Translations under genes and position numbers: made by a program | In this document: positions 1 to 64,000 of the stretch, in pieces | How positions within the stretch are numbered: the stretch's first letter is position 1 | Layout: each line of letters begins with the position of its first letter | The notes under the pieces: generated by a model | Seen by the model: only the letters and a program-made list of their open reading frames with translations | What the model was told of the DNA's origin: nothing | Databases searched by the model: none | NCBI RefSeq assembly: GCF_014127285.1 | Contig: NZ_CP059901.1 | Coordinates: 1,240,001 to 1,304,000 of the forward strand | Length of the DNA stretch: 64,000 nt | From: Mumia sp. ZJ1417 | Lineage (GTDB): Bacteria > Actinomycetota > Actinomycetes > Propionibacteriales > Nocardioidaceae | Reading direction: 5' to 3'

Positions 1-1
1 G

Positions 2-28
2 GCCGAGCTGGGGCTCGAGGTCGCCTGA
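2..28 (+). CDS. 3' end of an upstream gene (product not identifiable)
   Basis: An open frame enters from the left edge, encodes the last eight residues AELGLEVA and ends at TGA 26-28, three bases before the next start codon. The tight spacing suggests it is in one operon with the wecA-like gene. In related actinobacteria a threonylcarbamoyl-AMP synthase often sits here, but eight residues cannot show this. Confidence 0.45.
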   Translation, partial: AELGLEVA

Positions 29-31
29 GCC

Positions 32-1153
32 ATGCGCGAGTATCTCGTCGTCTTCCTGGTCGCTGTGGCGGTGACCTATCTGCTCGCCGTGCTGGCACGG
101 GAGGGTGCGATGAAGGTCGGGGCGTACGCGCGCGTGCGCGACCGCGACGTCCACGCGGTGCCCATCCCCTACTTCGGCGGCGTGGCGATGCTGTTCGGCC
201 TGCTGGCGGCCTATCTCGTCGCGGCGCGGATGCCGTTCTTGTCCAGCTCGGAGGACGCGGTCCTCGCGGACGCGGGCGCCGTCATGGTCGGGGCGACGGT
301 GATCACGCTGGTCGGGGTCATCGACGACGTGTACGAGCTCGACGCGCTCACGAAGTTCGCCGGACAGCTCCTGGCGGCGGTGATCACCGTCTCCATGGGC
401 GTGCAGCTCGTCTACCTCCCGCTGCCCGGCAACACCTGGGCGATCGACCCGCTGCAGTCGATCCTCTTCTCCGTCCTGACGATCGTGATCTGCGTCAACG
501 CGGTCAACTTCGTCGACGGTCTGGACGGGCTGGCAGCGGGAGTGGTCGGGATCGGCGCGGTCGCGTTCTTCATCTTCGCCTTCGTCCTGGTCGCCGAGAA
601 CCGGCAGACCAACGCCATCGCGGCCGCGATGCTGTGTGCCGCGCTCGCGGGCGTGTGCGTGGGGATCTTGCCGCACAACTTCAACCCGGCGCGGATGTTC
701 ATCGGCGACGCCGGAGCGATGCTCATCGGCTTCGTGCTGGCCTGCTCGGCCGTCTCGCTGTCGGGGCGGTTCTCGGCGGCCGAGGCGATCCAAGGCCTCG
801 GCGGCGCGCAGGCGTCGCTGGTCCCCGCCCTGCTGCCGCTGTTGCTGCCGTTCGCGGTGCTGCTCGTGCCGTTCGTCGACCTGCTGATGGCGGTCGTGCG
901 CCGGACCCGCGCGGGGCGCTCGCCGTTCGCGCCCGACAAGCTGCACCTGCACCACCGGCTGCTCGAGATCGGCCACTCCCACCGGCGGGCCGTGCTCGCG
1001 ATGTACATGATCGCCGGCGTGGTCGCCTTCGGCGCTGTCGCGCTAGGCCTCGTCGGCGGCTGGCGGGCGAGCGCAGGGGTGGTGGTGATGGTGGTCGTGA
1101 CGGCGTTCGTGGTGTTCTGGCTGCCCCGGGTCGGGCGTACGGGCCGAGCCTGA
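32..1153 (+). CDS. wecA: WecA/MraY-family undecaprenyl-phosphate N-acetylglucosaminyl-1-phosphate transferase
   Basis: A 373-residue polytopic membrane protein that should transfer a sugar-1-phosphate (usually GlcNAc-1-P) from its UDP donor to the lipid carrier, the first step in making envelope glycans. The family motifs are visible: the N-terminal VRDRDVHAVPIPYFGG segment, DDVYELDALTK near 96, VNFVDGLDGLAAG near 158-170, FNPARMFIGDAGAM near 218, and the loop KLHLHHRLLEIGHSHRR near 306, the HxHH-type motif of the WecA branch. About ten membrane segments are evident. It lies directly upstream of the ATP synthase operon, the same arrangement as Rv1302 in M. tuberculosis. Substrate specificity (GlcNAc or another sugar) is inferred from the family. 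Confidence 0.88.
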   Translation: MREYLVVFLVAVAVTYLLAVLAREGAMKVGAYARVRDRDVHAVPIPYFGGVAMLFGLLAAYLVAARMPFLSSSEDAVLADAGAVMVGATVITLVGVIDDVYELDALTKFAGQLLAAVITVSMGVQLVYLPLPGNTWAIDPLQSILFSVLTIVICVNAVNFVDGLDGLAAGVVGIGAVAFFIFAFVLVAENRQTNAIAAAMLCAALAGVCVGILPHNFNPARMFIGDAGAMLIGFVLACSAVSLSGRFSAAEAIQGLGGAQASLVPALLPLLLPFAVLLVPFVDLLMAVVRRTRAGRSPFAPDKLHLHHRLLEIGHSHRRAVLAMYMIAGVVAFGAVALGLVGGWRASAGVVVMVVVTAFVVFWLPRVGRTGRA

Positions 1154-1156
1154 GAA

Positions 1157-1196
1157 GGCCCCGGGTTTGGGGCCCGTGAAGCGCTTGTGCTAGTTT
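1157..1196 (+). promoter_or_regulatory. Hairpin and extended -10 promoter ahead of the ATP synthase operon
   Basis: A GGCCCC / GGGGCC stem (1157-1162 with 1169-1174, six-base loop) follows the wecA stop and may end or attenuate that transcript. Just after it, TGCTAGTTT (1188-1196) fits an extended -10 element, giving a start site near 1203 and a leader of about 30 nt before the ATG at 1235. No good -35 box is seen. Confidence 0.45.
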
Positions 1197-1234
1197 TCAC
1201 AAACACCCACCCGCACGTTTGGACGGCCGCCCCC

Positions 1235-1669
1235 ATGACGACCACCCAGAGCTCGACCCGACGCCCCGTACGCGTGACCCGCGTGCTCGGTGGGGTCGTT
1301 CTCGCGGCGGCAGTGTCGTGCATGGCCGGCAGTGCGCTCGCGGCCGGTGGGCCAGGTGTCGTCGGGTCCTTGATCGGGGTCGCGCTCGTCGCGTTCCTGC
1401 TCGGGTTCACCGCCGTCGCTCTCAAGGTCCTCGCCAAGCCGGCGAACGGCGCGTCGCTCCTCATCGCGCTCCTGCTCTACTCGACCAACGTGCTCTTCGT
1501 TGCCGCCCTCGCTCTCGTGCTCACGCAGTCGGGTGCGCTCGGCGATGTCGTGCACGGCGGAGCCCTCGGGATCACCCTTCTCGTGGGTGCTCTCGTGAGC
1601 ACCGCACTGTTCGTCGTTGCCGCCGTGACGAGCCGCCAGCCGCTGTACGACCTGGGGGTCGAGTCGTGA
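1235..1669 (+). CDS. AtpI-like four-TM membrane protein
   Basis: A 144-residue membrane protein in the position of Rv1303 / Streptomyces atpI, ahead of atpB. After a basic N-terminus (STRRPVRVTRV) there are four hydrophobic segments, roughly 20-42, 46-66, 78-98 and 108-130. AtpI-type proteins are non-essential factors linked to c-ring or Fo assembly or to cation handling; that role is inferred from position and topology, as sequence identity in this family is low. The ATG at 1235 is chosen over an upstream TTG/GTG because it gives the short basic N-terminus typical of the family. Confidence 0.6.
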   Translation: MTTTQSSTRRPVRVTRVLGGVVLAAAVSCMAGSALAAGGPGVVGSLIGVALVAFLLGFTAVALKVLAKPANGASLLIALLLYSTNVLFVAALALVLTQSGALGDVVHGGALGITLLVGALVSTALFVVAAVTSRQPLYDLGVES

Positions 1670-1696
1670 GCCGGGCATGCTACCGTTCCGTTGGCA

Positions 1697-1897
1697 ATGA
1701 GCGAATCCTCCCGACGTCCTCGACGCAGCCTGAGCCAGGCGATCAGCCGGATCGTCGGAGGGATCGTGGTCTACGGAGCCATCGGCTTCGGACTGGATCG
1801 CTGGTGGGGGACCTCGTTCATGGTGTTCGCCGGCGCAGCCCTCGGGGCAGCGCTCGGGATCTTCACCGTGTACGCGGCCACGCCGCACAAGTCCTGA
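1697..1897 (+). CDS. Small AtpZ/AtpI-like protein
   Basis: A 66-residue protein beginning MSESSRRPRRSLSQAISRIV with two predicted hydrophobic helices (about 20-38 and 42-60). The pattern RIVGGIVVYGAIGFGLDRWWGT, with glycines and a D-x-W-W-G turn, matches the AtpZ/AtpI group found at the head of many atp operons. It sits 27 nt after the other AtpI-like gene and 76 nt before atpB, so the operon carries two different Fo accessory proteins. Function (Fo or c-ring assembly, or Mg/Ca entry) is inferred from the family. Confidence 0.65.
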   Translation: MSESSRRPRRSLSQAISRIVGGIVVYGAIGFGLDRWWGTSFMVFAGAALGAALGIFTVYAATPHKS

Positions 1898-1973
1898 CCG
1901 TTCATCTGCTACCCGACGTACCCATGACGCCCGTGGAACCGCGGCGCGACCGTGCCATAGATGAGGTGATCGA

Positions 1974-2768
1974 GTGACCACCGAAGGACGGACTGTCCTC
2001 GCAGAGTTCCACCCGCCGGGTCCCTCCAGCTTCGAGCTGCCCCCGATTTTCACGATCTTCGGTGTGGACTTCACCAAGCCGATGGTGCTGGTGATCCTCT
2101 CGGGGTTCGTCGTCGTCGGCCTCACGTACGCGTTCTCGCGTCGTGCCGCGGTGGTCCCCGGGCGGATGCAGTTCGCCGGCGAGTACATCTACAACTTCGT
2201 CCGCAACGGCATTGCCCGCGACAACATCGGGTCCGAGCACTACATGAAGTACGTGCCGTACCTGTTCGCGTTGTTCATGTTCGTGCTGGTGAACAACTAC
2301 TACGGCGTGATCCCGTTCATCCAGTTCCCGTCGTTCGCGCGCATCGGCTTCGTCGTCGCGCTGGCGGCGATCACCTGGGTGGTCTACAACGCGGTCGGCA
2401 TCGCCAAGCACGGCTTCGTCGGATACCTCAAGCACGAGACGGTCCCCGGTGGTATCAAGGGCCCGATCCTTCTCCTGCTCGTGCCGCTGGAGTTCTTCTC
2501 CAACATCCTGATCCGGCCGATCACGCTGACGCTGCGACTCTTCGGCAACATGTTCGCCGGCCACCTTCTGCTGATCCTGTTCGCGACCGGCGGCGCCTAT
2601 CTGCTGCTGGACTCGGGCAACGCGCTGTACGGCGTGGTCGGCGTCCTGTCCTTCCTGCTCGGCATCGCGGTCAGCTTTCTCGAGCTGCTGGTGATGTTCC
2701 TGCAGGCGTACGTGTTCACCTTGCTGACCGCGATGTACATCGGCGAAGCCATCGCCGACGAACACTGA
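1974..2768 (+). CDS. atpB: ATP synthase Fo subunit a
   Basis: The 264-residue a subunit forms the proton half-channels next to the c-ring. The hallmark fourth-helix motif TLRLFGNMFAGH is present, and the essential arginine (E. coli R210) is R188 here. The C-terminal helix ends in LQAYVFTLLTAMYIGEAI, also typical of the family. The start is GTG at 1974 with GAGGTGAT (1963-1970) as ribosome binding site. It is the first core gene of a complete operon in standard order BEFHAGDC. Confidence 0.97.
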   Translation: MTTEGRTVLAEFHPPGPSSFELPPIFTIFGVDFTKPMVLVILSGFVVVGLTYAFSRRAAVVPGRMQFAGEYIYNFVRNGIARDNIGSEHYMKYVPYLFALFMFVLVNNYYGVIPFIQFPSFARIGFVVALAAITWVVYNAVGIAKHGFVGYLKHETVPGGIKGPILLLLVPLEFFSNILIRPITLTLRLFGNMFAGHLLLILFATGGAYLLLDSGNALYGVVGVLSFLLGIAVSFLELLVMFLQAYVFTLLTAMYIGEAIADEH

Positions 2769-2796
2769 CCCACCCACCCCAAAGAGTTTCACCAGA

Positions 2797-2813
2797 AGCG
2801 CCGCCTAGGCGCT
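2797..2813 (+). promoter_or_regulatory. Hairpin in the atpB-atpE leader
   Basis: AGCGCC and GGCGCT form a six-base-pair stem around a five-base loop, ending about 20 nt before the atpE start. Stable structures at this place are known in other atp operons, where they help set the high translation of the c subunit. That role is inferred here. Confidence 0.4.
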
Positions 2814-2832
2814 GACGACGAAAGGAAAAGCC

Positions 2833-3042
2833 GTGGAAGGCTCTCTGAACATGATCGGTCTCGGCCTTGCCGCGATCGGTCCCGGTGTCGGCATCGGCCT
2901 CATCTTCGCCGCATACATCGCCGGCGTCGCCCGTCAGCCGGAGGCGCAGTCGCGCCTGCAGACGATCGCGATCCTCGGCTTCGTCCTCGCCGAGGCGCTG
3001 TTCATCATCAGCGTCGCGCTCGCGTTCGTCCTGCCTATCTGA
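2833..3042 (+). CDS. atpE: ATP synthase Fo subunit c
   Basis: A 69-residue hairpin protein that forms the rotating c-ring. It has the glycine-rich first helix ([12 protein letters not shown]), the polar loop RQP at 34-36 and the proton-carrying carboxylate E54 in [10 protein letters not shown]. No sodium-site signature (Q/ES pattern) is seen, so it is most likely proton-coupled. The GTG start is preceded by AAAGGA. The family is the target of diarylquinoline drugs in mycobacteria. Confidence 0.97.
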
Positions 3043-3058
3043 TCCAGTCGAGACGTAA

Positions 3059-3615
<557 letters not shown>

Positions 3616-3616
<1 letters not shown>

Positions 3617-4425
3617 TGCGGGGCGTTTCGGCGGCTTCGCTCGCCCAAGTCCTCGACGCCGTCAGCGGTGCTGCTGCCGACGGCGCTGAGGGCGTCGCCG
3701 TAGGCGAGGACGTGTTCGCGGTCGTCGGCGCGCTCGACGCCAACCCGGTGCTCCGCCGCGTGCTGTCGGACCCCGCCAGCGAGGGCGAGGCCAAGGCCGG
3801 TCTCGTCCGCAGCCTGTTCGGCGAGAAGATCGGCTCCGGTGCGCTGGAGATCGTGTCGATCGCCGCACAGGGACGGTGGGGTTCGGCGCGTGACGTCGCC
3901 GACGCGCTGGAGCAGGCTGGTGTCCAGGCGGTCCTCAGCCGCGCTGAGCGCGACGGTCAGCTCGACGTAGTCGCCGACACTCTCCTCGAGTTCTCGCGCG
4001 TCGTGGTGGCCGACCCCGATCTTCGGCAGGCCCTCGGCGACCGGGCGACCTCCGTCGAGGGCCGCAAGGTCCTCGTCTCACGTCTACTCGACGGCAAGGC
4101 GGACGACGTGACCCTCGCCCTGGCCCGACAGGCGGTCGCCGGACGCAACCACGGGTTCGAGCAGACGCTCGCCGGCTTCTCCGAGGACGCCATTGTCCTC
4201 GCAGGTCGCCTCCAGGCGCTGGTCACCGCTGCGTACGCGCTCGATGCCGACGAGAAGCAGCGTTTGGCCGGAGCATTGGCCCGCAAGTACGGTCGAGAGG
4301 TGTACGTGGACGTCACCGTCGACCCGGCTGTGATCGGCGGTCTGTCCGTCGAGATCGCCGGGGAGCGGATCGACTCCACGGTGTCGACCAAGCTCGCAGA
4401 CGCGCGTCGCGGACTCGTGGGCTGA
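3616..4425 (+). CDS. atpH: ATP synthase F1 subunit delta
   Basis: A 269-residue delta subunit, longer than the roughly 177 residues of E. coli and typical of high-GC Gram-positives, where the N-terminal part is extended. The conserved C-terminal half is clear (AIVLAGRLQALVTAAYALDA, then YVDVTVDPAVIGGLSVEIAGERIDSTV). It joins the top of F1 to the b stalk. The start overlaps the atpF stop by one base. Confidence 0.95.
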
Positions 4426-4491
4426 CGATGGCCCTCACAACCCTGGACCAAGTACTTCCCCAGCACGATCGAGAAGAAGGTAGGCACTGAC

Positions 4492-6129
4492 ATGGCGGAG
4501 CTCACGATCCGTCCCGATGAGATTCGCGACGCGCTCCAGCAGTTCGTCAGCGACTACAAGCCGCAGGCGACCACCGAGGAGATCGGCGTCGTCTCGGAGG
4601 CGATGGACGGGATCGCCCGCGTCCAGGGCCTGCCGTCCGCGATGGCCAACGAGCTGCTCGAGTTCGAGGACGGGACGCTCGGTCTCGCACTGAACCTCGA
4701 CTCGCGCGAGATCGGCGTCGTCATCCTCGGTGACTTCGCCGGCATCGAGGAGGGTCAGCCCGTCAAGCGCACCGGCGAGGTCCTCTCGGTCGCCGTGGGT
4801 GACGGCTACCTCGGTCGTGTCGTGGATCCGCTCGGCAACCCGATCGACGGCCTCGGCGAGGTCGCGACCAGCGGCCGCCGCGCGCTCGAGCTGCAGGCAC
4901 CCTCCGTGGTCGAGCGCAAGAGCGTCCACGAGCCGCTGATGACCGGCATCAAGGCGATCGACTCGATGACGCCGATCGGCCGTGGCCAGCGCCAGCTGAT
5001 CATCGGTGACCGTCAGACCGGCAAGACCGCCATCGCGATCGACACGATCATCAACCAGAAGCAGGCGTGGGAGTCGGGAGACCCCAGCCAGCAGGTGCGA
5101 TGCATCTACGTCGCGATCGGCCAGAAGGGCTCGACCATCGCCTCGGTGCGCTCGGCGCTCGAGGAGGCCGGTGCTCTCGAGTACACGACGATCGTCGCGG
5201 CTCCGGCCTCGGACTCGGCGGGCTTCAAGTACCTCGCCCCGTACACCGGCTCGGCCATCGGCCAGAACTGGATGTACGACGGCAAGCACGTCCTCATCGT
5301 CTTTGACGACCTGAGCAAGCAGGCCGAGGCCTACCGCGCCGTGTCGCTGCTGCTTCGCCGCCCGCCGGGCCGCGAGGCGTACCCGGGCGACGTCTTCTAC
5401 CTCCACAGCCGGCTGCTCGAGCGCTGCGCGAAGCTCTCGGACGAGCTGGGCGCGGGCTCGATGACGGGTCTCCCGGTCGTCGAGACGAAGGCCAACGACG
5501 TGTCGGCCTACATCCCGACCAACGTCATCTCGATCACCGACGGTCAGATCTTCCTCCAGTCGGACCTGTTCAACTCGAACCAGCGCCCCGCGGTGGACGT
5601 CGGCATCTCGGTGTCGCGCGTCGGCAGCTCGGCGATGCTGAAGTCGATGAAGGCCGTCACCGGCTCGATCAAGATCGAGCTCGCGCAGTACCGTGCGATG
5701 GAGGCCTTCGCGATGTTCGCCTCCGACCTGGATGCCGCTTCCAAGCAGCAGCTGGCGCGCGGCGAGCGTCTGATGGCGCTGTTCCGGCAGGGCCAGTACC
5801 AGCCGTTCCCGGTCGAGGAGCAGGTTGTCTCGCTGTGGGCGGGCACAACCGGCAAGCTCGACCCGGTGCCGGTTGACGACATCTCGCGCTTCGAGTCGGA
5901 GTTCCTCGACTACCTGCGTCGCAGCGAGCCGGCGATCCTCGACACCATCCGTGAGACGGGCAAGTTCGGCGACGACTCGGCGAGCTCGCTCGAGTCGGCG
6001 TACGACGCGTTCACGAACCAGTTCGAGACCAGCGACGGCCGTTCGATCAAGCCGGGCAAGGAAGAGCACGAGGCTCTCGCCGACGAGGATGTCGAGCAGG
6101 AGCAGATCGTCAAGCAGAAGCGAGGCTGA
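4492..6129 (+). CDS. atpA: ATP synthase F1 subunit alpha
   Basis: A 545-residue non-catalytic nucleotide-binding subunit of the F1 hexamer. The Walker A motif GDRQTGKT is at 172-179 and the Walker B region [20 protein letters not shown] follows near 265-285. It has an actinobacterial C-terminal tail of about 30 extra charged residues ([21 protein letters not shown]), comparable to the mycobacterial alpha extension that is known to inhibit ATP hydrolysis; that function here is inferred. An ATG at 4492 follows GAGAAGAAGG. Confidence 0.97.
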
Positions 6130-6135
6130 CCTCTC

Positions 6136-7068
6136 GTGGCCACCTCACTGCGCGAGTACCGTGCGAAGATCAAGTCGACGCAGTCGATGAAGAAGATCAC
6201 GCGCGCCATGGAGCTTATCGCGGCGTCGCGCATCGTCAAGGCGCAGCAGCAGGCTGCGGCGGCGACGCCGTACGCCCGTGAGCTCACGCGCGCGGTGTCC
6301 GCTCTTGCGACCTTCGGTGCCGTCGACCACAAGCTGCTCACCGAGAACCCGGAGCCCAAGCGCGCCGCGGTCCTGGTCATCTCCAGCGACCGCGGTCTCG
6401 CCGGGTCGTACTCGTCCTCGGTCCTCAAGGAGTCGGAGCGTCTCGTCGAGAAGCTCCACGCCGAGGGCAAGGAGGTCGACATGTACGTGACGGGCCGCAA
6501 GGCCGAGGCGTACTTCCGGTTCCGCCAGCGCCCCGTGGTGCAGGCGTGGAACGGCTTCTCCGACCGCCCGGGCTACGCGAACGCCCGCGAGATCGGTGAC
6601 GTCCTCACGTCCGCGTTCCTCATCGATCCCGAGGACCCGGAGACCGGGGACCCGGCGCGTGCCGTGGACGAGCTCCACATCGTATTCACCCGGTTCCGTT
6701 CGATGATCAGCCAGACCCCCGAGGTCATCCGGCTGCTCCCGCTCGAGGTCGTCGAGGGGACGGAGGCGCCGGAGAACGGCGACGTCTACCCCCTGTACGA
6801 GTTCGAGCCGTCGGCGTCGGAGGTGCTCGATGCGCTCCTGCCGAAGTACGTCAACCACCGGCTCTACTTCTGCCTGCTCCAGGCGGCGGCATCGGAGCTC
6901 GCGGCTCGCCAGCAGGCGATGAAGAACGCGACCGACAATGCCGAGGACCTGATCCAGAAGTACACCCGAATCGCCAACCAGGCCCGTCAGGCCGGGATTA
7001 CCCAGGAAATCAGTGAGATCGTCGGTGGCGCGAACGCCCTCGCCGACGCGACCGCCGGGAGTGAGTGA
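6136..7068 (+). CDS. atpG: ATP synthase F1 subunit gamma
   Basis: A 310-residue central rotor subunit. The N-terminal helix [29 protein letters not shown] and the C-terminal helix with [22 protein letters not shown] are diagnostic of the family. The GTG start lies six bases after the atpA stop. An extra loop near 165-185 ([18 protein letters not shown]) resembles the gamma insertion of other actinobacteria. It couples c-ring rotation to the catalytic sites. Confidence 0.97.
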
Positions 7069-8511
<1,443 letters not shown>

Positions 8512-8533
8512 TCGGGAGAGAAGGAGTCCTCTG

Positions 8534-8926
8534 ATGGCAGGCACACTGCACGTCGAGCTCGTGAGCGCCGACCGGCTGCTCTGGTCCGGCGAGGCCACGT
8601 CCTTGATGACTCGGACGCTCGACGGTGACATCGGCATCCTCCCGGGGCACGCCCCGGTGATGTCGGTGCTCGCCGACGGGGTCGTCGAGATCGAGACGGA
8701 CACGAAGGAGACCTGGGTGGCCGCGGTCGACTCGGGCTTCCTCTCGGTGGCCGCAAACCGCGTGTCGATCCTGGCGGAGAGCGCGGTCATGTCGCACGAC
8801 ATCGACCTGGAGCGCGCGAAGCACGACCTCGAGCGGATCAAGTCCGAGGGAAGCGACGACGAAGAGGCCGCTGAGACGGTACGCCGTCTGGAGGCCCGTA
8901 TCCGCGCCGTTGAGCTCGCGTCCTAA
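8534..8926 (+). CDS. atpC: ATP synthase F1 subunit epsilon
   Basis: A 130-residue epsilon subunit with the beta-sandwich signature GDIGILPGHAPVMSVL and a short C-terminal helix pair (LERAKHDLERI then AAETVRRLEARIRAVELAS). It regulates ATP hydrolysis and joins the rotor. The ATG at 8534 is chosen because GAGAAGGAG lies just ahead; the open frame itself extends far upstream inside atpD and that part is not coding. Confidence 0.95.
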   Translation: MAGTLHVELVSADRLLWSGEATSLMTRTLDGDIGILPGHAPVMSVLADGVVEIETDTKETWVAAVDSGFLSVAANRVSILAESAVMSHDIDLERAKHDLERIKSEGSDDEEAAETVRRLEARIRAVELAS

Positions 8927-8974
8927 GGTCTACACAGGAGATCTTGAGTCGCTCGTCGAGGGAGGAGGGCACAC

Positions 8975-9439
8975 ATGCCGATCTGGTTGTGGGTGCTCGA
9001 CTCCCTCGGCCTGCTTCTGGCCCTGGTCGTTCTTGCGGTCATCGGGCTGGCAGCGCGTCGGCGAATCCTCGCCCGGGGCGGCAGTACGTTCGACCTCAGC
9101 GTCAACCGCAAGCGTGATGTTCCGCGCGAGGAGGGTGACCCTCGCGGGTGGACCCTCGGGATCGGTCGTTACGGCGACATCCATCTCGAGTGGTTCCGCA
9201 CCTTCTCTTTCTCCCCGCGTCCCGTACTCCGGCTGGAGCGCGGCCACGTCGAGGTGCTCGGGCGCCGCAAGCCGGTCGGCTCAGAGACGTTTGCGCTGCA
9301 CGCGGGCAACACGATCGTCCAGTGCTCGGTCGACGGCGAGACCGAGATCCAGCTCGCCCTCAGCCCGCAGGCGCTGACGGGCCTCCTCGCCTGGCTGGAG
9401 TCGTCGCCTCCCGGCCGCGAAGTCAACAACGTCATCTGA
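8975..9439 (+). CDS. DUF2550 membrane protein
   Basis: A 154-residue protein with one N-terminal membrane helix (3-27, WLWVLDSLGLLLALVVLAVIGL) and a cytoplasmic domain containing the conserved RYGDIHLEWFRTFSFSPRP stretch. The DUF2550 family occurs after atpC in actinobacteria (Rv1312 in M. tuberculosis). The function is unknown. A strong GGAGGAGGG site precedes the ATG, so it can be translated independently of atpC. Confidence 0.85.
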   Translation: MPIWLWVLDSLGLLLALVVLAVIGLAARRRILARGGSTFDLSVNRKRDVPREEGDPRGWTLGIGRYGDIHLEWFRTFSFSPRPVLRLERGHVEVLGRRKPVGSETFALHAGNTIVQCSVDGETEIQLALSPQALTGLLAWLESSPPGREVNNVI

Positions 9440-9451
9440 CGCCCCCCGCTG

Positions 9452-9465
9452 CGCCCGTACGGGCG
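9452..9465. terminator. Short palindrome between convergent genes
   Basis: CGCCCGTACGGGCG is a perfect 14-bp palindrome in the 28-nt gap between the DUF2550 gene and the convergent adenosyltransferase gene. It may act as a weak bidirectional terminator. No T-run follows. Confidence 0.35.
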
Positions 9466-9467
9466 GG

Positions 9468-10040
9468 TCAGCGCTCTCCGCCGGGGACCCACAGCACGTC
9501 GCCGACCTCGCGGTTGGCGTAGCGGGCGAGAATGAAGAGCAGGTCCGAGAGACGGTTCAGATACTTCGCGGTAAGGATGTTCATCGTGTCGCCGTGCTCC
9601 TCGATCGCTGCCCACGCGCTGCGCTCGGATCGTCGGCAGACCGTACGAGCGATGTGCAGGACCGACGCCGCAGGCGTACCGCCGGGCAGGATGAACGACC
9701 TCAGCGGTTCGATCTCGGCGTTGTAGTGGTCGCACCACTGCTCGAGCCGCTCGACGTACTCCGGCTCCACACGCAGCGGCGGGTACTCCGGGTTCTCGAC
9801 GACCGGAGCGCCCAGATCGGCACCGACATCGAAGAGGTCATTCTGCACCCGCGCGAGCACCGCGTCGACGTCCTCGTCGAGCGTGCCCAGTGACCGGGCG
9901 TATCCGAGGTGGCTGTTGAGCTCGTCGGTGTCGGCGTACGCCTGGAGCCGGAGGTCGAGCTTCGACGTCTTGCTCATGTCGACCAAACGGGTCGTGCCGT
10001 CGTCGCCGGTACGCGTGTAGATACGGGTGAGGTTGACCAT
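9468..10040 (-). CDS. pduO: PduO-type cob(I)alamin adenosyltransferase
   Basis: A 190-residue enzyme that transfers adenosyl from ATP to cob(I)alamin to make adenosylcobalamin. Family motifs are the N-terminal RIYTRTGDDGTT, the ATP-binding region, and the C-terminal PGGTPAASVLHIARTVCRRSER. The product is the cofactor of the mutase encoded nearby at 10506, so the two probably serve one pathway. The start is supported by TAGGGT (10048-10053) seven bases upstream, fitting a leaderless message. M. tuberculosis has the same gene two positions after DUF2550 (Rv1314c). Confidence 0.93.
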   Translation of the reverse strand: MVNLTRIYTRTGDDGTTRLVDMSKTSKLDLRLQAYADTDELNSHLGYARSLGTLDEDVDAVLARVQNDLFDVGADLGAPVVENPEYPPLRVEPEYVERLEQWCDHYNAEIEPLRSFILPGGTPAASVLHIARTVCRRSERSAWAAIEEHGDTMNILTAKYLNRLSDLLFILARYANREVGDVLWVPGGER

Positions 10041-10095
10041 GGCGCCCACCCTATTCCTCGCGAACTGACTCTCGAGCGCGCAGTGACTCGCGAGG

Positions 10096-10410
10096 TCAGG
10101 GGTGGGGGTGGCGGGCGGCGACCCACGCGCGGGCGACATCCGCCTGCGCGGACCAGGCGAGCACGAGCCACCCACGGACGTCGTGCGTGACCGACGCCCG
10201 GATGCCTTCGGTCCGCAGTCGCGCCGCGGTGATCTCGGCACCGTGCTGGTCCTTGCACCGAGCGACGGGGACGAGCATCCCGTACGAAGGGAGCCGGACG
10301 CGCTTGCCGGGGGAGTGCGCCCACTTGAGGATCAGGGCCAGCCCGGCCACGGCGAGCAGACTGATGAGAGGTACGAACGCGTACCCGACGAGAGCCCCAC
10401 TGCCGCCCAT
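10096..10410 (-). CDS. Small membrane protein with a DUF2007-like domain
   Basis: A 104-residue protein with one N-terminal membrane helix (about 8-28, FVPLISLLAVAGLALILKW) and a cytoplasmic part reading ARCKDQHGAEITAARLRTEG then HDVRGWLVLAWSAQADVARAWV. This resembles the DUF2007 putative signal-transducing fold (alpha/beta, repeated as A..LRxEGI). The ATG at 10410 is preferred to GTG 10425 because CACACT lies six bases before it in the arrangement used by other leaderless genes here. Function unknown. Confidence 0.6.
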   Translation of the reverse strand: MGGSGALVGYAFVPLISLLAVAGLALILKWAHSPGKRVRLPSYGMLVPVARCKDQHGAEITAARLRTEGIRASVTHDVRGWLVLAWSAQADVARAWVAARHPHP

Positions 10411-10470
10411 ACCGTCAGTGTGCACCCGCGGGCTCCCGATGTGACCCTCGTGACTCCGATCACGTGGGTG

Positions 10471-10498
10471 TTACCGACCGGTCACAAGCGTCTAACCT
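10471..10498 (+). promoter_or_regulatory. Promoter and TTAC-N6-GTCA site of the ethylmalonyl-CoA mutase gene
   Basis: TAACCT (10493-10498) is seven bases before the ATG at 10506, so the message should be leaderless. TTAC-CGACCG-GTCA (10471-10484) overlaps the -35 region (TTACCG, 16-nt spacer). The same TTAC-N6-GTNN arrangement occurs at the ccr, thiolase and hydroxyacyl-CoA dehydrogenase promoters, so it may be a shared regulator site. Confidence 0.4.
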
Positions 10499-10505
10499 AA
10501 GCCGC

Positions 10506-12518
10506 ATGGCCGACAAGACCCCTCGCGATCGCCCCTGGGTGATGCGCACCTACGCCGGGCACTCCTCGGCGGCTGACTCCAACGCGCTGTACCGCCGCAA
10601 CCTCGCGAAGGGGCAGACGGGTCTGTCCGTCGCGTTCGACCTGCCGACCCAGACCGGCTACGACCCCGACCACGAGCTCAGCCGCGGCGAGGTCGGCAAG
10701 GTCGGCGTGCCGGTCCCCGACCTCGGGGAGATGCGCCGCCTTTTCGAGGGCATCCCTCTCAACACGATGAACACCTCGATGACCATCAACGCGACGGCCA
10801 TGTGGCTGCTCGCGATGTATCAGGTCGTCGCGGAGGAGCAGGCGCGCGAGGCCGGCGAGGACCCGCAGGAGTGGATCGGCCAGCTCGCGGGGACCACCCA
10901 GAACGACATCATCAAGGAATACCTCTCGCGTGGGACGTACGTGTTCCCGCCGGCGGCCTCGATCCGGCTGACGACCGACATGATCGCCTACACGGTCGTC
11001 AACATGCCCAAGTGGAACCCGCTCAACATCTGCAGCTACCACCTGCAGGAGGCCGGCGCGACGCCGGTGCAGGAGCTTGCCTACGCCCTATCGACGGCGA
11101 TCACGATCCTCGACGCGGTCCGCGACGCCAGGCAGGTGCCGCCGGAGGAGTTCGAGAAGGTCGTCGGACGCATCTCGTTCTTCGTCAACGCGGGTGTCCG
11201 GTTCATCGAGGAGACGTGCAAGATGCGCGCCTTCGGCCAGCTGTGGGACGAGATCACGCGCGAGCGCTACGGCGTGCAGGACCCCAAGATGCGGCGCTTC
11301 CGCTACGGAGTCCAGGTCAACTCGCTCGGGCTCACCGAGGCACAGCCGGAGAACAACGTGCAGCGCATCGTGCTCGAGATGCTCGGCGTCAGCCTGAGCA
11401 AGAACGCCCGCGCCCGCGCCATCCAGCTGCCGGCGTGGAACGAGGCGCTCGGCCTCCCACGTCCGTGGGACCAGCAGTGGTCCCTGCGTCTCCAGCAGGT
11501 TCTCGCGTACGAGTCGGACCTGCTCGAGTACGGCGACATCTTCGACGGCAGCCACGTCATCGAGGCCAAGGTCGCCGAGCTGGTCGCCGGCGCCAAGGAG
11601 GAGATCGACCGTGTCCAGGCGATGGGCGGTGCGGTCGCCGCGGTCGAGTCGGGCTACATGAAGCAGGCGCTGGTTGCCTCCCACGCAGCGCGTCGCGCGC
11701 AGATCGAGGCGGGCGACCAGCTCGTCGTCGGCGTGAACGCCTACAAGGAGACCGAGGAGTCGCCACTGACGGCCGACCTCGACGCGGCGATCCAGACCGC
11801 CGACCCGTTGGCCGAGGCGAGCGCCATCGAGCGCGTCATCGCGTGGCGCGGGCAACGTGACGAGGCGGAGGTCGCCGAGGCGCTGGAGCGGCTCCGCACC
11901 GACGCCAAGACCGACGCGAACCTGATGGACGCCACGCTGGCCGGTGCGCGCGTCGGCGTGACGACCGGTGAGTGGGCAGGCGCGCTGCGCGAGGTGTTCG
12001 GCGAGTTCCGCGCGCCGACCGGTGTGACGGGGGTGGTCGGAGTGGCCGAGGCAGGAGCAGAGCTCACCGCGGTACGCGAGCGTGTGAAGGCGACCGGGGA
12101 GGAGCTCGGCGGACGGTTGCGTCTGCTCGTCGGCAAGCCTGGCCTGGACGGACACTCCAACGGCGCCGAGCAGATCGCGGTGCGTGCGCGCGACGCTGGG
12201 TTCGAGGTCGTCTATCAGGGCATCCGCCTGACCCCGACACAGATCGTCGCGGCGGCCGTGGACGAGGACGTCGACTGCATCGGGTTGTCGATCCTCTCCG
12301 GGTCGCACATGGAGCTCGTCCCCGACGTGCTGTCGCTGCTGCGCGAGGCGGGGATCGGGGACGTGCCGGTCGTCGTCGGCGGCATCATCCCCGAGTCCGA
12401 CGCACGGCGTCTCATCGAGGCGGGTGTCGCGGCGGTCTACACGCCGAAGGACTACGGCATGACGCAGATCATGGACGACATCGTCGACGTGATCCGCAGG
12501 GCCAACGATCTGGCCTGA
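10506..12518 (+). CDS. ecm: Ethylmalonyl-CoA mutase (MeaA/Ecm), adenosylcobalamin-dependent
   Basis: A 670-residue single-chain acyl-CoA mutase. The N-terminal TIM-barrel domain (about 1-510) has VAFDLPTQTGYDPDH, the TTQNDIIKEYLSRGTYVFPP segment and NICSYHLQEAGATPVQEL; the C-terminal B12 domain (about 530-670) has the base-off motif DGHSNG (DxHxxG) and LSILSGSHMELVPD. The NICSYHLQEAG wording fits the MeaA/Ecm branch rather than methylmalonyl-CoA mutase (ISGYHM). It should convert ethylmalonyl-CoA to methylsuccinyl-CoA. The presence of crotonyl-CoA carboxylase/reductase in the same window supports this. Start at 10506 chosen from the leaderless promoter. Isobutyryl-CoA mutase activity is the main alternative. 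Confidence 0.85.
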   Translation: MADKTPRDRPWVMRTYAGHSSAADSNALYRRNLAKGQTGLSVAFDLPTQTGYDPDHELSRGEVGKVGVPVPDLGEMRRLFEGIPLNTMNTSMTINATAMWLLAMYQVVAEEQAREAGEDPQEWIGQLAGTTQNDIIKEYLSRGTYVFPPAASIRLTTDMIAYTVVNMPKWNPLNICSYHLQEAGATPVQELAYALSTAITILDAVRDARQVPPEEFEKVVGRISFFVNAGVRFIEETCKMRAFGQLWDEITRERYGVQDPKMRRFRYGVQVNSLGLTEAQPENNVQRIVLEMLGVSLSKNARARAIQLPAWNEALGLPRPWDQQWSLRLQQVLAYESDLLEYGDIFDGSHVIEAKVAELVAGAKEEIDRVQAMGGAVAAVESGYMKQALVASHAARRAQIEAGDQLVVGVNAYKETEESPLTADLDAAIQTADPLAEASAIERVIAWRGQRDEAEVAEALERLRTDAKTDANLMDATLAGARVGVTTGEWAGALREVFGEFRAPTGVTGVVGVAEAGAELTAVRERVKATGEELGGRLRLLVGKPGLDGHSNGAEQIAVRARDAGFEVVYQGIRLTPTQIVAAAVDEDVDCIGLSILSGSHMELVPDVLSLLREAGIGDVPVVVGGIIPESDARRLIEAGVAAVYTPKDYGMTQIMDDIVDVIRRANDLA

Positions 12519-12617
12519 GGCTAGCCACGCCTTGCTGGTATGCGTCCGTACCTCCGACTAGCGTCGGGGGTACGGACGACGACGCGGGCAGGGAGCCCGC
12601 AGCGAGGAGTGAGGCAC

Positions 12618-13142
12618 ATGGCATCCGACAAGTTCGCGGCGCTGCTCAGCGAGCAGGTGGGGCACGAGTTCGCCGCACACCAGCAGTACGTCGCGATCGC
12701 GTGCTACTACGACGCGCTCACCATGCCGCGCATGGCGGCGCTCTTCTTCCAGCAGGCGCTGGAGGAGCGCGACCACGCGATGATGATGGTGCAGTACCTC
12801 CTGGACGCCGACGTGCCGGTGCGCGTCCCGGGCGTCGCTGACCCGATCAACGACTTCGACGACGCGGTCGCGCCGGTGACATTGGCGCTTGCCCAGGAGA
12901 AGCGGGTCACCGACCAGATCAACGAGCTGACCCGCGTGGCGCGCGACGCGAACGACTTCGCGTCCGACCAGTTCATGCAGTGGTTCATCAAGGAGCAGGT
13001 CGAGGAGGTCTCCAAGATGAGCGACCTCCTCGCCGTCGTGACCCGGTCGGCGGACGACCTCGAGGCGATCGAGCACTGGGTCGCTCGCGAGGAGAAGGGC
13101 GAGGCGGCCGATCCGACCGCCCCGCCGGTCGCCGGGGCCTGA
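12618..13142 (+). CDS. Ferritin
   Basis: A 174-residue non-haem ferritin of the BfrB type for iron oxidation and storage. Ferroxidase-site residues are visible: E17 in EQVGHEFAAHQQY, then the EERDHA motif near 50-55, and the Q/E residues of the fourth helix (WFIKEQVEEV). The C-terminal helix carries EAIEHWVAREEKG. The ATG is preceded by GAGGAGTGAGG. A -10-like TAGCGT at 12559-12564 gives a leader of about 45 nt. The 99-nt gap before it also holds no recognisable IdeR box. Confidence 0.92.
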   Translation: MASDKFAALLSEQVGHEFAAHQQYVAIACYYDALTMPRMAALFFQQALEERDHAMMMVQYLLDADVPVRVPGVADPINDFDDAVAPVTLALAQEKRVTDQINELTRVARDANDFASDQFMQWFIKEQVEEVSKMSDLLAVVTRSADDLEAIEHWVAREEKGEAADPTAPPVAGA

Positions 13143-13158
13143 GACACCCGGCGGACCC

Positions 13159-14097
13159 GTGCGAGTCCTGGTGGTCGGGGCCGGTGTCACGGGACTGACG
13201 TGCGCCGTGGTGGCTGCTGAGCGCGGCCACCACGTCGACGTCCTCGCGCGCGACCTGCCGCGCGAGACGACCTCGGCCGTCGCCGCGGCCTGCTGGTATC
13301 CGTACCTCGCGTTCCCCGTCGACCGCGTCCTCGGCTGGGCCCGCAGGTCGTACGAGGTGTTCGCCGCGCTCGCCGCGGACGAGTCGGACGGAGGTCCGGG
13401 CGTGCTCGTACGGCGCACTCAGGAGCTGCTGCCCGAGCGGTCGCCCGATCCGTGGTGGCGCGAGGCGGTGCCGGACCTGCGCCGGATCGCCTCGCCTCCG
13501 GACGGCTACGCCGACGGGTGGACGTTCGACGGGGCGGTCGCGCACATGCCGCGCTACCTCGACTACCTCGAGCGTAGGCTCGCTGCGTCCGGCGGCACGG
13601 TCACCCGCATGGCGCTGTCGGCCCTGCCACCCGGGGCGGACGCGGTCGTGAACGCTTCGGGTCTCGGCAGCCGGCTGCTGAGCAGTGACGAGACCACCAG
13701 CCCCGTACGAGGTCAGGTGCTGCGCCTCCCGCCCGTTCCCGGAGTCGACGAGGTGGTCCTCGCGGACCGGGACGACACCGTCACGTACGTCGTGCCGCGC
13801 GGCGACGACGTCGTGGTCGGGGGCACAAGTGAGCCCGGAGTCTGGGACCTCGCCCCTCGTACGCAGGACTCCGAGGCGATCCTGGCACGTGCCGCCGCGC
13901 TGGTCCCGGCGCTTCGCGGTGCACCGGTGCTCGGCGTCCGGGTCGGACTGCGGCCCGCGCGTCTGACCGTGCGGCTCGCGCTCGAGCGGCGCGAGGGCGC
14001 GAGCCCCGTCGTGCACTGCTACGGGCACGGCGGTGCTGGCGTGACACTGTCGTGGGGGTGCGCCGACGAGGTCGCCGACCTGCTCGACACCCTCTGA
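13159..14097 (+). CDS. FAD-dependent D-amino acid oxidase
   Basis: A 312-residue DAAO-type flavoprotein that would oxidise D-amino acids to 2-oxo acids with release of ammonia and peroxide. It has the dinucleotide-binding motif VVGAGVTGLTCA at 5-16, the family segment TSAVAAACWYPY near 38-49, the VVNASGLGS segment and the C-terminal HCYGHGGAGVTLSWG motif with the FAD-contacting glycines. It starts with GTG 16 nt after the ferritin stop and may be co-transcribed with it. Confidence 0.88.
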   Translation: MRVLVVGAGVTGLTCAVVAAERGHHVDVLARDLPRETTSAVAAACWYPYLAFPVDRVLGWARRSYEVFAALAADESDGGPGVLVRRTQELLPERSPDPWWREAVPDLRRIASPPDGYADGWTFDGAVAHMPRYLDYLERRLAASGGTVTRMALSALPPGADAVVNASGLGSRLLSSDETTSPVRGQVLRLPPVPGVDEVVLADRDDTVTYVVPRGDDVVVGGTSEPGVWDLAPRTQDSEAILARAAALVPALRGAPVLGVRVGLRPARLTVRLALERREGASPVVHCYGHGGAGVTLSWGCADEVADLLDTL

Positions 14098-14121
14098 GCC
14101 GCCGGCGGCGCTGCCGGGTGA

Positions 14122-14685
14122 TCAGCTCGCGGTGAGCTCTTTGAGGGGCTCGTCGATCTCGGCGTCCCGCGCCACGGTGGCCGGTGTCGCAGCGGCGGGC
14201 GGCGCCACGGTCTCGGCAAGAGCCTCGAGCTGCTGTGCCGCGCGCCGCGACGCACGCCCGGGCAGAGTCGGGGAGGCTTTCTCGACGCGGGTCCAGTCGG
14301 CGCGGATCTCGGAGAGGCGGTCGTCGGTGATGCGCTCGGACAAGATCGCCTGCTCGAGCTGGCGTCGGACGTCGCCGTACTCGGCGCCCGCGCGCTGGTG
14401 CGCGGCGATCACGTCCGCGTCGTTGAGCAAGGTGTGCAGCAGCGCCGTGGCCGCTGTCGCGACGGCAAGCGCGCCGGCGGTGACCTGGAGCCACGCGCGC
14501 GGCTCCGACAGCAGGCTCGTGAAGCTGGCGGAGGCGGCGAGCGCCGCGAGGACGACCGCCGTCGCTCCGATGAGGCGGTGCCGCCGGCGGGCGGCCTTGG
14601 CAGCGAGCCGGTGGCCCTCGTGCCCGACCCGGATGGTGACCAGCCACTGCACGACGGTCGGTTCGTCACCGCGATACGTCCACAT
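14122..14685 (-). CDS. SLATT-domain (2TM) protein
   Basis: A 187-residue protein with a basic N-terminus, two adjacent membrane helices (about 39-60 and 66-90) and a following cytoplasmic helix bundle containing HQRAGAEYGDVRRQLEQAI and a W...P.LP end. This is the layout of SLATT domains, predicted pore-forming effectors in nucleotide-signalling defence systems. Here it stands alone, without a visible SMODS, SLOG or reverse-transcriptase partner, so it may be a housekeeping or stress version. The start follows TACGGT (14693-14698) by seven bases (leaderless). Confidence 0.65.
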   Translation of the reverse strand: MWTYRGDEPTVVQWLVTIRVGHEGHRLAAKAARRRHRLIGATAVVLAALAASASFTSLLSEPRAWLQVTAGALAVATAATALLHTLLNDADVIAAHQRAGAEYGDVRRQLEQAILSERITDDRLSEIRADWTRVEKASPTLPGRASRRAAQQLEALAETVAPPAAATPATVARDAEIDEPLKELTAS

Positions 14686-14762
14686 GCGCAGGACCGTAGC
14701 GGGACCGGCTGCCTTCTTGGGCGAGAATGCGGCGGTCGTCCCAGGGCCCGGGCGTAGACCCC

Positions 14763-14798
14763 TTGTCATTTCGGACAAACGGGCGTAAGACGGATTAC
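14763..14798 (+). promoter_or_regulatory. Predicted promoter for a leaderless gene
   Basis: TTGTCA (14763-14768), a 17-nt spacer and TAAGAC (14786-14791) form a good sigma-A-type promoter whose start site should fall on or beside the ATG at 14799. Confidence 0.5.
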
Positions 14799-15323
14799 AT
14801 GATTACCGAGGCTGAGACGGACGAGGTGCGTGGGTGGTTCGCGGGTCGCCTGCCCGAGGGGCTGTTCGAGGAGCTCGTCAGCGTGACCGTCGACCGCGAG
14901 GAGATCGTGGTGATCGGACGCATCCCCGAGCCCGCTCTGCCTGAGGGGGCCTCCGACGCCGAGCGGGCAGGTGCGGTCGAGGGTCGGATCCGTGAGTTCC
15001 GTGCGCGTACCCGGGACGCGCGGATCGAGGTCGCGCGTGAAGCCCAGCACCGGTTCACCCGTACGGTGTCGTGGGGCGTGGAGTGCGGTGACACGCGAGC
15101 GCTCTTCACCCATCTCGCGTCCCCGGTGATGACGCGGCTGCGGCAGCCCGAGCGGCAGGTGCTCGACACGCTCGTCGCCGGCGGTGTCGCGCGCAGTCGC
15201 AGCGACGCGCTCGGCTGGTGCGTGCGGCTGGTCCAGCGGCACGCGGACACGTGGCTCGACGAGCTGCGCGACTCGCTCGCGCACGTGCAGCGCGTGCGCG
15301 AGCAGGGGCCGGACGCCGAGTGA
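14799..15323 (+). CDS. Conserved actinobacterial protein with a ribbon-helix-helix-like C-terminus
   Basis: A 174-residue soluble protein of unknown function. The N-terminal half (EVRGWFAGRLPEGLFEELVSVTVDREEIVVIGRI) looks like an alpha/beta domain with an acidic strand, and the centre has HRFTRTVSWGVECGDTRALFTHL. The last 60 residues (ERQVLDTLVAGGVARSRSDALGWCVRLV) resemble the arc/MetJ-type helix-helix pattern of small DNA-binding proteins. I infer a regulatory or nucleic-acid role only weakly. Divergent from the SLATT gene across a 113-nt promoter region. Confidence 0.6.
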   Translation: MITEAETDEVRGWFAGRLPEGLFEELVSVTVDREEIVVIGRIPEPALPEGASDAERAGAVEGRIREFRARTRDARIEVAREAQHRFTRTVSWGVECGDTRALFTHLASPVMTRLRQPERQVLDTLVAGGVARSRSDALGWCVRLVQRHADTWLDELRDSLAHVQRVREQGPDAE

Positions 15324-15327
15324 AGGC

Positions 15328-15837
15328 TCAATCCACGGCAGCGCGCAGCAGCCGGTCGGCCGCCTCGCCGTAGGCGACGAGGACGACCCGCTCGACCTCG
15401 GTCGTGGCGCCGCGGATCGTCGAGACCGCGACGGCGACCGCATCGTCCAGGGGCCAGCCGTACGCACCGGCGGAGATCAGCGGGAAGGCGACCACGCGTG
15501 CCTGGAGCTCGTCGGCGACCGCGAGGCTGCGTGCGTACGCCGACCGGAGCAGGTCTGTACGGTCCTCGTGCCCGGACCACACCGGGCCGACGGTGTGGAT
15601 GACCCAGCGGGCCGGGAGGCGGCCGCCCGTGGTCGCGACCGCGTCGCCCGTCGGCAGTCCCTCTCGATGGCTCGTCACCCGCAGCTCGCGGCACGCCTCG
15701 AGGATCTCCGGCCCGCCGGCGCGGTGGATCGCGCCGTCCACGCCGCCACCGCCGAGCAACGTGCTGTTCGCGGCGTTGACGACGGCGTCAGCCCGGACGG
15801 TCGTGATGTCGCCCTGGACGACCTCGATGCGGATCAT
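15328..15837 (-). CDS. Macro-domain ADP-ribose-binding/hydrolase protein
   Basis: A 169-residue single macro domain of the MacroD/YmdB class, which removes ADP-ribose from proteins or deacetylates O-acetyl-ADP-ribose. The motifs GDIT (9-12), VVNAANSTLLGGGGVDGAIH (19-38) and the loop PLISAGAYGWP (119-129) are all intact. The ATG at 15837 has AGGAGG immediately upstream, unusually close; ATG 15849, four codons earlier, is the alternative. It converges with the 14799 gene with only four bases between stops. Confidence 0.88.
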   Translation of the reverse strand: MIRIEVVQGDITTVRADAVVNAANSTLLGGGGVDGAIHRAGGPEILEACRELRVTSHREGLPTGDAVATTGGRLPARWVIHTVGPVWSGHEDRTDLLRSAYARSLAVADELQARVVAFPLISAGAYGWPLDDAVAVAVSTIRGATTEVERVVLVAYGEAADRLLRAAVD

Positions 15838-15881
15838 GCCTCCTTGCATACCTGATGGCGGCGAGCGGGGCCATGCGTGTA

Positions 15882-15911
15882 GTCTCGTACGAGACGAGAC
15901 GCATCGTCTCG
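15882..15911. promoter_or_regulatory. Two overlapping palindromes, probable TetR-type operator
   Basis: GTCTCGTACGAGAC (15882-15895) is a perfect 14-bp palindrome. It shares a base with a second perfect inverted repeat, CGAGACG-CAT-CGTCTCG (15895-15911). Both contain the half-site CGTCTCG or GTCTCG. They lie 26-55 bp upstream of the SDR start and 45 bp from the divergent macro-domain gene, in a typical operator position. Confidence 0.6.
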
Positions 15912-15936
15912 CCACCCGACGAGGACAGGGAGTGCC

Positions 15937-16800
15937 ATGACCCAGCAACGGACCTGGTTCGTGACCGGAGCAGGACGAGGGCTGGGGCGGGCTTTCGTCG
16001 TCGCCGCCCTCGAGGTTGGTGACAGGGTCGCGGCCACCGCACGCACGCCCGCCGTGCTCGACGACCTCGCCGCCGCGTACGGAGACCAGCTCGTCGTTCT
16101 CCCGCTCGACGTGACCGACCGGTCCGCCGTCGTCCGGACCGTCGCGGAGGCTCACGGCCGGCTCGGACGACTCGACGTCGTGGTCAACAACGCCGGGTAC
16201 GGGCAGATCGGCGCGATCGAGGAGCTCGCCGAGGACGAGGTGCGCCGTCAGCTCGACACGAACCTGCTCGGCGCGATCTGGGTCTCGCAGGCTGCCCTGC
16301 CCTACCTGCGTGCGCAGGGCGGCGGCCACGTCGTCCAGATCTCGACCGTCGGTGCGGTCGGGACCGTTCCGTTGTTCGGGCTCTACAACGCGAGCAAGTG
16401 GGGGCTCGAAGGGTTCAGCAGCGCGATGGCCGACGAGGTCGCGCCGTTCGGCATCCACGTGACCATGGCGCAGCTGGGCGGCTTCGCGACCGACTGGGCG
16501 GGCACGAGCATGGCCTTCGCCGAGAGCGCGATCACGGCGTACGCGCCGGTGCGCGAGGCGGTGCTCGGCATGCCGTCCTATCCCGACGGTGCCGCCGACG
16601 ACGCTGCCGTCGACGCCGACGAGCCCCCTGAGGTGGCCGCGGCGGCTCTCCTCGCGCTCGTCGCCCAGCCCGCCCCGCCACGTCGCGTGATCATCGGTCG
16701 CGGTGCCCACGAGATGGTGGCGATGGCACTGGCCTGGCGCCGCGACGAGTACGCGCGTGATCCCGCGTTCACCTGGCCCGCCGCTCCCGAGACGTCATAG
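15937..16800 (+). CDS. SDR-family NAD(P)-dependent oxidoreductase
   Basis: A 287-residue classical short-chain dehydrogenase. The cofactor motif TGAGRGLG is at 10-17, NNAG at 84-87, and the catalytic S136, Y150 and K154 (YNASK) are intact. An unusual C-terminal stretch, EPPEVAAAALLALVAQPAPP, precedes the typical LGxGAHEMV end. The substrate cannot be predicted. The gene follows a double palindrome that looks like a TetR operator, but no TetR gene lies next to it. Start ATG with GGGAG five bases upstream. Confidence 0.85.
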   Translation: MTQQRTWFVTGAGRGLGRAFVVAALEVGDRVAATARTPAVLDDLAAAYGDQLVVLPLDVTDRSAVVRTVAEAHGRLGRLDVVVNNAGYGQIGAIEELAEDEVRRQLDTNLLGAIWVSQAALPYLRAQGGGHVVQISTVGAVGTVPLFGLYNASKWGLEGFSSAMADEVAPFGIHVTMAQLGGFATDWAGTSMAFAESAITAYAPVREAVLGMPSYPDGAADDAAVDADEPPEVAAAALLALVAQPAPPRRVIIGRGAHEMVAMALAWRRDEYARDPAFTWPAAPETS

Positions 16801-16888
16801 CGGGCAGGCCGACGAGCGCCCGCCGTGGGTGGTCGTCGTCCTCTCTGAGGCGCGACTCCACCGTCGGCGGCCATGCGGGCGAGCCTAG

Positions 16889-16906
16889 GAGCCCCATAAG
16901 GGGCTC
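16889..16906. terminator. Hairpin between convergent genes
   Basis: GAGCCCC and GGGGCTC form a perfect seven-base stem around ATAA, six bases before the nucS stop. It lies in the 112-nt gap between the SDR gene and nucS, which holds nothing else recognisable. Confidence 0.5.
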
Positions 16907-16912
16907 GCGCGC

Positions 16913-17590
16913 TCAGAACAGGCGCAGACTCGGGTCGTCGATGCCGCGCAGCGCGTCGTAGTCGACGACGCGGCACTCGATGCCACGGTCGGTCGCGAGC
17001 GTGCGGGCCTGCGGCTTGATCTCCTGCGCCGCGAAAATGCCGCGTACGGGGGCGAGCAGGGGATCGCGGTTCATCAGCTCGAGGTAGCGCGTGAGCTGCT
17101 CGACGCCGTCGATCTCGCCGCGTCGCTTCACCTCGATCGCGACCGAGGCGCCGTCGGGGTCCTTGCACAAGAGGTCCACGGGGCCGATCGCGGTCATGTA
17201 CTCGCGGCGCACCAGGGTCATGCCGTCACCGAGCGTCGTCGGGTGCTCGGCCAGGAGCTCCTGGAGGTGCTTCTCGACGCCGTCCTTCTGGAGCCCCGGG
17301 TCGATGCCCAGGTCGTGGCTCGAGTCGTGGACGAGCTCGTCGATGAGGATCCGCAGCGTGTCGTCGGTCTTGGTGGCCGAGACCGTCCACTCGAGGGCGC
17401 CGTCCTCGGTCCTGACCTCGCGCAGCGTCGCCGGAGGGCTCATCCAGTTGAGAGGCTTGTACGCGCGGTCGTCGGAGTGGATCGACACCGATCCGTCCGA
17501 CTTCACGAGGATGAGACGTGTGGCCATCGGGAGGTGGGCCGTGAGGCGACCTGCATAGTCGACCTGGCAACGGGCAATGACGAGTCGCAC
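16913..17590 (-). CDS. nucS: Mismatch-specific endonuclease NucS/EndoMS
   Basis: A 225-residue homodimeric nuclease that cleaves both strands at mismatches and replaces MutS/MutL repair in actinobacteria. The catalytic block [26 protein letters not shown] holds the D...E-x-K residues and the CKD turn; the N-terminal domain begins [16 protein letters not shown]. The last residues LRLF fit the sliding-clamp binding tail known for NucS. GTG start with TAGCCT (17597-17602) six bases upstream, so probably leaderless. Confidence 0.96.
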
Positions 17591-17609
17591 CCCGACAGGC
17601 TAGCGAGCC

Positions 17610-18152
17610 TCATCGGACGCGGACGAGCACGGTCCCCCTGATGGTGAGGGTCTTGGACTTGAGCCTGCCCCGGGTGGTCACGCCGTCGCCGCCCTTGAGG
17701 ATCACCTTCTTGCCCTTGAGGCGCCACTTGCCGGAGCGGATGTTCTTGACGCCGGCGAAGTCATCGACAAAGCGTCCGTTCTTCTTGATGCGCAGCACCC
17801 ACTGCAGTTCGCGGTTGCGCCACACGCCGACGGGACCGCGTCCCGCCTTGGCTGCGGCGAGCTCGCCGGTGCTGGGGGTGGAGCTGGTGTCGGAGGGTGG
17901 GGAGGGCGCCGGCGTCGTCGGTGTCTCGGGCGCGGGCTCGGGCGTCGGCTCGGTCGTCGGAGTCGTGGTGGGCGCCGTGGTCGCTGTCGGTGCGGATGAG
18001 GTGACCGTGCCCTCGGGTGTGCCTGCGCTCGTATCGCCTTCGCCACACCCGGCGACCGTGAGGACGAGCGCGAGGACCATCGCGGGGGCTGCGCGACGGC
18101 CGCCCGACGCAGCGGCGGGGGCGGAACGGAGTGCTTCCTCGAGACGGGGCAT
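17610..18152 (-). CDS. Secreted lipoprotein, Thr/Pro-rich linker, unknown C-terminal domain
   Basis: A 180-residue predicted lipoprotein. After a charged N-terminus (1-22) there is a hydrophobic segment AMVLALVLTVAGC with lipobox VAGC and the acylated Cys near 36. Residues 40-95 are a Thr/Pro/Glu-rich linker with TTEPTPEP-like repeats. The C-terminal 75 residues (GVWRNRELQWVLRIKKNG...) form a basic beta-rich domain ending in RGRLKSKTLTIRGTVLVRV. No known enzyme motif. TAGCAT (18159-18164) lies six bases before the ATG, so it is probably leaderless and the long N-terminus is real. Confidence 0.65.
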   Translation of the reverse strand: MPRLEEALRSAPAAASGGRRAAPAMVLALVLTVAGCGEGDTSAGTPEGTVTSSAPTATTAPTTTPTTEPTPEPAPETPTTPAPSPPSDTSSTPSTGELAAAKAGRGPVGVWRNRELQWVLRIKKNGRFVDDFAGVKNIRSGKWRLKGKKVILKGGDGVTTRGRLKSKTLTIRGTVLVRVR

Positions 18153-18265
18153 CCGGCCATGCTAGGTGCAGCCGAACGCAGCGGCACGGTTCTCCACAGG
18201 CACGGCGTGACCTGAGTCACGGCGCGAGGTGTGTGATCGCTGCGAGACTCCTGCCCACCCGGTAG

Positions 18266-18279
18266 TAACCTGCCGGTAA
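18266..18279 (+). promoter_or_regulatory. TAAC-N6-GTAA site upstream of the hydroxyacyl-CoA dehydrogenase gene
   Basis: TAAC-CTGCCG-GTAA lies 32-45 bp upstream of the GTG at 18311, in a locally AT-rich stretch that also reads GGTAACTTACG. On the other strand it reads TTAC-N6-GTTA, the same form as the sites before ccr, ecm and the thiolase gene. A TetR-type regulator site is plausible. Confidence 0.35.
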
Positions 18280-18310
18280 CTTACGTCCTCCCCGAACACA
18301 GGAGACATCC

Positions 18311-20092
18311 GTGGCGCGCGAGATCAACTCAGTCGGAGTCGTCGGCCTGGGCACCATGGGTGCCGGCATCGCAGAGGTGCTCGCCCGCAACGGCATCTCG
18401 GTGATCGGCGTCGATCGCGACGAGGCGGGGCTCGACCACGGCCGCGGCACGATCGCGCACTCGACCCAGCGCGCCGCCGAGCGGGGCAAGCTGGCCGACG
18501 ACGACCGTGCGGCTCTGCTCGGTCGCATCACCTACACCACCGACCTGACCTCCCTCGCCGACGTCGATCTGGTCATCGAGGCCGTGGTCGAGCAGCTCGA
18601 CGTCAAGATCGACGTCTTCCAGCAGCTCGACAAGATCGTCCGTGACGACGCGATCCTCGCATCCAACACCTCGGCGCTCTCGGTCACCGAGATCGCGTCG
18701 GCCACCAAGCTCCCCAGCCGCGTCGTCGGGCTCCACTTCTTCAACCCGGCGCCGGTCCAGGACTTCGTCGAGGTCGTCCGGACGGTCGTCTCCGCGCCCG
18801 ACGTCGTCGACGACGTCGTCGCCCTGGCGCAGCGTCTGGGCAAGAGCCCCGTCACCGTCGGCGACAAGGCCGGCTTCATCGCCAACGCGCTGCTCTTCGC
18901 CTATCTCAACCACGCGGCCTCGATGTACGAGGCGCAGTACGCGACGCGCGAGGACATCGACGCCGCGATGCGACTCGGCTGCGGCTACCCGATGGGCCCG
19001 CTCGCGCTTCTCGACCTCATCGGCCTCGACACCGCGTACGAGATCCTCGAGACGATGTACCTCCAGGACCGCAAGCGTGTCCACGCGCCGTCGCCGATCC
19101 TCAAGCAGATGGTCACCGCCGGCCTCCTCGGCCGCAAGTCCGGCCGCGGCTTCTACACGTACACCGAGGAGTACGCGTCGGAGGTCGTCGCCGATGCCGC
19201 CACCCCGTCGGCCGATGTCGCGCCGCAGCTGCGCCGCGACATCGCCACCGTCGGTGTCGTCGGCACCGGCACCATGGCCGCGGGCATCGTCGAGGTCTTC
19301 GCCAAGGCCGGCTACGACGTCGTCTACGTCGGACGCACGCCCGACAAGCTCGACGGCGTCCGTGCTGCGATCACCAAGTCGCTCGACAAGGCCATCTCGC
19401 GCGGCAGGTCCACCGAGGAGAAGAAGGCCGAGGTCCTCGCGCGGCTGTCCGGCAGCACCGAGCGCGAGGCCTTGGCCGACGTCGACATCGTCGTCGAGGC
19501 GATCGCGGAGGATCTCGACGTGAAGGTCGAGCTGTTCAAGGACCTCGACCGCCTCTGCAAGCCCGGTGCGATCCTCGCCACGACAACGTCCTCGTTGCCG
19601 GTCATCGCGTGCGCCGCGGTCACCAGCCGCCCGGCCGACATCATCGGGATGCACTTCTTCAACCCCGCGCCGGTGATGAAGCTCGTCGAGGTCGTCTCGA
19701 CCGTGGCGACCGCCGACGAAGTGAGCGAGACCGTCACGGCGCTGTGCGCCCAGATCGGCAAGCACCCCGTGTCGTGCGGCGACCGCGCGGGCTTCATCGT
19801 CAACGCGTTGCTCTTCCCGTACCTCAACGACGCCGTCAAGATGCTCGAGGCGCACTACGCCACCGCCGACGACATCGACGTCGCGATGAAGCTCGGCTGC
19901 CGGCTGCCGATGGGTCCGTTCGAGCTGCTCGACGTCGTCGGCAACGACGTGTCGCTGGCGATCGAGCAGACCCTCTTCCGCGAGTTCCGTGAGCCCGCCT
20001 GGGCGCCGGCGCCGCTGCTCGAGCACCTCGTGACCGCGGGCTACCTCGGGCGCAAGACCGGACGCGGCTTTCGCGACTACGCCCGCCGCTGA
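18311..20092 (+). CDS. Double-length 3-hydroxyacyl-CoA (3-hydroxybutyryl-CoA) dehydrogenase
   Basis: A 593-residue protein made of two tandem copies of the usual 280-residue enzyme. Copy 1 (about 1-290) has the NAD motif GLGTMGAGIAEV, SNTSALSV, GLHFFNPAP and FIANALLF; copy 2 (about 312-593) has GTGTMAAGIVEV, TTTSSLPV, GMHFFNPAPVMKLVEV and FIVNALLF. The catalytic Ser, His and Asn are present in both copies; copy 2 has TTTS in place of SNTS. It oxidises 3-hydroxyacyl-CoA, or reduces acetoacetyl-CoA in reverse, and so could feed crotonyl-CoA to Ccr. GTG start with AGGAG seven bases upstream. Confidence 0.9.
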   Translation: MAREINSVGVVGLGTMGAGIAEVLARNGISVIGVDRDEAGLDHGRGTIAHSTQRAAERGKLADDDRAALLGRITYTTDLTSLADVDLVIEAVVEQLDVKIDVFQQLDKIVRDDAILASNTSALSVTEIASATKLPSRVVGLHFFNPAPVQDFVEVVRTVVSAPDVVDDVVALAQRLGKSPVTVGDKAGFIANALLFAYLNHAASMYEAQYATREDIDAAMRLGCGYPMGPLALLDLIGLDTAYEILETMYLQDRKRVHAPSPILKQMVTAGLLGRKSGRGFYTYTEEYASEVVADAATPSADVAPQLRRDIATVGVVGTGTMAAGIVEVFAKAGYDVVYVGRTPDKLDGVRAAITKSLDKAISRGRSTEEKKAEVLARLSGSTEREALADVDIVVEAIAEDLDVKVELFKDLDRLCKPGAILATTTSSLPVIACAAVTSRPADIIGMHFFNPAPVMKLVEVVSTVATADEVSETVTALCAQIGKHPVSCGDRAGFIVNALLFPYLNDAVKMLEAHYATADDIDVAMKLGCRLPMGPFELLDVVGNDVSLAIEQTLFREFREPAWAPAPLLEHLVTAGYLGRKTGRGFRDYARR

Positions 20093-20112
20093 GCGGTCCG
20101 TACGCTGGAGCC

Positions 20113-20394
20113 ATGTCTCGCCGACGTCGCACACCCCGTGGACCACGGGGTGCTCCTCCGCCGCTGAATGGCGGTCACCAGCGCGTCGAGGAGCGCGGCG
20201 ACGGCGACTGGGTCGTCCGTACGATCACGGGGGCGACGTCCACCAAGACGTACACCTGCCCCGGCTGCGCGCAGCCGATCCGTCCGGCGACGCCCCACGT
20301 CGTCGTGTGGCCGCTCGAGCCGGGGCTCCTGAGCACCTCGGGCCTCGAGGAGCGCCGACACTGGCACAGCCCCTGCTGGCGACGCCGCCGCTGA
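20113..20394 (+). CDS. Small zinc-finger-like protein
   Basis: A 93-residue basic protein conserved in actinobacteria, sometimes labelled ATP/GTP-binding without support. It has an Arg/Pro-rich N-terminus and a probable zinc knuckle: TYTCPGCAQPI near 47-57 and then RRHWHSPCW near 81-89 (C-x2-C ... H-x-H-x2-C). Function unknown. TACGCT (20101-20106) six bases before the ATG suggests a leaderless message. Confidence 0.65.
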   Translation: MSRRRRTPRGPRGAPPPLNGGHQRVEERGDGDWVVRTITGATSTKTYTCPGCAQPIRPATPHVVVWPLEPGLLSTSGLEERRHWHSPCWRRRR

Positions 20395-20403
20395 CCGCCC
20401 GCG

Positions 20404-20451
20404 GCCTCACCCGCCACGGGTGAGGCTCACCGCGAGGCACGCGGTGAGACT
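20404..20451 (+). promoter_or_regulatory. Operator E and promoter of the YihY-phosphatase unit
   Basis: TCACCC-GCCAC-GGGTGA (20407-20423) lies in a 10-bp perfect stem (20404-20426). Exactly 22 nt after the palindrome is GAGACT (20446-20451) as a weak -10, and the GTG at 20458 follows six bases later. The palindrome centre is therefore near -43. A second inverted repeat (CTCACCGCG / CGCGGTGAG, 20426-20448) overlaps the -10. The stems might also stop the transcript of the 20113 gene. Confidence 0.7.
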
Positions 20452-20457
20452 TGTGCG

Positions 20458-21336
20458 GTGGGACGGCGTGCCAGCACAGAGGCCTGGGTCGGGAGGGCCG
20501 TCGCCGTCAAGGCGTGGTTCGACGCGTCCTTCCCCGGCCGCTGCGTGCGTCACATGTACGACATGGACGGGCGGAACCGTGCGATCACCCTGTCCGGCCA
20601 GGCGTTCATCGCCCTGATCCCGCTCCTGGTCGTCGGTTCGAGCTGGTTGTCCAGCTCGGGCGACCAGCAGGTCGACGACCTGCTCATCGACTACTTCGGT
20701 CTCACCGGCAGCGCCGCCGAGGCCATGAGCCTGCTGTTCGCGTCGCCGCCGGACGCGACGGGCGGGTTCACCCTCGGGAGCTTCGTGATCCTGCTGCTGT
20801 CGATCGGTTCCTTCTCACGGACGCTCCAGCGGATGTACGAGCTCGCCTGGTCTCTCGAGGCCGCGCCACGGGTGAAGGCCGCCTCGGCCGGCTTCCTCGG
20901 CGTCTTCTTCATGCTCGCGATGTTCGTCCTGGTCGGTTGGGTCGGACACCTCCTCGGCCCCGCGGGCGTCCCGGTCCAAGTGGTGATCTCGGTGCCGCTG
21001 TGGATGATGCTGCTCCGGATCGAGCTGGCGGGGCGTGCCACCGTCGAGGCCCTGCTGCCCGCGGCGATCCTCACGACGGGCGTGCAGCTCGCGGCCGGCT
21101 GGTGGACCCATCTGTACGTGCCGCACCTCATCGCGATCGACGCCCAGCGCTACGGGGTGATCGGTGTCGCGTTCGCGATCGTCGCGTGGCTCGTCGTCGT
21201 GGCGTACGTGCTGGTCGGCACCGCCGTCGTCGGCTACGAGCTGTCGGTCTGGATGCGCGACCGGGGCATCACCGCCACCATGATGGCCTGGGTGGGACGG
21301 GTGGTCCCGCGCCTGACTCGGCAGGAGGACCCATGA
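20458..21336 (+). CDS. YihY/BrkB-family membrane protein
   Basis: A 292-residue protein with about six membrane helices, including AITLSGQAFIALIPLLVVGSSW at 42-63 and several through residue 270. The family is widespread; old labels as ribonuclease BN or serum-resistance factor are not reliable, and function is unknown. A GTG start six bases after the -10 box gives a leaderless message. The downstream phosphatase start overlaps its stop (ATGA), so the two are translationally coupled. First gene of the 20.4-26.6 kb operator-linked cluster. Confidence 0.8.
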   Translation: MGRRASTEAWVGRAVAVKAWFDASFPGRCVRHMYDMDGRNRAITLSGQAFIALIPLLVVGSSWLSSSGDQQVDDLLIDYFGLTGSAAEAMSLLFASPPDATGGFTLGSFVILLLSIGSFSRTLQRMYELAWSLEAAPRVKAASAGFLGVFFMLAMFVLVGWVGHLLGPAGVPVQVVISVPLWMMLLRIELAGRATVEALLPAAILTTGVQLAAGWWTHLYVPHLIAIDAQRYGVIGVAFAIVAWLVVVAYVLVGTAVVGYELSVWMRDRGITATMMAWVGRVVPRLTRQEDP

Positions 21337-22142
21337 TCGATCCCGCGACGTACCCAGGTGCGTCGATCCCCTTGGAGACGCTCCCCAACCTGCGCGGTCT
21401 CGGCGGGTGGAGGACCAGCGACGGGCGCCGTGTCCGCGACGGAGTGCTCTACCGATCGACGGACCTGAGCCGGCTGAGCGGAGCGGACCTGGACGCGGTC
21501 GCCGCGCTCGGCATCCGGACGGTGGTGGACCTGCGGACCCAACCCGAGCGCGCACTGCGCCCGGATGTCGTGGTGCCGGGGGCTGAGCACGTCGTGCTCG
21601 ACGTCCTCGCCGACGACACCGACGCCACACCCACCGACATGGCGACGATCCTCGAGGACCCGAAGCGCGCCAAGACGCTCCTCGGCGACGGGCAGGTGGA
21701 GGAGCTGCTCAGCCGGGCCTACACGCAGCTGGTCGCCCTCCCGAGCGCGCGTACGGCGTACCGGACGTTCTTCTCCGACCTCCTCGCGCTCGACCGCGGC
21801 CCCGTGCTGTTCCACTGCACCACGGGCAAGGACCGTACGGGGTGGGCCGCGGCGACGACCCTCCTGATGGTCGGCGTGCCGGAGGAGGACGTGGTGCGCG
21901 AGTACCTGCTCACCAACGACCAGCTCCTCCCGGCGCTCAAGCCCGTCTTCGACGAGTTCGCGGCGCACGGCGGCGATCCCGCACTGCTCCGCCCGGTCCT
22001 CGGGGTCCGTGAGGCGTACCTCGAGACCAGCATGGCGCAGGCGCGGACGCAGTACGGCGATCTCGCGACGTACTTCGCCGAGGGACTCGGCGTCGGCCCG
22101 GACCGCCGGGAGGCCCTTCGTGACCTCCTGACCGAGTGCTGA
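21333..22142 (+). CDS. Tyrosine-specific (dual-specificity type) phosphatase
   Basis: A 269-residue protein of the Y_phosphatase3 type. The N-terminus has NLRGLGGWRTSDGRRVRDGVLYRS, the substrate-recognition hallmark of this family, and the catalytic P-loop HCTTGKDRTG (C-x5-R) is at about 163-172. It would remove phosphate from tyrosine residues or from phosphoinositide-like substrates. The ATG overlaps the YihY stop codon. Its link with a membrane protein and the operator suggests a signalling role in the same response. Confidence 0.88.
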   Translation: MIDPATYPGASIPLETLPNLRGLGGWRTSDGRRVRDGVLYRSTDLSRLSGADLDAVAALGIRTVVDLRTQPERALRPDVVVPGAEHVVLDVLADDTDATPTDMATILEDPKRAKTLLGDGQVEELLSRAYTQLVALPSARTAYRTFFSDLLALDRGPVLFHCTTGKDRTGWAAATTLLMVGVPEEDVVREYLLTNDQLLPALKPVFDEFAAHGGDPALLRPVLGVREAYLETSMAQARTQYGDLATYFAEGLGVGPDRREALRDLLTEC

Positions 22143-22161
22143 GGCCCGTCCGGGCTCAACG

Positions 22162-22206
22162 TCACCCGCGAAGGGTGATCCCCAGACGGGGCGTTCACCG
22201 CAGAGT
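22162..22206 (+). promoter_or_regulatory. Operator C and promoter of the DUF6325-SHOCT unit
   Basis: TCACCC-GCGAA-GGGTGA (22162-22178) is followed after 22 nt by CAGAGT (22201-22206). The spacing is identical to sites E, D and B. The transcript should start near 22213, giving a short leader with GAGAGGGGAC as ribosome binding site for the ATG at 22241. Confidence 0.7.
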
Positions 22207-22240
22207 GGGACGAAAGCTCGTCGCAGAGAGGGGACATCCG

Positions 22241-22678
22241 ATGGCGGACAACGCGAACCCGTCCGGCCCGGTCGACATCGCCGTGCTGGGGTTCCTGGAG
22301 GGGGCGACGCCTGACGGCAGCGTGGCCACCGTCGTGGCCGACGCCGTCGCGAGCGGAGCCGTACGGCTGCTCGATGCGGTGATCGTCTCCCGCGGTGAAG
22401 ACGGGAGCGTGACGGTGCTCGACATCGACGACGGGGACGCGATCCGCGAGATCCTGGGCGTGGAGTCCGACGTGCCGGGCCTGCTGGGTGAGGAGGACAT
22501 CCTCGCGATCGCCGAGGCGGTGCCGAACGGGACGTCCGCGGTGCTCGTCGTCTGGGAGAACGTGTGGGCCGCTCGCTTCTCCGCAGCGCTCGGCGCTGTA
22601 GGAGGCGTCGTCCTCGCGCACGAGCGCATCGACCGTTCCGACCTCGACGCCGTGGTGGCGGCGTGGGGATCTGAGTGA
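22241..22678 (+). CDS. DUF6325/DUF1269-like protein
   Basis: A 145-residue acidic protein that begins with a short polar N-terminus and then GPVDIAVLGFLEG. The pattern of a beta strand, an Asp/Glu-rich loop (DIDDGDAIREILGVESD) and a final strand-helix with VLVVWENVWAARFSAAL and GGVVLAHERI matches the DUF6325 family, related to DUF1269. Such proteins often sit beside SHOCT genes in actinobacteria. Function unknown; it may form a membrane-associated complex with the next gene product, 13 nt downstream. Confidence 0.75.
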   Translation: MADNANPSGPVDIAVLGFLEGATPDGSVATVVADAVASGAVRLLDAVIVSRGEDGSVTVLDIDDGDAIREILGVESDVPGLLGEEDILAIAEAVPNGTSAVLVVWENVWAARFSAALGAVGGVVLAHERIDRSDLDAVVAAWGSE

Positions 22679-22691
22679 GGAGAGTACGACC

Positions 22692-23045
22692 ATGATCGGT
22701 GGACGTGGGGGACGCCCGGGCCTCATCGGGCTGGCGGCGAGGACTGCTGTCGTGGCAGGAACCGCCGGCGCGGTGAACAACCGGATGCAGCGACGCCAGG
22801 ACGCCCGGTACGAGCAGGAGGCGCAGTCGCAGGCGTACGAGCAGCAGCAACAGCAGGCAGCGATGCAGGCTGCGGCGCAGCAGGCGGCCGCGGCCCAGCA
22901 GTACGCCGCGCAGCAGCCGGCGCCAGCTGCCGCGGGGGGCGGCGACGTCGTCACCCAGCTCGAGCGGCTCGCGGCACTGCAGCAGCAGGGGATCTTGACG
23001 TCGGAGGAGTTCGCCGCCCAGAAGGCCAAGATCCTCGGCGGCTGA
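22692..23045 (+). CDS. SHOCT-domain protein
   Basis: A 117-residue protein. Residues 1-25 are a glycine-rich, weakly hydrophobic N-terminus (LIGLAARTAVVAGTAGAV); 30-80 are a Gln/Ala-rich helical linker; and 86-117 are a SHOCT domain (LERLAALQQQGILTSEEFAAQKAKIL). SHOCT domains are short oligomerisation modules on membrane and secreted proteins. It is in one transcription unit with the DUF6325 gene. Confidence 0.85.
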   Translation: MIGGRGGRPGLIGLAARTAVVAGTAGAVNNRMQRRQDARYEQEAQSQAYEQQQQQAAMQAAAQQAAAAQQYAAQQPAPAAAGGGDVVTQLERLAALQQQGILTSEEFAAQKAKILGG

Positions 23046-23050
23046 GGCAC

Positions 23051-23126
23051 TCGCCGCGCGGCGGTGATCGCCCGCGGCGAATCACCCCGTGGGTGTGATG
23101 CTGCGGCGCCGTGGCGCCGACACGCT
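23051..23126 (+). promoter_or_regulatory. Operator D (two sites) and promoter of the four-TM protein gene
   Basis: D2, TCACCC-CGTGG-GTGTGA (23082-23098), is followed after exactly 22 nt by CACGCT (23121-23126). D1, TCGCCG-CGCGG-CGGTGA (23051-23067), lies 31 bp further up, about three helical turns, on the same DNA face. D1 has no -10 of its own, so it may be an auxiliary site. Confidence 0.6.
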
Positions 23127-23171
23127 GACTGGTACGCGGCGGGGTGGCCGCCGCCTGATGAAGGAGACCGA

Positions 23172-23579
23172 ATGTCCACCCGTTCTGCCACACGCACCAG
23201 CAACCCCTGGGCGCAGGGGCTCACGATCTTCGCAGCAGCGATGCTGGCGATCATCGGGTTCGTCCAGGTTTTCCAGGGGATCGCCGCCATCGCCAAGGAC
23301 GACGTCTTCGTCCGTACCGAGGACTACGTGTACGCGTTCAACGTCACGACGTGGGGCTGGATCCACCTCGTGCTCGGCGTGCTCTTCATCGTGATCGCGT
23401 TCGCGATCATGTCCGGCAACGCGTTCGCGCGCGGAGCCGGCATCGGCCTGGCGGTCCTCTCGATCATCGCCAACTTCCTGTGGCTGCCGTACTACCCGAT
23501 CTGGGCAGTCGTGATCATCGCGTTCAACGTGTTCCTCATCTGGGCACTGGCCAACTACACGCCAGACTTCGAGAGCTGA
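23172..23579 (+). CDS. DUF7144-like four-TM membrane protein
   Basis: A 135-residue protein with four membrane helices (about 14-39, 60-80, 88-108 and 111-130) and few charges. The conserved look is NPWAQGLTIFAAAMLAIIGFVQVFQG and then TWGWIHLVLGVLFI. Such proteins recur in actinobacteria next to SHOCT and AI-2E genes. Function unknown. The start is the ATG at 23172 after AAGGAG. Confidence 0.7.
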   Translation: MSTRSATRTSNPWAQGLTIFAAAMLAIIGFVQVFQGIAAIAKDDVFVRTEDYVYAFNVTTWGWIHLVLGVLFIVIAFAIMSGNAFARGAGIGLAVLSIIANFLWLPYYPIWAVVIIAFNVFLIWALANYTPDFES

Positions 23580-23605
23580 CGATTCCTTCGTTGAACGGAG
23601 CGCGC

Positions 23606-23836
23606 ATGACGAGCGCCTCGCCCGGCCGATCGACCTCGTACGAGATCCTCGTGCGAGGCGAGCTGAGCGAGGCGCTCGTCGCTGCGCTGGCCGCGCTGCG
23701 CCTGCGTGTGGAACCCGGAGACACTGTCGCGCTTCGGGGTGCCTTTCGTGACCGTGCCGAGCTCCTCGGCGCGCTGCAGGCCCTCGAGGAGCTCGGGGTG
23801 GAGCTCATCGAGGTCACCCCCACCCAGGACGACTAA
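23606..23836 (+). CDS. Small protein, paralogue of the 26317-26535 gene
   Basis: A 76-residue protein reading YEILVRGELSEALVAAL, then VALRGAFRDRAELLGALQAL and ELGVELIEV. The order of strand, helix, strand, helix, strand matches a ferredoxin-like fold. The product of 26317-26535 has the same pattern (YVIVVAGALTDAV, LRGRFSGLVALNDLLFAL, DLGLTLVSV), so the two are paralogues within one regulated cluster. Its stop overlaps the convergent gene by three bases. Confidence 0.65.
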   Translation: MTSASPGRSTSYEILVRGELSEALVAALAALRLRVEPGDTVALRGAFRDRAELLGALQALEELGVELIEVTPTQDD

Positions 23837-25170
23837 CCGGGAGTCCCTGGACCACTGGCCGGCTGTTCAGCCGGCTTCCGCTCCCGCGGCCCGGCCACCA
23901 GCTCCACCACGAGCAGGCCCAGCACGATCAGGACGACGATCACCAGCGCGTTGCCCCCGGTCGGATGGTCGAGAGAGACGTAGGCGAGCACCCCGAGCGC
24001 CACGACCGCGACGCGGGCGAAGGTCCGGTAGGTGGCGACGAACGTGGACACGGGGCCGCGGGAGATGCCGGAGCGCTCGCGCATCCGTCCCGCCGCGCCC
24101 ACGATGCCCGTACGGATCGCGGCGCCGGCTCCCGTCGGGGCGAGGAGGAACGCGGTCACCGCGAGCGCGAGCGCGATGACGAGGACCGCGCGCAGCGCGG
24201 TACGGATGAACAGGACGAGCTGGTCGTAGACGACTGCAGCGGCATCAGCGGGCAGCACGTCGGACGGCACCGCGTCGAGGTAGAGCGGCCGGATGAGGTT
24301 GAGGACCAGGCCCAGGAGCACCATCGCGACGGCGACCGAGATCGCGACAGCGAAGAGCGCATGCCTGCGGTCTCGCGCGATGAAGACCGCCGTCGCGAGC
24401 AGGACGAGCCCGAGGATCGGGAGCACGCGCGAGGCCGTCTCGAGCCAGCTGAACCACGTCTGCGCCTTGCCTATGTCATCGGACTGGAAGAGCACGAAGC
24501 TCGCGTTGACCTCGGGGATGCGCTCGGCCAACGCGAACCCACGGTCGACGAGGAGCTGTTTGGCCGCCTCGACGAACGTCGCGATGTTGATGCTCACCGC
24601 ATTGTCGGTGACCTCGACCTGGTCGGTGTCGGCGCCGGTGAGGACGGCGACTGCCTGGCCATGGGCTTCGCGGTTGGCGGTCACCCACGCCTCCTCGAAC
24701 GTCTCGGAGCGGACCACGCGGTCGACGGTGTCGCGCACGAACCCCTCCACGGCGCTCGTCAACGGAGTGGCGAGGGCGGGCAGCAGCGGAGCCGCACGGG
24801 GCGGTACGAAGTCCTGCTGCGCCACTGCGTCGAGCGCCTCCTTCGTCACCGCGTCGATGTTGAGCTGCGTGACGATCACGTCGGTGATGAGGTTGGTGAG
24901 CGCGTCCTGCACCGCCGGGTCCGAGACCAGCGGCGCGACGGTCTCGACGTAGCGGTCGGTGTCGCCGATCTCGTCGTGCGCCCACGTCGCGACGACGGAC
25001 AGCGGGGCCATGAGCGCGCCGAGGAAGACGAGCACGGCGACCAGCGGCGTACGCCACCAGCCGCTGCGTCCGCCGGGGGCGGCCGTGGCGTCGGGCTGAT
25101 CGGACAGGCGCTGCCTGAGATCGGCGACCTCCGCACGGAGCCGTTCGACCTCCTCGTCGTTCGCACTCAT
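23833..25170 (-). CDS. Large membrane protein with N-terminal coiled coil and extracytoplasmic domain
   Basis: A 445-residue protein of unknown function. Residues 5-25 (EEVERLRAEVADLRQRL) form a short coiled coil; a membrane helix follows at about 37-59; residues 60-245 are a large extracytoplasmic domain with DPAVQDALTNLITDVIV and VEGFVRDTVDRVV amphipathic helices; then five further membrane helices and a Pro-rich tail. The ATG overlaps the AI-2E gene stop (ATGA), so the two are co-translated from operator A. Confidence 0.7.
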   Translation of the reverse strand: MSANDEEVERLRAEVADLRQRLSDQPDATAAPGGRSGWWRTPLVAVLVFLGALMAPLSVVATWAHDEIGDTDRYVETVAPLVSDPAVQDALTNLITDVIVTQLNIDAVTKEALDAVAQQDFVPPRAAPLLPALATPLTSAVEGFVRDTVDRVVRSETFEEAWVTANREAHGQAVAVLTGADTDQVEVTDNAVSINIATFVEAAKQLLVDRGFALAERIPEVNASFVLFQSDDIGKAQTWFSWLETASRVLPILGLVLLATAVFIARDRRHALFAVAISVAVAMVLLGLVLNLIRPLYLDAVPSDVLPADAAAVVYDQLVLFIRTALRAVLVIALALAVTAFLLAPTGAGAAIRTGIVGAAGRMRERSGISRGPVSTFVATYRTFARVAVVALGVLAYVSLDHPTGGNALVIVVLIVLGLLVVELVAGPRERKPAEQPASGPGTPG

Positions 25171-26249
25171 GGTGTGGTCCTTTCCACGGCCTTCGGCACG
25201 GTGTCGCTGGACAGCAGCGGGCCGATCCAGCCCCGGTCGGGACTGACGTCGACGAAGACGGCCTTGACGAACAAGGTGAGGGGGATGGCCAGAATCGCCC
25301 CGATGCCGCCGAACAGCGAGGCCCAGAAGATGAGGGACAAGAAGGTCAGCGATCCTGACAGTCCGACCGTGTTGCCGACGACTCGGGGCTGCACGAGGGT
25401 CTGCAGCACGAAGTTCACCGCCGAGTACACGAGGATCACGGCCAGCGCCGTACCCCAGCCGTGATCGAGCAGCGCGATGATCGTCGGCGGAATGAGGCCG
25501 ATGATGAACCCGATGTTGGGAATGTAGTTCGTGAGGAACGCGAGGATGCCCCACAGCCACGGGTCCCGGATGTCGAGCGCGTACAGCGCGACGACGTCGA
25601 CGAGGGCGACGACGAGCCCGAACAGCGTGGACACGACCAGGTACGTCCGCGTCCCCTGGGCGAACCTCCCGAACGCCTCCGCCGTACGCGAGCCGCTCGA
25701 GGGGACCCTGCGCAGCTTCGAGGCGAATGCGCCCGCGTCCGTCGCGACGAAGAAGAGCAGGACGACGATGAAGAAGATGCTCGAGAACGCGCCTGCGACA
25801 CCTCCGATGAGGTCTGTCGCGATCCCGACGAGGCTGCCCAGGTCGATCGACCTGATCATCTCCTGGACCTCCGCGCTACCGACGCCCCACGACTCGAGGA
25901 GGTCCCCGATGTCGTTGACGAACGCCTGGAACTGCGGCTCGTACTCGCCGAGCAACGTCGCGAATCTGCCCGCGGCGACCACCAGGGCGACTCCGAAGCC
26001 GCCCACGATGGCGTACACCGCAAGGAGGGTGGTCCCCGTCGCGAGCCACTCGGGGACGCCGCGCCTCACGGCGAAGTCACGGACGGGTTGGACCGCGACG
26101 ACGAGGACGAGCGCGAGGATGAGCGGCGCGATGATGCCAGCGAACACGCGCAACCCGATCGCTGCGGCGAGGGCGCCGGCGCAGGTGAGGATGATCAGTG
26201 GCTCACGGGGGAGCGCGAGCCGCGTCGATGGCTCTCGATCGTCAGGCAC
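25167..26249 (-). CDS. AI-2E-family transporter
   Basis: A 360-residue membrane protein of the UPF0118/AI-2E family, with an N-terminal pair of helices (about 16-55), a long amphipathic region, and the typical TNYIPNIGFIIGLIPPTIIAL and GLSGSLTFLSLIFWASLFGGIGAILAIPL segments. The name comes from E. coli TqsA; many members move sodium, protons or other small solutes instead, so the substrate is open. GTG start with TAGCGT six bases upstream (leaderless). Confidence 0.88.
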   Translation of the reverse strand: MPDDREPSTRLALPREPLIILTCAGALAAAIGLRVFAGIIAPLILALVLVVAVQPVRDFAVRRGVPEWLATGTTLLAVYAIVGGFGVALVVAAGRFATLLGEYEPQFQAFVNDIGDLLESWGVGSAEVQEMIRSIDLGSLVGIATDLIGGVAGAFSSIFFIVVLLFFVATDAGAFASKLRRVPSSGSRTAEAFGRFAQGTRTYLVVSTLFGLVVALVDVVALYALDIRDPWLWGILAFLTNYIPNIGFIIGLIPPTIIALLDHGWGTALAVILVYSAVNFVLQTLVQPRVVGNTVGLSGSLTFLSLIFWASLFGGIGAILAIPLTLFVKAVFVDVSPDRGWIGPLLSSDTVPKAVERTTP

Positions 26250-26255
26250 GGTTCG

Positions 26256-26301
26256 ACGCTAGGACAGCCCTGGGCTGCTGCGACTCACCCGTGCGGTGTG
26301 A
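26256..26301 (-). promoter_or_regulatory. Operator A and promoter of the AI-2E unit
   Basis: On the minus strand TCACAC-CGCAC-GGGTGA (26301-26285) is followed by GTCGC, an 18-nt gap and TAGCGT (26261-26256); the GTG is six bases further on. Site A and site B agree at 24 of 31 positions. The palindrome centre is near -44. Confidence 0.7.
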
Positions 26302-26316
26302 GATCGGCGCGGACGC

Positions 26317-26535
26317 TCACGCGTTCTGGCGGACCGAGACGAGGGTGAGCCCGAGGTCGTCGAGGGCGAAGAGCAGGTCGTTCAGGGCGACCAGGCCGGA
26401 GAACCGACCGCGCAGCACGAGCCCACCACGCTCTTCGGTCACGTCCAGGCCCCTGGCGCGGGTGGCGCGTGCCACTGCGTCGGTCAACGCACCTGCGACG
26501 ACGATGACGTACGGCGTGCCCTCGTCCTCCTCCAT
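26317..26535 (-). CDS. Small protein, paralogue of the 23606-23836 gene
   Basis: A 72-residue protein with an acidic start and then YVIVVAGALTDAVARATRAR, GGLVLRGRFSGLVALNDLLFAL and DLGLTLVSVRQ. The pattern and the LRGxF motif match the 76-residue protein encoded at 23606. Both lie in operator-linked units, at either side of the cluster. It starts with ATG six bases after the -10 box CAGACT, so it is leaderless. Function unknown. Confidence 0.65.
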   Translation of the reverse strand: MEEDEGTPYVIVVAGALTDAVARATRARGLDVTEERGGLVLRGRFSGLVALNDLLFALDDLGLTLVSVRQNA

Positions 26536-26541
26536 GCGCCC

Positions 26542-26586
26542 AGTCTGCGACGGAGCGGGTGGAGGCGACTCACCCGCTGCGGGCGA
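26542..26586 (-). promoter_or_regulatory. Operator B and promoter of the 72-residue protein gene
   Basis: On the minus strand TCGCCC-GCAGC-GGGTGA (26586-26570) is followed by GTCGC, 17 nt and CAGACT (26547-26542), then six bases to the ATG. The site lies just after the stop codon of the LuxR gene. Confidence 0.7.
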
Positions 26587-26595
26587 GATCGGTGC

Positions 26596-29016
26596 TCACA
26601 AGAGGCCGACGCGCTGCGCTTTGAGGACGGCCTCACGTCGTGACTCGACGCCGAGCTTGCGATAGATCGCCCGCAGGTGAGTCTTGAGGGTGTTGCGGGA
26701 GATGAACAGCGTCGCGCAGAGCTCGCCTTGGTCGAGGGACGTCGGGAGGTATTGGAGGATCTCCAGCTCGCGGGTCGAGAGCGCGACCACGAGCTCGTCG
26801 GTGATCTCCCGATCTTTACGGAGCTCGACGAGCAGGCGCGTGACCAGGTCGCCGTGCGCGCCCACGCGGCCGTGCTCGGCCGTGAGCAGGTCGAACGCCG
26901 ACGGTCCCAGGGCGAGCCACGGCCGCCGCCACCCGTGGACCGCGGTGCTCTCGAGGGCCGGACGCAAGCGGGCCGAGGCCGCGGTGGCGTCGTCGCCCCT
27001 GTGCGCGAGCGCTGCTGCAGCGAGCAGCGTCCGTACGCGCAGGTCCTCGGGGACGTCGTGGGCGCAGTCGACCTGCTCGAGCAGCGGTCCGAGCTGCTCG
27101 CGGACACCGGTCCGCAGGGCGTCCGTGAGTGCGATCCACAACAGGTAGGGCGAGGTGTCGAGCCGCGGGTGAGCCGTACCGACCCGCTGCACCGCGTCGA
27201 CCGCCGTCGTTGTCGCGCCGGCGGACAGCAACGCCGTCACTGCGCCAAGGAGGGTATGACGTGCCACGAGCCACGTGGTCGCCCGCTGGCACTCGGCCAC
27301 CACCTCGTGCGCGGGGCGGGGCGGCTGCACCGCGCGATGACGGAAGTGCTCGGCGAGCAGGTCGAGCAGAGGCGACGGCAGCATCCCTGGGAGCTGGTCC
27401 GCCTGCCCCTGAGGGGGATCGACGCCCGCAGGGGAGCCGCGCTCGACGTCGAGCCACGCGCGGACGAGCGAGACCGATCGGGGTGGAGATCCGTCGCTGA
27501 GCCGCTCGACCTCGCCGGCGGCCTTGTGTGCATCCGCCGGGCGGCCGGCGGCGAAGGCCGCCCACATCGTCATCTCCGCGGCGGTCGCCCCCGCGCACGG
27601 TGCGTGGCGAGCCAGGCGAGAGGCGTACCGCCGGACGGCATCGACCTCGTCGAGCCTGCCGTCGGTGACCAGCAGCGCCCCGTAGACGCGCACCCACGCG
27701 CTGCGCAATCCTGCGGTCGGTGAGCCGGCGCCGAGGTCGACGGCAGGGTCCGCCGCCGCGATCCACTCCTGCGCGGCAGCGCCCTGGCCCTCGCCGAGCG
27801 CGAGCCAGCCGCGGCACAGGGCGGTCAACGTGCCGACTCGCTCGTGCGTGGGGATGTCGAGGCTCGTACGGCGTGCGGTGCGGGCGAGGGCGGCCGCCGC
27901 GCCCACGCTGTCGTCGTTGCGTGCCGCGCGCAGCGTCAGCAGGAGGCGCCCGCGCTCGTCGTCGCGGGCGAACACGGCCGGTACGGCGCTGGTCAGCGCA
28001 TCCAGCGCGCTCCAGTCGTCATCGCCGAGACTTCGGCAGGCGAGCGCGACCGCAACGTCGGCGGCGAGGTCGTCGTCATGGGCCCGCACGGCATGGCCTG
28101 CGCTCGCCTCCAGCTGATCGCGTCCGAACGTCCAGCGTCCGGCGATCTGGTGCAGGGCGTGCAAACGCGCGACAGGCTCGCGCTCGAGCTCGCTCAGGAG
28201 CAGGTGGCGCAGCATCGGGTGGTAGCGGAGGCGGCCGGTCGCGCCGTCGCGCACGACGAAGCCGACCGAGTGCGTGATCTCGCCCAGCACGTCGTAGGCG
28301 TCGGACCGGCCCGACAGGCGGCACGCGAGGGCGACGTCGAACTCCTCGGGCACCGCAGTCGCCAAGAGGAACGCGCGCACTCTGGGATCGAGGTCGGCGA
28401 CCACGTGGGCCATGAGATAGCTGCCACTCGGCGAGTAGGCACCGTCCGTCGCGAGTCCGTCGCGCGAGCGCATCGCCGTCAGCCGGACCCCGGCCGGCCA
28501 TCCGTCGGTCTCGAGGTGCATCGCCTCGGCCTGGGCGTGGTCGAGCCGGCGGCCCGACCTGGCCACGACTCGAGACAGCTCACCCAGCGAGAACGCGAGC
28601 TCCTCCGCCCGGATCTCCGACACCCGCCCGGCGAGCCGGTCAGGGTGGAGCGCGACGAGGGGGTCGACACGCGAGGCGACGACGAGGGACGCCGACGGCC
28701 CTGCGGCTCCGCAGGCCGCGGCGAACGCACTGCCCCATCCCGCGAGGTGGGCATCGTCGACGAGGACGGGGCGGCCCTCGCGCAGTGCGCAAACGACCTG
28801 CTCCCACGGCCGTGCCCGCCCGCCATCGAACGACAGGGCCTCGGGATGCTCCTGCGCCCACTGACGGAGCAGGGTGGTCTTGCCGTACCCGGTCGGAGCC
28901 GCGACAAGCGTGATCGGTCGGCGTGCGGCCCGGTCGAGCGCGCTCAGGAGTCGGCGTCGAACGACGACGCCTGCATCGTCGAACGTCCGCGCGTCCTGGT
29001 CGGCCTGCAGCGTCAC
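26596..29016 (-). CDS. STAND-type LuxR-family (MalT/LAL-like) transcriptional regulator
   Basis: An 806-residue regulator. The Walker A motif APTGYGKTTL (P41 to L49) is typical of MalT-like ATPases; the middle 500 residues are helical repeats of sensor type; the C-terminus (about 740-806) is a LuxR helix-turn-helix (LSTRELEILQYL, then LFISRNTLKTHLRAIYRKLG). Such proteins are usually class II activators switched on by ligand and ATP. The GTG at 29016 is chosen because GGGGAG lies seven bases upstream; an earlier TTG/GTG would add a tail unlike the family. It is the only regulator in the operator-linked cluster and its stop codon abuts operator B, so it is the best candidate to bind that operator. 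Confidence 0.88.
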   Translation of the reverse strand: MTLQADQDARTFDDAGVVVRRRLLSALDRAARRPITLVAAPTGYGKTTLLRQWAQEHPEALSFDGGRARPWEQVVCALREGRPVLVDDAHLAGWGSAFAAACGAAGPSASLVVASRVDPLVALHPDRLAGRVSEIRAEELAFSLGELSRVVARSGRRLDHAQAEAMHLETDGWPAGVRLTAMRSRDGLATDGAYSPSGSYLMAHVVADLDPRVRAFLLATAVPEEFDVALACRLSGRSDAYDVLGEITHSVGFVVRDGATGRLRYHPMLRHLLLSELEREPVARLHALHQIAGRWTFGRDQLEASAGHAVRAHDDDLAADVAVALACRSLGDDDWSALDALTSAVPAVFARDDERGRLLLTLRAARNDDSVGAAAALARTARRTSLDIPTHERVGTLTALCRGWLALGEGQGAAAQEWIAAADPAVDLGAGSPTAGLRSAWVRVYGALLVTDGRLDEVDAVRRYASRLARHAPCAGATAAEMTMWAAFAAGRPADAHKAAGEVERLSDGSPPRSVSLVRAWLDVERGSPAGVDPPQGQADQLPGMLPSPLLDLLAEHFRHRAVQPPRPAHEVVAECQRATTWLVARHTLLGAVTALLSAGATTTAVDAVQRVGTAHPRLDTSPYLLWIALTDALRTGVREQLGPLLEQVDCAHDVPEDLRVRTLLAAAALAHRGDDATAASARLRPALESTAVHGWRRPWLALGPSAFDLLTAEHGRVGAHGDLVTRLLVELRKDREITDELVVALSTRELEILQYLPTSLDQGELCATLFISRNTLKTHLRAIYRKLGVESRREAVLKAQRVGLL

Positions 29017-29138
29017 GGCCACACTCCCCGGTGTCACCCGTGGTGCGCACCCCCGTACGCACGTCGGCACTTGGAGGCTAGTGGCAGGTGGCCCGTCCCG
29101 CACGAGGTCTTGCACTCACGGAACGTAGGCTTGCCGGC

Positions 29139-29948
29139 GTGAACGACGCTCAGGTGATCCGCGGCAACTCCGTCCTCCCCGCTCGGCGCACGCCGATCAC
29201 GCTCCACACCGCCGACGGGCTCGAGCTCGTCGGAGAGCTCGCGCTGCCGGAGTCGCGCCAGCCCGTGGCGACGATGATCTGCCTGCACCCTCTGCCCACG
29301 CACGGCGGGATGATGGACAGCCACCTCTTCCGCAAGGCGTCGTACCGCCTCCCCGCGCTGGCGGACATCGCGGTGCTGCGCTTCAACACGCGCGGCACCA
29401 CCAGCATGCAGGGCACCAGTGGGGGAGCGTTCGACGCGGCCGTGGGCGAGCGGTACGACGTCGCTGCCGCGATCGAGTTCGCGGACTTCGAGGACCTGCC
29501 CGGCATCTGGCTCGTCGGGTGGTCGTTCGGGACGGACCTCACGCTGAAGTACGGGCTGGACGCCGAGGTGGAGGGGGCGATCTTGCTGTCGCCGCCGTTG
29601 CGCTACTCGAGCGACGCCGATCTCGACGCATGGGCTGCCGACGGCAAGCCGCTGACGGCGCTGGTGCCCGAACTCGACGACTACCTGCGGCCCGCCGAGG
29701 CCCGGGAGCGCTTCGCGCGGGTGCCGCAGGCCGAGGTGATCGCCGTCGACGGTGCGAAGCACCTGTGGGTCGGAGACACCGAGCGTGTCCTGGACGAGAT
29801 CGTGGCGCGCCTCAACCCGCGTGCCACGATCCCGCTCCCACGGACGTGGGAAGGTCCGATGGAGCGGGCCGACGCCTCAGCGTACGCAGATCGTACGGTC
29901 GCGGCGTTCGAGTCGGCCCGCCCCTCGGAAGGGCCTCAAGAGGCCTGA
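29139..29948 (+). CDS. Alpha/beta hydrolase
   Basis: A 269-residue hydrolase-fold protein. The oxyanion-side segment ATMICLHPLPTHGG near 45-58, the nucleophile elbow LVGWSFGTDLTLKYG (G-W-S-F-G) near 125-140, and the late motif VDGAKHLWVGD with the catalytic His are visible. The substrate is unknown. The GTG at 29139 is preferred because TAGGCT (29126-29131) lies seven bases upstream, fitting a leaderless gene. Its last 13 bases overlap the convergent coiled-coil gene. Confidence 0.8.
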   Translation: MNDAQVIRGNSVLPARRTPITLHTADGLELVGELALPESRQPVATMICLHPLPTHGGMMDSHLFRKASYRLPALADIAVLRFNTRGTTSMQGTSGGAFDAAVGERYDVAAAIEFADFEDLPGIWLVGWSFGTDLTLKYGLDAEVEGAILLSPPLRYSSDADLDAWAADGKPLTALVPELDDYLRPAEARERFARVPQAEVIAVDGAKHLWVGDTERVLDEIVARLNPRATIPLPRTWEGPMERADASAYADRTVAAFESARPSEGPQEA

Positions 29949-31276
29949 GAGTCCTCGTCCTCGCCCTCGGCCAGATCAGCAGCCGCGGGGCCGCCGAGCT
30001 TGGCGCGACGCACCGAACGCTCGCGCGCCGGGCGCTCGATGGCCGTGTCGTCGGCCGAATCGGCGGAGACGATCGTTGTGGCGTCGTCGGCGTTGTCGTA
30101 GTCGTCCGACTCGACGACGGACGCGGCCTCCTCGACGACGGCCTCGACCTCCTCGACGACGGCTGCGACCTCAGAGCGCGGAGTCATCACGATCGACTTC
30201 TCCGGGTCCTTGTCGAGCGAGTCGAGCCCGGCGAACGAACCGATGACCTCACGCAGCTTGGTGAGCTGACCCTTGACCGCGTCGCGCTTGGCGACCAGCG
30301 AGTCGAGCTCGTGACGCACCTCGGAGATCTGCTTCTCGGCGTCGGCGCGAGCCTGGGCCAGCGAGTGCTCGGACTGCGTCCGGGCAGTGTGCATGATCTG
30401 CTCGGCCTCACGACGCGACCGCGCGACCATGCGCTCGGACTCGGCCTTGGTCTCCTCGCGGCGCTTCGTCGCGGCGGCGATCGCCTCGCGCGCCCGCGTC
30501 TCGGCGGCCGCGGCACGCGACTCGGCGTCGGTGATCATCTTGGTCGTCTGCTCGGTCGCCACGGCGTGCGACTCGGCGGCCTCCTTGGCCATCCGCTCCT
30601 TCTCGAGCGCGAGGACCCGGCGGGCCTCGGTGAGCTCGCGATCGGCGGCCGCACGGATCTGCTCGGCCGCGCGGGTCGCGGTGAGGCGCGAGGAGCTCGT
30701 CGACTGGTTGGCGGCGAGCTCGATCTGCTCCGCCTCCCGCTTGGCCTTGGCGAGGACGTCCTCGGCCTCGGCCAGGGCGAGCGCGCGCTCGCTCTCGGCC
30801 TCGGCGAGGAGACGCTCACGGGTCTCCTCGACGTCGGCGAGCTGTACGGCGCGCAGATCGTCGGCCTCCTTGGCCGCAGCCGCCTTGATCGCGGCGGCCT
30901 CGGACTCGGCGACGCGACGCACGTCCTCGGCTTCGCGCCTCGCGCGGTCGAGCATCTCGGCCGACTGCTGCTCGGCCAGGCCCAGGAGCTCTGCCGCGCG
31001 GCCACCGAGACCCGCGTAGCTCGGCTTGTTGGCCTCCGTGACCTTACTGCGGAGCTCCGCAACCTCGGTCTCGAGTGCGCTCAGCTTCTTCTCGGCCGCG
31101 GCGGCGGCGGCGTTGGCCCGCGCGAGGTCGTCGCGGTGCTGGGCCAGATAGGCATCGACAGCGTCCTTGTCGTAGCCGCCTCGCCGCACGAGCGGAAAAC
31201 CGGCCCCCGGCGCCGGGTCGCCTGGGGTGCGCGAGAAGGAGTCGCCGTCGGAGTAGCTGCCGTGTGGGTCTGACAT
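29936..31276 (-). CDS. DivIVA-like long coiled-coil protein
   Basis: A 446-residue protein. After a Gly/Pro-rich start, residues 27-46 (FPLVRRGGYDKDAVDAYLAQ) match the DivIVA-type membrane-curvature domain. Residues 50-350 are a long Ala/Glu/Arg coiled coil with heptad-like repeats, and the last 90 are an acidic, disordered tail. Proteins of this class (Scy, FilP and Wag31 relatives) organise polar growth or the cytoskeleton in actinobacteria. The role here is inferred from layout. ATG preceded by GAAGG. Confidence 0.75.
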   Translation of the reverse strand: MSDPHGSYSDGDSFSRTPGDPAPGAGFPLVRRGGYDKDAVDAYLAQHRDDLARANAAAAAAEKKLSALETEVAELRSKVTEANKPSYAGLGGRAAELLGLAEQQSAEMLDRARREAEDVRRVAESEAAAIKAAAAKEADDLRAVQLADVEETRERLLAEAESERALALAEAEDVLAKAKREAEQIELAANQSTSSSRLTATRAAEQIRAAADRELTEARRVLALEKERMAKEAAESHAVATEQTTKMITDAESRAAAAETRAREAIAAATKRREETKAESERMVARSRREAEQIMHTARTQSEHSLAQARADAEKQISEVRHELDSLVAKRDAVKGQLTKLREVIGSFAGLDSLDKDPEKSIVMTPRSEVAAVVEEVEAVVEEAASVVESDDYDNADDATTIVSADSADDTAIERPARERSVRRAKLGGPAAADLAEGEDEDSQAS

Positions 31277-31373
31277 GAGGTGCCTTCGGTTGTAGTTCGG
31301 GGGGAGATCGCTTCGGGAAGCCTATCGCGACCTCCCCGCCGAACTCAGCCTGTCGGCGTCTCCTGATCAGCGA

Positions 31374-32711
31374 TCAGACGCCGCGGAAGCGGTTGATCTG
31401 ATCGACGTGACGCGCGCGCTTCTCCGCGTCGCGCACACCGAGGCCCTCCTCGGGCGACAGGCACAGCACACCGACCTTGCCCTGGTGTGCGTTGCGGTGC
31501 ACGTCGAGGGCCGCCTGGCCGGTCTCTTCGAGGCTGTAGACCTTCGACACAGTCGGGTGGATCATGCCCTTATCGATGAGACGGTTGGCCTCCCACGCCT
31601 CGCGATAGTTCGCGAAGTGGGAGCTCTTGATGTTCTTCAGGTTCATCCAGAGGTAGCGGTTGTCGTACTGGTGCATGTAGCCCGACGTCGACGCGCAGGT
31701 CACGATCGTCCCGCCCTTGCGTGCGACGTAGACGCTGGCGCCGAAGGTCTCGCGGCCCGGGTGCTCGAACACGATGTCGGGATCGTCGCCACCGGTCAGC
31801 TCACGGATCTTCGAGCCGAGGCGCTTCCACTCCCGCGGATCCTGCTCGTGCTCGTTCTTCCAGAACTTGTAGTCCTCGGCGGAACGGTCGATGACCAGGT
31901 CGGCGCCCATCGAGCGGACGATCTCGGCCTTCTCCGGCGACGAGACGACACACACGGGGGTGGCGCCGCCGTTGAGCGCGAACTGCGTCGCGTACGAGCC
32001 GAGGCCGCCCGAGGCGCCCCAGATCAGGACGGTGTCGCCCTGCTTCATCGCGGCGCCGTTCTTGGAGACCAGCTGGCGGTAGGCGGTGGAGTTCACCAGG
32101 CCCGGGCTGGCGGCCTCCTCCCAGGAGAGGTGACCGGGCTTCGGCATGAGCTGGTTGGCCTTGACGATCGCGACCTCGGCGAGGCCGCCGAAGTTCGTCT
32201 CGAAACCCCAGATGCGCTGCTCGGGGTCCATCATCGTGTCGTTGTGGCCGTCGGGGCTCTCGAGCTCGACCGACAGGCAGTGGGCGACGACCTCCTGGCC
32301 GGCCTTCCAGGCGTTGACACCCGGGCCGGTGCGCAGGACGACGCCGGCAAGGTCGGAGCCGACGACGTGGTACGGGAGGTCGTGGCGCTTGGTGTACTCC
32401 GACAGGCGGCCGTACCGCTCGAGGAAACCGAAGGTCGGCACCGGCTCGAAGATCGACGTCCAGACCGTGTTGTAGTTGATCGAGCTCGCCATGACCGCGA
32501 CCAGCGCCTCGCCCGGTGCCAGCTCGGGCATGGGGACCTCGTCGATGTGCAGACTCTTGCGGGGGTCCTTGTCACGCGTGGCGAGACCCTCGAACATGTC
32601 GATCTCGTCCTTGTGGACCGTGACCCCGCGATAGGTCTCGGGGATGGCGATGTTCGCGAAGTCCTCGCTCGAGGTGTCACCCGCCATGATGGCGTCGAGA
32701 ATGTGCTGCAC
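31374..32711 (-). CDS. ccr: Crotonyl-CoA carboxylase/reductase
   Basis: A 445-residue MDR-superfamily enzyme that reductively carboxylates crotonyl-CoA to ethylmalonyl-CoA with NADPH. Starting from the GTG at 32711, the four CO2-binding residues known in the Kitasatospora enzyme fall at the same numbers: N81, F170, E171 and H365. The NADPH motif WGASGGLGSYA is near 231-241. The GTG has GGAGG five bases upstream and matches the family N-terminus; a start at ATG 32762 would add 17 residues without a ribosome site. With Ecm, the epimerase and the thiolase it forms the core of the ethylmalonyl-CoA pathway, or supplies ethylmalonyl-CoA. Confidence 0.96.
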   Translation of the reverse strand: MQHILDAIMAGDTSSEDFANIAIPETYRGVTVHKDEIDMFEGLATRDKDPRKSLHIDEVPMPELAPGEALVAVMASSINYNTVWTSIFEPVPTFGFLERYGRLSEYTKRHDLPYHVVGSDLAGVVLRTGPGVNAWKAGQEVVAHCLSVELESPDGHNDTMMDPEQRIWGFETNFGGLAEVAIVKANQLMPKPGHLSWEEAASPGLVNSTAYRQLVSKNGAAMKQGDTVLIWGASGGLGSYATQFALNGGATPVCVVSSPEKAEIVRSMGADLVIDRSAEDYKFWKNEHEQDPREWKRLGSKIRELTGGDDPDIVFEHPGRETFGASVYVARKGGTIVTCASTSGYMHQYDNRYLWMNLKNIKSSHFANYREAWEANRLIDKGMIHPTVSKVYSLEETGQAALDVHRNAHQGKVGVLCLSPEEGLGVRDAEKRARHVDQINRFRGV

Positions 32712-32753
32712 GTCGTCCTCCAGGATTGAGCGGCGCGGTTGCGTTACGCGGAT

Positions 32754-32769
32754 ATTACTCATCGGTAAT
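32754..32769 (-). promoter_or_regulatory. ATTAC-N6-GTAAT palindrome upstream of ccr
   Basis: A perfect inverted repeat, ATTAC-TCATCG-GTAAT, lies 43 bp upstream of the ccr start in an AT-rich patch. It has the TTAC-N6-GTAA form common to TetR operators of acyl-CoA genes. The 230-nt gap between ccr and pxpA holds nothing else that I recognise apart from GTTACG at 32742. Confidence 0.5.
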
Positions 32770-32941
32770 CGGCCGGGGCGCGAAAAGGTGACCGACATCG
32801 CTCGCGGGCGTGGCGCGGCGTGCGTCGGTACGGCCCGGGCTTCTGGCCCTGAAGCGGCATCTCGCGCCATTATCGCTCTGCTCCGCCACCGTCCCCGGCA
32901 GGGGTAGCGTGGACCGCGCTCGTCCTCATTCAGGGAGTTCT

Positions 32942-33700
32942 GTGATCACACTCGACCTCAACAGCGACGTCGGCGAGTCCTTCGGGCGCTGGGAGCTCGG
33001 TGACGACACCGCGATCCTCCAGGTCGTCACCAGCGCCAACATCGCCTGCGGGTTCCACGCCGGCGACGCCCGTACGCTGCGCCGGAGCTGCGAGCACGCC
33101 GCCGAGAACGCGGTGGCCGTCGGTGCGCAGGTGAGCTATCGCGACCTCGCCGGCTTCGGGCGCCGTTTCATCGACATGGACCCTGAGGAGCTGGCGGACG
33201 ACGTGCTCTATCAGATCGGGGCGCTCGACGGGCTCGCCCGCGCCTCCGGCACCCGCGTGCGCTACGTGAAACCCCACGGCGCGCTCTACAACGCGACGGT
33301 CCACCATAAGACGCAGGCACGTGCGGTCGCCGAGGCCGTCCGTGCGTACGACCCGGGACTCCCGCTGCTCGGGCTTCCCGGCTCGCAGCTTCTGGAGTGG
33401 GGCACCCGCCTGGGGCTGCGGACCGTCCGCGAGGCGTTCGCGGACCGCGCGTACACGCCTGAGGCCCACCTCGTGAGCCGTACGCAGCCCGGGGCCGTCT
33501 TGATCGACCCCGACGTCGTCGCGAGCCGGGTGGTCCGGATGGTCGTCGAGGGGCGGGTCGAGACCGTCGACGGGAGCGTCGTCGACATCAGTGCCGACTC
33601 GGTCTGCGTCCACGGCGACACGCCCGGCACAGTCGAGCTCGCGCGCCGAGTGCGTGCCGAGCTCGAGGCGGTCGGCGTGACGCTCGGCGCGTTCGTCTGA
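32942..33700 (+). CDS. pxpA: 5-oxoprolinase subunit PxpA (LamB/YcsF family)
   Basis: A 252-residue subunit of the prokaryotic ATP-dependent 5-oxoprolinase, which opens pyroglutamate to glutamate. The signature [18 protein letters not shown] is at 4-21, followed by [16 protein letters not shown] and [13 protein letters not shown] start after GGGAG. First gene of a pxpABC operon. Confidence 0.95.
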
Positions 33701-33713
33701 GAGGGCGGTCGAC

Positions 33714-34343
33714 GTGTCTGTCCGGATCGTGCCGTACGGCGACCGCGCGCTGATGGTCGAGCTCGACGGGGCGGCGGAGGTTGTCGCGTGGGACGCAGCC
33801 GTGCGCGCAGCGGCACCCGACGAGGTCGCTGACGTCGTTCCCGCGGCGGCGACGCTGCTCGTGGTCGCGCGCGACGGCGCCGACCTCGCCGCGCTCACGG
33901 CCTCCTTGCGGTCGCTGCGCGTCCGGGCCGCCGACGTGGCGGCGGACGCGTCGAGGAGCGCGGAGGTCGAGATTCCCGTGCGCTACGACGGGCCCGACCT
34001 GCGCGACGTGGCGCGGATGACCGGTCTGAGCGAGGCGCAGGTCGTGCGCGCGCACACGCAGAGCGTGTGGCGGGTGGCGTTCGGGGGATTCGCGCCGGGC
34101 TTCGGCTACCTCACCGGGGGCGATCCGCGGCTGCACGTGCCGCGACGCGAGAGTGCCCGTACGGCCGTCCCGGCGGGCGCGGTCGGGCTGGCAGGGGAGT
34201 ACACGGGGGTCTACCCCCGCTCCTCGCCTGGCGGCTGGCAGCTGATCGGGACGACGGAGGCGGCGATGTGGGACCTGTGTCGCGACCCGCCCGCCCTGCT
34301 GAGGCCGGGTGCGGTCGTCCGGTTCGTGGAGGACCGGTCGTGA
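33714..34343 (+). CDS. pxpB: 5-oxoprolinase subunit PxpB (KipI-like)
   Basis: A 209-residue KipI-family subunit. The key segment AFGGFAPGFGYLTGGDPRLHVPRR (near 123-146) and the PAGAVGLAGEYTGVYPRSSPGGW segment with conserved glycines and prolines are complete. It acts with PxpC in cleaving 5-oxoproline. The GTG start is 13 nt after pxpA and the stop overlaps pxpC (GTGA). Confidence 0.92.
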   Translation: MSVRIVPYGDRALMVELDGAAEVVAWDAAVRAAAPDEVADVVPAAATLLVVARDGADLAALTASLRSLRVRAADVAADASRSAEVEIPVRYDGPDLRDVARMTGLSEAQVVRAHTQSVWRVAFGGFAPGFGYLTGGDPRLHVPRRESARTAVPAGAVGLAGEYTGVYPRSSPGGWQLIGTTEAAMWDLCRDPPALLRPGAVVRFVEDRS

Positions 34344-35194
34344 CGACGGTGCTGGAGGTGGTGCGCAGCGGCCCTCTCGCTCTCGTCGAGGACCTCGGGC
34401 GCCCCGGGCACGCCGCGATCGGCGTGGGCCGTTCGGGAGCGGCCGACCGCAGCGCGCTGCGCCTGGCCAACCGGCTGCTCGGCAACGGCGAGGAGCTGGC
34501 CGCGATCGAGGTGACCCTCGGAGGGCTCGCGCTCGTCGTACGAGGAGGCGACGCGTGGGTGGCCGTGACCGGCGCACCCGTCCCGCTCACGGTCGGGCGC
34601 CGCGCTGCCGCACCGTACGCCCCCGTGCGGGTCCGTTCCGGAGAGACCGTCCGGCTCGGGACGCCGACCAGCGGGCTCCGGTCGTACGTCGGGGTCCGTG
34701 GCGGTGTCGACGTCCCCCCGGTCCTGGGGTCACGGAGCCGCGACGTGCTCGCGGGGATCGGCCCGGAGCCGCTGGCGCCCGGCACGGTGCTGCCGGTCGG
34801 TCCGCCCCCGCAGGCGTACCCGCGCGTGGACGCGGTGCCGCAGCGTGCGTACGAGGAGATCGTCCTGCGGGTGGTCCGAGGCCCGCGAGACGAGATGGTG
34901 CGCGACCCCGACGCGCTCGTCGCCGCGGCGTGGACCGTCTCGCCCGCTGCCGACCGCGTCGGGATGCGGCTCGACGGCCGTGCGCTGACGCTGCGAGACC
35001 CGCACACGGCGATGCCCTCGGAGGGTGCGTACCGCGGGGCGGTCCAGGTGCCGCCGAGCGGCCAGCCGGTGGTGTTCCTCGCTGACCACCCGGTCACCGG
35101 GGGATATCCGGTGGTCGCTGTCGTGACCGACGCCGACGTCGACCGTGCCGCGCAGGCGCGCCCCGGTCAGAGGGTCACGCTGCGCTGGGCCTGA
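34340..35194 (+). CDS. pxpC: 5-oxoprolinase subunit PxpC (KipA-like, biotin-dependent carboxylase-like)
   Basis: A 284-residue KipA-family subunit. Its start reads LEVVRSGPLALVEDLGRPGHAAIGVGRSGAAD and the C-terminal part has LDHP-type ADHPVTGGYPVVAVV. The family aligns with a C-terminal part of urea carboxylase, but here it is the third 5-oxoprolinase subunit. GTG start overlapping the pxpB stop by four bases. Confidence 0.92.
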   Translation: MTTVLEVVRSGPLALVEDLGRPGHAAIGVGRSGAADRSALRLANRLLGNGEELAAIEVTLGGLALVVRGGDAWVAVTGAPVPLTVGRRAAAPYAPVRVRSGETVRLGTPTSGLRSYVGVRGGVDVPPVLGSRSRDVLAGIGPEPLAPGTVLPVGPPPQAYPRVDAVPQRAYEEIVLRVVRGPRDEMVRDPDALVAAAWTVSPAADRVGMRLDGRALTLRDPHTAMPSEGAYRGAVQVPPSGQPVVFLADHPVTGGYPVVAVVTDADVDRAAQARPGQRVTLRWA

Positions 35195-35209
35195 GATGAC
35201 GGCGGAGCG

Positions 35210-35650
35210 TCAGTGGGCGGTGTCGGTCTTGGCCGGCTCGACGAGCTCGACGAGGATGCCGCCGGCGTCCTTCGGGTGGACGAAGTTCACGCGGCTGTCG
35301 GACGTGCCGCGGCGCGGCTGGTCGTACAGCAGGCGCATCCCGCGGTCGCGCAGGGTCTGGGCGACCGCCTCGATGTCGGTCACCCGGTAGGCGAGCTGCT
35401 GGATGCCCGGCCCGTTGCGGGTGAGGAACTTGGCGATCGTCGACTCGTCGGAGAGCGGCGCGAGGAGCTGGATGCGCTGGTCGGTGTCGCCGATGGCGAG
35501 CATCGCCTCACGCACCCCCTGCTCCTCGTTGATCTCCTCGTGCACCGAGTGCAGGCCGAAGACGTTCGCGTAGAACTCGAGGGCCTCGTCGAGGTCGGGC
35601 ACGGCGATGCCGACGTGGTCGATGGCGATGAGGAGGTGTTCGGGAACCAT
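35210..35650 (-). CDS. mce: Methylmalonyl-CoA (ethylmalonyl-CoA) epimerase
   Basis: A 146-residue VOC-fold enzyme that interconverts the 2R and 2S forms of methylmalonyl-CoA and, in this pathway, ethylmalonyl-CoA. Metal ligands are in the segments IDHVGIAVPDLDEALEFY (His), QLAYRV and the terminal VELVEP (Glu). It would link the Ccr product to Ecm, which needs the other isomer. TATCGT (35658-35663) seven bases upstream suggests leaderless transcription. It is divergent from the thiolase gene, an order also seen in M. tuberculosis (Rv1322A-Rv1323). Confidence 0.92.
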   Translation of the reverse strand: MVPEHLLIAIDHVGIAVPDLDEALEFYANVFGLHSVHEEINEEQGVREAMLAIGDTDQRIQLLAPLSDESTIAKFLTRNGPGIQQLAYRVTDIEAVAQTLRDRGMRLLYDQPRRGTSDSRVNFVHPKDAGGILVELVEPAKTDTAH

Positions 35651-35733
35651 GCGGGGCACGATAGGACACGAGGGCCCCGCGCGGCGCCTGGCCGTCCAGC
35701 CTGTGACCTTCCTCACCGAGGGGGTAGCCGATG

Positions 35734-35750
35734 TTACGGGCGGGTATCGT
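35734..35750 (+). promoter_or_regulatory. TTAC-N6-GTAT site and -10 box upstream of the thiolase gene
   Basis: TTAC-GGGCGG-GTAT (35734-35747) overlaps TATCGT (35745-35750), a reasonable -10. This is one of four related sites at genes of acetyl/butyryl-CoA metabolism. The 166-nt divergent gap also holds the epimerase promoter at 35658-35663. Confidence 0.35.
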
Positions 35751-35816
35751 GCACCCCACCAGAGCACGCCGTCTCGGCCGCAGACATCGCGCAGTCGCGC
35801 TTCGTAAGGAGATCCC

Positions 35817-37007
35817 ATGTCTCGTCAGTCCGTCATCGTCGCGGGGGCGCGCACCCCGATCGGTCGGCTCCTCGGGGGCCTGAAGTCCCAGTCGGCAGCC
35901 GACCTCGGCGGCGTCGCCATCAAGGGGGCGCTGGAGAAGGCTGGGATCACCGGCGAGCAGGTCGACTACGTGATCATGGGCCAGGTCCTCAGCGCCGGCG
36001 CCGGCCAGATGCCTGCACGCCAGGCGGCGTACAAGGGCGGCATCCCGCTGGACGTCCCCTCTGTCACGATCAACAAGGTGTGCCTTTCGGGCATCAGTGC
36101 GATCGCCACCGCCGACCAGCTGATTCGCGCGGGCGAGTTCGACGTCGTCGTCGCGGGCGGCCAGGAGTCGATGACCCAGGCGCCGCACCTGCTCAAGGGC
36201 TCACGCGAGGGCTTCAAGTACGGCGCGACGACGATGCTCGACCACATGGAGTACGACGGCCTGTGGGACGCGCTGACCGACCAGGCGATGGGCAAGCTCA
36301 CCGAGGGCCGCAACGCCGATGTCGATGCGCTCTCGCGTGAGGAGCAGGACGCGTTCGGCGCGCGTTCGCACCAGCTCGCGGCCGCCGCGCAGAAGAACGG
36401 CCTCTTCGACGACGAGATCGTGCCGGTCGAGATCGCCGGACGCCGCGAGACGGTGACCGTCTCGGCCGACGAGGGTGTCCGTGGGGACACGACTCCCGAG
36501 TCGCTCGCCAAGCTGCGCCCGGCCTTCGCCAAGGAGGGGACGATCACCGCCGGCACCGCCTCGCAGATCTCCGACGGCGCCTGCGCGGTCGTCGTCATGG
36601 CCAAGGAGAAGGCCGAGGAGCTCGGTCTGACCTGGATCGCCGAGATCGGCGCCGCCGCGACCGTCGCCGGCCCCGACTCGACGCTGCAGCTCCAGCCTGC
36701 CAACGCGATCGTCAAGGCGTGCGAGAAGGAGGGCATCGCGCCCGCCGACCTCGATCTCGTCGAGGTCAACGAGGCCTTCGCCGCCGTCGGTATCGCCAGC
36801 CAGCGTGCCCTCGGCATCGACGAGGACAAGGTCAACGTCAACGGCGGCGCGATCTCGCTCGGGCACCCGATCGGCATGAGCGGTGCACGCATCGTCCTCC
36901 ACCTCGCGCTCGAGCTGGCGCGCCGTGGTGGCGGCGTCGGAGCGGCGGCGCTGTGCGGCGGCGGCGGTCAGGGCGACGCCCTGATCGTGCGCGTCCCGCA
37001 GCAGTGA
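35817..37007 (+). CDS. atoB: Acetyl-CoA C-acetyltransferase (thiolase)
   Basis: A 396-residue biosynthetic-type thiolase that condenses two acetyl-CoA to acetoacetyl-CoA. The acyl-enzyme Cys is in [14 protein letters not shown] near residue 89, the base region is [20 protein letters not shown] and the second Cys is in [13 protein letters not shown]. It starts with ATG after AAGGAG and is followed 40 nt later by meaB, so the two may form an operon. It provides the first step toward crotonyl-CoA. Confidence 0.94.
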
Positions 37008-37047
37008 CCCGTCCTTCGGTGCGCCGCAGGACGCGGACGCGATCCTG

Positions 37048-38004
37048 ATGGCACGTCGTTCCGTCGCCGTCGGTGAGCTCGTCGGACGAGCCACCGGCGG
37101 CGACGCGCGTGCGGTCGCGCGCCTGATCTCACTCGTCGAGGATGCGTCGCCGCTGCTCCCCGAGGTCAGCGCGGCTCTCGCGCCGCACGCGGGGCATGCG
37201 CAGATCATCGGTCTGACCGGCTCGCCCGGGGTCGGGAAGTCGACGACGACGGGTGCGCTCGTCGCCGCGCTCCGAGCGCAGGGCCGCAAGGTCGGCGTCC
37301 TCGCGGTCGACCCGTCGTCGCCGTTCTCCGGAGGCGCGCTGCTGGGCGACCGGATCAGGATGCAGGACCATGCGGGAGACCCCGGCGTCTTCATCCGCTC
37401 GATGGCGACCCGCGGCCACCTCGGTGGGCTCGCCTGGGCCGCCCCGCAGGCGCTGCGTGTCCTCGATGCCGCAGGGTGCGACGTGATCCTCGTCGAGACC
37501 GTCGGTGTCGGGCAGTCCGAGATCGAGGTCGCCGGGCTCGCCGACACGACCGTCGTGCTGCTCGCGCCAGGGATGGGCGACGGCATCCAGGCGGCGAAGG
37601 CCGGGATCCTGGAGATCGGCGACGTCTACGTCGTCAACAAGGCTGACCGGGACGGTGCACGGCAGGTACGCCGCGAGCTGCGAGGGATGCTCTCGCTGAC
37701 CGACCGTCCCGACGCGGCGTGGAAACCCCCGATCGTGCTCACCGTCGCGTACCGCGAGGAAGGGATCGACGAGGTCGTGGCCTCGCTCGACGCCCACTTC
37801 TCGCACCTGCGCACCAGCGGCGAGCTCGTGCGGCGACGCCAGCGGCGCACCCGCGACGAGATCGAGAACCTCGCGACGACCGAGCTGCGGACGCGGTTCG
37901 CGGCCCTCCACGGGGACCACCGGATCGACGCCCTCGCGGCCGATGTCGTCGCCGGCAAGAGCGACCCTTTCACGGCGTCGAGGCGGCTCCTCGACAGCCT
38001 GTGA
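37048..38004 (+). CDS. meaB: MeaB/ArgK-type G-protein chaperone of B12-dependent mutases
   Basis: A 318-residue G3E-family GTPase that loads and protects adenosylcobalamin in acyl-CoA mutases. Walker A is GSPGVGKST at 58-66; the Mg/GTP segments DPSSPFSGGALLGDRIRM and ILVETVGVGQSE, and the guanine motif NKAD, follow. The C-terminal helices have the dimerisation arm. Its partner is probably the Ecm mutase at 10506. A ribosome site is not obvious; the gene may depend on read-through from the thiolase gene. Confidence 0.93.
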   Translation: MARRSVAVGELVGRATGGDARAVARLISLVEDASPLLPEVSAALAPHAGHAQIIGLTGSPGVGKSTTTGALVAALRAQGRKVGVLAVDPSSPFSGGALLGDRIRMQDHAGDPGVFIRSMATRGHLGGLAWAAPQALRVLDAAGCDVILVETVGVGQSEIEVAGLADTTVVLLAPGMGDGIQAAKAGILEIGDVYVVNKADRDGARQVRRELRGMLSLTDRPDAAWKPPIVLTVAYREEGIDEVVASLDAHFSHLRTSGELVRRRQRRTRDEIENLATTELRTRFAALHGDHRIDALAADVVAGKSDPFTASRRLLDSL

Positions 38005-38024
38005 CGCTGATCACGGCGCGCCTG

Positions 38025-38054
38025 GCGACAGCGCCCAGTCCTTTCCGCTATAAA
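38025..38054 (+). promoter_or_regulatory. Promoter of the small-protein / PH-domain pair
   Basis: GCGACA (38025-38030), an 18-nt spacer and TATAAA (38049-38054) make one of the best consensus promoters in the window. The start site should lie near 38061, giving a leader of about 40 nt. Confidence 0.5.
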
Positions 38055-38100
38055 CATCCGAGAGTGTGCCCGCAGCTTTCTGCCCCCGAGAAAGGCAGCC

Positions 38101-38259
38101 GTGGTGAAAAAGGCGATCAGCGTCGTCGTGGTGATCTTCGTGGTCTACTTCCTGCTCACAAATCCCACGGGGGCTGCCGACACCGTCGAGCTGATCTTCG
38201 GGTGGATCACCGACGCCCTCGGCCAGCTCGCGTCCTTCCTCCAATCACTGCTGACCTGA
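38101..38259 (+). CDS. Small single-span protein (52 residues)
   Basis: A 52-residue protein starting GTG GTG AAA AAG. Residues 5-20 are a hydrophobic helix (AISVVVVIFVVYFLL); a short TNPTGAADTVE segment and an amphipathic helix with FLQSLL end it. GAAAGG lies five bases before the start (38091-38096). Similar small proteins sit upstream of PH-domain genes in actinobacteria. The GTG at 38104 is the alternative start. Confidence 0.6.
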   Translation: MVKKAISVVVVIFVVYFLLTNPTGAADTVELIFGWITDALGQLASFLQSLLT

Positions 38260-38272
38260 CGGGGGGAATGTC

Positions 38273-38797
38273 GTGCTGCGCAGGGTCCTGAGGCTGGTAC
38301 CCGATCGCAACATCGGCAAGCTCCTGCTCCTCGACGACGGCGAACGAGTCAAGGACGTCGTCCGCCACCACTGGGTCGTCTTCGTGATGCCGTACGCGAT
38401 CGTGTCTGGCGGGGTGCTGCTCATCGCGATGTTTCCGCTGCTGCCGATCTCGGTCGCCGGGGTGCTTGCGCTGGTGGGGGTGGGGATCATCGGGTTCGGC
38501 ATGTTCAGGGCCTCCGAGCAGCACCTCGACGTCTTCGTCATCACCAACCATCGCGTGCTCAAGATCCGAGGGGTCTTCGAGGTGAAGGTCGCGACGATGC
38601 CGATGGCCCGAATCCTCGACATCACGGTCGAGCGCACGCTGCTGGGACGGATCTTGGGCTACGGACACTTCGTCTTCGAATCTGCCGCGCAGGCCCAGGG
38701 ACTGCGCGACATCAGCTTCATCCCGGATCCGCTCGAGCGCGACCGTACGATTCAGCGCGCCCTCGTCGCGGCCGGTCTGCGCGGCCCGGCGCGCTGA
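38273..38797 (+). CDS. PH-domain (DUF304/bPH2) membrane protein
   Basis: A 174-residue protein with two membrane helices (about 40-60 and 63-80) followed by a bacterial PH domain: FVITNHRVLKIRGVFEVKVATMPMARILDITVERTLLGRILGYGHFVFES, then a basic C-terminus. This is the YdbT/DUF304 pattern (ITxxRVxxxxG..). The GTG start follows GGGGGGAATGTC. Function unknown, membrane-associated. Confidence 0.8.
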   Translation: MLRRVLRLVPDRNIGKLLLLDDGERVKDVVRHHWVVFVMPYAIVSGGVLLIAMFPLLPISVAGVLALVGVGIIGFGMFRASEQHLDVFVITNHRVLKIRGVFEVKVATMPMARILDITVERTLLGRILGYGHFVFESAAQAQGLRDISFIPDPLERDRTIQRALVAAGLRGPAR

Positions 38798-38921
38798 CCG
38801 TACGCCCTCCTGCGGGCCCACCTGGGTGGACTGCGGCCTCGGTCACAGGCGTACGGTCGCCGGTGCATCACGATCGCATCTCCGGTCGCATGCCTCCGAG
38901 GCGCACCCGCCGGCTCATGCG

Positions 38922-39034
38922 TCACCGGTCGGCAGCCCGTTCTGGGTGGGCGTCTACCTGGCCGTGATGGGCGGGCTCACCCTGACCGCGCTCGTGTCGG
39001 CAAGGAGACCAAGGACGTCGACATCGAGGCCTGA
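38922..39034 (+). pseudogene. Decayed C-terminal end of an MFS (MHS-type) transporter
   Basis: The frame at 38922 encodes GSPFWVGVYLAVMGGLTLTALVSAR, the last membrane helix of MHS-type transporters. A single-base deletion at about 39001-39006 moves the expected ending ETKDVDIEA-stop into the +1 frame (TGA 39032-39034). No upstream part of the transporter is present. This is a remnant after deletion, not a working gene. The rest of the 333-nt gap holds only the inverted repeat at 39051. Confidence 0.7.
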
Positions 39035-39050
39035 GGGTCCCGTACGCGCG

Positions 39051-39123
39051 CGCCCCACGATTTGACCGGTTATCCACCGCATTCGGTCGGACCAAGGTGG
39101 ATAGGCGGTCAAATCGTGGGGCG
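39051..39123. repeat. 28-bp interrupted palindrome (26 of 28 paired) between convergent genes
   Basis: The left arm 39051-39078 pairs with 39096-39123 with two mismatches (GT opposite CC), around a 17-nt loop. It ends eight bases before the pepN stop. The loop contains CATTCGGT, also found in the 58331 element, and the right arm contains CAAATCGTGGG, also found in the 47660 element. It probably works as a bidirectional terminator and may belong to a repeat family. Confidence 0.8.
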
Positions 39124-39130
39124 GCCAGGG

Positions 39131-41677
39131 TCAGACCGCGGCGTCGCGCTCCTGGGCGGCGAGGGCGCGGGCGAGGTCCGAACGGCCCTCGCTCACGTAC
39201 CGGCGAGTTGTCGCGTCGAGATCGACCTCTGCCGCGAGCCACGCGTCGATCGTCGCGAGGTTCTCCGCGGACGGGTTGGCCCGAGGGAAGAAGCTCTCGA
39301 GGATCTCCGAGGCACGCCACACGCCCTTCTCGATGACCGTACGAGCGGTCTCGAGGTAGCGGTCGACGTACGGCTGCAGCAGCTCGGCCTGTCCGGGCTG
39401 CTGGAAGGCGCGAGCGATGCTGCGCTGCGTCTCGTTCGGCAAGTCGTCGCGGACGACGACCGCGTCCCACGCGACCTCCTTCGCGGCGGCGTCCGGACGG
39501 CCAGCGCGCGCGCCGGAGGCGTTCTCCTGGCCGGAGATGGTGTTGTCGCGCGCGAGCTCGGCGTCGATCTCGGCATCGCCGAAGGCGCCCGCACGGGCGA
39601 GCCCGGCGACCAGGGTCCAGCGCAGGTCGGTGTCGACGGCGAGACCCTCGGGCGTCACGGAGCCGTCGAGCAGCCCCTTGACGTACGCGATCGCGTCGTC
39701 GGACTCGGCAGCGCCGGCGTACGCGCGGACGAAGGCGAGCTGGTGGTCCGACCCCGGCGCGGCGGCGTCGAGCAGCGCACGCACACCCCGCTCCCACTGT
39801 GCGGCGAGAGCGTCGCGGTTGTCAGGCGCCGAGAACAGCGAGACGGCCGAGGCGCCCTGGCGCAGCAGCGTCTGCACCGCCGTCAGGTCGGACTCGGTGC
39901 CGACGCCGGCGAGCACGATCGGCACGAACTGGCGGGCGGGCAGCTCGGCGTCGCGGAGCATGTCCCACGCGGCACCCCAGCACAGCGCGCGCGCCAGCGA
40001 GTCGTCGATGTCGGCGATCGAGGTCGTGAGTGTCTGGAGGGACTGCTCGTCGAGGCGGATCTTGGCGTACGTCAGGTCGTCGTCGTTGAGCAGCACCAGG
40101 TCGGGCTGCTTCTGACCGATCAGCGCGTCGACCTCGGTGAGCGCTCCCTCGATGTCGGTCTCGACACGGGTGCGGCGCACGAGGCCGGCATCGGTGTAGT
40201 CGTAGAGGCCGATCGCGATGCGGTGACGGCGCAGCGTGGGGTACGCCTCGATGGCGGTCTGCTCGACCGCGAACGACGTGAACCCGCCGCTCGCGTCGAC
40301 GACGAAGCGCGGACGCAGCGTGTTGACGCCGGAGGTCTGCAGCCACTCTTGCGCCCACGTGGTCAGCTCGCGGCCGGACGCCGTCTCGAGCTCGGCCAGC
40401 AGGTCCTTGAGCTCGGTGTTGCCGTAGGCGTGCTTGGCGAAGTACGCCCGCAGACCGGCGAAGAAGTCCTTCTCGCCGACCCACGCGACGAGCTGCTTGA
40501 GCGTCGAGGCCCCCTTGGCGTACGTGATGCCGTCGAAGTTCGCCTCGACCGCGTGCAGGTCGTAGTTGTCGGCCGCGATCGGGTGCGTCGAGGGCAGCTG
40601 GTCCTGGCGGTACGCCCAGTTCTTGCGCTGGTTGGTGAAGCCGGTCCAGGCGCCGGTGTACTTCGTGGCGTTGACCTCGGCGTGGTGCGAGGCGAACTCC
40701 GCGAACGACTCGTTGAGCCAGAGGTCGTCCCACCACTTCATCGTCACGAGGTCGCCGAACCACATGTGCGCCATCTCGTGGAGGATCGTGTTGGCGCGGC
40801 TCTCGTACGCGGCGTGGGTCTGGCGGCTGCGGAAGATGTACTCGTCGCGGTACGTCACCGCGCCGGCGTTCTCCATCGCGCCCATGTTGTACTCCGGCAC
40901 GAACGCCTGGTCGTACTTGCCGAACGGGTAGCCCATCTCGAAGGCACCCTCGAAGAACCCGAAGCCCTGCTTGGTGATCTCGAAGATCTCGTCGGCGTCG
41001 ACGTGCTCGCGCAGGCTCTTGCGGACCTGGATGCCCAGCGGGATCGTGCCGTACTCACCCTTGTAGGTGTCGGTGATCGTCTCGTACTCGCCGGCGATCA
41101 GCGCGGTGATGTAGGTCGACATGCGCTTGGTCTCGGCGAATGCCCAGCGGTCGACCCCGTCGCGGACCGAGGTCGGCTCGGGGGTGGGGGAGTTCGAGAC
41201 GACGGTCCAGCCGCTCGGCGCGTCGATCGTGAACGTGAAGGTTGCCTTGAGGTCCGGCTGCTCGAACGTCGCGTACACGCGGCGGGCGTCGGGCACCTCG
41301 AACTGCGTGTAGAGATAGAGGCGGTCGTCGGCCGGGTCGACGAAGCGGTGCAGGCCCTCGCCCGTACGGGAGTAGGGGAGCCGTGTCTCGACCCGCAGCT
41401 CGTTCTCGCCCTCGACGAGAGCGGTGAGCGCGATGCGGTGGTCCTCGTACGCCGACGCGTCGATCTCGGTGCCGTTGAGCCAGATCTTGGGCTCGCGTGC
41501 CTCGACCAGGTCCGCGAACGTCGACGCGCCCGCCTGGTTGCTCGAGAACCGGACGACGGTGGTCGACGCGAACTCGGTGTCGGAGACGGTCAGATCGAGG
41601 TCGACGGCGTAGTGGTGGACGTCGAGGAGCGCAGCCCGCTCCTGCGCTTCGTTGCGCGTGAGGTTGGTTCCTGGCAT
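39131..41677 (-). CDS. pepN: Aminopeptidase N (M1 family)
   Basis: An 848-residue zinc aminopeptidase that removes N-terminal residues from peptides in the cytoplasm. The exopeptidase motif GAMEN is in the YNMGAMENAGAVTYRDEYIF stretch, and the zinc site HEMAHMWFGDLVTMKWWDDLWLNES holds the HExxH-x18-E ligands. The N-terminal bowl and C-terminal ERAP-like helices are full length. ATG at 41677 (MPGTNLTRN) chosen because AGGA lies eight bases upstream; ATG 41686 is possible. It is the gene paired with the DsbA-like protein in M. tuberculosis (Rv2467). Confidence 0.95.
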   Translation of the reverse strand: MPGTNLTRNEAQERAALLDVHHYAVDLDLTVSDTEFASTTVVRFSSNQAGASTFADLVEAREPKIWLNGTEIDASAYEDHRIALTALVEGENELRVETRLPYSRTGEGLHRFVDPADDRLYLYTQFEVPDARRVYATFEQPDLKATFTFTIDAPSGWTVVSNSPTPEPTSVRDGVDRWAFAETKRMSTYITALIAGEYETITDTYKGEYGTIPLGIQVRKSLREHVDADEIFEITKQGFGFFEGAFEMGYPFGKYDQAFVPEYNMGAMENAGAVTYRDEYIFRSRQTHAAYESRANTILHEMAHMWFGDLVTMKWWDDLWLNESFAEFASHHAEVNATKYTGAWTGFTNQRKNWAYRQDQLPSTHPIAADNYDLHAVEANFDGITYAKGASTLKQLVAWVGEKDFFAGLRAYFAKHAYGNTELKDLLAELETASGRELTTWAQEWLQTSGVNTLRPRFVVDASGGFTSFAVEQTAIEAYPTLRRHRIAIGLYDYTDAGLVRRTRVETDIEGALTEVDALIGQKQPDLVLLNDDDLTYAKIRLDEQSLQTLTTSIADIDDSLARALCWGAAWDMLRDAELPARQFVPIVLAGVGTESDLTAVQTLLRQGASAVSLFSAPDNRDALAAQWERGVRALLDAAAPGSDHQLAFVRAYAGAAESDDAIAYVKGLLDGSVTPEGLAVDTDLRWTLVAGLARAGAFGDAEIDAELARDNTISGQENASGARAGRPDAAAKEVAWDAVVVRDDLPNETQRSIARAFQQPGQAELLQPYVDRYLETARTVIEKGVWRASEILESFFPRANPSAENLATIDAWLAAEVDLDATTRRYVSEGRSDLARALAAQERDAAV

Positions 41678-41733
41678 GGGGTCCATCCTGTCATTGGGCT
41701 GGTCCCAGGGGCCACGAGCGGGGGGCGACAGGC

Positions 41734-42525
41734 TCAACCGGCGGGGTCGCCCACCTCGCGGGCGTACGTCGCGGGAGGCGTGCCGACGACCTCGGTGAAA
41801 CGCCGTACGAGGTGGGCCTGGTCGGTGAAGCCGAGCGCGACCGCGAGCGCGGCCCAGTCCACGGCCTCGCCCGAGCGCGCTGCCGCGGCGGCGTCGAGCA
41901 GCCGGAACCGCTGCAGCACCCACTTGGGTCCGATGCCGACGTACGTCGCGAACTCGCGCTGCAGCGTCCGCAGGCTCACGCCACCTCGTGCCGCCAACGC
42001 GTCAGCGCGCACGAGCGTCCGGTCACGCTCTGCCTCCGTGACGAGGGACCCGACCTCCTCCGCCCGAGGATCAGCTTCGTACCCGACCTCGGCCAGATAG
42101 CCCGTCAGCACGTCGACCATCGCCTCGTCCGTCGCGTCGGGTGTGAGGATGCGCGCGGCGTACGGGCGGTCGTCGACACCGAGCACCTCGCCGGCGGGCC
42201 GGACCACGTCTGACAACCCGCCTACCGGCCCTCGCAGACGGCCGTGGAACCCGCCGGGCAGGAACGACGCCCCGAGCACGTGCCCGCGTCCGACGAGCCG
42301 TCGCGAGAACGGCCGCCGGGTGACGCCGTGCACGAGCAGCCGCCCGTCCTCGGCTGCGAGGTGTACACGCGGCTGCGGGACGACCGCCTGCTCGTACGGC
42401 TCGGCGATGTCCCAGCGCACACGCCAGAGATAGTCGACACCCGGCGACGCCGACTCGATCCGGCGTACGCCGATCGGCTCGGCACGCCCGACGATCGCCT
42501 GCGGATACCCCCCGGGGTCGTGCAT
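41734..42525 (-). CDS. AraC-family transcriptional regulator
   Basis: A 263-residue regulator. Residues 1-110 are a DUF6597-like sensor domain (RVHLAAEDGRLLVHGVTRRPF) and 165-255 are the AraC double helix-turn-helix (GGVSLRTLQREFATYVGIGPKWVLQRFR, then ALGFTDQAHLVRRFTEVVGTPPATY). TAGGCT (42532-42537) lies six bases before the ATG, so it is leaderless. It is divergent from the DUF3224 gene across 67 nt, which makes that gene a likely target. Confidence 0.88.
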   Translation of the reverse strand: MHDPGGYPQAIVGRAEPIGVRRIESASPGVDYLWRVRWDIAEPYEQAVVPQPRVHLAAEDGRLLVHGVTRRPFSRRLVGRGHVLGASFLPGGFHGRLRGPVGGLSDVVRPAGEVLGVDDRPYAARILTPDATDEAMVDVLTGYLAEVGYEADPRAEEVGSLVTEAERDRTLVRADALAARGGVSLRTLQREFATYVGIGPKWVLQRFRLLDAAAAARSGEAVDWAALAVALGFTDQAHLVRRFTEVVGTPPATYAREVGDPAG

Positions 42526-42592
42526 GCCCTCAGCCTAGGCATGTCGCGTTCGTACAAGACCTGCCATGCGCTCCGCGACGAGCATGGTAGGC

Positions 42593-43030
42593 ATGACACA
42601 CGACAAGAAGGCAGAGACCACGTTCACCGTCGCGGGCTGGGAGGAGTCGGTCGTCGAGGACATCGACGGGACCGGGGCCGAGCGGAACGGCACCTACTAC
42701 CCCGACCGCGGCATCACCCGCGCCACCGTCCGCTACACCTACTCCGGCGACATCGAGGGAGAAGGCGTCGTTCACTACCTGATGACGTACAAGCAGGGCG
42801 ATGCGCCCGTCCTCGCCGTCGAGCGCTTCACCGGCTCGATCGGCGGCGCCGAAGGCACGTGTGTGCTCCTGCACCGTGGTTCCCACCACGAGATGGACGT
42901 CGCCGACGCCGTCGAGGTGGTCGAGGGCATGGGGACCGGGGCGCTCGAGTCGCTGCGTGGCGAGGCGACGATCACCCTCGGGGGTCACAGCGACGACGGG
43001 TACGGGTTCGTGCTCGACTACACGCTGTGA
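42593..43030 (+). CDS. DUF3224-family protein
   Basis: A 145-residue protein of the DUF3224 beta-barrel family, with ETTFTVAGWEESVVEDIDG at the start and GEATITLGGHSDDGYGFVLDYTL at the end. No catalytic residue is known; members may be lipocalin/cupin-like binding proteins. The ATG at 42593 is preferred; ATGs at 42584 and 42566 are also in frame. It faces the AraC-type regulator. Confidence 0.8.
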   Translation: MTHDKKAETTFTVAGWEESVVEDIDGTGAERNGTYYPDRGITRATVRYTYSGDIEGEGVVHYLMTYKQGDAPVLAVERFTGSIGGAEGTCVLLHRGSHHEMDVADAVEVVEGMGTGALESLRGEATITLGGHSDDGYGFVLDYTL

Positions 43031-43060
43031 GTGACCCCGCGGCGCACTAGCGTCGCTCGC

Positions 43061-43510
43061 ATGTCCGTCGACACCGCCACGCGCAACCGCCCTCGCGGCG
43101 CCACGGTCCTCCTCTGGCTCGTCGGTGCCGCGCTCGTGGTCTCGGTGATCCACTACATCGACAACGTCGCGAACTACTCCTCATACCCCCAACCGGGCTC
43201 GGACGGGCTGCCGGCGCCGTCGGCGGAGGTGATCGCGGCGTCGTGGTTCGTCTTCACCCTGTGCGGAGTCCTCGGGGTGATCGCGTTCTTCCGCCACCGG
43301 CGCGCCGCGTGCGTCGTCGGACTCGCGTTCTACTCGGTCAGCGGCCTCATCGGCATCGGCCACTACACGGTCGAGGGGGCGACCGACATGGTGTGGTGGC
43401 GCCAGACCCACGTGGTCGTCGACATCCTGGTCGGCGTCGCCCTTCTCGCGTTCGCCGTGTGGGTCGCCGTCGTACGCCCCGCGCCGTGGGACCCGTCACA
43501 GCGGTCCTGA
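43061..43510 (+). CDS. Four-TM membrane protein of unknown function
   Basis: A 149-residue protein with four predicted membrane helices (about 14-35, 59-78, 83-101 and 115-137), a NYSSYPQPGSDGLPAPS outer loop, and conserved-looking His residues in VIHYIDNVANY and GIGHYTVEG. TAGCGT (43048-43053) lies seven bases before the ATG, so the gene is leaderless and the start is well supported. I do not recognise a family. Confidence 0.65.
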   Translation: MSVDTATRNRPRGATVLLWLVGAALVVSVIHYIDNVANYSSYPQPGSDGLPAPSAEVIAASWFVFTLCGVLGVIAFFRHRRAACVVGLAFYSVSGLIGIGHYTVEGATDMVWWRQTHVVVDILVGVALLAFAVWVAVVRPAPWDPSQRS

Positions 43511-43549
43511 CGACGAGATCCTGACGGCCGGCTCGGGCAGGATGGAGCC

Positions 43550-44689
43550 ATGGCCCTGCCCTTCGCGACGTCGCGACGTTCCACGGTCGGCATCGAGTGG
43601 GAGCTCGCGCTCGTCGACGCCGACACCGGCGACCTCCGCCAGGTCGCCCGTACGGTGCTCGACGCACTGGCCGGTCCTGACGGGACGCCGCACCCGCACG
43701 TCCACCAGGAGCTGCTGCTCAACACCGTCGAGATCGTCTCCGGCGTCCACGAGCGGATCGCTGATGCCGGCCGTGACCTGCGCCGCAGCATCGACGAGGT
43801 GCGCGACGTCACGGGCCCGCTGCGCGTCGAGCTGATGTGTGCGGGCACGCACCCGTTCGCACAGTGGGACCACCAGAAGGTCACCGACAAGGAGCGTTAC
43901 AACACGCTCATCGACCGTACGCAGTGGTGGGGCCGCCAGATGCTCATCTACGGCGTCCACGTCCACGTCGGCATCGAGGACCGCGCCAAGGTGCTCCCGA
44001 TCATGCGGGCCGTCCTCGCCTACTTCGGCCACCTCCAGGCGCTGTCGGCATCGTCGCCGTTCTGGGGCGGCAAGGACACCGGGTACGCGTCCAACCGCGC
44101 GCTGATGTTCCAGCAGCTGCCGACGGCCGGACTGCCGTTCCGGCTCGAGGAGTGGTCCGACCTCGAGCGCTACACCGACGACATGCTCCACACCGGCGTC
44201 ATCGATGACTTCTCCGAGGTTCGATGGGACATCCGGCCGTCGCCGCGCTTCGGCACGCTGGAGGTCCGGATCTGCGACGGCACGCCGGCGCTCTCCGAAC
44301 TGCTCGCGATCGCGGCGCTCACGCAGTGCCTCGTCGAGCACTTCTCGTCCGAGCTCGATGCTGGCCGCGATCTGCCCGACCTGCCGCAGTGGTTCCTCCA
44401 GGAGAACAAGTGGCGCTCGGCCCGGTACGGGATGGATGCGATCCTCATCCTCGACGCGAAGGGCGACGAGGACCTCGTCACGACGGACGTACGACGGCTG
44501 CTGCGCCTCCTCGAGCCTGTCGCGGAGCGCCTGGGATGCGCTGCGGAGCTGGCCGACATCGAGACGATCCTCGAGGGCGGAGCCTCGTACCAGCGACAGC
44601 GTGAGGTCGCCCGCCGCCACGGCGGTGACCTCCAACCTGTCGCCTTCTCGCTGGTCGAGGAAATGCACGCCGGTCGTCCGTTGTTGTGA
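43550..44689 (+). CDS. ybdK: YbdK-type carboxylate-amine ligase (glutamate-cysteine ligase 2 family)
   Basis: A 379-residue GCS2-family ligase. The metal/glutamate segment [16 protein letters not shown] at 12-27, the [15 protein letters not shown] segment, YGVHVHVGI near 138 and [20 protein letters not shown] near 224 are intact. Members make gamma-glutamyl-type amides with weak glutamate-cysteine ligase activity; actinobacteria use mycothiol, so glutathione synthesis is not implied. Start ATG after AGGA. Confidence 0.87.
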
Positions 44690-44745
44690 TCTGCGAGACT
44701 TCCGATCCGTCGGCGTTTCGCCGACACCCCCGACGAGAGGTGAGC

Positions 44746-45351
44746 ATGTCCGACACCGTTGACATGTGGTTCGATCCGCTGTGCCCCTGGGCCTGGATGA
44801 CGTCGCGCTGGCTGCTCGAGGTCGAGCAGGTCCGCGACGTGGAGGTCCGCTTCCACGTCATGAGCCTGTCGGTCCTCAACGAGAACGCCGAGGACCTCCC
44901 CGAGCGCTACCGCGAGATGCTCGACCGCGGGTGGGGCCCGGTGCGCGTCGCGACGGCGGCCGCCCAGAAGCACGGTGCGCACGTCCTGCGCGACCTCTAC
45001 ACCGCGATCGGCACCCGCGTGCACCCCGGCGGCCGTCCGCTCGACGCGACCGTGCTCGCCGAGGCGCTGGAGGAGGTCGGGCTGGAGCCCGAGCTGGTCG
45101 AGGCCGCCGACACCGACGCGTACGACGACGCCCTGCGGGCCTCTCACGAGCGGGCGATGGAGCTCGTCGGTACGGATGTGGGCACGCCCGTCATCGCGGT
45201 GAACGGCATCGCGTTCTTCGGTCCGGTCGTGTCGCCTGCGCCGAAGGGCGAGGCTGCGGGCCGGCTGTGGGACGGCTGCCTCCTCGTCGCCGGGACGGAC
45301 GGCTTCTTCGAGATCAAGCGCACCCGGACGCGCGAGCCGATCTTCGACTGA
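44746..45351 (+). CDS. DsbA-fold mycothiol-dependent nitroreductase-like protein
   Basis: A 201-residue DsbA-family protein close in pattern to M. tuberculosis Rv2466c, a mycothiol-dependent reductase that activates nitro prodrugs. Shared segments are [10 protein letters not shown] at 8-17, [32 protein letters not shown] and [11 protein letters not shown]. The active site reads C13-P-W-A16, not the CPWC of Rv2466c, so the second Cys is missing. It lies before a hydrolase gene and rpiB, the same order as Rv2466c-Rv2465c. Confidence 0.85.
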
Positions 45352-45379
45352 GGTCCACCCGCCTCCGCTCCGCCCCGAC

Positions 45380-45420
45380 CACTTTCCGTGGGGGCCAACG
45401 GAAAGTGCAGGCGCTAGGGT
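45380..45420 (+). promoter_or_regulatory. Inverted repeat and leaderless promoter of the HSL-type hydrolase gene
   Basis: CACTTTCCGT (45380-45389) and ACGGAAAGTG (45398-45407) are perfect 10-bp arms around eight bases. The -10 TAGGGT (45415-45420) lies eight bases after the right arm and seven bases before the ATG at 45428. The repeat covers the -35 region, so it can be an operator; it could also be a terminator for the 44746 gene. Confidence 0.55.
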
Positions 45421-45427
45421 CCTCGGC

Positions 45428-46276
45428 ATGGACCACGACATCGCCGCAGAGCGTGCCGCCGACCGTGCCGAGGCCCTCGCGGACTCGATCCGCATCGACG
45501 TCGCGCACGTCGCCGACCTCGACGCGGACGGGGTGCCGGTGCGCCTCTACCGGCCGGAGGACGACGTCCCGGTCCTCCTGTACGTCCACGGCGGCGGCTG
45601 GGTGTTCCACGACCTGGAGACCCACGACGCGTTCTGTCGCTACCTGGCGAACGCGACCGGCTGGGCGCTGCTGTCCGTGGACTACCGCCGAGCCCCCGAG
45701 GCCCCATACCCCGCGCCGCTCGACGACGTCGCGACCGCCCTCGCCTGGTTGCGCGCGCACGGCGACGAGTACGAGCTCGACACCTCCCTGATCGCGGGGA
45801 TCGGCGACTCCTCCGGAGCCAACATGATCGCCGGGCTGTCCGTCCGCGATCCGGAGGCGCTGGCGTACCAGGTGCTCGTCTACCCGCCGGTCGACGCCTT
45901 CGCTGACACGGTGTCGCGGCGCGAGGAGGGGAGCGGCGCTTACGACTTCGTGACGTCGGACATGGACTGGTATTGGGACCAGTACGCCCCCACCGACGAG
46001 GCCAAGCGCAACCCCGAGGCCTCGCCGCTCCTCGCCCCCGACCTTGCCGGACAGCCGCCCACCCTCGTGATCACCGCCGAGCACGACCTGGTGCGCGACG
46101 AGGCCGAGGCGTATGCAGCGCGGTTGACCGATGCCGGCGTCCCGACCGTCGCCTGGCGGGCGCTCGGGATGGCCCACGGCTTCTGGCGCCGGCCGTGGGA
46201 GTTCGCCGAGTCGCGGTCGGCCGTGCGGCTCGTCTCGGGCACGTTGCGCGACCTGGCAGCGACGCTGGGACAATGA
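45428..46276 (+). CDS. HSL-family alpha/beta hydrolase (esterase)
   Basis: A 282-residue esterase of the hormone-sensitive lipase group. It has the oxyanion motif HGGGWVF near 58-64, the nucleophile motif GDSSGAN near 133-139, the Asp in TAEHDLVRDEA and the His in GMAHGFW. The substrate is probably a short-chain ester. In the matching M. tuberculosis block a different hydrolase (lipP) sits nearby, so this gene is a local variant. Leaderless start with TAGGGT seven bases upstream. Confidence 0.87.
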   Translation: MDHDIAAERAADRAEALADSIRIDVAHVADLDADGVPVRLYRPEDDVPVLLYVHGGGWVFHDLETHDAFCRYLANATGWALLSVDYRRAPEAPYPAPLDDVATALAWLRAHGDEYELDTSLIAGIGDSSGANMIAGLSVRDPEALAYQVLVYPPVDAFADTVSRREEGSGAYDFVTSDMDWYWDQYAPTDEAKRNPEASPLLAPDLAGQPPTLVITAEHDLVRDEAEAYAARLTDAGVPTVAWRALGMAHGFWRRPWEFAESRSAVRLVSGTLRDLAATLGQ

Positions 46277-46280
46277 CGTC

Positions 46281-46763
46281 ATGCGCGTTCACCTCGGTTG
46301 CGACCACGCCGGCTTCGAGCTCAAGAACCACCTCCTGACCCACCTGCGCGATCAGGGGCACGACGTCGTGGACCACGGTCCCGCCACGTACGACGCCGAG
46401 GACGACTACCCGCCGTTCTGCTTCGCCGCCGGCGAGGCCGTCGTCGCCGACCTGGGCAGCCTGGGCGTCGTGATCGGTGGTTCCGGCAACGGCGAGCAGA
46501 TCGCCGCGAACAAGGTCGACGGCGTGCGTGCGGCGCTCGCGTGGTCGCTCGAGACGGCGCAGCTCGCCCGCGAGCACAACAACGCCAACGTCGTCGGCAT
46601 CGGCGCCCGCATGCACTCCACCGAGGAGGCGACCACGATCGTCGAGGCGTTCCTCGCGACGCCGTTCAGCGGAGTCGAGCGCCACGCTCGCCGGATCTCG
46701 CTGCTCGCTGCGTACGAGGAGTCGCGCGGCACCGAGGTCGCCGAGCGGCGAGAGGACTTCTGA
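46281..46763 (+). CDS. rpiB: Ribose-5-phosphate isomerase B
   Basis: A 160-residue RpiB/LacAB sugar isomerase that interconverts ribose 5-phosphate and ribulose 5-phosphate in the pentose phosphate pathway. The N-terminal RVHLGCDHAGFELKNHL and the anion-binding GGSGNGEQIAANKVDG motif are intact. It starts four bases after the hydrolase stop and stops three bases before nei, so the three genes are likely co-transcribed. Confidence 0.93.
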   Translation: MRVHLGCDHAGFELKNHLLTHLRDQGHDVVDHGPATYDAEDDYPPFCFAAGEAVVADLGSLGVVIGGSGNGEQIAANKVDGVRAALAWSLETAQLAREHNNANVVGIGARMHSTEEATTIVEAFLATPFSGVERHARRISLLAAYEESRGTEVAERREDF

Positions 46764-46766
46764 GGC

Positions 46767-47636
46767 GTGCCCGAGGGACACACCCTCCACCGGCTCGCGC
46801 TCGACCTCGATGCGGCCTTCGGCGGTGACAGGACCTGGTCATCGAGCCCGCAGGGACGCTTCGCCGAGGGCGCCGCGCGGATCGGCTCGCGGGTCATGGA
46901 GGGCGCGGAGGCGTACGGCAAGCAGCTCTTCGTCCGGTTCGCCGGGCTCGAGGAGCAGGTCCGCATCCACCTCGGGCTGATCGGGGGCCTCGCGATCCAT
47001 TCCGGGCTGCCCGACCCGAGCGCGATCGGTGACCTCTCGGCCCGCCCGGTGGTGGGGCAGGTGCGCTGGCGTCTGGAGTCCGTACGGGCGTGGGCCGACC
47101 TGCGGGGCGCGACGGTGTGCACGCTGATCACGCCGGACGAGAAGGCCGCCTACCTCGCCAAACTCGGCCCCGACCCGCTGCGCGACGACGCCGATCCCGA
47201 GCGTGCCTGGCGCCGGATCAACCGCTCGAAGATCACGATCGGGGCGCTGCTCATGGACCAGTCGGTCCTGGCAGGCGTCGGCAACGTCTATCGCGCGGAG
47301 GTGCTGTTCCGGCACGGCCTCGACCCCTTCATGGAGGGACGGTTCCTCCGGCGGGCCGAGTGGGACGCGATGTGGGGCGACCTCGTCGGGCTCATGGCGT
47401 ACGGGGTCACGCACAACCGCATCGACACCGTACGGCCCGAGCACGAGCCGGAGGCGATGGGGCGCGCGCCGCGCAAGGACGACCATGGGGGAGAGGTCTA
47501 TGTCTACCGGCGGACGCACATGCCCTGTCTCGTGTGCGGGACGCCGGTGCGTACGGAGGTGCTGGCCGGGCGCAACCTGTTCTGGTGCCCTCGTTGCCAG
47601 CCGCGAAGCCGCCGCCGTACTCCGGTCAGCCCCTGA
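46767..47636 (+). CDS. nei: Nei/Fpg-family DNA glycosylase (endonuclease VIII, Nei2-like)
   Basis: A 289-residue base-excision repair enzyme for oxidised bases. The mature N-terminus is PEGHTLHRLA, with the catalytic Pro and Glu. The helix-two-turn-helix part INRSKITIGALLMDQSVLAGVGNVYRAEVLF has the DNA-binding Asn/Lys, and the C-terminal zinc finger is CLVCG ... CPRC. GTG start three bases after rpiB, as with Rv2465c-Rv2464c. Confidence 0.92.
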   Translation: MPEGHTLHRLALDLDAAFGGDRTWSSSPQGRFAEGAARIGSRVMEGAEAYGKQLFVRFAGLEEQVRIHLGLIGGLAIHSGLPDPSAIGDLSARPVVGQVRWRLESVRAWADLRGATVCTLITPDEKAAYLAKLGPDPLRDDADPERAWRRINRSKITIGALLMDQSVLAGVGNVYRAEVLFRHGLDPFMEGRFLRRAEWDAMWGDLVGLMAYGVTHNRIDTVRPEHEPEAMGRAPRKDDHGGEVYVYRRTHMPCLVCGTPVRTEVLAGRNLFWCPRCQPRSRRRTPVSP

Positions 47637-47659
47637 GGCGACACCGCCCGCCCCGTCCC

Positions 47660-47719
47660 GCCCCGGGACGTCATACAAATCGTGGGTCCCGACCCGCGGA
47701 ACGTATGACGTCCCGGGGC
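47660..47719. repeat. Interrupted palindrome with arms GCCCCGGGACGTCATAC
   Basis: A perfect 17-bp inverted repeat (47660-47676 and 47703-47719) around a 26-nt centre that itself holds GGGTC/GACCC. It lies between the nei gene and a convergent small gene. Almost the same arms occur at 58331-58388, also between convergent genes. The loop shares CAAATCGTGGG with the 39051 element. A bidirectional terminator or a dispersed repeat is likely. Confidence 0.85.
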
Positions 47720-47746
47720 AGGCGGATGGAAGGTGCCGTACGCCGG

Positions 47747-47923
47747 TCAGCTCAGGTCGGGGAGGGCTCGCGAGGCCAGCATCGCGCTGATCTCCTCGCG
47801 TTCGCGGCGTGCGGCGGTGAGCTCGTTGGCGGAGTGGAGGGCGTTGGCGCACGACACGTCCGTCGAGGCGAGGCGAGCGAGTCCTGAAGCGGCGAACTGC
47901 CATGCGAAGCTGAGCGGTCTCAT
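47747..47923 (-). CDS. Small hypothetical protein (58 residues)
   Basis: A 58-residue protein MRPLSFAWQFAASGLARLAS... ending in a charged helix TAARREREEISAML. AGGGGG lies a few bases before the ATG at 47923, which supports real expression. No known domain. It is the only gene candidate in the 588-nt stretch 47637-48225. Confidence 0.45.
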   Translation of the reverse strand: MRPLSFAWQFAASGLARLASTDVSCANALHSANELTAARREREEISAMLASRALPDLS

Positions 47924-48007
47924 CGATCCCCCTGGGTCGTCCCGACGCGGCACCTGGTCCGCCTTCCCTGTCGAGCGGGCCAGGCGCCGCGTTGTGAGTG
48001 CCGTGTT

Positions 48008-48176
48008 GGTGATGCGTGATCACCGGAAACGACACGTTCCACGCTAGGCGGTCGAGGAATCCGAGCGGTTAGCCCGACATGACATGTGCGTTAACGCTGC
48101 CAGGACGGACATAGCGGGCCCCAATTCACTGGGCGCGGAGAAATCGATTGAGGTCCTCCGTGAGGGTCCCTAGGGT
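48008..48176 (+). promoter_or_regulatory. Regulatory region upstream of the secreted-protein gene
   Basis: The region holds GGTGAT-GCGTG-ATCACC (48008-48024), a perfect 10-bp palindrome GCGTTAACGC (48088-48097) and a promoter TTGAGG (48148-48153), 17 nt, TAGGGT (48171-48176). The last gives a leader of about 45 nt for the ATG at 48226. The first inverted repeat may belong to the promoter of the 47747-47923 gene. Confidence 0.45.
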
Positions 48177-48225
48177 CGGGATGGCCGGTCGGTCCTGGCC
48201 GGCTTCCGATAGGAGGGGACCGTCC

Positions 48226-48717
48226 ATGAGGAAGACCTTGGTACGCACGCTGGCCTCGGCGACAGCCGTCGCTGCCGTCACCGCGGGTGGCGTCGGTGCG
48301 TTCGCGAGCCCGGCGAACGCCACCGACTACCGGTGCAAGACCAGCGCGAAGGAGTTCCCGACCAACGGGTACAACGCCGACGTCAAGGTCGAGCTGTGCC
48401 TGATGAGGAACTGGGGCGGCTCCGGCGGGAGCTCGGAGATCAAGAGCGCCTACGCGAAGGTCAGCTGGGGCGAGTCGGGATCGGGCAAGTTCGAGAAGTT
48501 CGCCGTGCAGGTGCGGATCGAGCAGAACGACTCGATCATCAAGTCCAAGACCTGCGAGGTCACCAACATCAACAGCACGACGGGCTCGTACACGTGCTCG
48601 CTCGGACCGTACACCGGCATCTCGGGCAACACCGCCGACGGCACGGTCACGTACAACGTCAACGACGACGGCCTGGGCAACCAGACCTGGGGCCTGGCCG
48701 GAACGCCGAAGCTCTGA
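48226..48717 (+). CDS. Secreted protein of unknown function
   Basis: A 163-residue exported protein. Residues 1-33 are a clear signal peptide (MRKTLVRTLASATAVAAVTA, then FASPANA) with cleavage before TDY. The mature part has four Cys (TDYRCK, ELCLM, KTCEV and YTCSLG), enough for two disulfides, and a beta-rich, Ser/Gly/Asn-rich composition. The lysine-rich SGSGKFEKFAV segment is unlike its neighbours. AGGAGG lies before the ATG. No family recognised. Confidence 0.75.
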   Translation: MRKTLVRTLASATAVAAVTAGGVGAFASPANATDYRCKTSAKEFPTNGYNADVKVELCLMRNWGGSGGSSEIKSAYAKVSWGESGSGKFEKFAVQVRIEQNDSIIKSKTCEVTNINSTTGSYTCSLGPYTGISGNTADGTVTYNVNDDGLGNQTWGLAGTPKL

Positions 48718-48769
48718 CCTGCGACCACGCTGCTCGGCTCGGGCCGGGCGGCGTGGCTCGGGGGCGTGC

Positions 48770-48843
48770 TGGAGCGGACGACGGGAATCGAACCCGCGTA
48801 ATCAGTTTGGAAGACTGAGGCTCTACCATTGAGCTACGTCCGC
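48770..48843 (-). tRNA. tRNA-Gly (anticodon TCC)
   Basis: A full cloverleaf on the minus strand: acceptor stem GCGGACG/CGTCCGC, D-arm with AGCTCAATGGTAGAGC, anticodon stem TCAGT/ACTGA with loop CTTCCAA, and T-arm GGGTTCGATTCCC. The 3' CCA is encoded (48770-48772). It reads GGA codons and by wobble GGG. Confidence 0.95.
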
Positions 48844-49024
48844 GCGCTGTGCCGCATGGCCGTACGCCCTGCGGTCAACCGCGACCATGATGCCACACTT
48901 GCCCTGCCGATCCGCGACGGGGGCGACCAGGTGGAGCGGACGGTGAGGATGCCCGCGATTCGGGGTCGTCCGCCATCGTCTACTACAGTGGTTCGGGCGC
49001 CCGCACCGCCCAAACGGTGCGTAC

Positions 49025-49098
49025 CGGGATGTAGCGCAGCTTGGTAGCGCATCCGCTTTGGGAGCGGAGGGTCGCAGGTTCAAATCCTGTCATCCCGA
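49025..49098 (+). tRNA. tRNA-Pro (anticodon TGG)
   Basis: A full cloverleaf: acceptor stem CGGGATG/CATCCCG, D-arm GCGCAGCTTGGTAGCGC, anticodon loop TTTGGGA with TGG, T-arm AGGTTCAAATCCT. Discriminator A at 49098; CCA is not encoded. It lies 62 nt upstream of tig, the standard actinobacterial order. Confidence 0.95.
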
Positions 49099-49160
49099 CT
49101 GCCGATGACACGTCACCACAGCGGTGACGATCTTGCACGACGACCAAGGAGAACGTACTC

Positions 49161-50522
49161 GTGAAGAGTGCCCAGGAGACACTGAGCCCCACCCGGGTCA
49201 AGCTGACCATCGAGGTGCCCTTCGATGAGCTGAAGCCGGCTCTCGACAAGGCGTACAAGGCCGTGGGGTCGCAGATCTCTGTGCCGGGCTTCCGCCGCGG
49301 CAAGGTCCCTGCGAAGGTCGTCGACCAGCGCGTGGGTCGCGGGACGATCCTCGACCAGGCCATCAACGACGCCCTCCCGGGCATCTACTCGCAGGCCGTC
49401 GCCGAGGCCGAGCTTCAGCCGCTCGGACAGCCCGAGGTCGATGTGACCCGCCTCGAGGACGGCGACCTCGTCGAGTTCACCGTCGAGGTGGACATCCGCC
49501 CGGAGTTCGAGACCCCCGACCTGAGCGACATCGAGGTCAGCGTTCCCGACGTCAAGGTCGAGGACAGCGACGTCGACGAGCAGGTCCAGGCGCTGCGCGA
49601 GCGTTTCGCCACCCTGACCGAGGTCGACCGCCCGGCCGCCGAGGGCGACTTCGTCACGATCGACCTGTCGGCCAGCAAGGACGGCGAGAAGATCGAGGCC
49701 GCGCAGGCCAACGGCATCGTCTACCAGGTCGGCAAGGACTCGATGCTCGACGGGCTCGACGACGCCGTGACCGGCATGTCCGCCGGGGAGTCCAAGACGT
49801 TCCAGACCCAGCTCGCCGGTGGCGACCTCAAGGGCGAGGACGTCGACGTCGACGTCACCCTGACCACGGTCAAGGAGCAGGAGCTCCCCGAGCTCGACGA
49901 CGACTTCGCTCAGACCGCGTCGGAGTTCGACACCGTCGACGAGCTGCGTACGGACATCGCTGAGAAGCTCACCCGCGGCAAGCGCATCGAGCAGGCCGCC
50001 GAGGCACGCGACGCTGTGCTCGAGGCAGCCGTCGAGAAGATCGACGTCCCGCTGCCCGAGGCCGTCGTCGAGGCCGAGATCGCGAGCCGTCGCCAGCAGA
50101 TCGAGCAGCAGCTCGCGTACGCCGGCATGACGATGGAGGCCTACCTCGACACCGAGGAGCAGACCATCGACGAGTTCGAGGCCGATCTTGAGAAGCGTGT
50201 GCGCGACTCGCTCGTCGCGCAGTTCCTCCTCGACCAGATCGCGACCGACTCGGAGGTCGGGATCGAGCAGGACGAGCTGACCGAGCACATGCTGCGTCGC
50301 GCCCAGCAGTCCGGCGAGGACCCGCAGTCGTTCATGCAGCACATGGTCGAGCACAACCACATCCCGGAGCTGGTCGCCGAGATCGTGCGCGGCAAGGCGC
50401 TGGCCACGCTCGTCGAGGACGCGACCGTCAAGGACGAGTCGGGCAACGTCGTCGATCTCAAGAATCTCCGTGGCGACGGCAGCATCGACGAGGCCGACGA
50501 GACCGAGTCCGCCGACGCCTGA
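49161..50522 (+). CDS. tig: Trigger factor, ribosome-associated chaperone/PPIase
   Basis: A 453-residue chaperone. The ribosome-binding loop is in VPGFRRGKVPAKVVDQRVGRG (the GFRxGxxP motif), the FKBP-type domain spans about 150-240 and the C-terminal arms about 260-430. An acidic tail (DGSIDEADETESADA) ends it. GTG start. It is followed by the clp genes, as in M. tuberculosis Rv2462c. Confidence 0.96.
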   Translation: MKSAQETLSPTRVKLTIEVPFDELKPALDKAYKAVGSQISVPGFRRGKVPAKVVDQRVGRGTILDQAINDALPGIYSQAVAEAELQPLGQPEVDVTRLEDGDLVEFTVEVDIRPEFETPDLSDIEVSVPDVKVEDSDVDEQVQALRERFATLTEVDRPAAEGDFVTIDLSASKDGEKIEAAQANGIVYQVGKDSMLDGLDDAVTGMSAGESKTFQTQLAGGDLKGEDVDVDVTLTTVKEQELPELDDDFAQTASEFDTVDELRTDIAEKLTRGKRIEQAAEARDAVLEAAVEKIDVPLPEAVVEAEIASRRQQIEQQLAYAGMTMEAYLDTEEQTIDEFEADLEKRVRDSLVAQFLLDQIATDSEVGIEQDELTEHMLRRAQQSGEDPQSFMQHMVEHNHIPELVAEIVRGKALATLVEDATVKDESGNVVDLKNLRGDGSIDEADETESADA

Positions 50523-50538
50523 TCTGCGCCAGGTTCGT

Positions 50539-50578
50539 ACGAAGGCCCCCTTCCGCCGCTGCGGGACGGGGCCTTCGT
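50539..50578 (+). terminator. Rho-independent-like terminator of tig
   Basis: ACGAAGGCCCC (50539-50549) pairs fully with GGGGCCTTCGT (50568-50578), an 11-bp stem with an 18-nt loop, 17 nt after the tig stop. It lacks a T-run, as is common in actinobacteria. Confidence 0.75.
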
Positions 50579-50628
50579 CGTCCCGCGTGCGAGGCGGGTA
50601 GCGGCGAAGGTCCGGATACCGTCAGTAT

Positions 50629-51870
50629 GTGGTCATGACGATGGCGCCGCCCCGCACCGGGCACACCGCTGCGCTCGCGCTGTCGTACGCCGACGAGGTC
50701 GTCGTGCCGTGCGTCCGCGAGGTGCACCGTGCGGTGGCGCGCCGGGCGTTCGGAGCGGTGGTCGGCGGACGTGGCCCTCGGCTGGTCCACGACGCGGTGG
50801 CCGCGCTCGCCTACACCGGCGTCTCCCAAGGCCTCCGTGGAGCGAGCGCGGGACTGCGCCACCTCGCCGATCGCGGGCTCGGTACGCCGGTCGAGCGCAC
50901 ACCGCGCACTCGCTTGCTGCGCTCGGCGGTCAACGGTCTCGTCGGCGACCGTCTCGAGGCACGCCACGACCTGTACGCGCTCGCCATGTCCGTACGGAGC
51001 AGCGGTGTTGACGTGACGCCCGAGCGGCACGGCTTCGCCCTGGCGTACCCCGCCGCGACCAGCGAGCTCGTTGTCCTCGTGCACGGCCTCGGCGAGAACG
51101 ACGACTCGTGGGACCTCGGCGCGCAGCGACGCGGCACGACGTACGAGGCGGCGCTTCACGCGCGCACCTGCGCCACGACGGTCCGGCTTCGCTACAACAC
51201 CGGGCGGCACGTCTCCGACAACGGCGCCGAGCTGTCCGACCTCCTGACCAAGCTCGTCGACGGATGGCCCGTCCCGGTCGCGCGCCTCCATCTCGTGGGG
51301 CATTCGATGGGCGGGCTCGTGATCCGGGCGGCGACGTCGTACGGGGTGGCACGTCGTGCCCCGTGGACGTCGCGGGTGGCGACCGTGGTCTGCCTCGGCA
51401 CGCCCCACCTAGGTGCCCCGCTCGAGCGTGCTGTCCAGGTCGGCTCACGCGTGCTTGCACTCGTGCCCGAGACGCTCCCGTTCGCGACGGTGCTGGGCAT
51501 ACGGTCGGTCGGCATCGTCGACCTGCGCCACGGCTACGTCTCGCCTGACGAGTGGTACGGCCGTGACCTGACCGCGCACTGGGGGGACGGCCGCATCGCG
51601 GCGGCCCCGCTCCCGCACGCGGCATACCACTTCGTCGCCGCGACCACCGACCTCGTCGTCACCGGGCGCTCCGCCACCGGTCGACCGGGTGCCGGGGATC
51701 CGGTCATCGCTCACGCCCACCCGGCACGTGTCGCCGGCGGCCACCTGGGACTCCTCAACCACCCTCAGGTCGGCGAGCTGCTCGTCGCCTGGGTCAACGG
51801 CCGGCCCTCGGCGCTCCCGTCGCCGGCCGCAGCCTCTCCCGCCCCCACCTCCCCGAAGGGACACCCATGA
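50629..51870 (+). CDS. Alpha/beta hydrolase (lipase-like)
   Basis: A 413-residue hydrolase with an unusual 130-residue N-terminal helical part before the catalytic core. The core has the oxyanion segment VVLVHGLGENDDSWD and the nucleophile motif GHSMGG at about 224-229, in the style of PGAP1/lipase enzymes (LHLVGHSMGGLVIRAA). The His is probably in AGGHLGLLNHPQV. TACCGT (50617-50622) is six bases before the GTG at 50629, which supports that start over ATG 50635. Its stop overlaps the next gene (ATGA). Confidence 0.82.
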   Translation: MVMTMAPPRTGHTAALALSYADEVVVPCVREVHRAVARRAFGAVVGGRGPRLVHDAVAALAYTGVSQGLRGASAGLRHLADRGLGTPVERTPRTRLLRSAVNGLVGDRLEARHDLYALAMSVRSSGVDVTPERHGFALAYPAATSELVVLVHGLGENDDSWDLGAQRRGTTYEAALHARTCATTVRLRYNTGRHVSDNGAELSDLLTKLVDGWPVPVARLHLVGHSMGGLVIRAATSYGVARRAPWTSRVATVVCLGTPHLGAPLERAVQVGSRVLALVPETLPFATVLGIRSVGIVDLRHGYVSPDEWYGRDLTAHWGDGRIAAAPLPHAAYHFVAATTDLVVTGRSATGRPGAGDPVIAHAHPARVAGGHLGLLNHPQVGELLVAWVNGRPSALPSPAAASPAPTSPKGHP

Positions 51871-52343
51871 CGCACGCCTCCACCGATTCTTACCTCCTCG
51901 AGGTCAGCACCGAGCTCGACGCCTCGCCCCGCGACGTCTGGGAGCTCGTCTCCGACCTGCGCAGGATGCCGGAGTGGAGCCCGCAGACCCGCAAGATGCT
52001 GATCCGCGGCCCGATCGGCGTGGGCACCCGCTCGCTCAACGTCAACAAGTACGGCTGGAAGGTGTGGCCGACGACGTCGGTCGTCGTGCGGTACGAGCCT
52101 CAGCGGGCGATCGCGTTCCGCGTCCCCGAGAACGGGATGGTGTGGACGTACGAGCTCGACGACCTGGGCGACGGGCGTACGCGCCTGGTCGAGCGGCGTG
52201 AGGCGCCGCGCGGGTCGACACCTATGTCTCGGATGCTCGTCAGGCGGTTCCTCGGCGGGATCGAGGAGTTCTCCGAGCAGATCGAGCGCGACATGGCCGC
52301 CACGCTGGCGCGCATGAAGTCCCTCGTCGAGCAGGACGCGTGA
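51867..52343 (+). CDS. SRPBCC-family (START-like) protein
   Basis: A 158-residue single SRPBCC/polyketide-cyclase-like domain with the opening YLLEVSTELDASPRDVWELVSDLRRMPEWSPQ, a hydrophobic ligand-binding cup in this family. It is translationally coupled to the lipase gene by a four-base overlap, so it may carry a lipid product or act with that enzyme. Function not known. Confidence 0.82.
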   Translation: MTHASTDSYLLEVSTELDASPRDVWELVSDLRRMPEWSPQTRKMLIRGPIGVGTRSLNVNKYGWKVWPTTSVVVRYEPQRAIAFRVPENGMVWTYELDDLGDGRTRLVERREAPRGSTPMSRMLVRRFLGGIEEFSEQIERDMAATLARMKSLVEQDA

Positions 52344-52439
52344 CGCCGCCTCGCGCTGACCTGCGCAGGCTTGTGCGCCCGTAGCGAAATCGGACGGTTC
52401 CCCTCGGGTTCGTCCGTCTGCCCCGCTAGGGTCGAGGAC

Positions 52440-53057
52440 GTGAACACAGAGATGACTCCTCGTATGGCCGGCGGCGAGGTCGGCCCGAACGATCTCGACG
52501 GCCACATCTACCAGCGGCTCCTCCGCGAGCGCATCGTCTTCCTCGGGTCGGAGGTGCGTGACCAGAACGCCAACGCGATCTGCGCGCAGATGCTGCTGCT
52601 CAACGCCGAGGATCCGAAGGCCGACATCCGGCTCTACATCAACTCTCCCGGCGGTTCGGTGGACTCCGGCATGGCGATCTACGACACCATGCAGTTCATC
52701 TCGAACGACGTTGTCACCGTGGGCATGGGGCTCGCCGCCTCCATGGGGCAGTTCCTGCTCGCCGCGGGCGAGCCGGGCAAGCGATACGCCCTCCCGCACG
52801 CGCGCATCATGATGCACCAGCCGTCCGGCGGCCTCGGCGGCTCCGCCTCCGATATCCGCATCCAGGCCGAGCAGAGCCTGCTCCTCAAGCAGCAGCTCAA
52901 CGAGCTCCAGGCCCAGCACACCGGTCAGACGCTCGACGCGATCGAGCGCGACTCCGACCGTGACCGCTGGTTCACCGCCGAGCAGGCCAAGGACTACGGC
53001 TTCATCGACCACGTGATCGCCCGCGAGAACGACGTCACGCGAGGCGAGGCGTCGTGA
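52440..53057 (+). CDS. clpP1: ATP-dependent Clp protease proteolytic subunit 1
   Basis: A 205-residue serine protease subunit. The catalytic Ser is in [11 protein letters not shown], the His in [10 protein letters not shown] and the Asp in RDSDRDRWF. It forms a mixed barrel with ClpP2. The GTG at 52440 is chosen because TAGGGT (52427-52432) is seven bases upstream (leaderless); ATG 52452 is the alternative. I looked for a ClgR box upstream and saw none that I would trust. Start overlap GTGA couples it to clpP2. Confidence 0.94.
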
Positions 53058-53737
53058 CCGCGTCCGCGCTGCCCCTCGGCGGCCCGACCCCAGGAGCCGG
53101 CATGACCATGCCCCACCAGCAGTTCGCCCCGTCGATGAACTACTACATCCCTCAGTGGGAGGAGCGGACGTCGTACGGCTTCCGCCGCATCGACCCGTAC
53201 GCGAAGCTCTTCGAGGACCGCATCATCTTCCTCGGGACGCCGATCTCGGACGACGTCGCCAACGCGGTCATGGCCCAGCTGCTGTGCCTGCAGTCGATGG
53301 ACCCCGACCGCGACATCTCGCTCTACATCAACTCGCCCGGCGGCTCGTTCACCGCGCTCACGGCGATCTACGACACGATGCGCTACCTCAAGCCGGACGT
53401 GCAGACCGTGTGCCTGGGCCAGGCGGCCTCGGCAGCGGCCGTGCTGCTGGCCGCAGGCACCCCGGGCAAGCGGCTCGCGTTGCCCAACAGCCGCATCCTG
53501 ATCCACCAGCCGTACACCGAGGGCACGTACGGACAGAGCTCCGACCTCGAGATCACGGCCAACGAGATCCTGCGCATGCGCGACCTCCTGGAGACGATGA
53601 TCTCCGAGGCGTCGGGCAAGCCCAAGGAAGAGGTGAGCCGCGACGTCGAGCGCGACAAGATCCTCACCGCCCAGCAGGCCGTCGAGTACGGTCTGGTCGA
53701 CCAGGTCCTGGAGACCCTGAAGACCCCGGCGGTCTGA
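53054..53737 (+). CDS. clpP2: ATP-dependent Clp protease proteolytic subunit 2
   Basis: A 227-residue ClpP paralogue. Its catalytic Ser is in [14 protein letters not shown], with the His in [11 protein letters not shown] and the Asp after RDVERDKIL. The N-terminus has an extra 30 residues including [24 protein letters not shown], as in mycobacterial ClpP2. GTG start overlapping the clpP1 stop. Both subunits are needed for an active protease in this phylum. Confidence 0.94.
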
Positions 53738-53850
53738 CCATCCACTGACACGCCCGACGCCGGGTCGGCCGCATGCCGGCCCGGCACAGGGTACGGTCGA
53801 GGGAAACATCGAGCGGGGGAAGCCCCGCTACGGCGAAGGGTGAGGAACCG

Positions 53851-55125
<1,275 letters not shown>

Positions 55126-55159
55126 CGCGTCGTCGGCCGAGACTCGCTAGCGGGTCCGC

Positions 55160-56155
55160 CTACGCGACCAGCGAGGTGGTGACGACGAGGACGAGCGACG
55201 TCGTGGCCGCCACGAGGGTCGACGCCGTCGCGAGGACGAGCGCGCGTGCCGGGACCGGCCAGAGCTCACGCAGCCGCAGGCCCAGCCCGAGGCCGAACAT
55301 CCCTGCTCCGAGGAGCAACGTGGCGAGGTGGTCGCCGACGTCGAGGATGCTCTCGCCGAGCACGCCGGTCGACCGTAGAAGCACAGCCAGCACGAAGCCC
55401 GTGACGAACCACGGCACCAGCGGCGCCTTCGATGGCCCCGCCTCGCCGGCGCCGTCAGCGGCGTCACGCCGCGCTGCCACCACGTACACACCGGCGAGCG
55501 TCACCACCCGTCCGAGCTTGACCGTGGTCGCCAGCGCGACCGCAAGCGTGCCGCCGATGAGGGACCCCGTAGCGACGACCTGGGCGACCTCGTGGATGCT
55601 CGCCCCCGCCCAGACGGCTGCCTGCTCGGTCGACAAGCCGAGGAGGCGGGCGGCCGGGGGGAGGAGCACGATCATGGCAGTCCCATAGACCGTCACGAGC
55701 GCGACCGCGAGCGCGACGTTGCGCTGGCGGGTGCGGACGCCGTCCTGCACCGCGGCGATCGCTGCCGCGCCGCACACCGAGAATCCCGCCGCGATGAGGG
55801 TCACGAGCCCACGGTCGAGGCCGAGCGCATCCCCGAGCCGGCACGTGGCCGCGTACGTCACGGCGACGGTGGCGATCACCACGAGCGCGGCGCCCCAGCC
55901 GACGGAGAGCAGGTCGCTCACCGACAGCCGCAGCCCGAGCACGACGATCCCGAGCCGCAGGCAGGTACGGGAGACGTCGGCGAGGGCGTGCGTCGTCGCC
56001 TCACTCAGCGCCGGTGCGTTGGCGACGACCGCTCCCAGCGCGAGCGCGAGCATGAGCGGACCGAGGAGGGGGACCAGGTCACTCAGCAGGATCGCCACGA
56101 AGGCCGCGAACAGGGGCGTCGTGACCAGGACCGTACGGGAGAGCGGGGGAGGCAC
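55160..56155 (-). CDS. YeiH/UPF0324-family putative sulfate exporter
   Basis: A 331-residue membrane protein with about ten helices. The family motif regions PLLGPLMLALALGAVVANAP near the start, FSVCGAAAIAAVQ and AGASIHEVAQVVATGSLIGG are clear. It is usually called a sulfate exporter, though this is not well shown. The GTG at 56155 gives the family length, but its GGAG is only two bases upstream, so the start is uncertain. It is divergent from a LysR gene. Confidence 0.85.
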   Translation of the reverse strand: MPPPLSRTVLVTTPLFAAFVAILLSDLVPLLGPLMLALALGAVVANAPALSEATTHALADVSRTCLRLGIVVLGLRLSVSDLLSVGWGAALVVIATVAVTYAATCRLGDALGLDRGLVTLIAAGFSVCGAAAIAAVQDGVRTRQRNVALAVALVTVYGTAMIVLLPPAARLLGLSTEQAAVWAGASIHEVAQVVATGSLIGGTLAVALATTVKLGRVVTLAGVYVVAARRDAADGAGEAGPSKAPLVPWFVTGFVLAVLLRSTGVLGESILDVGDHLATLLLGAGMFGLGLGLRLRELWPVPARALVLATASTLVAATTSLVLVVTTSLVA

Positions 56156-56225
56156 GTCTCCAGAGTCCAGCGGGGACGACCTGTCCGGTAGAGGGCGATT
56201 TCCTCCCAGGTCATAAGGTGAGGTG

Positions 56226-57122
56226 ATGACCCCAGATGTCGACGTGCAGACCCTCCGCCTCCTCGTGGGGGTCGCGGAGCACGGCAGCATCGGCGCGGCC
56301 GCCCGGGAGCACGACATGACCCAACCCGCCGCGAGCGCTCGGCTGCGGGAGTTCGAGGCGCGCTGGCGGATCTCCGTGCTCGACCGGTCGCCTGGCGGGT
56401 CCCGACTCACCGAGGACGGGGAGGCGGTGGTGTCGTGGGCGCGGACGTTGCTCCACGAGCTCGACACCGTGCGGTCGAGCCTGCTGGCGCTCGGCGAGGA
56501 ACGGCGGTCGGGAGTGGCGGTGGCGGCCAGCCTCACGATCGCCGAACTGATCCTGCCCCGGTGGCTGGCCGAGCTGCGCGCCCGCCGCCCGCAGGTGAGC
56601 CCGCGGCTGCACGTCGTGAACAGCGACACCGTGGCGGCGATGGTACGGGGCGGCGAGGTCGACCTCGGATTCGTCGAGACCACCGACGTCCCAGGCGACC
56701 TTGCGCGCCAGGTGGTCGGGCACGACAGCCTGGCCGTGGTCGTTGCCCCGGCCCACCCGTGGGCACGGCGGCGCACACCGTTGACGCGCGAGGAGCTCCA
56801 GGCAGGGGCGTACGTCCTGCGGGAGCCGGGCAGTGGCACGCGCAGCACGTTCGAGAGGGCATTGCGGCAGGAGCCGCACGTGGTGCTGGAGGCGAGCTCG
56901 ACGAGCGCGCTGCTCGGTGCCGCCGCCGCGGGGGTAGGTCCGGCAGTCGTGTCGCGGCGCGCGGTGGCAGCCGAGGTGGAGCAAGGGCGCCTCGTGGTCG
57001 TCCCGGCCGCGCTCGACATGCGGCGACCGCTGACGGCGATCTGGGCGAGACGGCGTCGCCTCTCCGACGCCGCTTCCGACCTCGTCCTCATCGCCACGGA
57101 GGCCTCCCGCGCGAGCGGGTGA
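56226..57122 (+). CDS. LysR-family transcriptional regulator
   Basis: A 298-residue LysR regulator. Residues 8-65 are the winged HTH (LRLLVGVAEHGSIGAAAREHDMTQPAASARLREFEAR) and 90-298 the effector-binding domain. A LysR-YeiH pair is common, and the regulator usually controls the exporter. The ATG at 56226 (or GTG 56223) follows AGGTGAGG. GACCT/AGGTC arms in the 70-nt divergent gap may be part of its site. Confidence 0.9.
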   Translation: MTPDVDVQTLRLLVGVAEHGSIGAAAREHDMTQPAASARLREFEARWRISVLDRSPGGSRLTEDGEAVVSWARTLLHELDTVRSSLLALGEERRSGVAVAASLTIAELILPRWLAELRARRPQVSPRLHVVNSDTVAAMVRGGEVDLGFVETTDVPGDLARQVVGHDSLAVVVAPAHPWARRRTPLTREELQAGAYVLREPGSGTRSTFERALRQEPHVVLEASSTSALLGAAAAGVGPAVVSRRAVAAEVEQGRLVVVPAALDMRRPLTAIWARRRRLSDAASDLVLIATEASRASG

Positions 57123-57172
57123 CCTGTAGCGATGTGCCTCACTGAGCCGTGACACACCCCTAGACTCCTCGC

Positions 57173-58312
57173 GTGACCTACGATTTCGCGCTCCTCGGCG
57201 CCACGGGATTCACCGGCGGCCTGACGGCGGACTACCTCGCCATTCACGCTCCGGACGGCGCGACCTGGGCGATCGCCGGACGAGATCGGGCCGCGTTGGA
57301 GACCGTGGCCGCGCGGATCGCGGAGGCCGGCGGAGTCGTCCCCGCGATCGAGGTGGCTGACGTCACCGACGCCGCCTCGCTGCGTCGCCTCGCGGAGTCG
57401 ACCCGCGTGCTCGCCTCCACGGTCGGCCCGTACGCCCTGCACGGCGGGCCCGTGGTCGCCGCGTGCGCCGAGGCGGGCACGGCGTACTGCGACCTCACCG
57501 GCGAGCCGGAGTTCGTCGACCGGATGTGGCTCGAGCACCACGCGACGGCCGAGCGTACGGGGGCGCGGCTCGTGCACTCGTGCGGCTTCGACTCGATCCC
57601 GCACGACATCGGCGTCCTGCACACCGTGAGACAGCTGCCGTCCGACGTACCGATCGCGATCCGCGGGTACGTGCGCGCGAGCGCGGACGTCTCCGCTGGC
57701 ACCTCTCACTCGGCCCTCGGCGCGTTCGCCGGGTTCCGGTCGTCGCAGGCGACCGCGAAGGAGCGCCGTCGCCTCGAGGGTCGTCCCGAAGGACGTCGCA
57801 TCCGTGGCCTCCCGGAGCGGCCGGGGCGGGGCGAGTCGGGGTCCGGCTGGGCCCTGCCATTGCCGACCATCGACCCGCAGGTCGTGCTCCGGTCGGCGCG
57901 AGCGCTGCCGTCGTACGGGCCCGACTTCTCTTACGGTCACTACGCACAGTTCCGGCGGCTGCCGATGGCCGTCGGCGCCGCCGTCGGTGTCGGGGCCCTG
58001 GTGGTGGGTGCGCAGATACCGCCCGTGCGCAAGGCGCTGCTGCGCGCCAAGACCGCAGGGGAGGGGCCGAGCGAGGCGAAGCGGGCACGGTCGTGGTTCC
58101 AGGTGCGCTTCGCGGCGGAGGCGGGCGGGGCACGACTCGTCACCGAGGCGGCCGGAGGCGATCCGGGCTATACGGAGACGGCGCGGATGCTCGGCGAGTC
58201 GACGCTCGCGCTCGCGTACGACGACCTGCCCGACCTCGCAGGCCAGCTCACGACGGCGACCGCGCTCGGCGACGCGCTGCTGGCCCGCCTCCCGTACTTC
58301 CGCACCCTCTGA
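57173..58312 (+). CDS. Saccharopine dehydrogenase-like NAD(P)-binding protein
   Basis: A 379-residue protein of the group that includes M. tuberculosis Rv2449c and trans-acting enoyl reductases of lipid synthesis. The Rossmann motif is LLGATGFTGGLTADYL near 6-21, and AGTAYCDLTGEPEF and CGFDSIPHDIGVL follow. The substrate is unknown. TAGACT (57161-57166) is six bases before the GTG, so the message is leaderless. The order before valS and folC matches Rv2449c-Rv2448c-Rv2447c. Confidence 0.83.
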   Translation: MTYDFALLGATGFTGGLTADYLAIHAPDGATWAIAGRDRAALETVAARIAEAGGVVPAIEVADVTDAASLRRLAESTRVLASTVGPYALHGGPVVAACAEAGTAYCDLTGEPEFVDRMWLEHHATAERTGARLVHSCGFDSIPHDIGVLHTVRQLPSDVPIAIRGYVRASADVSAGTSHSALGAFAGFRSSQATAKERRRLEGRPEGRRIRGLPERPGRGESGSGWALPLPTIDPQVVLRSARALPSYGPDFSYGHYAQFRRLPMAVGAAVGVGALVVGAQIPPVRKALLRAKTAGEGPSEAKRARSWFQVRFAAEAGGARLVTEAAGGDPGYTETARMLGESTLALAYDDLPDLAGQLTTATALGDALLARLPYFRTL

Positions 58313-58330
58313 CGGCAGGCCCGCACCCTC

Positions 58331-58388
58331 GCCCCGGGACGTCATACGTGTCGAGGTCTCTCGGCCACATTCGGTATGACGTCCGGGG
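58331..58388. repeat. Second GCCCCGGGACGTCATAC-type interrupted palindrome
   Basis: The left arm 58331-58347 pairs with GTATGACGTCCGGGG (58374-58388), lacking one G. The 26-nt centre has GTGTCGAG / CTCGGCCAC partial pairing and CATTCGGT, shared with the 39051 element. It lies between the convergent Rv2449c-like and acetyltransferase genes. Same family as the 47660 element. Confidence 0.85.
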
Positions 58389-58400
58389 AGAGCGGACGGG

Positions 58401-58853
58401 TCAGAGCGTGCGCTTGAAGCCGATGTGGCTCGCGGTGAACCCGAGCCGCTCGTAGAAGCGGTGCGCGCCCTCGCGGCTCGCGTCGGACGTGAGCTGGACC
58501 AGGGAGCAGCCCTGGCGCCGCGCCTCGTCGACCGCCCAGACGATCAGCTGCGAGCCGAGCCCGTCGCCGCGCAGGTCGGACCGCACGCGGACGGCCTCGA
58601 TCTGCGCTCGCGAGGCTCCGCGACGACCCAGTCCGCGGATGTACGTGAGCTGCATCGTCGCGATCACCTCGCCGTCGCGCTCGGCCACGAGCACGCGATT
58701 GTGCGGGTCGGCCGAGATGGCCGCGACGGCGTCGAGGTACGGAGTGAGGTCGTCGGGGGACTCGCGTGTGACTCCGAGCGGGTCGTCGACGAGCATCGCG
58801 ACGATCGCAGGCACGTCGTCCGCAGTGACGTCCCGAACGTGCAGGGCGCTCAC
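58401..58853 (-). CDS. GNAT-family N-acetyltransferase
   Basis: A 150-residue acetyltransferase. The acetyl-CoA loop is [22 protein letters not shown] (R/Q-x2-G-x-G/A type: RGDGLG), followed by [22 protein letters not shown]. The substrate is unknown. The GTG at 58853 overlaps the valS stop (GTGA), so it is translated with valS. A longer upstream reading frame lies inside valS and is not coding. Confidence 0.85.
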
Positions 58854-61495
58854 TCGGAGACGGTCTCCGCCGGCTTCGGCTCCGCCGGCTTCTTCGGCTC
58901 CGGCTCGGCGAGCTGTGCCTCGACCGCGAGGTCGCCACCCTGCTGCGAAGGATCGACCACGAACTCGACCTCGCCCGTGATGTTGCCTGCCGCACGGACG
59001 TCGCTCAGCGCACGCTTCACGATCCCGAGCCGCTGCTCCGAGCCGCGGACGACGAGCTTGGTCACCGCCGTGCGCTGACTCACCTTGGCCGTCGACTTCG
59101 CACCGCGCACACCGGCGAGCATCTGACCGGCCGCGACGAGCAGTGCAGGGTCCTGCGGCGTCGTCGTGATCTCGATCTCGGCACTCGGCCACGCCGCACG
59201 GTGGATCGAGCCCTCCTGCCACCAGGACCAGACCTCTTCGGTGACGTAGGGGAGGAACGGCGCGAGCAGCCGCAACTGCACCGACAGGGCGATCGCGAAG
59301 GCCGCCTTGGCCGACTGCGCACCTTCGTCCTCGCCGCGGGCACGCTCCTTGACCAGCTCGAGGTAGTCGTCGCAGAAGCCCCAGAAGAACCGCTCGGTGA
59401 CCTCGAGGGCGGTGGTGTAGTCGTACGCCTCGAACGCCTCGGTGGCCTCCTTCGTCACCTGACGGAGACGGCGCAGCATCGAGAGGTCGAGGAGCTCGGT
59501 GACGCGGCGCGGCTCGACGTACGAGGCGTCGACCCCGAGCCCGTACGCCTCGGGGGCGGCGAGCACGAACTTCGATGCGTTGAGCACCTTCATGGCGAGC
59601 CGGCGCCCGACCTTCATCTGCGTCTCGTCGAACGGCGAGTCGGCACCCGGCCGTGCCCCCGCGGCACGCCAGCGCACCGCGTCCGCGCCGAACTTGTCGA
59701 GGATCTCGGTCGGGACGACGACGTTGCCCTTGGACTTCGACATCTTCTTGCGGTCGGGGTCGACCACGAAGCCCGAGATCAGCGCGTGCGACCACGGAGC
59801 GGAGTGGTTCTCGAGGTGGGCGCGCACGACGCTCGAGAAGAGCCAGGTGCGGATGATGTCGTGGGCCTGCGGACGCAGATCCATCGGGAAGGTCTTCTCG
59901 AACAGCTCCGGGTCGCGCTCCCAGCCGCAGACGATCTCCGGGGTCAGCGACGACGTGGCCCAGGTGTCGAAGATGTCGGGGTCGCCCATGAAGCCGCCGG
60001 GCTTGCCGCGCTGGTGCTCCTCGAAACCCTTGGGAGCCTGCGACTGCGGGTCGATCGGGAGCTCGGACTCGTCCGGCACGATCGGGTTGTCGTAGTCGGG
60101 CTCGCCCTCGCCGTCGAGGCGGAACCACACGGGGATCGGCACGCCGAAGAAGCGCTGGCGGCTGACGAGCCAGTCGCTGTTGAGGCCGTCGATCCAGTTG
60201 GTGTAGCGCGACTGCATGTAGGGCGGATACCAGGAGATCTCGTGGCCGCGGGCGACGAGCTGGCCACGCAGCTCGGGCTCCTTGCCGCCGTTCGTGAGGT
60301 ACCACTGACGCGTCGAGACGATCTCGAGCGGCTTGTCGCCCTTCTCGAAGAAGTTCGCCATGCGGGTCGTCGGCTTGGGCTCGCCGTCGAGGTCGCCGGA
60401 CTCCTTCAGCGCGGCCACGATCGTCTCGCGCGCGGAGAAGACGGTCTTGCCGGCCAGCTCCTCGTACGCCCTGCGGCCCTCGTGCGAGGAGACCCAGCCC
60501 GGGGTCTCGCGGATGATGCGTCCGTCGCGGCCGACGACCGTACGCGTCGGCAGGTCGTACTCGCGCCACCACTGGACGTCGGTCAGGTCGCCGAAGGTGC
60601 AGCAGTGGACGATGCCGGAACCCTTCTCGGGGTCGGCGGCGGGGTCGGCGAGGATCGGCAGCTCGACGTCGAAGAGGGGAGACCTGGCCGTCGTGCCGAA
60701 CAGGTGCTTGTAGCGCTCGTCCTCGGGGTGCGCGATCAGCGCCACGGCCGACGGCGTCAGCTCGGGACGCGTCGTCTCCACGTGCACCTTGGTGCCGTCC
60801 GGCAGGGTGTACGCGACCCGGTAGTAGTGGCCGGGGTAGTCGCGCGCCTCGAGCTCGGCCTGCGCGACCGCCGTCTGGAACGTGACGTCCCACAGGGTCG
60901 GCGCATCGGACGTGTAGGCCTCGCCGCGTGCGAGGTTGCGGAGGAAGGCGCGCTGCGACGCCGTACGGGAGACCTCACCGATCGTGGTGTAGGTCTGCTC
61001 CCAGTCGACGGACAGGCCGAGGGTGCGCCAGAGGTCCTCGAACGCCTTCTCGTCGATCGCCACGAGCCGCTCGCACAGCTCGATGAAGTTGCGCCGGCTG
61101 ATCGGGATCTGCTGCGACCCCTTGCCGCTCCCTGAGCCCGTCGAAGGCTCGGGCGGCGTGAAGTCCTCGTCGTACGGCAGCGACGGGTCGCAACGGACGC
61201 CGAAGTAGTTCTGGACGCGGCGCTCGGTGGGCAGACCGTTGTCGTCCCAGCCCATCGGGTAGAAGACCTCCTTGCCGCGCATCCGCTGGAAGCGGGCGAC
61301 GAGGTCGGCGTGGGTGTACGAGAAGACGTGACCGACGTGGAGCGAGCCGGAGACGGTCGGGGGAGGGGTGTCGATCGAGTACACCTGGTCGCGCGTCTTG
61401 GAGCGGTCGAACGCGTAGGTGCCCCGCTCCTGCCACAGCGCGGACCACTTCTGCTCGAGCCCCTCCAGGGCAGGCTTCTCCGGCACGTTGCTCAT
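58850..61495 (-). CDS. valS: Valyl-tRNA synthetase
   Basis: An 881-residue class I synthetase that charges tRNA-Val and edits mischarged Thr. The ATP motif is SGSLHVGH (HIGH type), the KMSKS motif is KKMSKSKGN, and the editing domain has [17 protein letters not shown] short insertion of [12 protein letters not shown] lies at about 118-129, encoded partly by a palindromic repeat. TAGACT (61502-61507) is six bases before the ATG and GGAGGC also lies there. Confidence 0.96.
61130..61147. repeat. Palindromic repeat (CCCTGAGCCCGTCGAAGG) within valS
   Basis: This 18-mer closely matches the dispersed CCTGAGC..GTCGAAGG repeat that I know from intergenic regions of many high-GC bacteria. Here it is inside valS, in frame, and encodes part of the extra PSTGSGS stretch. 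It adds residues at a surface loop, between the catalytic core strands FTPPE and the ISRRNF segment. Confidence 0.7.
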
Positions 61496-61549
61496 GCCTC
61501 CAGTCTAGGAGGGAGCGGCGCCGCGCCGTGACCCGGTTCTCGCCTGTCC

Positions 61550-63691
61550 TCACGGGGAAGGCGGGCCAGCCTTCGCGCCGGCCGTGACGGCCTCCTCGTA
61601 CGGGTCGCGCGGGCCGGCGCCGGCGGCGACGTCCTCCTTGTGGCCGAGCGCGCTCGGCCACCACATGTGGCGTCCGACATCGAGGTTCAGCGCCGTGACC
61701 AGCACCGACCGTACGACCAGGGTGTCGAGCAGCACGCCGAACGCGACGGCGAAGCCGATCTCGGCGAAGAACACCAGCGGGAGCGTGCCGAGCACGGCGA
61801 ACGTGCCGGCCAGGACCAGGCCCGCCGACGTGATCACGCCACCGGTCGCGGCAAGCCCGATGAGCGCACCGCGGCGTGTGCCGTACTGCAGCGCCTCCTC
61901 GCGCACACGGGTCATGAGGAAGATGTTGTAGTCGATCCCGAGCGCGACCAGGAACACGAACACGAACAGCGGGAACGAGGTGTCCGTCCCTGCGAAGTCG
62001 AACACGTACCTGAAGACCAGTGCGCTCACGCCGAGCGCCGCCCCGAACGACAGCACGACCGTGCCGAGCAGGATCAGCGGTGCCACGACCGCCCGCAGCA
62101 GGAGCATGAGGATCAGCAGCACCACCACGAGGACGGCCGGGATGATCACCCGGTTGTCTCGTGCCGAGGCGGTCTGGATGTCGAGCGTCACGGCCGTCAT
62201 CCCGCCGACGAGCGCGTCGGGGTCGGCGGAGTCGAGCTCGCTGCGCAGCGACTCGATGGCGTCGTACGCCGCGTCGCTGTCGGGCTCCGCCTCGAGCGTC
62301 CCCTCCATGTACGCCCAGTCGCCCTCGACACGCGGCTCGGTGACGCTGCCCGCCGCGATCCCGTCATCGGCCTGGAAGGTCGTACGGACCGCATCGGCGG
62401 CGTCGGGGCTCGCGACGACGACCACCGGAGCGCCCGCCCCGCCGGGGAAGTGCTCCGACAAGACCTTCTCGCCCTTGACCGAGTCGGGCGTGCCGAGGAA
62501 CGCCTCCTCGGTGCTGAGCCCGGTCGCGTTGAGCTGGAGGATGCCGATGCTGGCGATGGCGAGGATCACGGAGGTCGTCACCCACACGCGGCGCGGAGCG
62601 CGGGCGATGCGGCGACCGACGCCGGCCCACAGCCCGTGCGCGGCCGGGTCTTCGTCGCCGAAGTGGGGGATGCGAGGCCAGAAGATCCAGCGCCCGAGGA
62701 CGACCAGGAGCGCGGGCAGCATCGTCAGCATCACCGCGAGCCCGCACACGATGCCGATCGCTGCGACGGGGCCGAGACCGCGGGTCGAGGTCATCTGGGC
62801 GAGCAGCAGGCAGAGCATGCCGATCGCGACGGTCGCGCCGCTGGCGATGATCGCCGGGCCCGCCCGGTGCAGGGCGACCACCATCGCCTCGCGTCGGTTC
62901 TCGTGCCGTCGCAGCTCCTCGCGATAGCGGGCGACCAGCAGCAGCGCGTAGTCCGTGCCGGCGCCGAAGACGAGCACCGTGAGGATGCTCGCGCTCTGGC
63001 CGTCGACCGTGAGGTTGGCGTGCTTGGCGAGCAGGACGACGACCGCCTGCGCGACCGTGAGCGCGACGCCGGCCGAGATCACCGGGAGCAGCCAGAGCAC
63101 GGGGCTCCGGTAGGTGAAGAGCAGCAGCACCGTCACCACGCCCGCTGCGGCGAACAGCAGGGTGCTGTCGATCCCCTCGAACACCGCCGCCGAGTCCGCG
63201 GCCTGCCCTGCCGGACCCGTCACGAACGTCTCCAGGCCGTCGGGCCCGTCGCCGGCGGTGTCCTCCAGCTCGTCGACGATGTCGGGCGCCTTGTTCCAGC
63301 CGTCCTCGCCGAGGTTGAGCGGCACGATGATCTCCAGCGCCTCGCCGTCCTCGGACGGGATCGGGCCGACGACCTCGCCGTCGATGTCGTCGCGCTGCCC
63401 GAACGTCGCCGCGTCCTCCTGGGCCGCAGTCATGTCCTCTGGCTGCAGGCCTCCGTCGCGTTCGTACACGATCACGGCGGGAATCATGTTGGGCGACGAG
63501 AAGGTCTCGGCGGCCTCGAGCGCCTTGGTGGACTCGGCGCTGCTAGGGAGCCAGTTCTCGGCCTCGTTCTCCTGGACGTCCATCAGCTGCCCGGCCGTCG
63601 AGCCCAGCACCCCGACGATGATCACCCAGAAGACGATGGTCAGTGCGGGCGTGAAGCGGTGGTTGATCCAGCTGGCGATCGATCGGTGCAT
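61550..63691 (-). CDS. MMPL/RND-family transporter
   Basis: A 713-residue membrane protein with two repeats of six helices, each with a large outer domain between helix 1 and 2. The conserved segments are FGAGTDYALLLVARYREELRRHENRREAM in the first half and LGIDYNIFLMTRVREEALQYGTRRG in the second; both contain the proton-relay Asp-Tyr pair (DY). MmpL proteins export lipids or similar compounds. AGGGGG lies before the ATG. The substrate is unknown. Confidence 0.9.
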   Translation of the reverse strand: MHRSIASWINHRFTPALTIVFWVIIVGVLGSTAGQLMDVQENEAENWLPSSAESTKALEAAETFSSPNMIPAVIVYERDGGLQPEDMTAAQEDAATFGQRDDIDGEVVGPIPSEDGEALEIIVPLNLGEDGWNKAPDIVDELEDTAGDGPDGLETFVTGPAGQAADSAAVFEGIDSTLLFAAAGVVTVLLLFTYRSPVLWLLPVISAGVALTVAQAVVVLLAKHANLTVDGQSASILTVLVFGAGTDYALLLVARYREELRRHENRREAMVVALHRAGPAIIASGATVAIGMLCLLLAQMTSTRGLGPVAAIGIVCGLAVMLTMLPALLVVLGRWIFWPRIPHFGDEDPAAHGLWAGVGRRIARAPRRVWVTTSVILAIASIGILQLNATGLSTEEAFLGTPDSVKGEKVLSEHFPGGAGAPVVVVASPDAADAVRTTFQADDGIAAGSVTEPRVEGDWAYMEGTLEAEPDSDAAYDAIESLRSELDSADPDALVGGMTAVTLDIQTASARDNRVIIPAVLVVVLLILMLLLRAVVAPLILLGTVVLSFGAALGVSALVFRYVFDFAGTDTSFPLFVFVFLVALGIDYNIFLMTRVREEALQYGTRRGALIGLAATGGVITSAGLVLAGTFAVLGTLPLVFFAEIGFAVAFGVLLDTLVVRSVLVTALNLDVGRHMWWPSALGHKEDVAAGAGPRDPYEEAVTAGAKAGPPSP

Positions 63692-63778
63692 GTCAGTCCC
63701 CCTGCGAGCGTCCTTCGACCGTACGACCGGCCGGGCGTCGCGAAGTCATCGCTTGCATCCCTGGAATACTGGACAGCG

Positions 63779-64000
63779 ATGACGAATCCCACGTACGTCG
63801 AGGTCGAGCGGGCCCTGCTGGCGCGCTGGCCCGAGACCAAGCTCGAGCCCTCGCTGGAGCGCATCCGTGCGCTGTGCCGGCTGATGGGCGACCCCCAGAA
63901 CGCCTACCCGGTGATCCAGCTGACCGGGACCAACGGCAAGACCTCGACCGCGCGGATGATCGACGCTCTCCTGCGTGAGCTCGCCGTACGGACCGGACGG
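63779..64000 (+). CDS. folC: Folylpolyglutamate synthase / dihydrofolate synthase, N-terminal part
   Basis: The first 74 residues of a FolC protein, cut by the window end. It starts MTNPTYVEVERALLARWPET and shows the ATP P-loop LTGTNGKTSTARMI. The enzyme adds glutamate to folates in the cytoplasm. The extended -10 TGGAATACT (63762-63770) ends eight bases before the ATG. It follows valS in order, as Rv2448c-Rv2447c, with the MMPL gene between. Confidence 0.92.
   Translation, partial: MTNPTYVEVERALLARWPETKLEPSLERIRALCRLMGDPQNAYPVIQLTGTNGKTSTARMIDALLRELAVRTGR

Follow-up and report, generated by a model that had tools for sequence, protein, structure and literature searches.

Five promoters in a 64,000-nucleotide stretch of the genome of the soil bacterium Mumia sp. 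ZJ1417 (hereafter the window) carry the same 17-bp inverted repeat, TCACCC-N5-GGGTGA, which raises the question of which protein reads these sites and how far the arrangement extends. Judging from the comparisons below, the neighbouring LAL regulator is very probably a class-II activator of these promoters. It is likely that this MalT-like protein binds the palindromes and activates, in class-II fashion, a regulon of about ten promoters, five located here and at least five elsewhere.

The five promoters and their genes

Five copies of the repeat were present in the window, of which two matched perfectly and three had a single mismatch (Table 1). An earlier note on this DNA had reported these five sites together with their -10 hexamers, operator to -10 distances of 22 nt (23 nt for A) and, for E, A and B, a start codon six bases past the -10; all five sites, distances and hexamers were recovered, and GTG or ATG occupied the expected position in each of the three cases. 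No match with exactly two mismatches occurred in the window and 29 of the 34 matches displayed three mismatches, which is chance level (at up to three mismatches, 34 observed versus 42 expected).

Table 1. Operators, -10 hexamers and genes of the locus (positions in the window)
Feature	Position	Strand	Remarks
Operator E	20407..20423	+	perfect palindrome, TCACCCGCCACGGGTGA
-10 of E, GAGACT	20446..20451	+	22 nt past operator; GTG 20458 six bases later, leaderless
'YihY' protein, 292 aa	20458..21336	+	leaderless GTG; no Pfam or NCBIfam match
Tyrosine phosphatase	21333..22142	+	Pfam Y_phosphatase3
Operator C	22162..22178	+	perfect palindrome, TCACCCGCGAAGGGTGA
-10 of C, CAGAGT	22201..22206	+	22 nt past operator
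DUF6325 protein	22241..22678	+	domain match
SHOCT protein	22692..23045	+	domain match
Operator D2	23082..23098	+	1 mismatch, TCACCCCGTGGGTGTGA
-10 of D2, CACGCT	23121..23126	+	22 nt past operator
DUF7144 protein	23172..23579	+	domain match
Small partner protein 1, 76 aa	23606..23836	+	same family as 26317..26535
445-aa protein	23833..25170	-	no Pfam match; family found in 23/46 clustered loci
AI-2E family transporter	25167..26249	-	leaderless GTG start
-10 of A, TAGCGT	26256..26261	-	23 nt past operator
Operator A	26285..26301	-	1 mismatch, TCACCCGTGCGGTGTGA on + strand
Small partner protein 2, 72 aa	26317..26535	-	predicted E-H-E-E-H-E fold; leaderless
-10 of B, CAGACT	26542..26547	-	22 nt past operator
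Operator B	26570..26586	-	1 mismatch, TCACCCGCTGCGGGCGA on + strand
LAL regulator	26596..29016	-	MalT-like NTPase + C-terminal LuxR/GerE helix-turn-helix; alternative start 29115

The name 'YihY' is the earlier note's own label, since Pfam and NCBIfam were both searched for this protein and gave no match. The DUF6325 and DUF7144 proteins, neither of which is named in any paper of the literature searched, are here given a first regulatory context. The LAL gene itself has no site of its own.

A scan of the whole Mumia genome uncovered four perfect and 19 one-mismatch palindromes, and each of the four perfect ones displayed NANNNT 22 nt off on one side. At least five further sites lay outside the window, ahead of genes whose families recur in related clusters, so the regulon is larger than the 6.2 kb to which the set had been assigned. 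The expectation that such sites would occur almost nowhere else was not supported, given these additional promoters and the phylum-wide spread described below. At spacer 4, the same genome contained one perfect palindrome and 27 with a single mismatch, the control giving 3.

Conservation of the operator and of promoter geometry

NANNNT accompanied a perfect site in 45 genomes of the family (245 scanned) and 32 of the phylum (396 scanned), related genomes not being independent samples in these or the locus counts, nor allowed for in the Fisher values; the reversed-pattern control matched once and three times, respectively. Perfect arms occurred 80 times at spacer 5 and 0-4 times at any other spacer from 0 to 12 in 41 family loci, part of this peak being due to selection since most of these loci were picked by a perfect site with a -10 at 22 nt. 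The clean test was provided by 78 loci fetched regardless of sites, where spacer 5 was recorded 27 times and the others 0-2 times. In these site-blind loci the -10 stood at 22 or 23 nt on 35 and 32 of 94 sides, the remaining distances being represented 0-4 times. At both spacings start codons peaked 6 nt past the -10 (34/152 and 12/76; other offsets 2-9 and 0-6), which supports the leaderless transcripts predicted earlier for part of the promoters. Aligned promoter sides displayed no visible -35 and mostly weak -10s. The proposed single operator family with a fixed class-II geometry and no visible -35 was supported, and site and spacing recurred before orthologous genes in related loci, as had been suggested for verification. 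Chance origin of the five sites was ruled out by the genome-wide pairing with a -10 and by the fixed spacer and distance in related loci.

At their fourth position the arms had C in 88% and T in 12% of 228 promoter sides, and one locus, L400, displayed both arm types within a single cluster. Alignment A1 offered no stretch conserved enough for a scan of the collection, and a closer subset, A2, took its place. CRP/FNR half-sites are arranged inward, TGTGA...TCACA; an operator of this type was rejected because the Mumia half-sites point the opposite way.

The palindromes overlap the -35 region, over which repressors also bind, and could on this ground be taken for repressor operators. We regard this as very improbable, since the lack of a -35 and the mostly weak -10s leave no strong promoter in need of repression. 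In addition, the Actinoplanes homologue was described as an activator through deletion and overexpression, from which its binding was likewise deduced (PMC7567727, available part). Under the favoured activator reading, a dimer of the LuxR-type helix-turn-helix of the LAL would read the two inverted GGGTGA arms and, from a palindrome centred near -43, would recruit RNA polymerase to promoters with weak -10s and no -35. About ten promoters in the genome would thereby be switched on, several as leaderless mRNAs, presumably upon an inducing signal and perhaps in an envelope or nutrient response.

The LAL regulator, its helix and its small partner

The C-terminal LuxR/GerE domain (PF00196) of the window LAL spanned residues 778-832 of its 839 and scored 43.8 bits (cut-off 23.5). 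For its N-terminal NTPase, a P-loop APTGYGKT and similarity to the MalT structure 8bob (E 3e-16) were recorded. Pfam NTPase models matched only below their cut-offs, and the MalT equivalog PRK04841 of NCBIfam scored 137 bits, short of its cut-off of 537.

Among 80 loci fetched by DUF7144, sites occurred in 25 of 25 with a LAL gene versus 9 of 55 without one (Streptomyces 3/3 versus 3/39, Nocardia 18/18 versus 0/3, Rhodococcus 2/2 versus 0/3). The nine include all four Nocardioides loci, and for one of them, L215, the LAL spans the end of the stretch (L097); they imply either a regulator acting from beyond the fetched stretch or another protein that reads some sites. The one Mumia genome of six without a LAL match at E<=1e-40, G001, contained three one-mismatch hits, two of them inside genes and none preceding a gene that matched the reference set. 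A full-length LAL search (three candidates scored per genome) matched 7 of 245 family genomes at E<=1e-40 and would, at face value, leave 38 of 45 site-bearing genomes without a LAL; being unfit as a co-occurrence test, it was replaced by the locus-based tests and the small partner.

The response regulator BldM carries a LuxR/NarL-type domain. An unlinked response regulator of the NarL/BldM type could bind the sites, in which case the LAL gene would be no more than a common neighbour or target: in Streptomyces, BldM recognises TCACcCgnncGgGTGA, whose half-sites are identical (PMC4125116, PMC8914203, available parts), the Mumia genome contains 40 GerE matches, and there are the nine site-bearing loci just mentioned. 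This is nevertheless improbable. The BldM spacer of 4 was counted once against 80 at spacer 5 in the family loci (1 of 86 perfect-arm pairs over spacers 0-12) and never against 27 in the site-blind loci (0 of 33), and a BldM-type binder was rejected on this ground. The 25 of 25 co-occurrence also speaks against an unlinked binder, as does a helix profile built from non-Mumia cluster LALs, which placed the window LAL first of the 31 GerE proteins scored out of 40, by a modest margin (79.4 versus 73.2 bits). The earlier note had put forward the neighbouring LuxR protein for a binding test; co-occurrence and helix covariation argue for this LAL as the likely binder.

Operator type, moreover, tracks the LAL helix. 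Among 82 LALs compared, some genomes being represented twice, those with helix T[VL]RTHT had another palindrome, TCAYCA-N4-TGRTGA, in their locus in 17 of 22 cases, and the other LALs in 0 of 60. Within this sister subfamily, helix N accompanied TCACCA (11/11) and P or S accompanied TCATCA (6/6). On the tree, P and S have separate origins, and in this subfamily a single helix residue and a single operator base have changed in concert on two occasions. This rule fails outside the subfamily: locus L400 carries TCATCC-N5-GGATGA beside a LAL with N and, as the one informative locus, argues against the prediction that LALs with such sites lack N (the search for them was too strict, with 2 of 393 genomes).

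The LAL may not act alone. As an extension of the LAL explanation rather than its opposite, the partner of about 70 aa could be a co-sensor, an anti-activator or a LAL partner within one module, a reading that we advance tentatively. It was encountered in all 34 family genomes (of 245) with at least two perfect sites and in 40 of 45 with any. For 55 of 76 LALs it lay no more than 3 kb away (20 of the loci having been picked for containing it), also where the operator was of the other type; in 15 of 161 promoters it was the first gene behind the site. Against this, it was undetected in 9 of 25 LAL loci (genome-contig set), 25 of 245 family genomes had it without a perfect site, and the available part of the Actinoplanes paper (PMC7567727) names no such protein. 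Possibly, a MalT-like LAL and the ferredoxin-like partner form a single sensor in a hitherto unrecognised signalling module that spans the phylum and has divided into subfamilies, their palindromic operators having changed with the LAL recognition helix while their promoter place was kept.

Comparison with known systems

LALs are common in actinobacteria and their operators are hard to define; for SCO6993 no operator consensus could be predicted (PMC9628970, available part). With an operator, the exact place it takes in the promoter, a list of regulon members and a correspondence between helix residue and base now available together, the binding specificity of this class becomes directly testable.

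MalT of E. coli and Klebsiella likewise combines an NTPase with a C-terminal LuxR domain and overlaps the -35, and its box GGA[TG]GA is one base from the Mumia arm GGGTGA (PMC7567727, PMC9628970, available parts). MalT boxes are, however, described as hexamer-core repeats instead of an N5 palindrome, and no maltose genes stand behind the Mumia sites. The BldM group I regulon of Streptomyces displays the half-sites TCACCC/GGGTGA in a 16-bp palindrome with a 4-nt spacer (PMC4125116, available part); its binder is a response regulator rather than a LAL, and it includes developmental genes.

In the literature searched, nothing came closer than BldM and the MalT (ACSP50_3915) regulon, or MRLGR, which Droste et al. 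(2020) described in Actinoplanes sp. SE50/110 (PMC7567727, available part). The latter has an almost identical layout, contrary to the earlier view that no such regulon had been described. Its MalT-like activator is associated with TCATCC-N5-GGATGA, also of 17 bp with two 6-bp arms and a 5-nt spacer, which overlaps the -35 and ends 34.4 +/- 1.0 nt from the mapped TSS; the Mumia TSS, as deduced from leaderless starts, would lie at 34/35. Both systems display a MalT-like LuxR gene inside a co-regulated cluster with many uncharacterised and some membrane-related genes, and the two LALs of the Actinoplanes region are paralleled in clusters of several Mumia relatives. The Actinoplanes system is characterised by maltose dependence. 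Differences reside in the arms (TCACCC/GGGTGA in Mumia) and in a gene content overlapping only partly and at the level of names: families of class II amidotransferases, amino acid permeases and M24 aminopeptidases occur in relatives' clusters but not behind the ten Mumia promoters. New here are the GGGTGA variant and its breadth, the operator/helix covariation and the conserved partner of about 70 aa.

Operators in the window and across genomes

The five inverted repeats of the earlier note were all found where it had placed them; two are perfect TCACCC-N5-GGGTGA palindromes and three carry one mismatch, and two-mismatch palindromes were absent from the window. The distances it had proposed, 22 nt from operator end to the named -10 hexamer (23 nt at A) and a start codon six bases past this hexamer at E, A and B, were borne out. 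The Mumia sp. ZJ1417 genome (4.19 Mb) contained 4 perfect and 19 one-mismatch palindromes, with the -10 pattern NANNNT exactly 22 nt from one side in all four perfect ones. Sites exceed chance in this genome: the oriented pattern with up to two mismatches gave 12 forward and 17 reverse matches, and the reversed control 2 and 2. Outside the window, five sites precede genes for an alkyl sulfatase, SHOCT/PLDc_N, a phospholipase-D-type protein (PLD), a sulfatase and a 186-aa protein (family names taken from representatives). Recurrence upstream of orthologues, anticipated in the note, was observed in sister Mumia genomes: G003 and G005 keep the site at the SHOCT/PLDc_N gene, G005 also at the PLD gene, and G002 at the sulfatase and 186-aa genes.

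Perfect sites with NANNNT at 22 nt occurred in 4/6 genomes of the genus, 45/245 of the family (one control match) and 32/396 of the phylum (three control matches), frequently clustered and next to recurring gene families. In the window and related stretches L094-L138, 161 promoters had a gene within 250 nt and 14 more had none. The first gene coded for DUF7144 (18), DUF6325 (12), AI-2E (11), the small partner, a family of ~70-aa proteins (11, with another 4 in tandem form), PLD (9), sulfatase (9), DUF1269 (8) or, less often, others, and 27 had no family. Such content (transporters, sulfatases, PLD-type and small proteins) allows a guess at an envelope or nutrient response. Eight of the 32 phylum-level positives, picked for clustered sites, were inspected; three belong to a single family within the class of Mumia, five lie outside that class. 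A MalT-like LuxR regulator (LAL) was present in seven; the eighth (L406), which stops at a contig end, held only a short GerE protein.

Promoter geometry and possible mode of activation

Among 41 family loci (762 kb, window included), perfect arms were separated by 5 nt 80 times and by each remaining spacer length between 0 and 12 nt 0-4 times. NANNNT lay at 22 nt in 111/197 and at 23 nt in 42/197 start-facing sides (elsewhere 0-10), a set partly biased since selection of most loci had required a perfect site and the 22-nt NANNNT. A clean test was provided by 78 non-Mumia loci retrieved through the DUF7144 protein alone: spacer 5 was found 27 times (others 0-2), and NANNNT at 22 nt in 35/94 and at 23 nt in 32/94 sides (other distances 0-4). 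Both sets pooled gave 228 promoter sides, which show no visible -35 element. The hexamer was mostly [CGT]A[CG]NNT (A and last T set by selection), most commonly TAGCGT (33/228). When offsets 3 to 11 were scored, a start codon exactly 6 nt past the hexamer was recorded in 34/152 sides of the 22-nt class (other offsets 2-9) and 12/76 of the 23-nt class (0-6). Leaderless starts thus track the -10 rather than the palindrome. In all, 25/203 palindromes face genes both ways with a separate -10 each; three with 22 nt on both sides apparently drive two divergent genes. Two neighbouring sites in L354 possibly represent a further operator variant.

At the sequence level, site geometry, conservation and covariation (see below) are established. 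We infer that LAL would dimerise, bind and activate in Mumia in answer to an inducing signal. Most likely, an inducer would switch LAL (ATP-dependent in MalT); the dimer would occupy the palindrome at about -43 and most likely contact RNA polymerase at the -35 region, substituting for the missing -35.

Coordinates of features in the window, its genome and related stretches (L numbers)
Location	Feature	Remark
Window 20407-26586	Operators E, C, D2 (+); A, B (-)	
Window 23606-23836; 26317-26535	Small partner	
Window 26596-29016 (-)	LAL	
Genome 2046880; 3471559	Further one-mismatch matches	
L123:8507; L118:14648; L133:2261	Two-sided operators	-10 at 22 nt in each direction
L354:4068; 4934	One-mismatch sites	Identical right arm AGGTGA
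L116:11019; L124:8887; L127:9717	Operator at LAL gene	
L120:14587-15057; L115:15442-15915	Small partner	Tandem double domain (examples)
L120:13265-14590; L121:12206-13489; L115:15931-17049; L108:6760-8100	Short LAL-like proteins	Adjacent to a full-length LAL of the cluster; 372-446 aa
L338:7457; L349:8098 and 12720; L383-L392	Second-type operators	Third half-site 7 nt downstream, promoter position unchanged; TVRTHT LALs near

The LAL regulator, its small partner and operator-helix covariation

The neighbouring LAL (806-839 aa) combines a LuxR domain with a region resembling the NTPase of MalT (8bob, E 3e-16). In 80 DUF7144 loci, counting LALs above 600 aa and sites with a -10, at least one site was found in 25/25 loci with LAL versus 9/55 without (Fisher 1.4e-13, kinship ignored), so that LAL predicts sites. 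This held in Streptomyces (3/3 vs 3/39), Nocardia (18/18 vs 0/3) and Rhodococcus (2/2 vs 0/3). Conversely, 25/34 site-bearing loci have LAL; in Nocardioides, 4/4 loci carry sites and none has LAL inside the stretch, that of L215 lying across the end of the stretch, as seen in L097. The Mumia relative G001 had no LAL match and no small protein, and its three weak site matches look like chance. Operators at the LAL gene itself (Table) suggest autoregulation in those clusters; the Mumia LAL gene has no operator of its own. One short LAL-like protein (441 aa) displayed a LuxR domain and TPR region, and no Pfam NTPase match.

Both small window proteins belong to one unannotated family, with no Pfam or NCBIfam match and a best PDB E of 0.037. 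The predicted E-H-E-E-H-E order (good confidence; pLDDT 88.6, pTM 0.72) may be read as ferredoxin-like. This partner accompanies LAL genes across actinobacteria, lying within 3 kb of 55/76 LAL-sized GerE hits in loci partly selected by it; in the DUF7144 set it occurred in 16/25 LAL loci versus 1/55 others. It was found in 34/34 family genomes that contain at least two perfect sites and 40/45 with any, the five without it having one site each.

The small protein also occurred without a perfect site in 25/245 family genomes, 16 of which were inspected (20 regions). A LAL with recognition helix T[VL]RTHT was present in 12/20 regions, many near a second palindrome, TCAYCA-N4-TGRTGA, 23 nt ahead of NANNNT in 10/10 copies. 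Searching the 245 genomes, eight of which had shown the palindrome beforehand, gave 26 matches in 21 genomes and no control match. In 14 further regions (positive genome G120 left out), a TVRTHT LAL was near the site in 10 but not in 4 (L393 to L396). Among 82 LALs with readable helix, the second type was in the locus of 17/22 T[VL]RTHT LALs versus 0/60 others, and the first type of 2/22 versus 58/60, a contrast partly due to locus choice. N helices paired with TCACCA (11/11), P (5/5) and S (1/1) with TCATCA (Fisher 8e-5, kinship ignored); the rule fails in L400. P formed a single clade and S arose separately among N rows, hence helix and operator changes coincided twice. This covariation is the best sequence evidence that LAL may read the arms. 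In 21/25 second-type palindromes a third half-site follows at a constant 7 nt, compared with 2/208 of the first type. Among the genes behind the second type are those for the small partner and for proteins of 725-741 aa.

Comparison with known systems

BldM (PMC4125116, PMC8914203) has arms in common with the Mumia operators and a different spacer. The SCO6993 study (PMC9628970) gives the MalT box and states that a consensus for this LAL could not be predicted. A close counterpart is known from Actinoplanes: in Droste et al. 2020 (PMC7567727), TCATCC-5nt-GGATGA precedes 17 mapped starts of a 51-gene region by 34.4 +/- 1.0 nt, compared with 34-35 nt predicted from the Mumia-type layout, and deletion and overexpression showed that MalT-like ACSP50_3915 activates this region. 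In a relative, the L400 cluster unites Actinoplanes-type and Mumia-type arms with DUF7144, DUF6325, sulfatase and LAL. The Actinoplanes regulon, published in 2020, contradicts the earlier statement that no regulon with this layout had been described.
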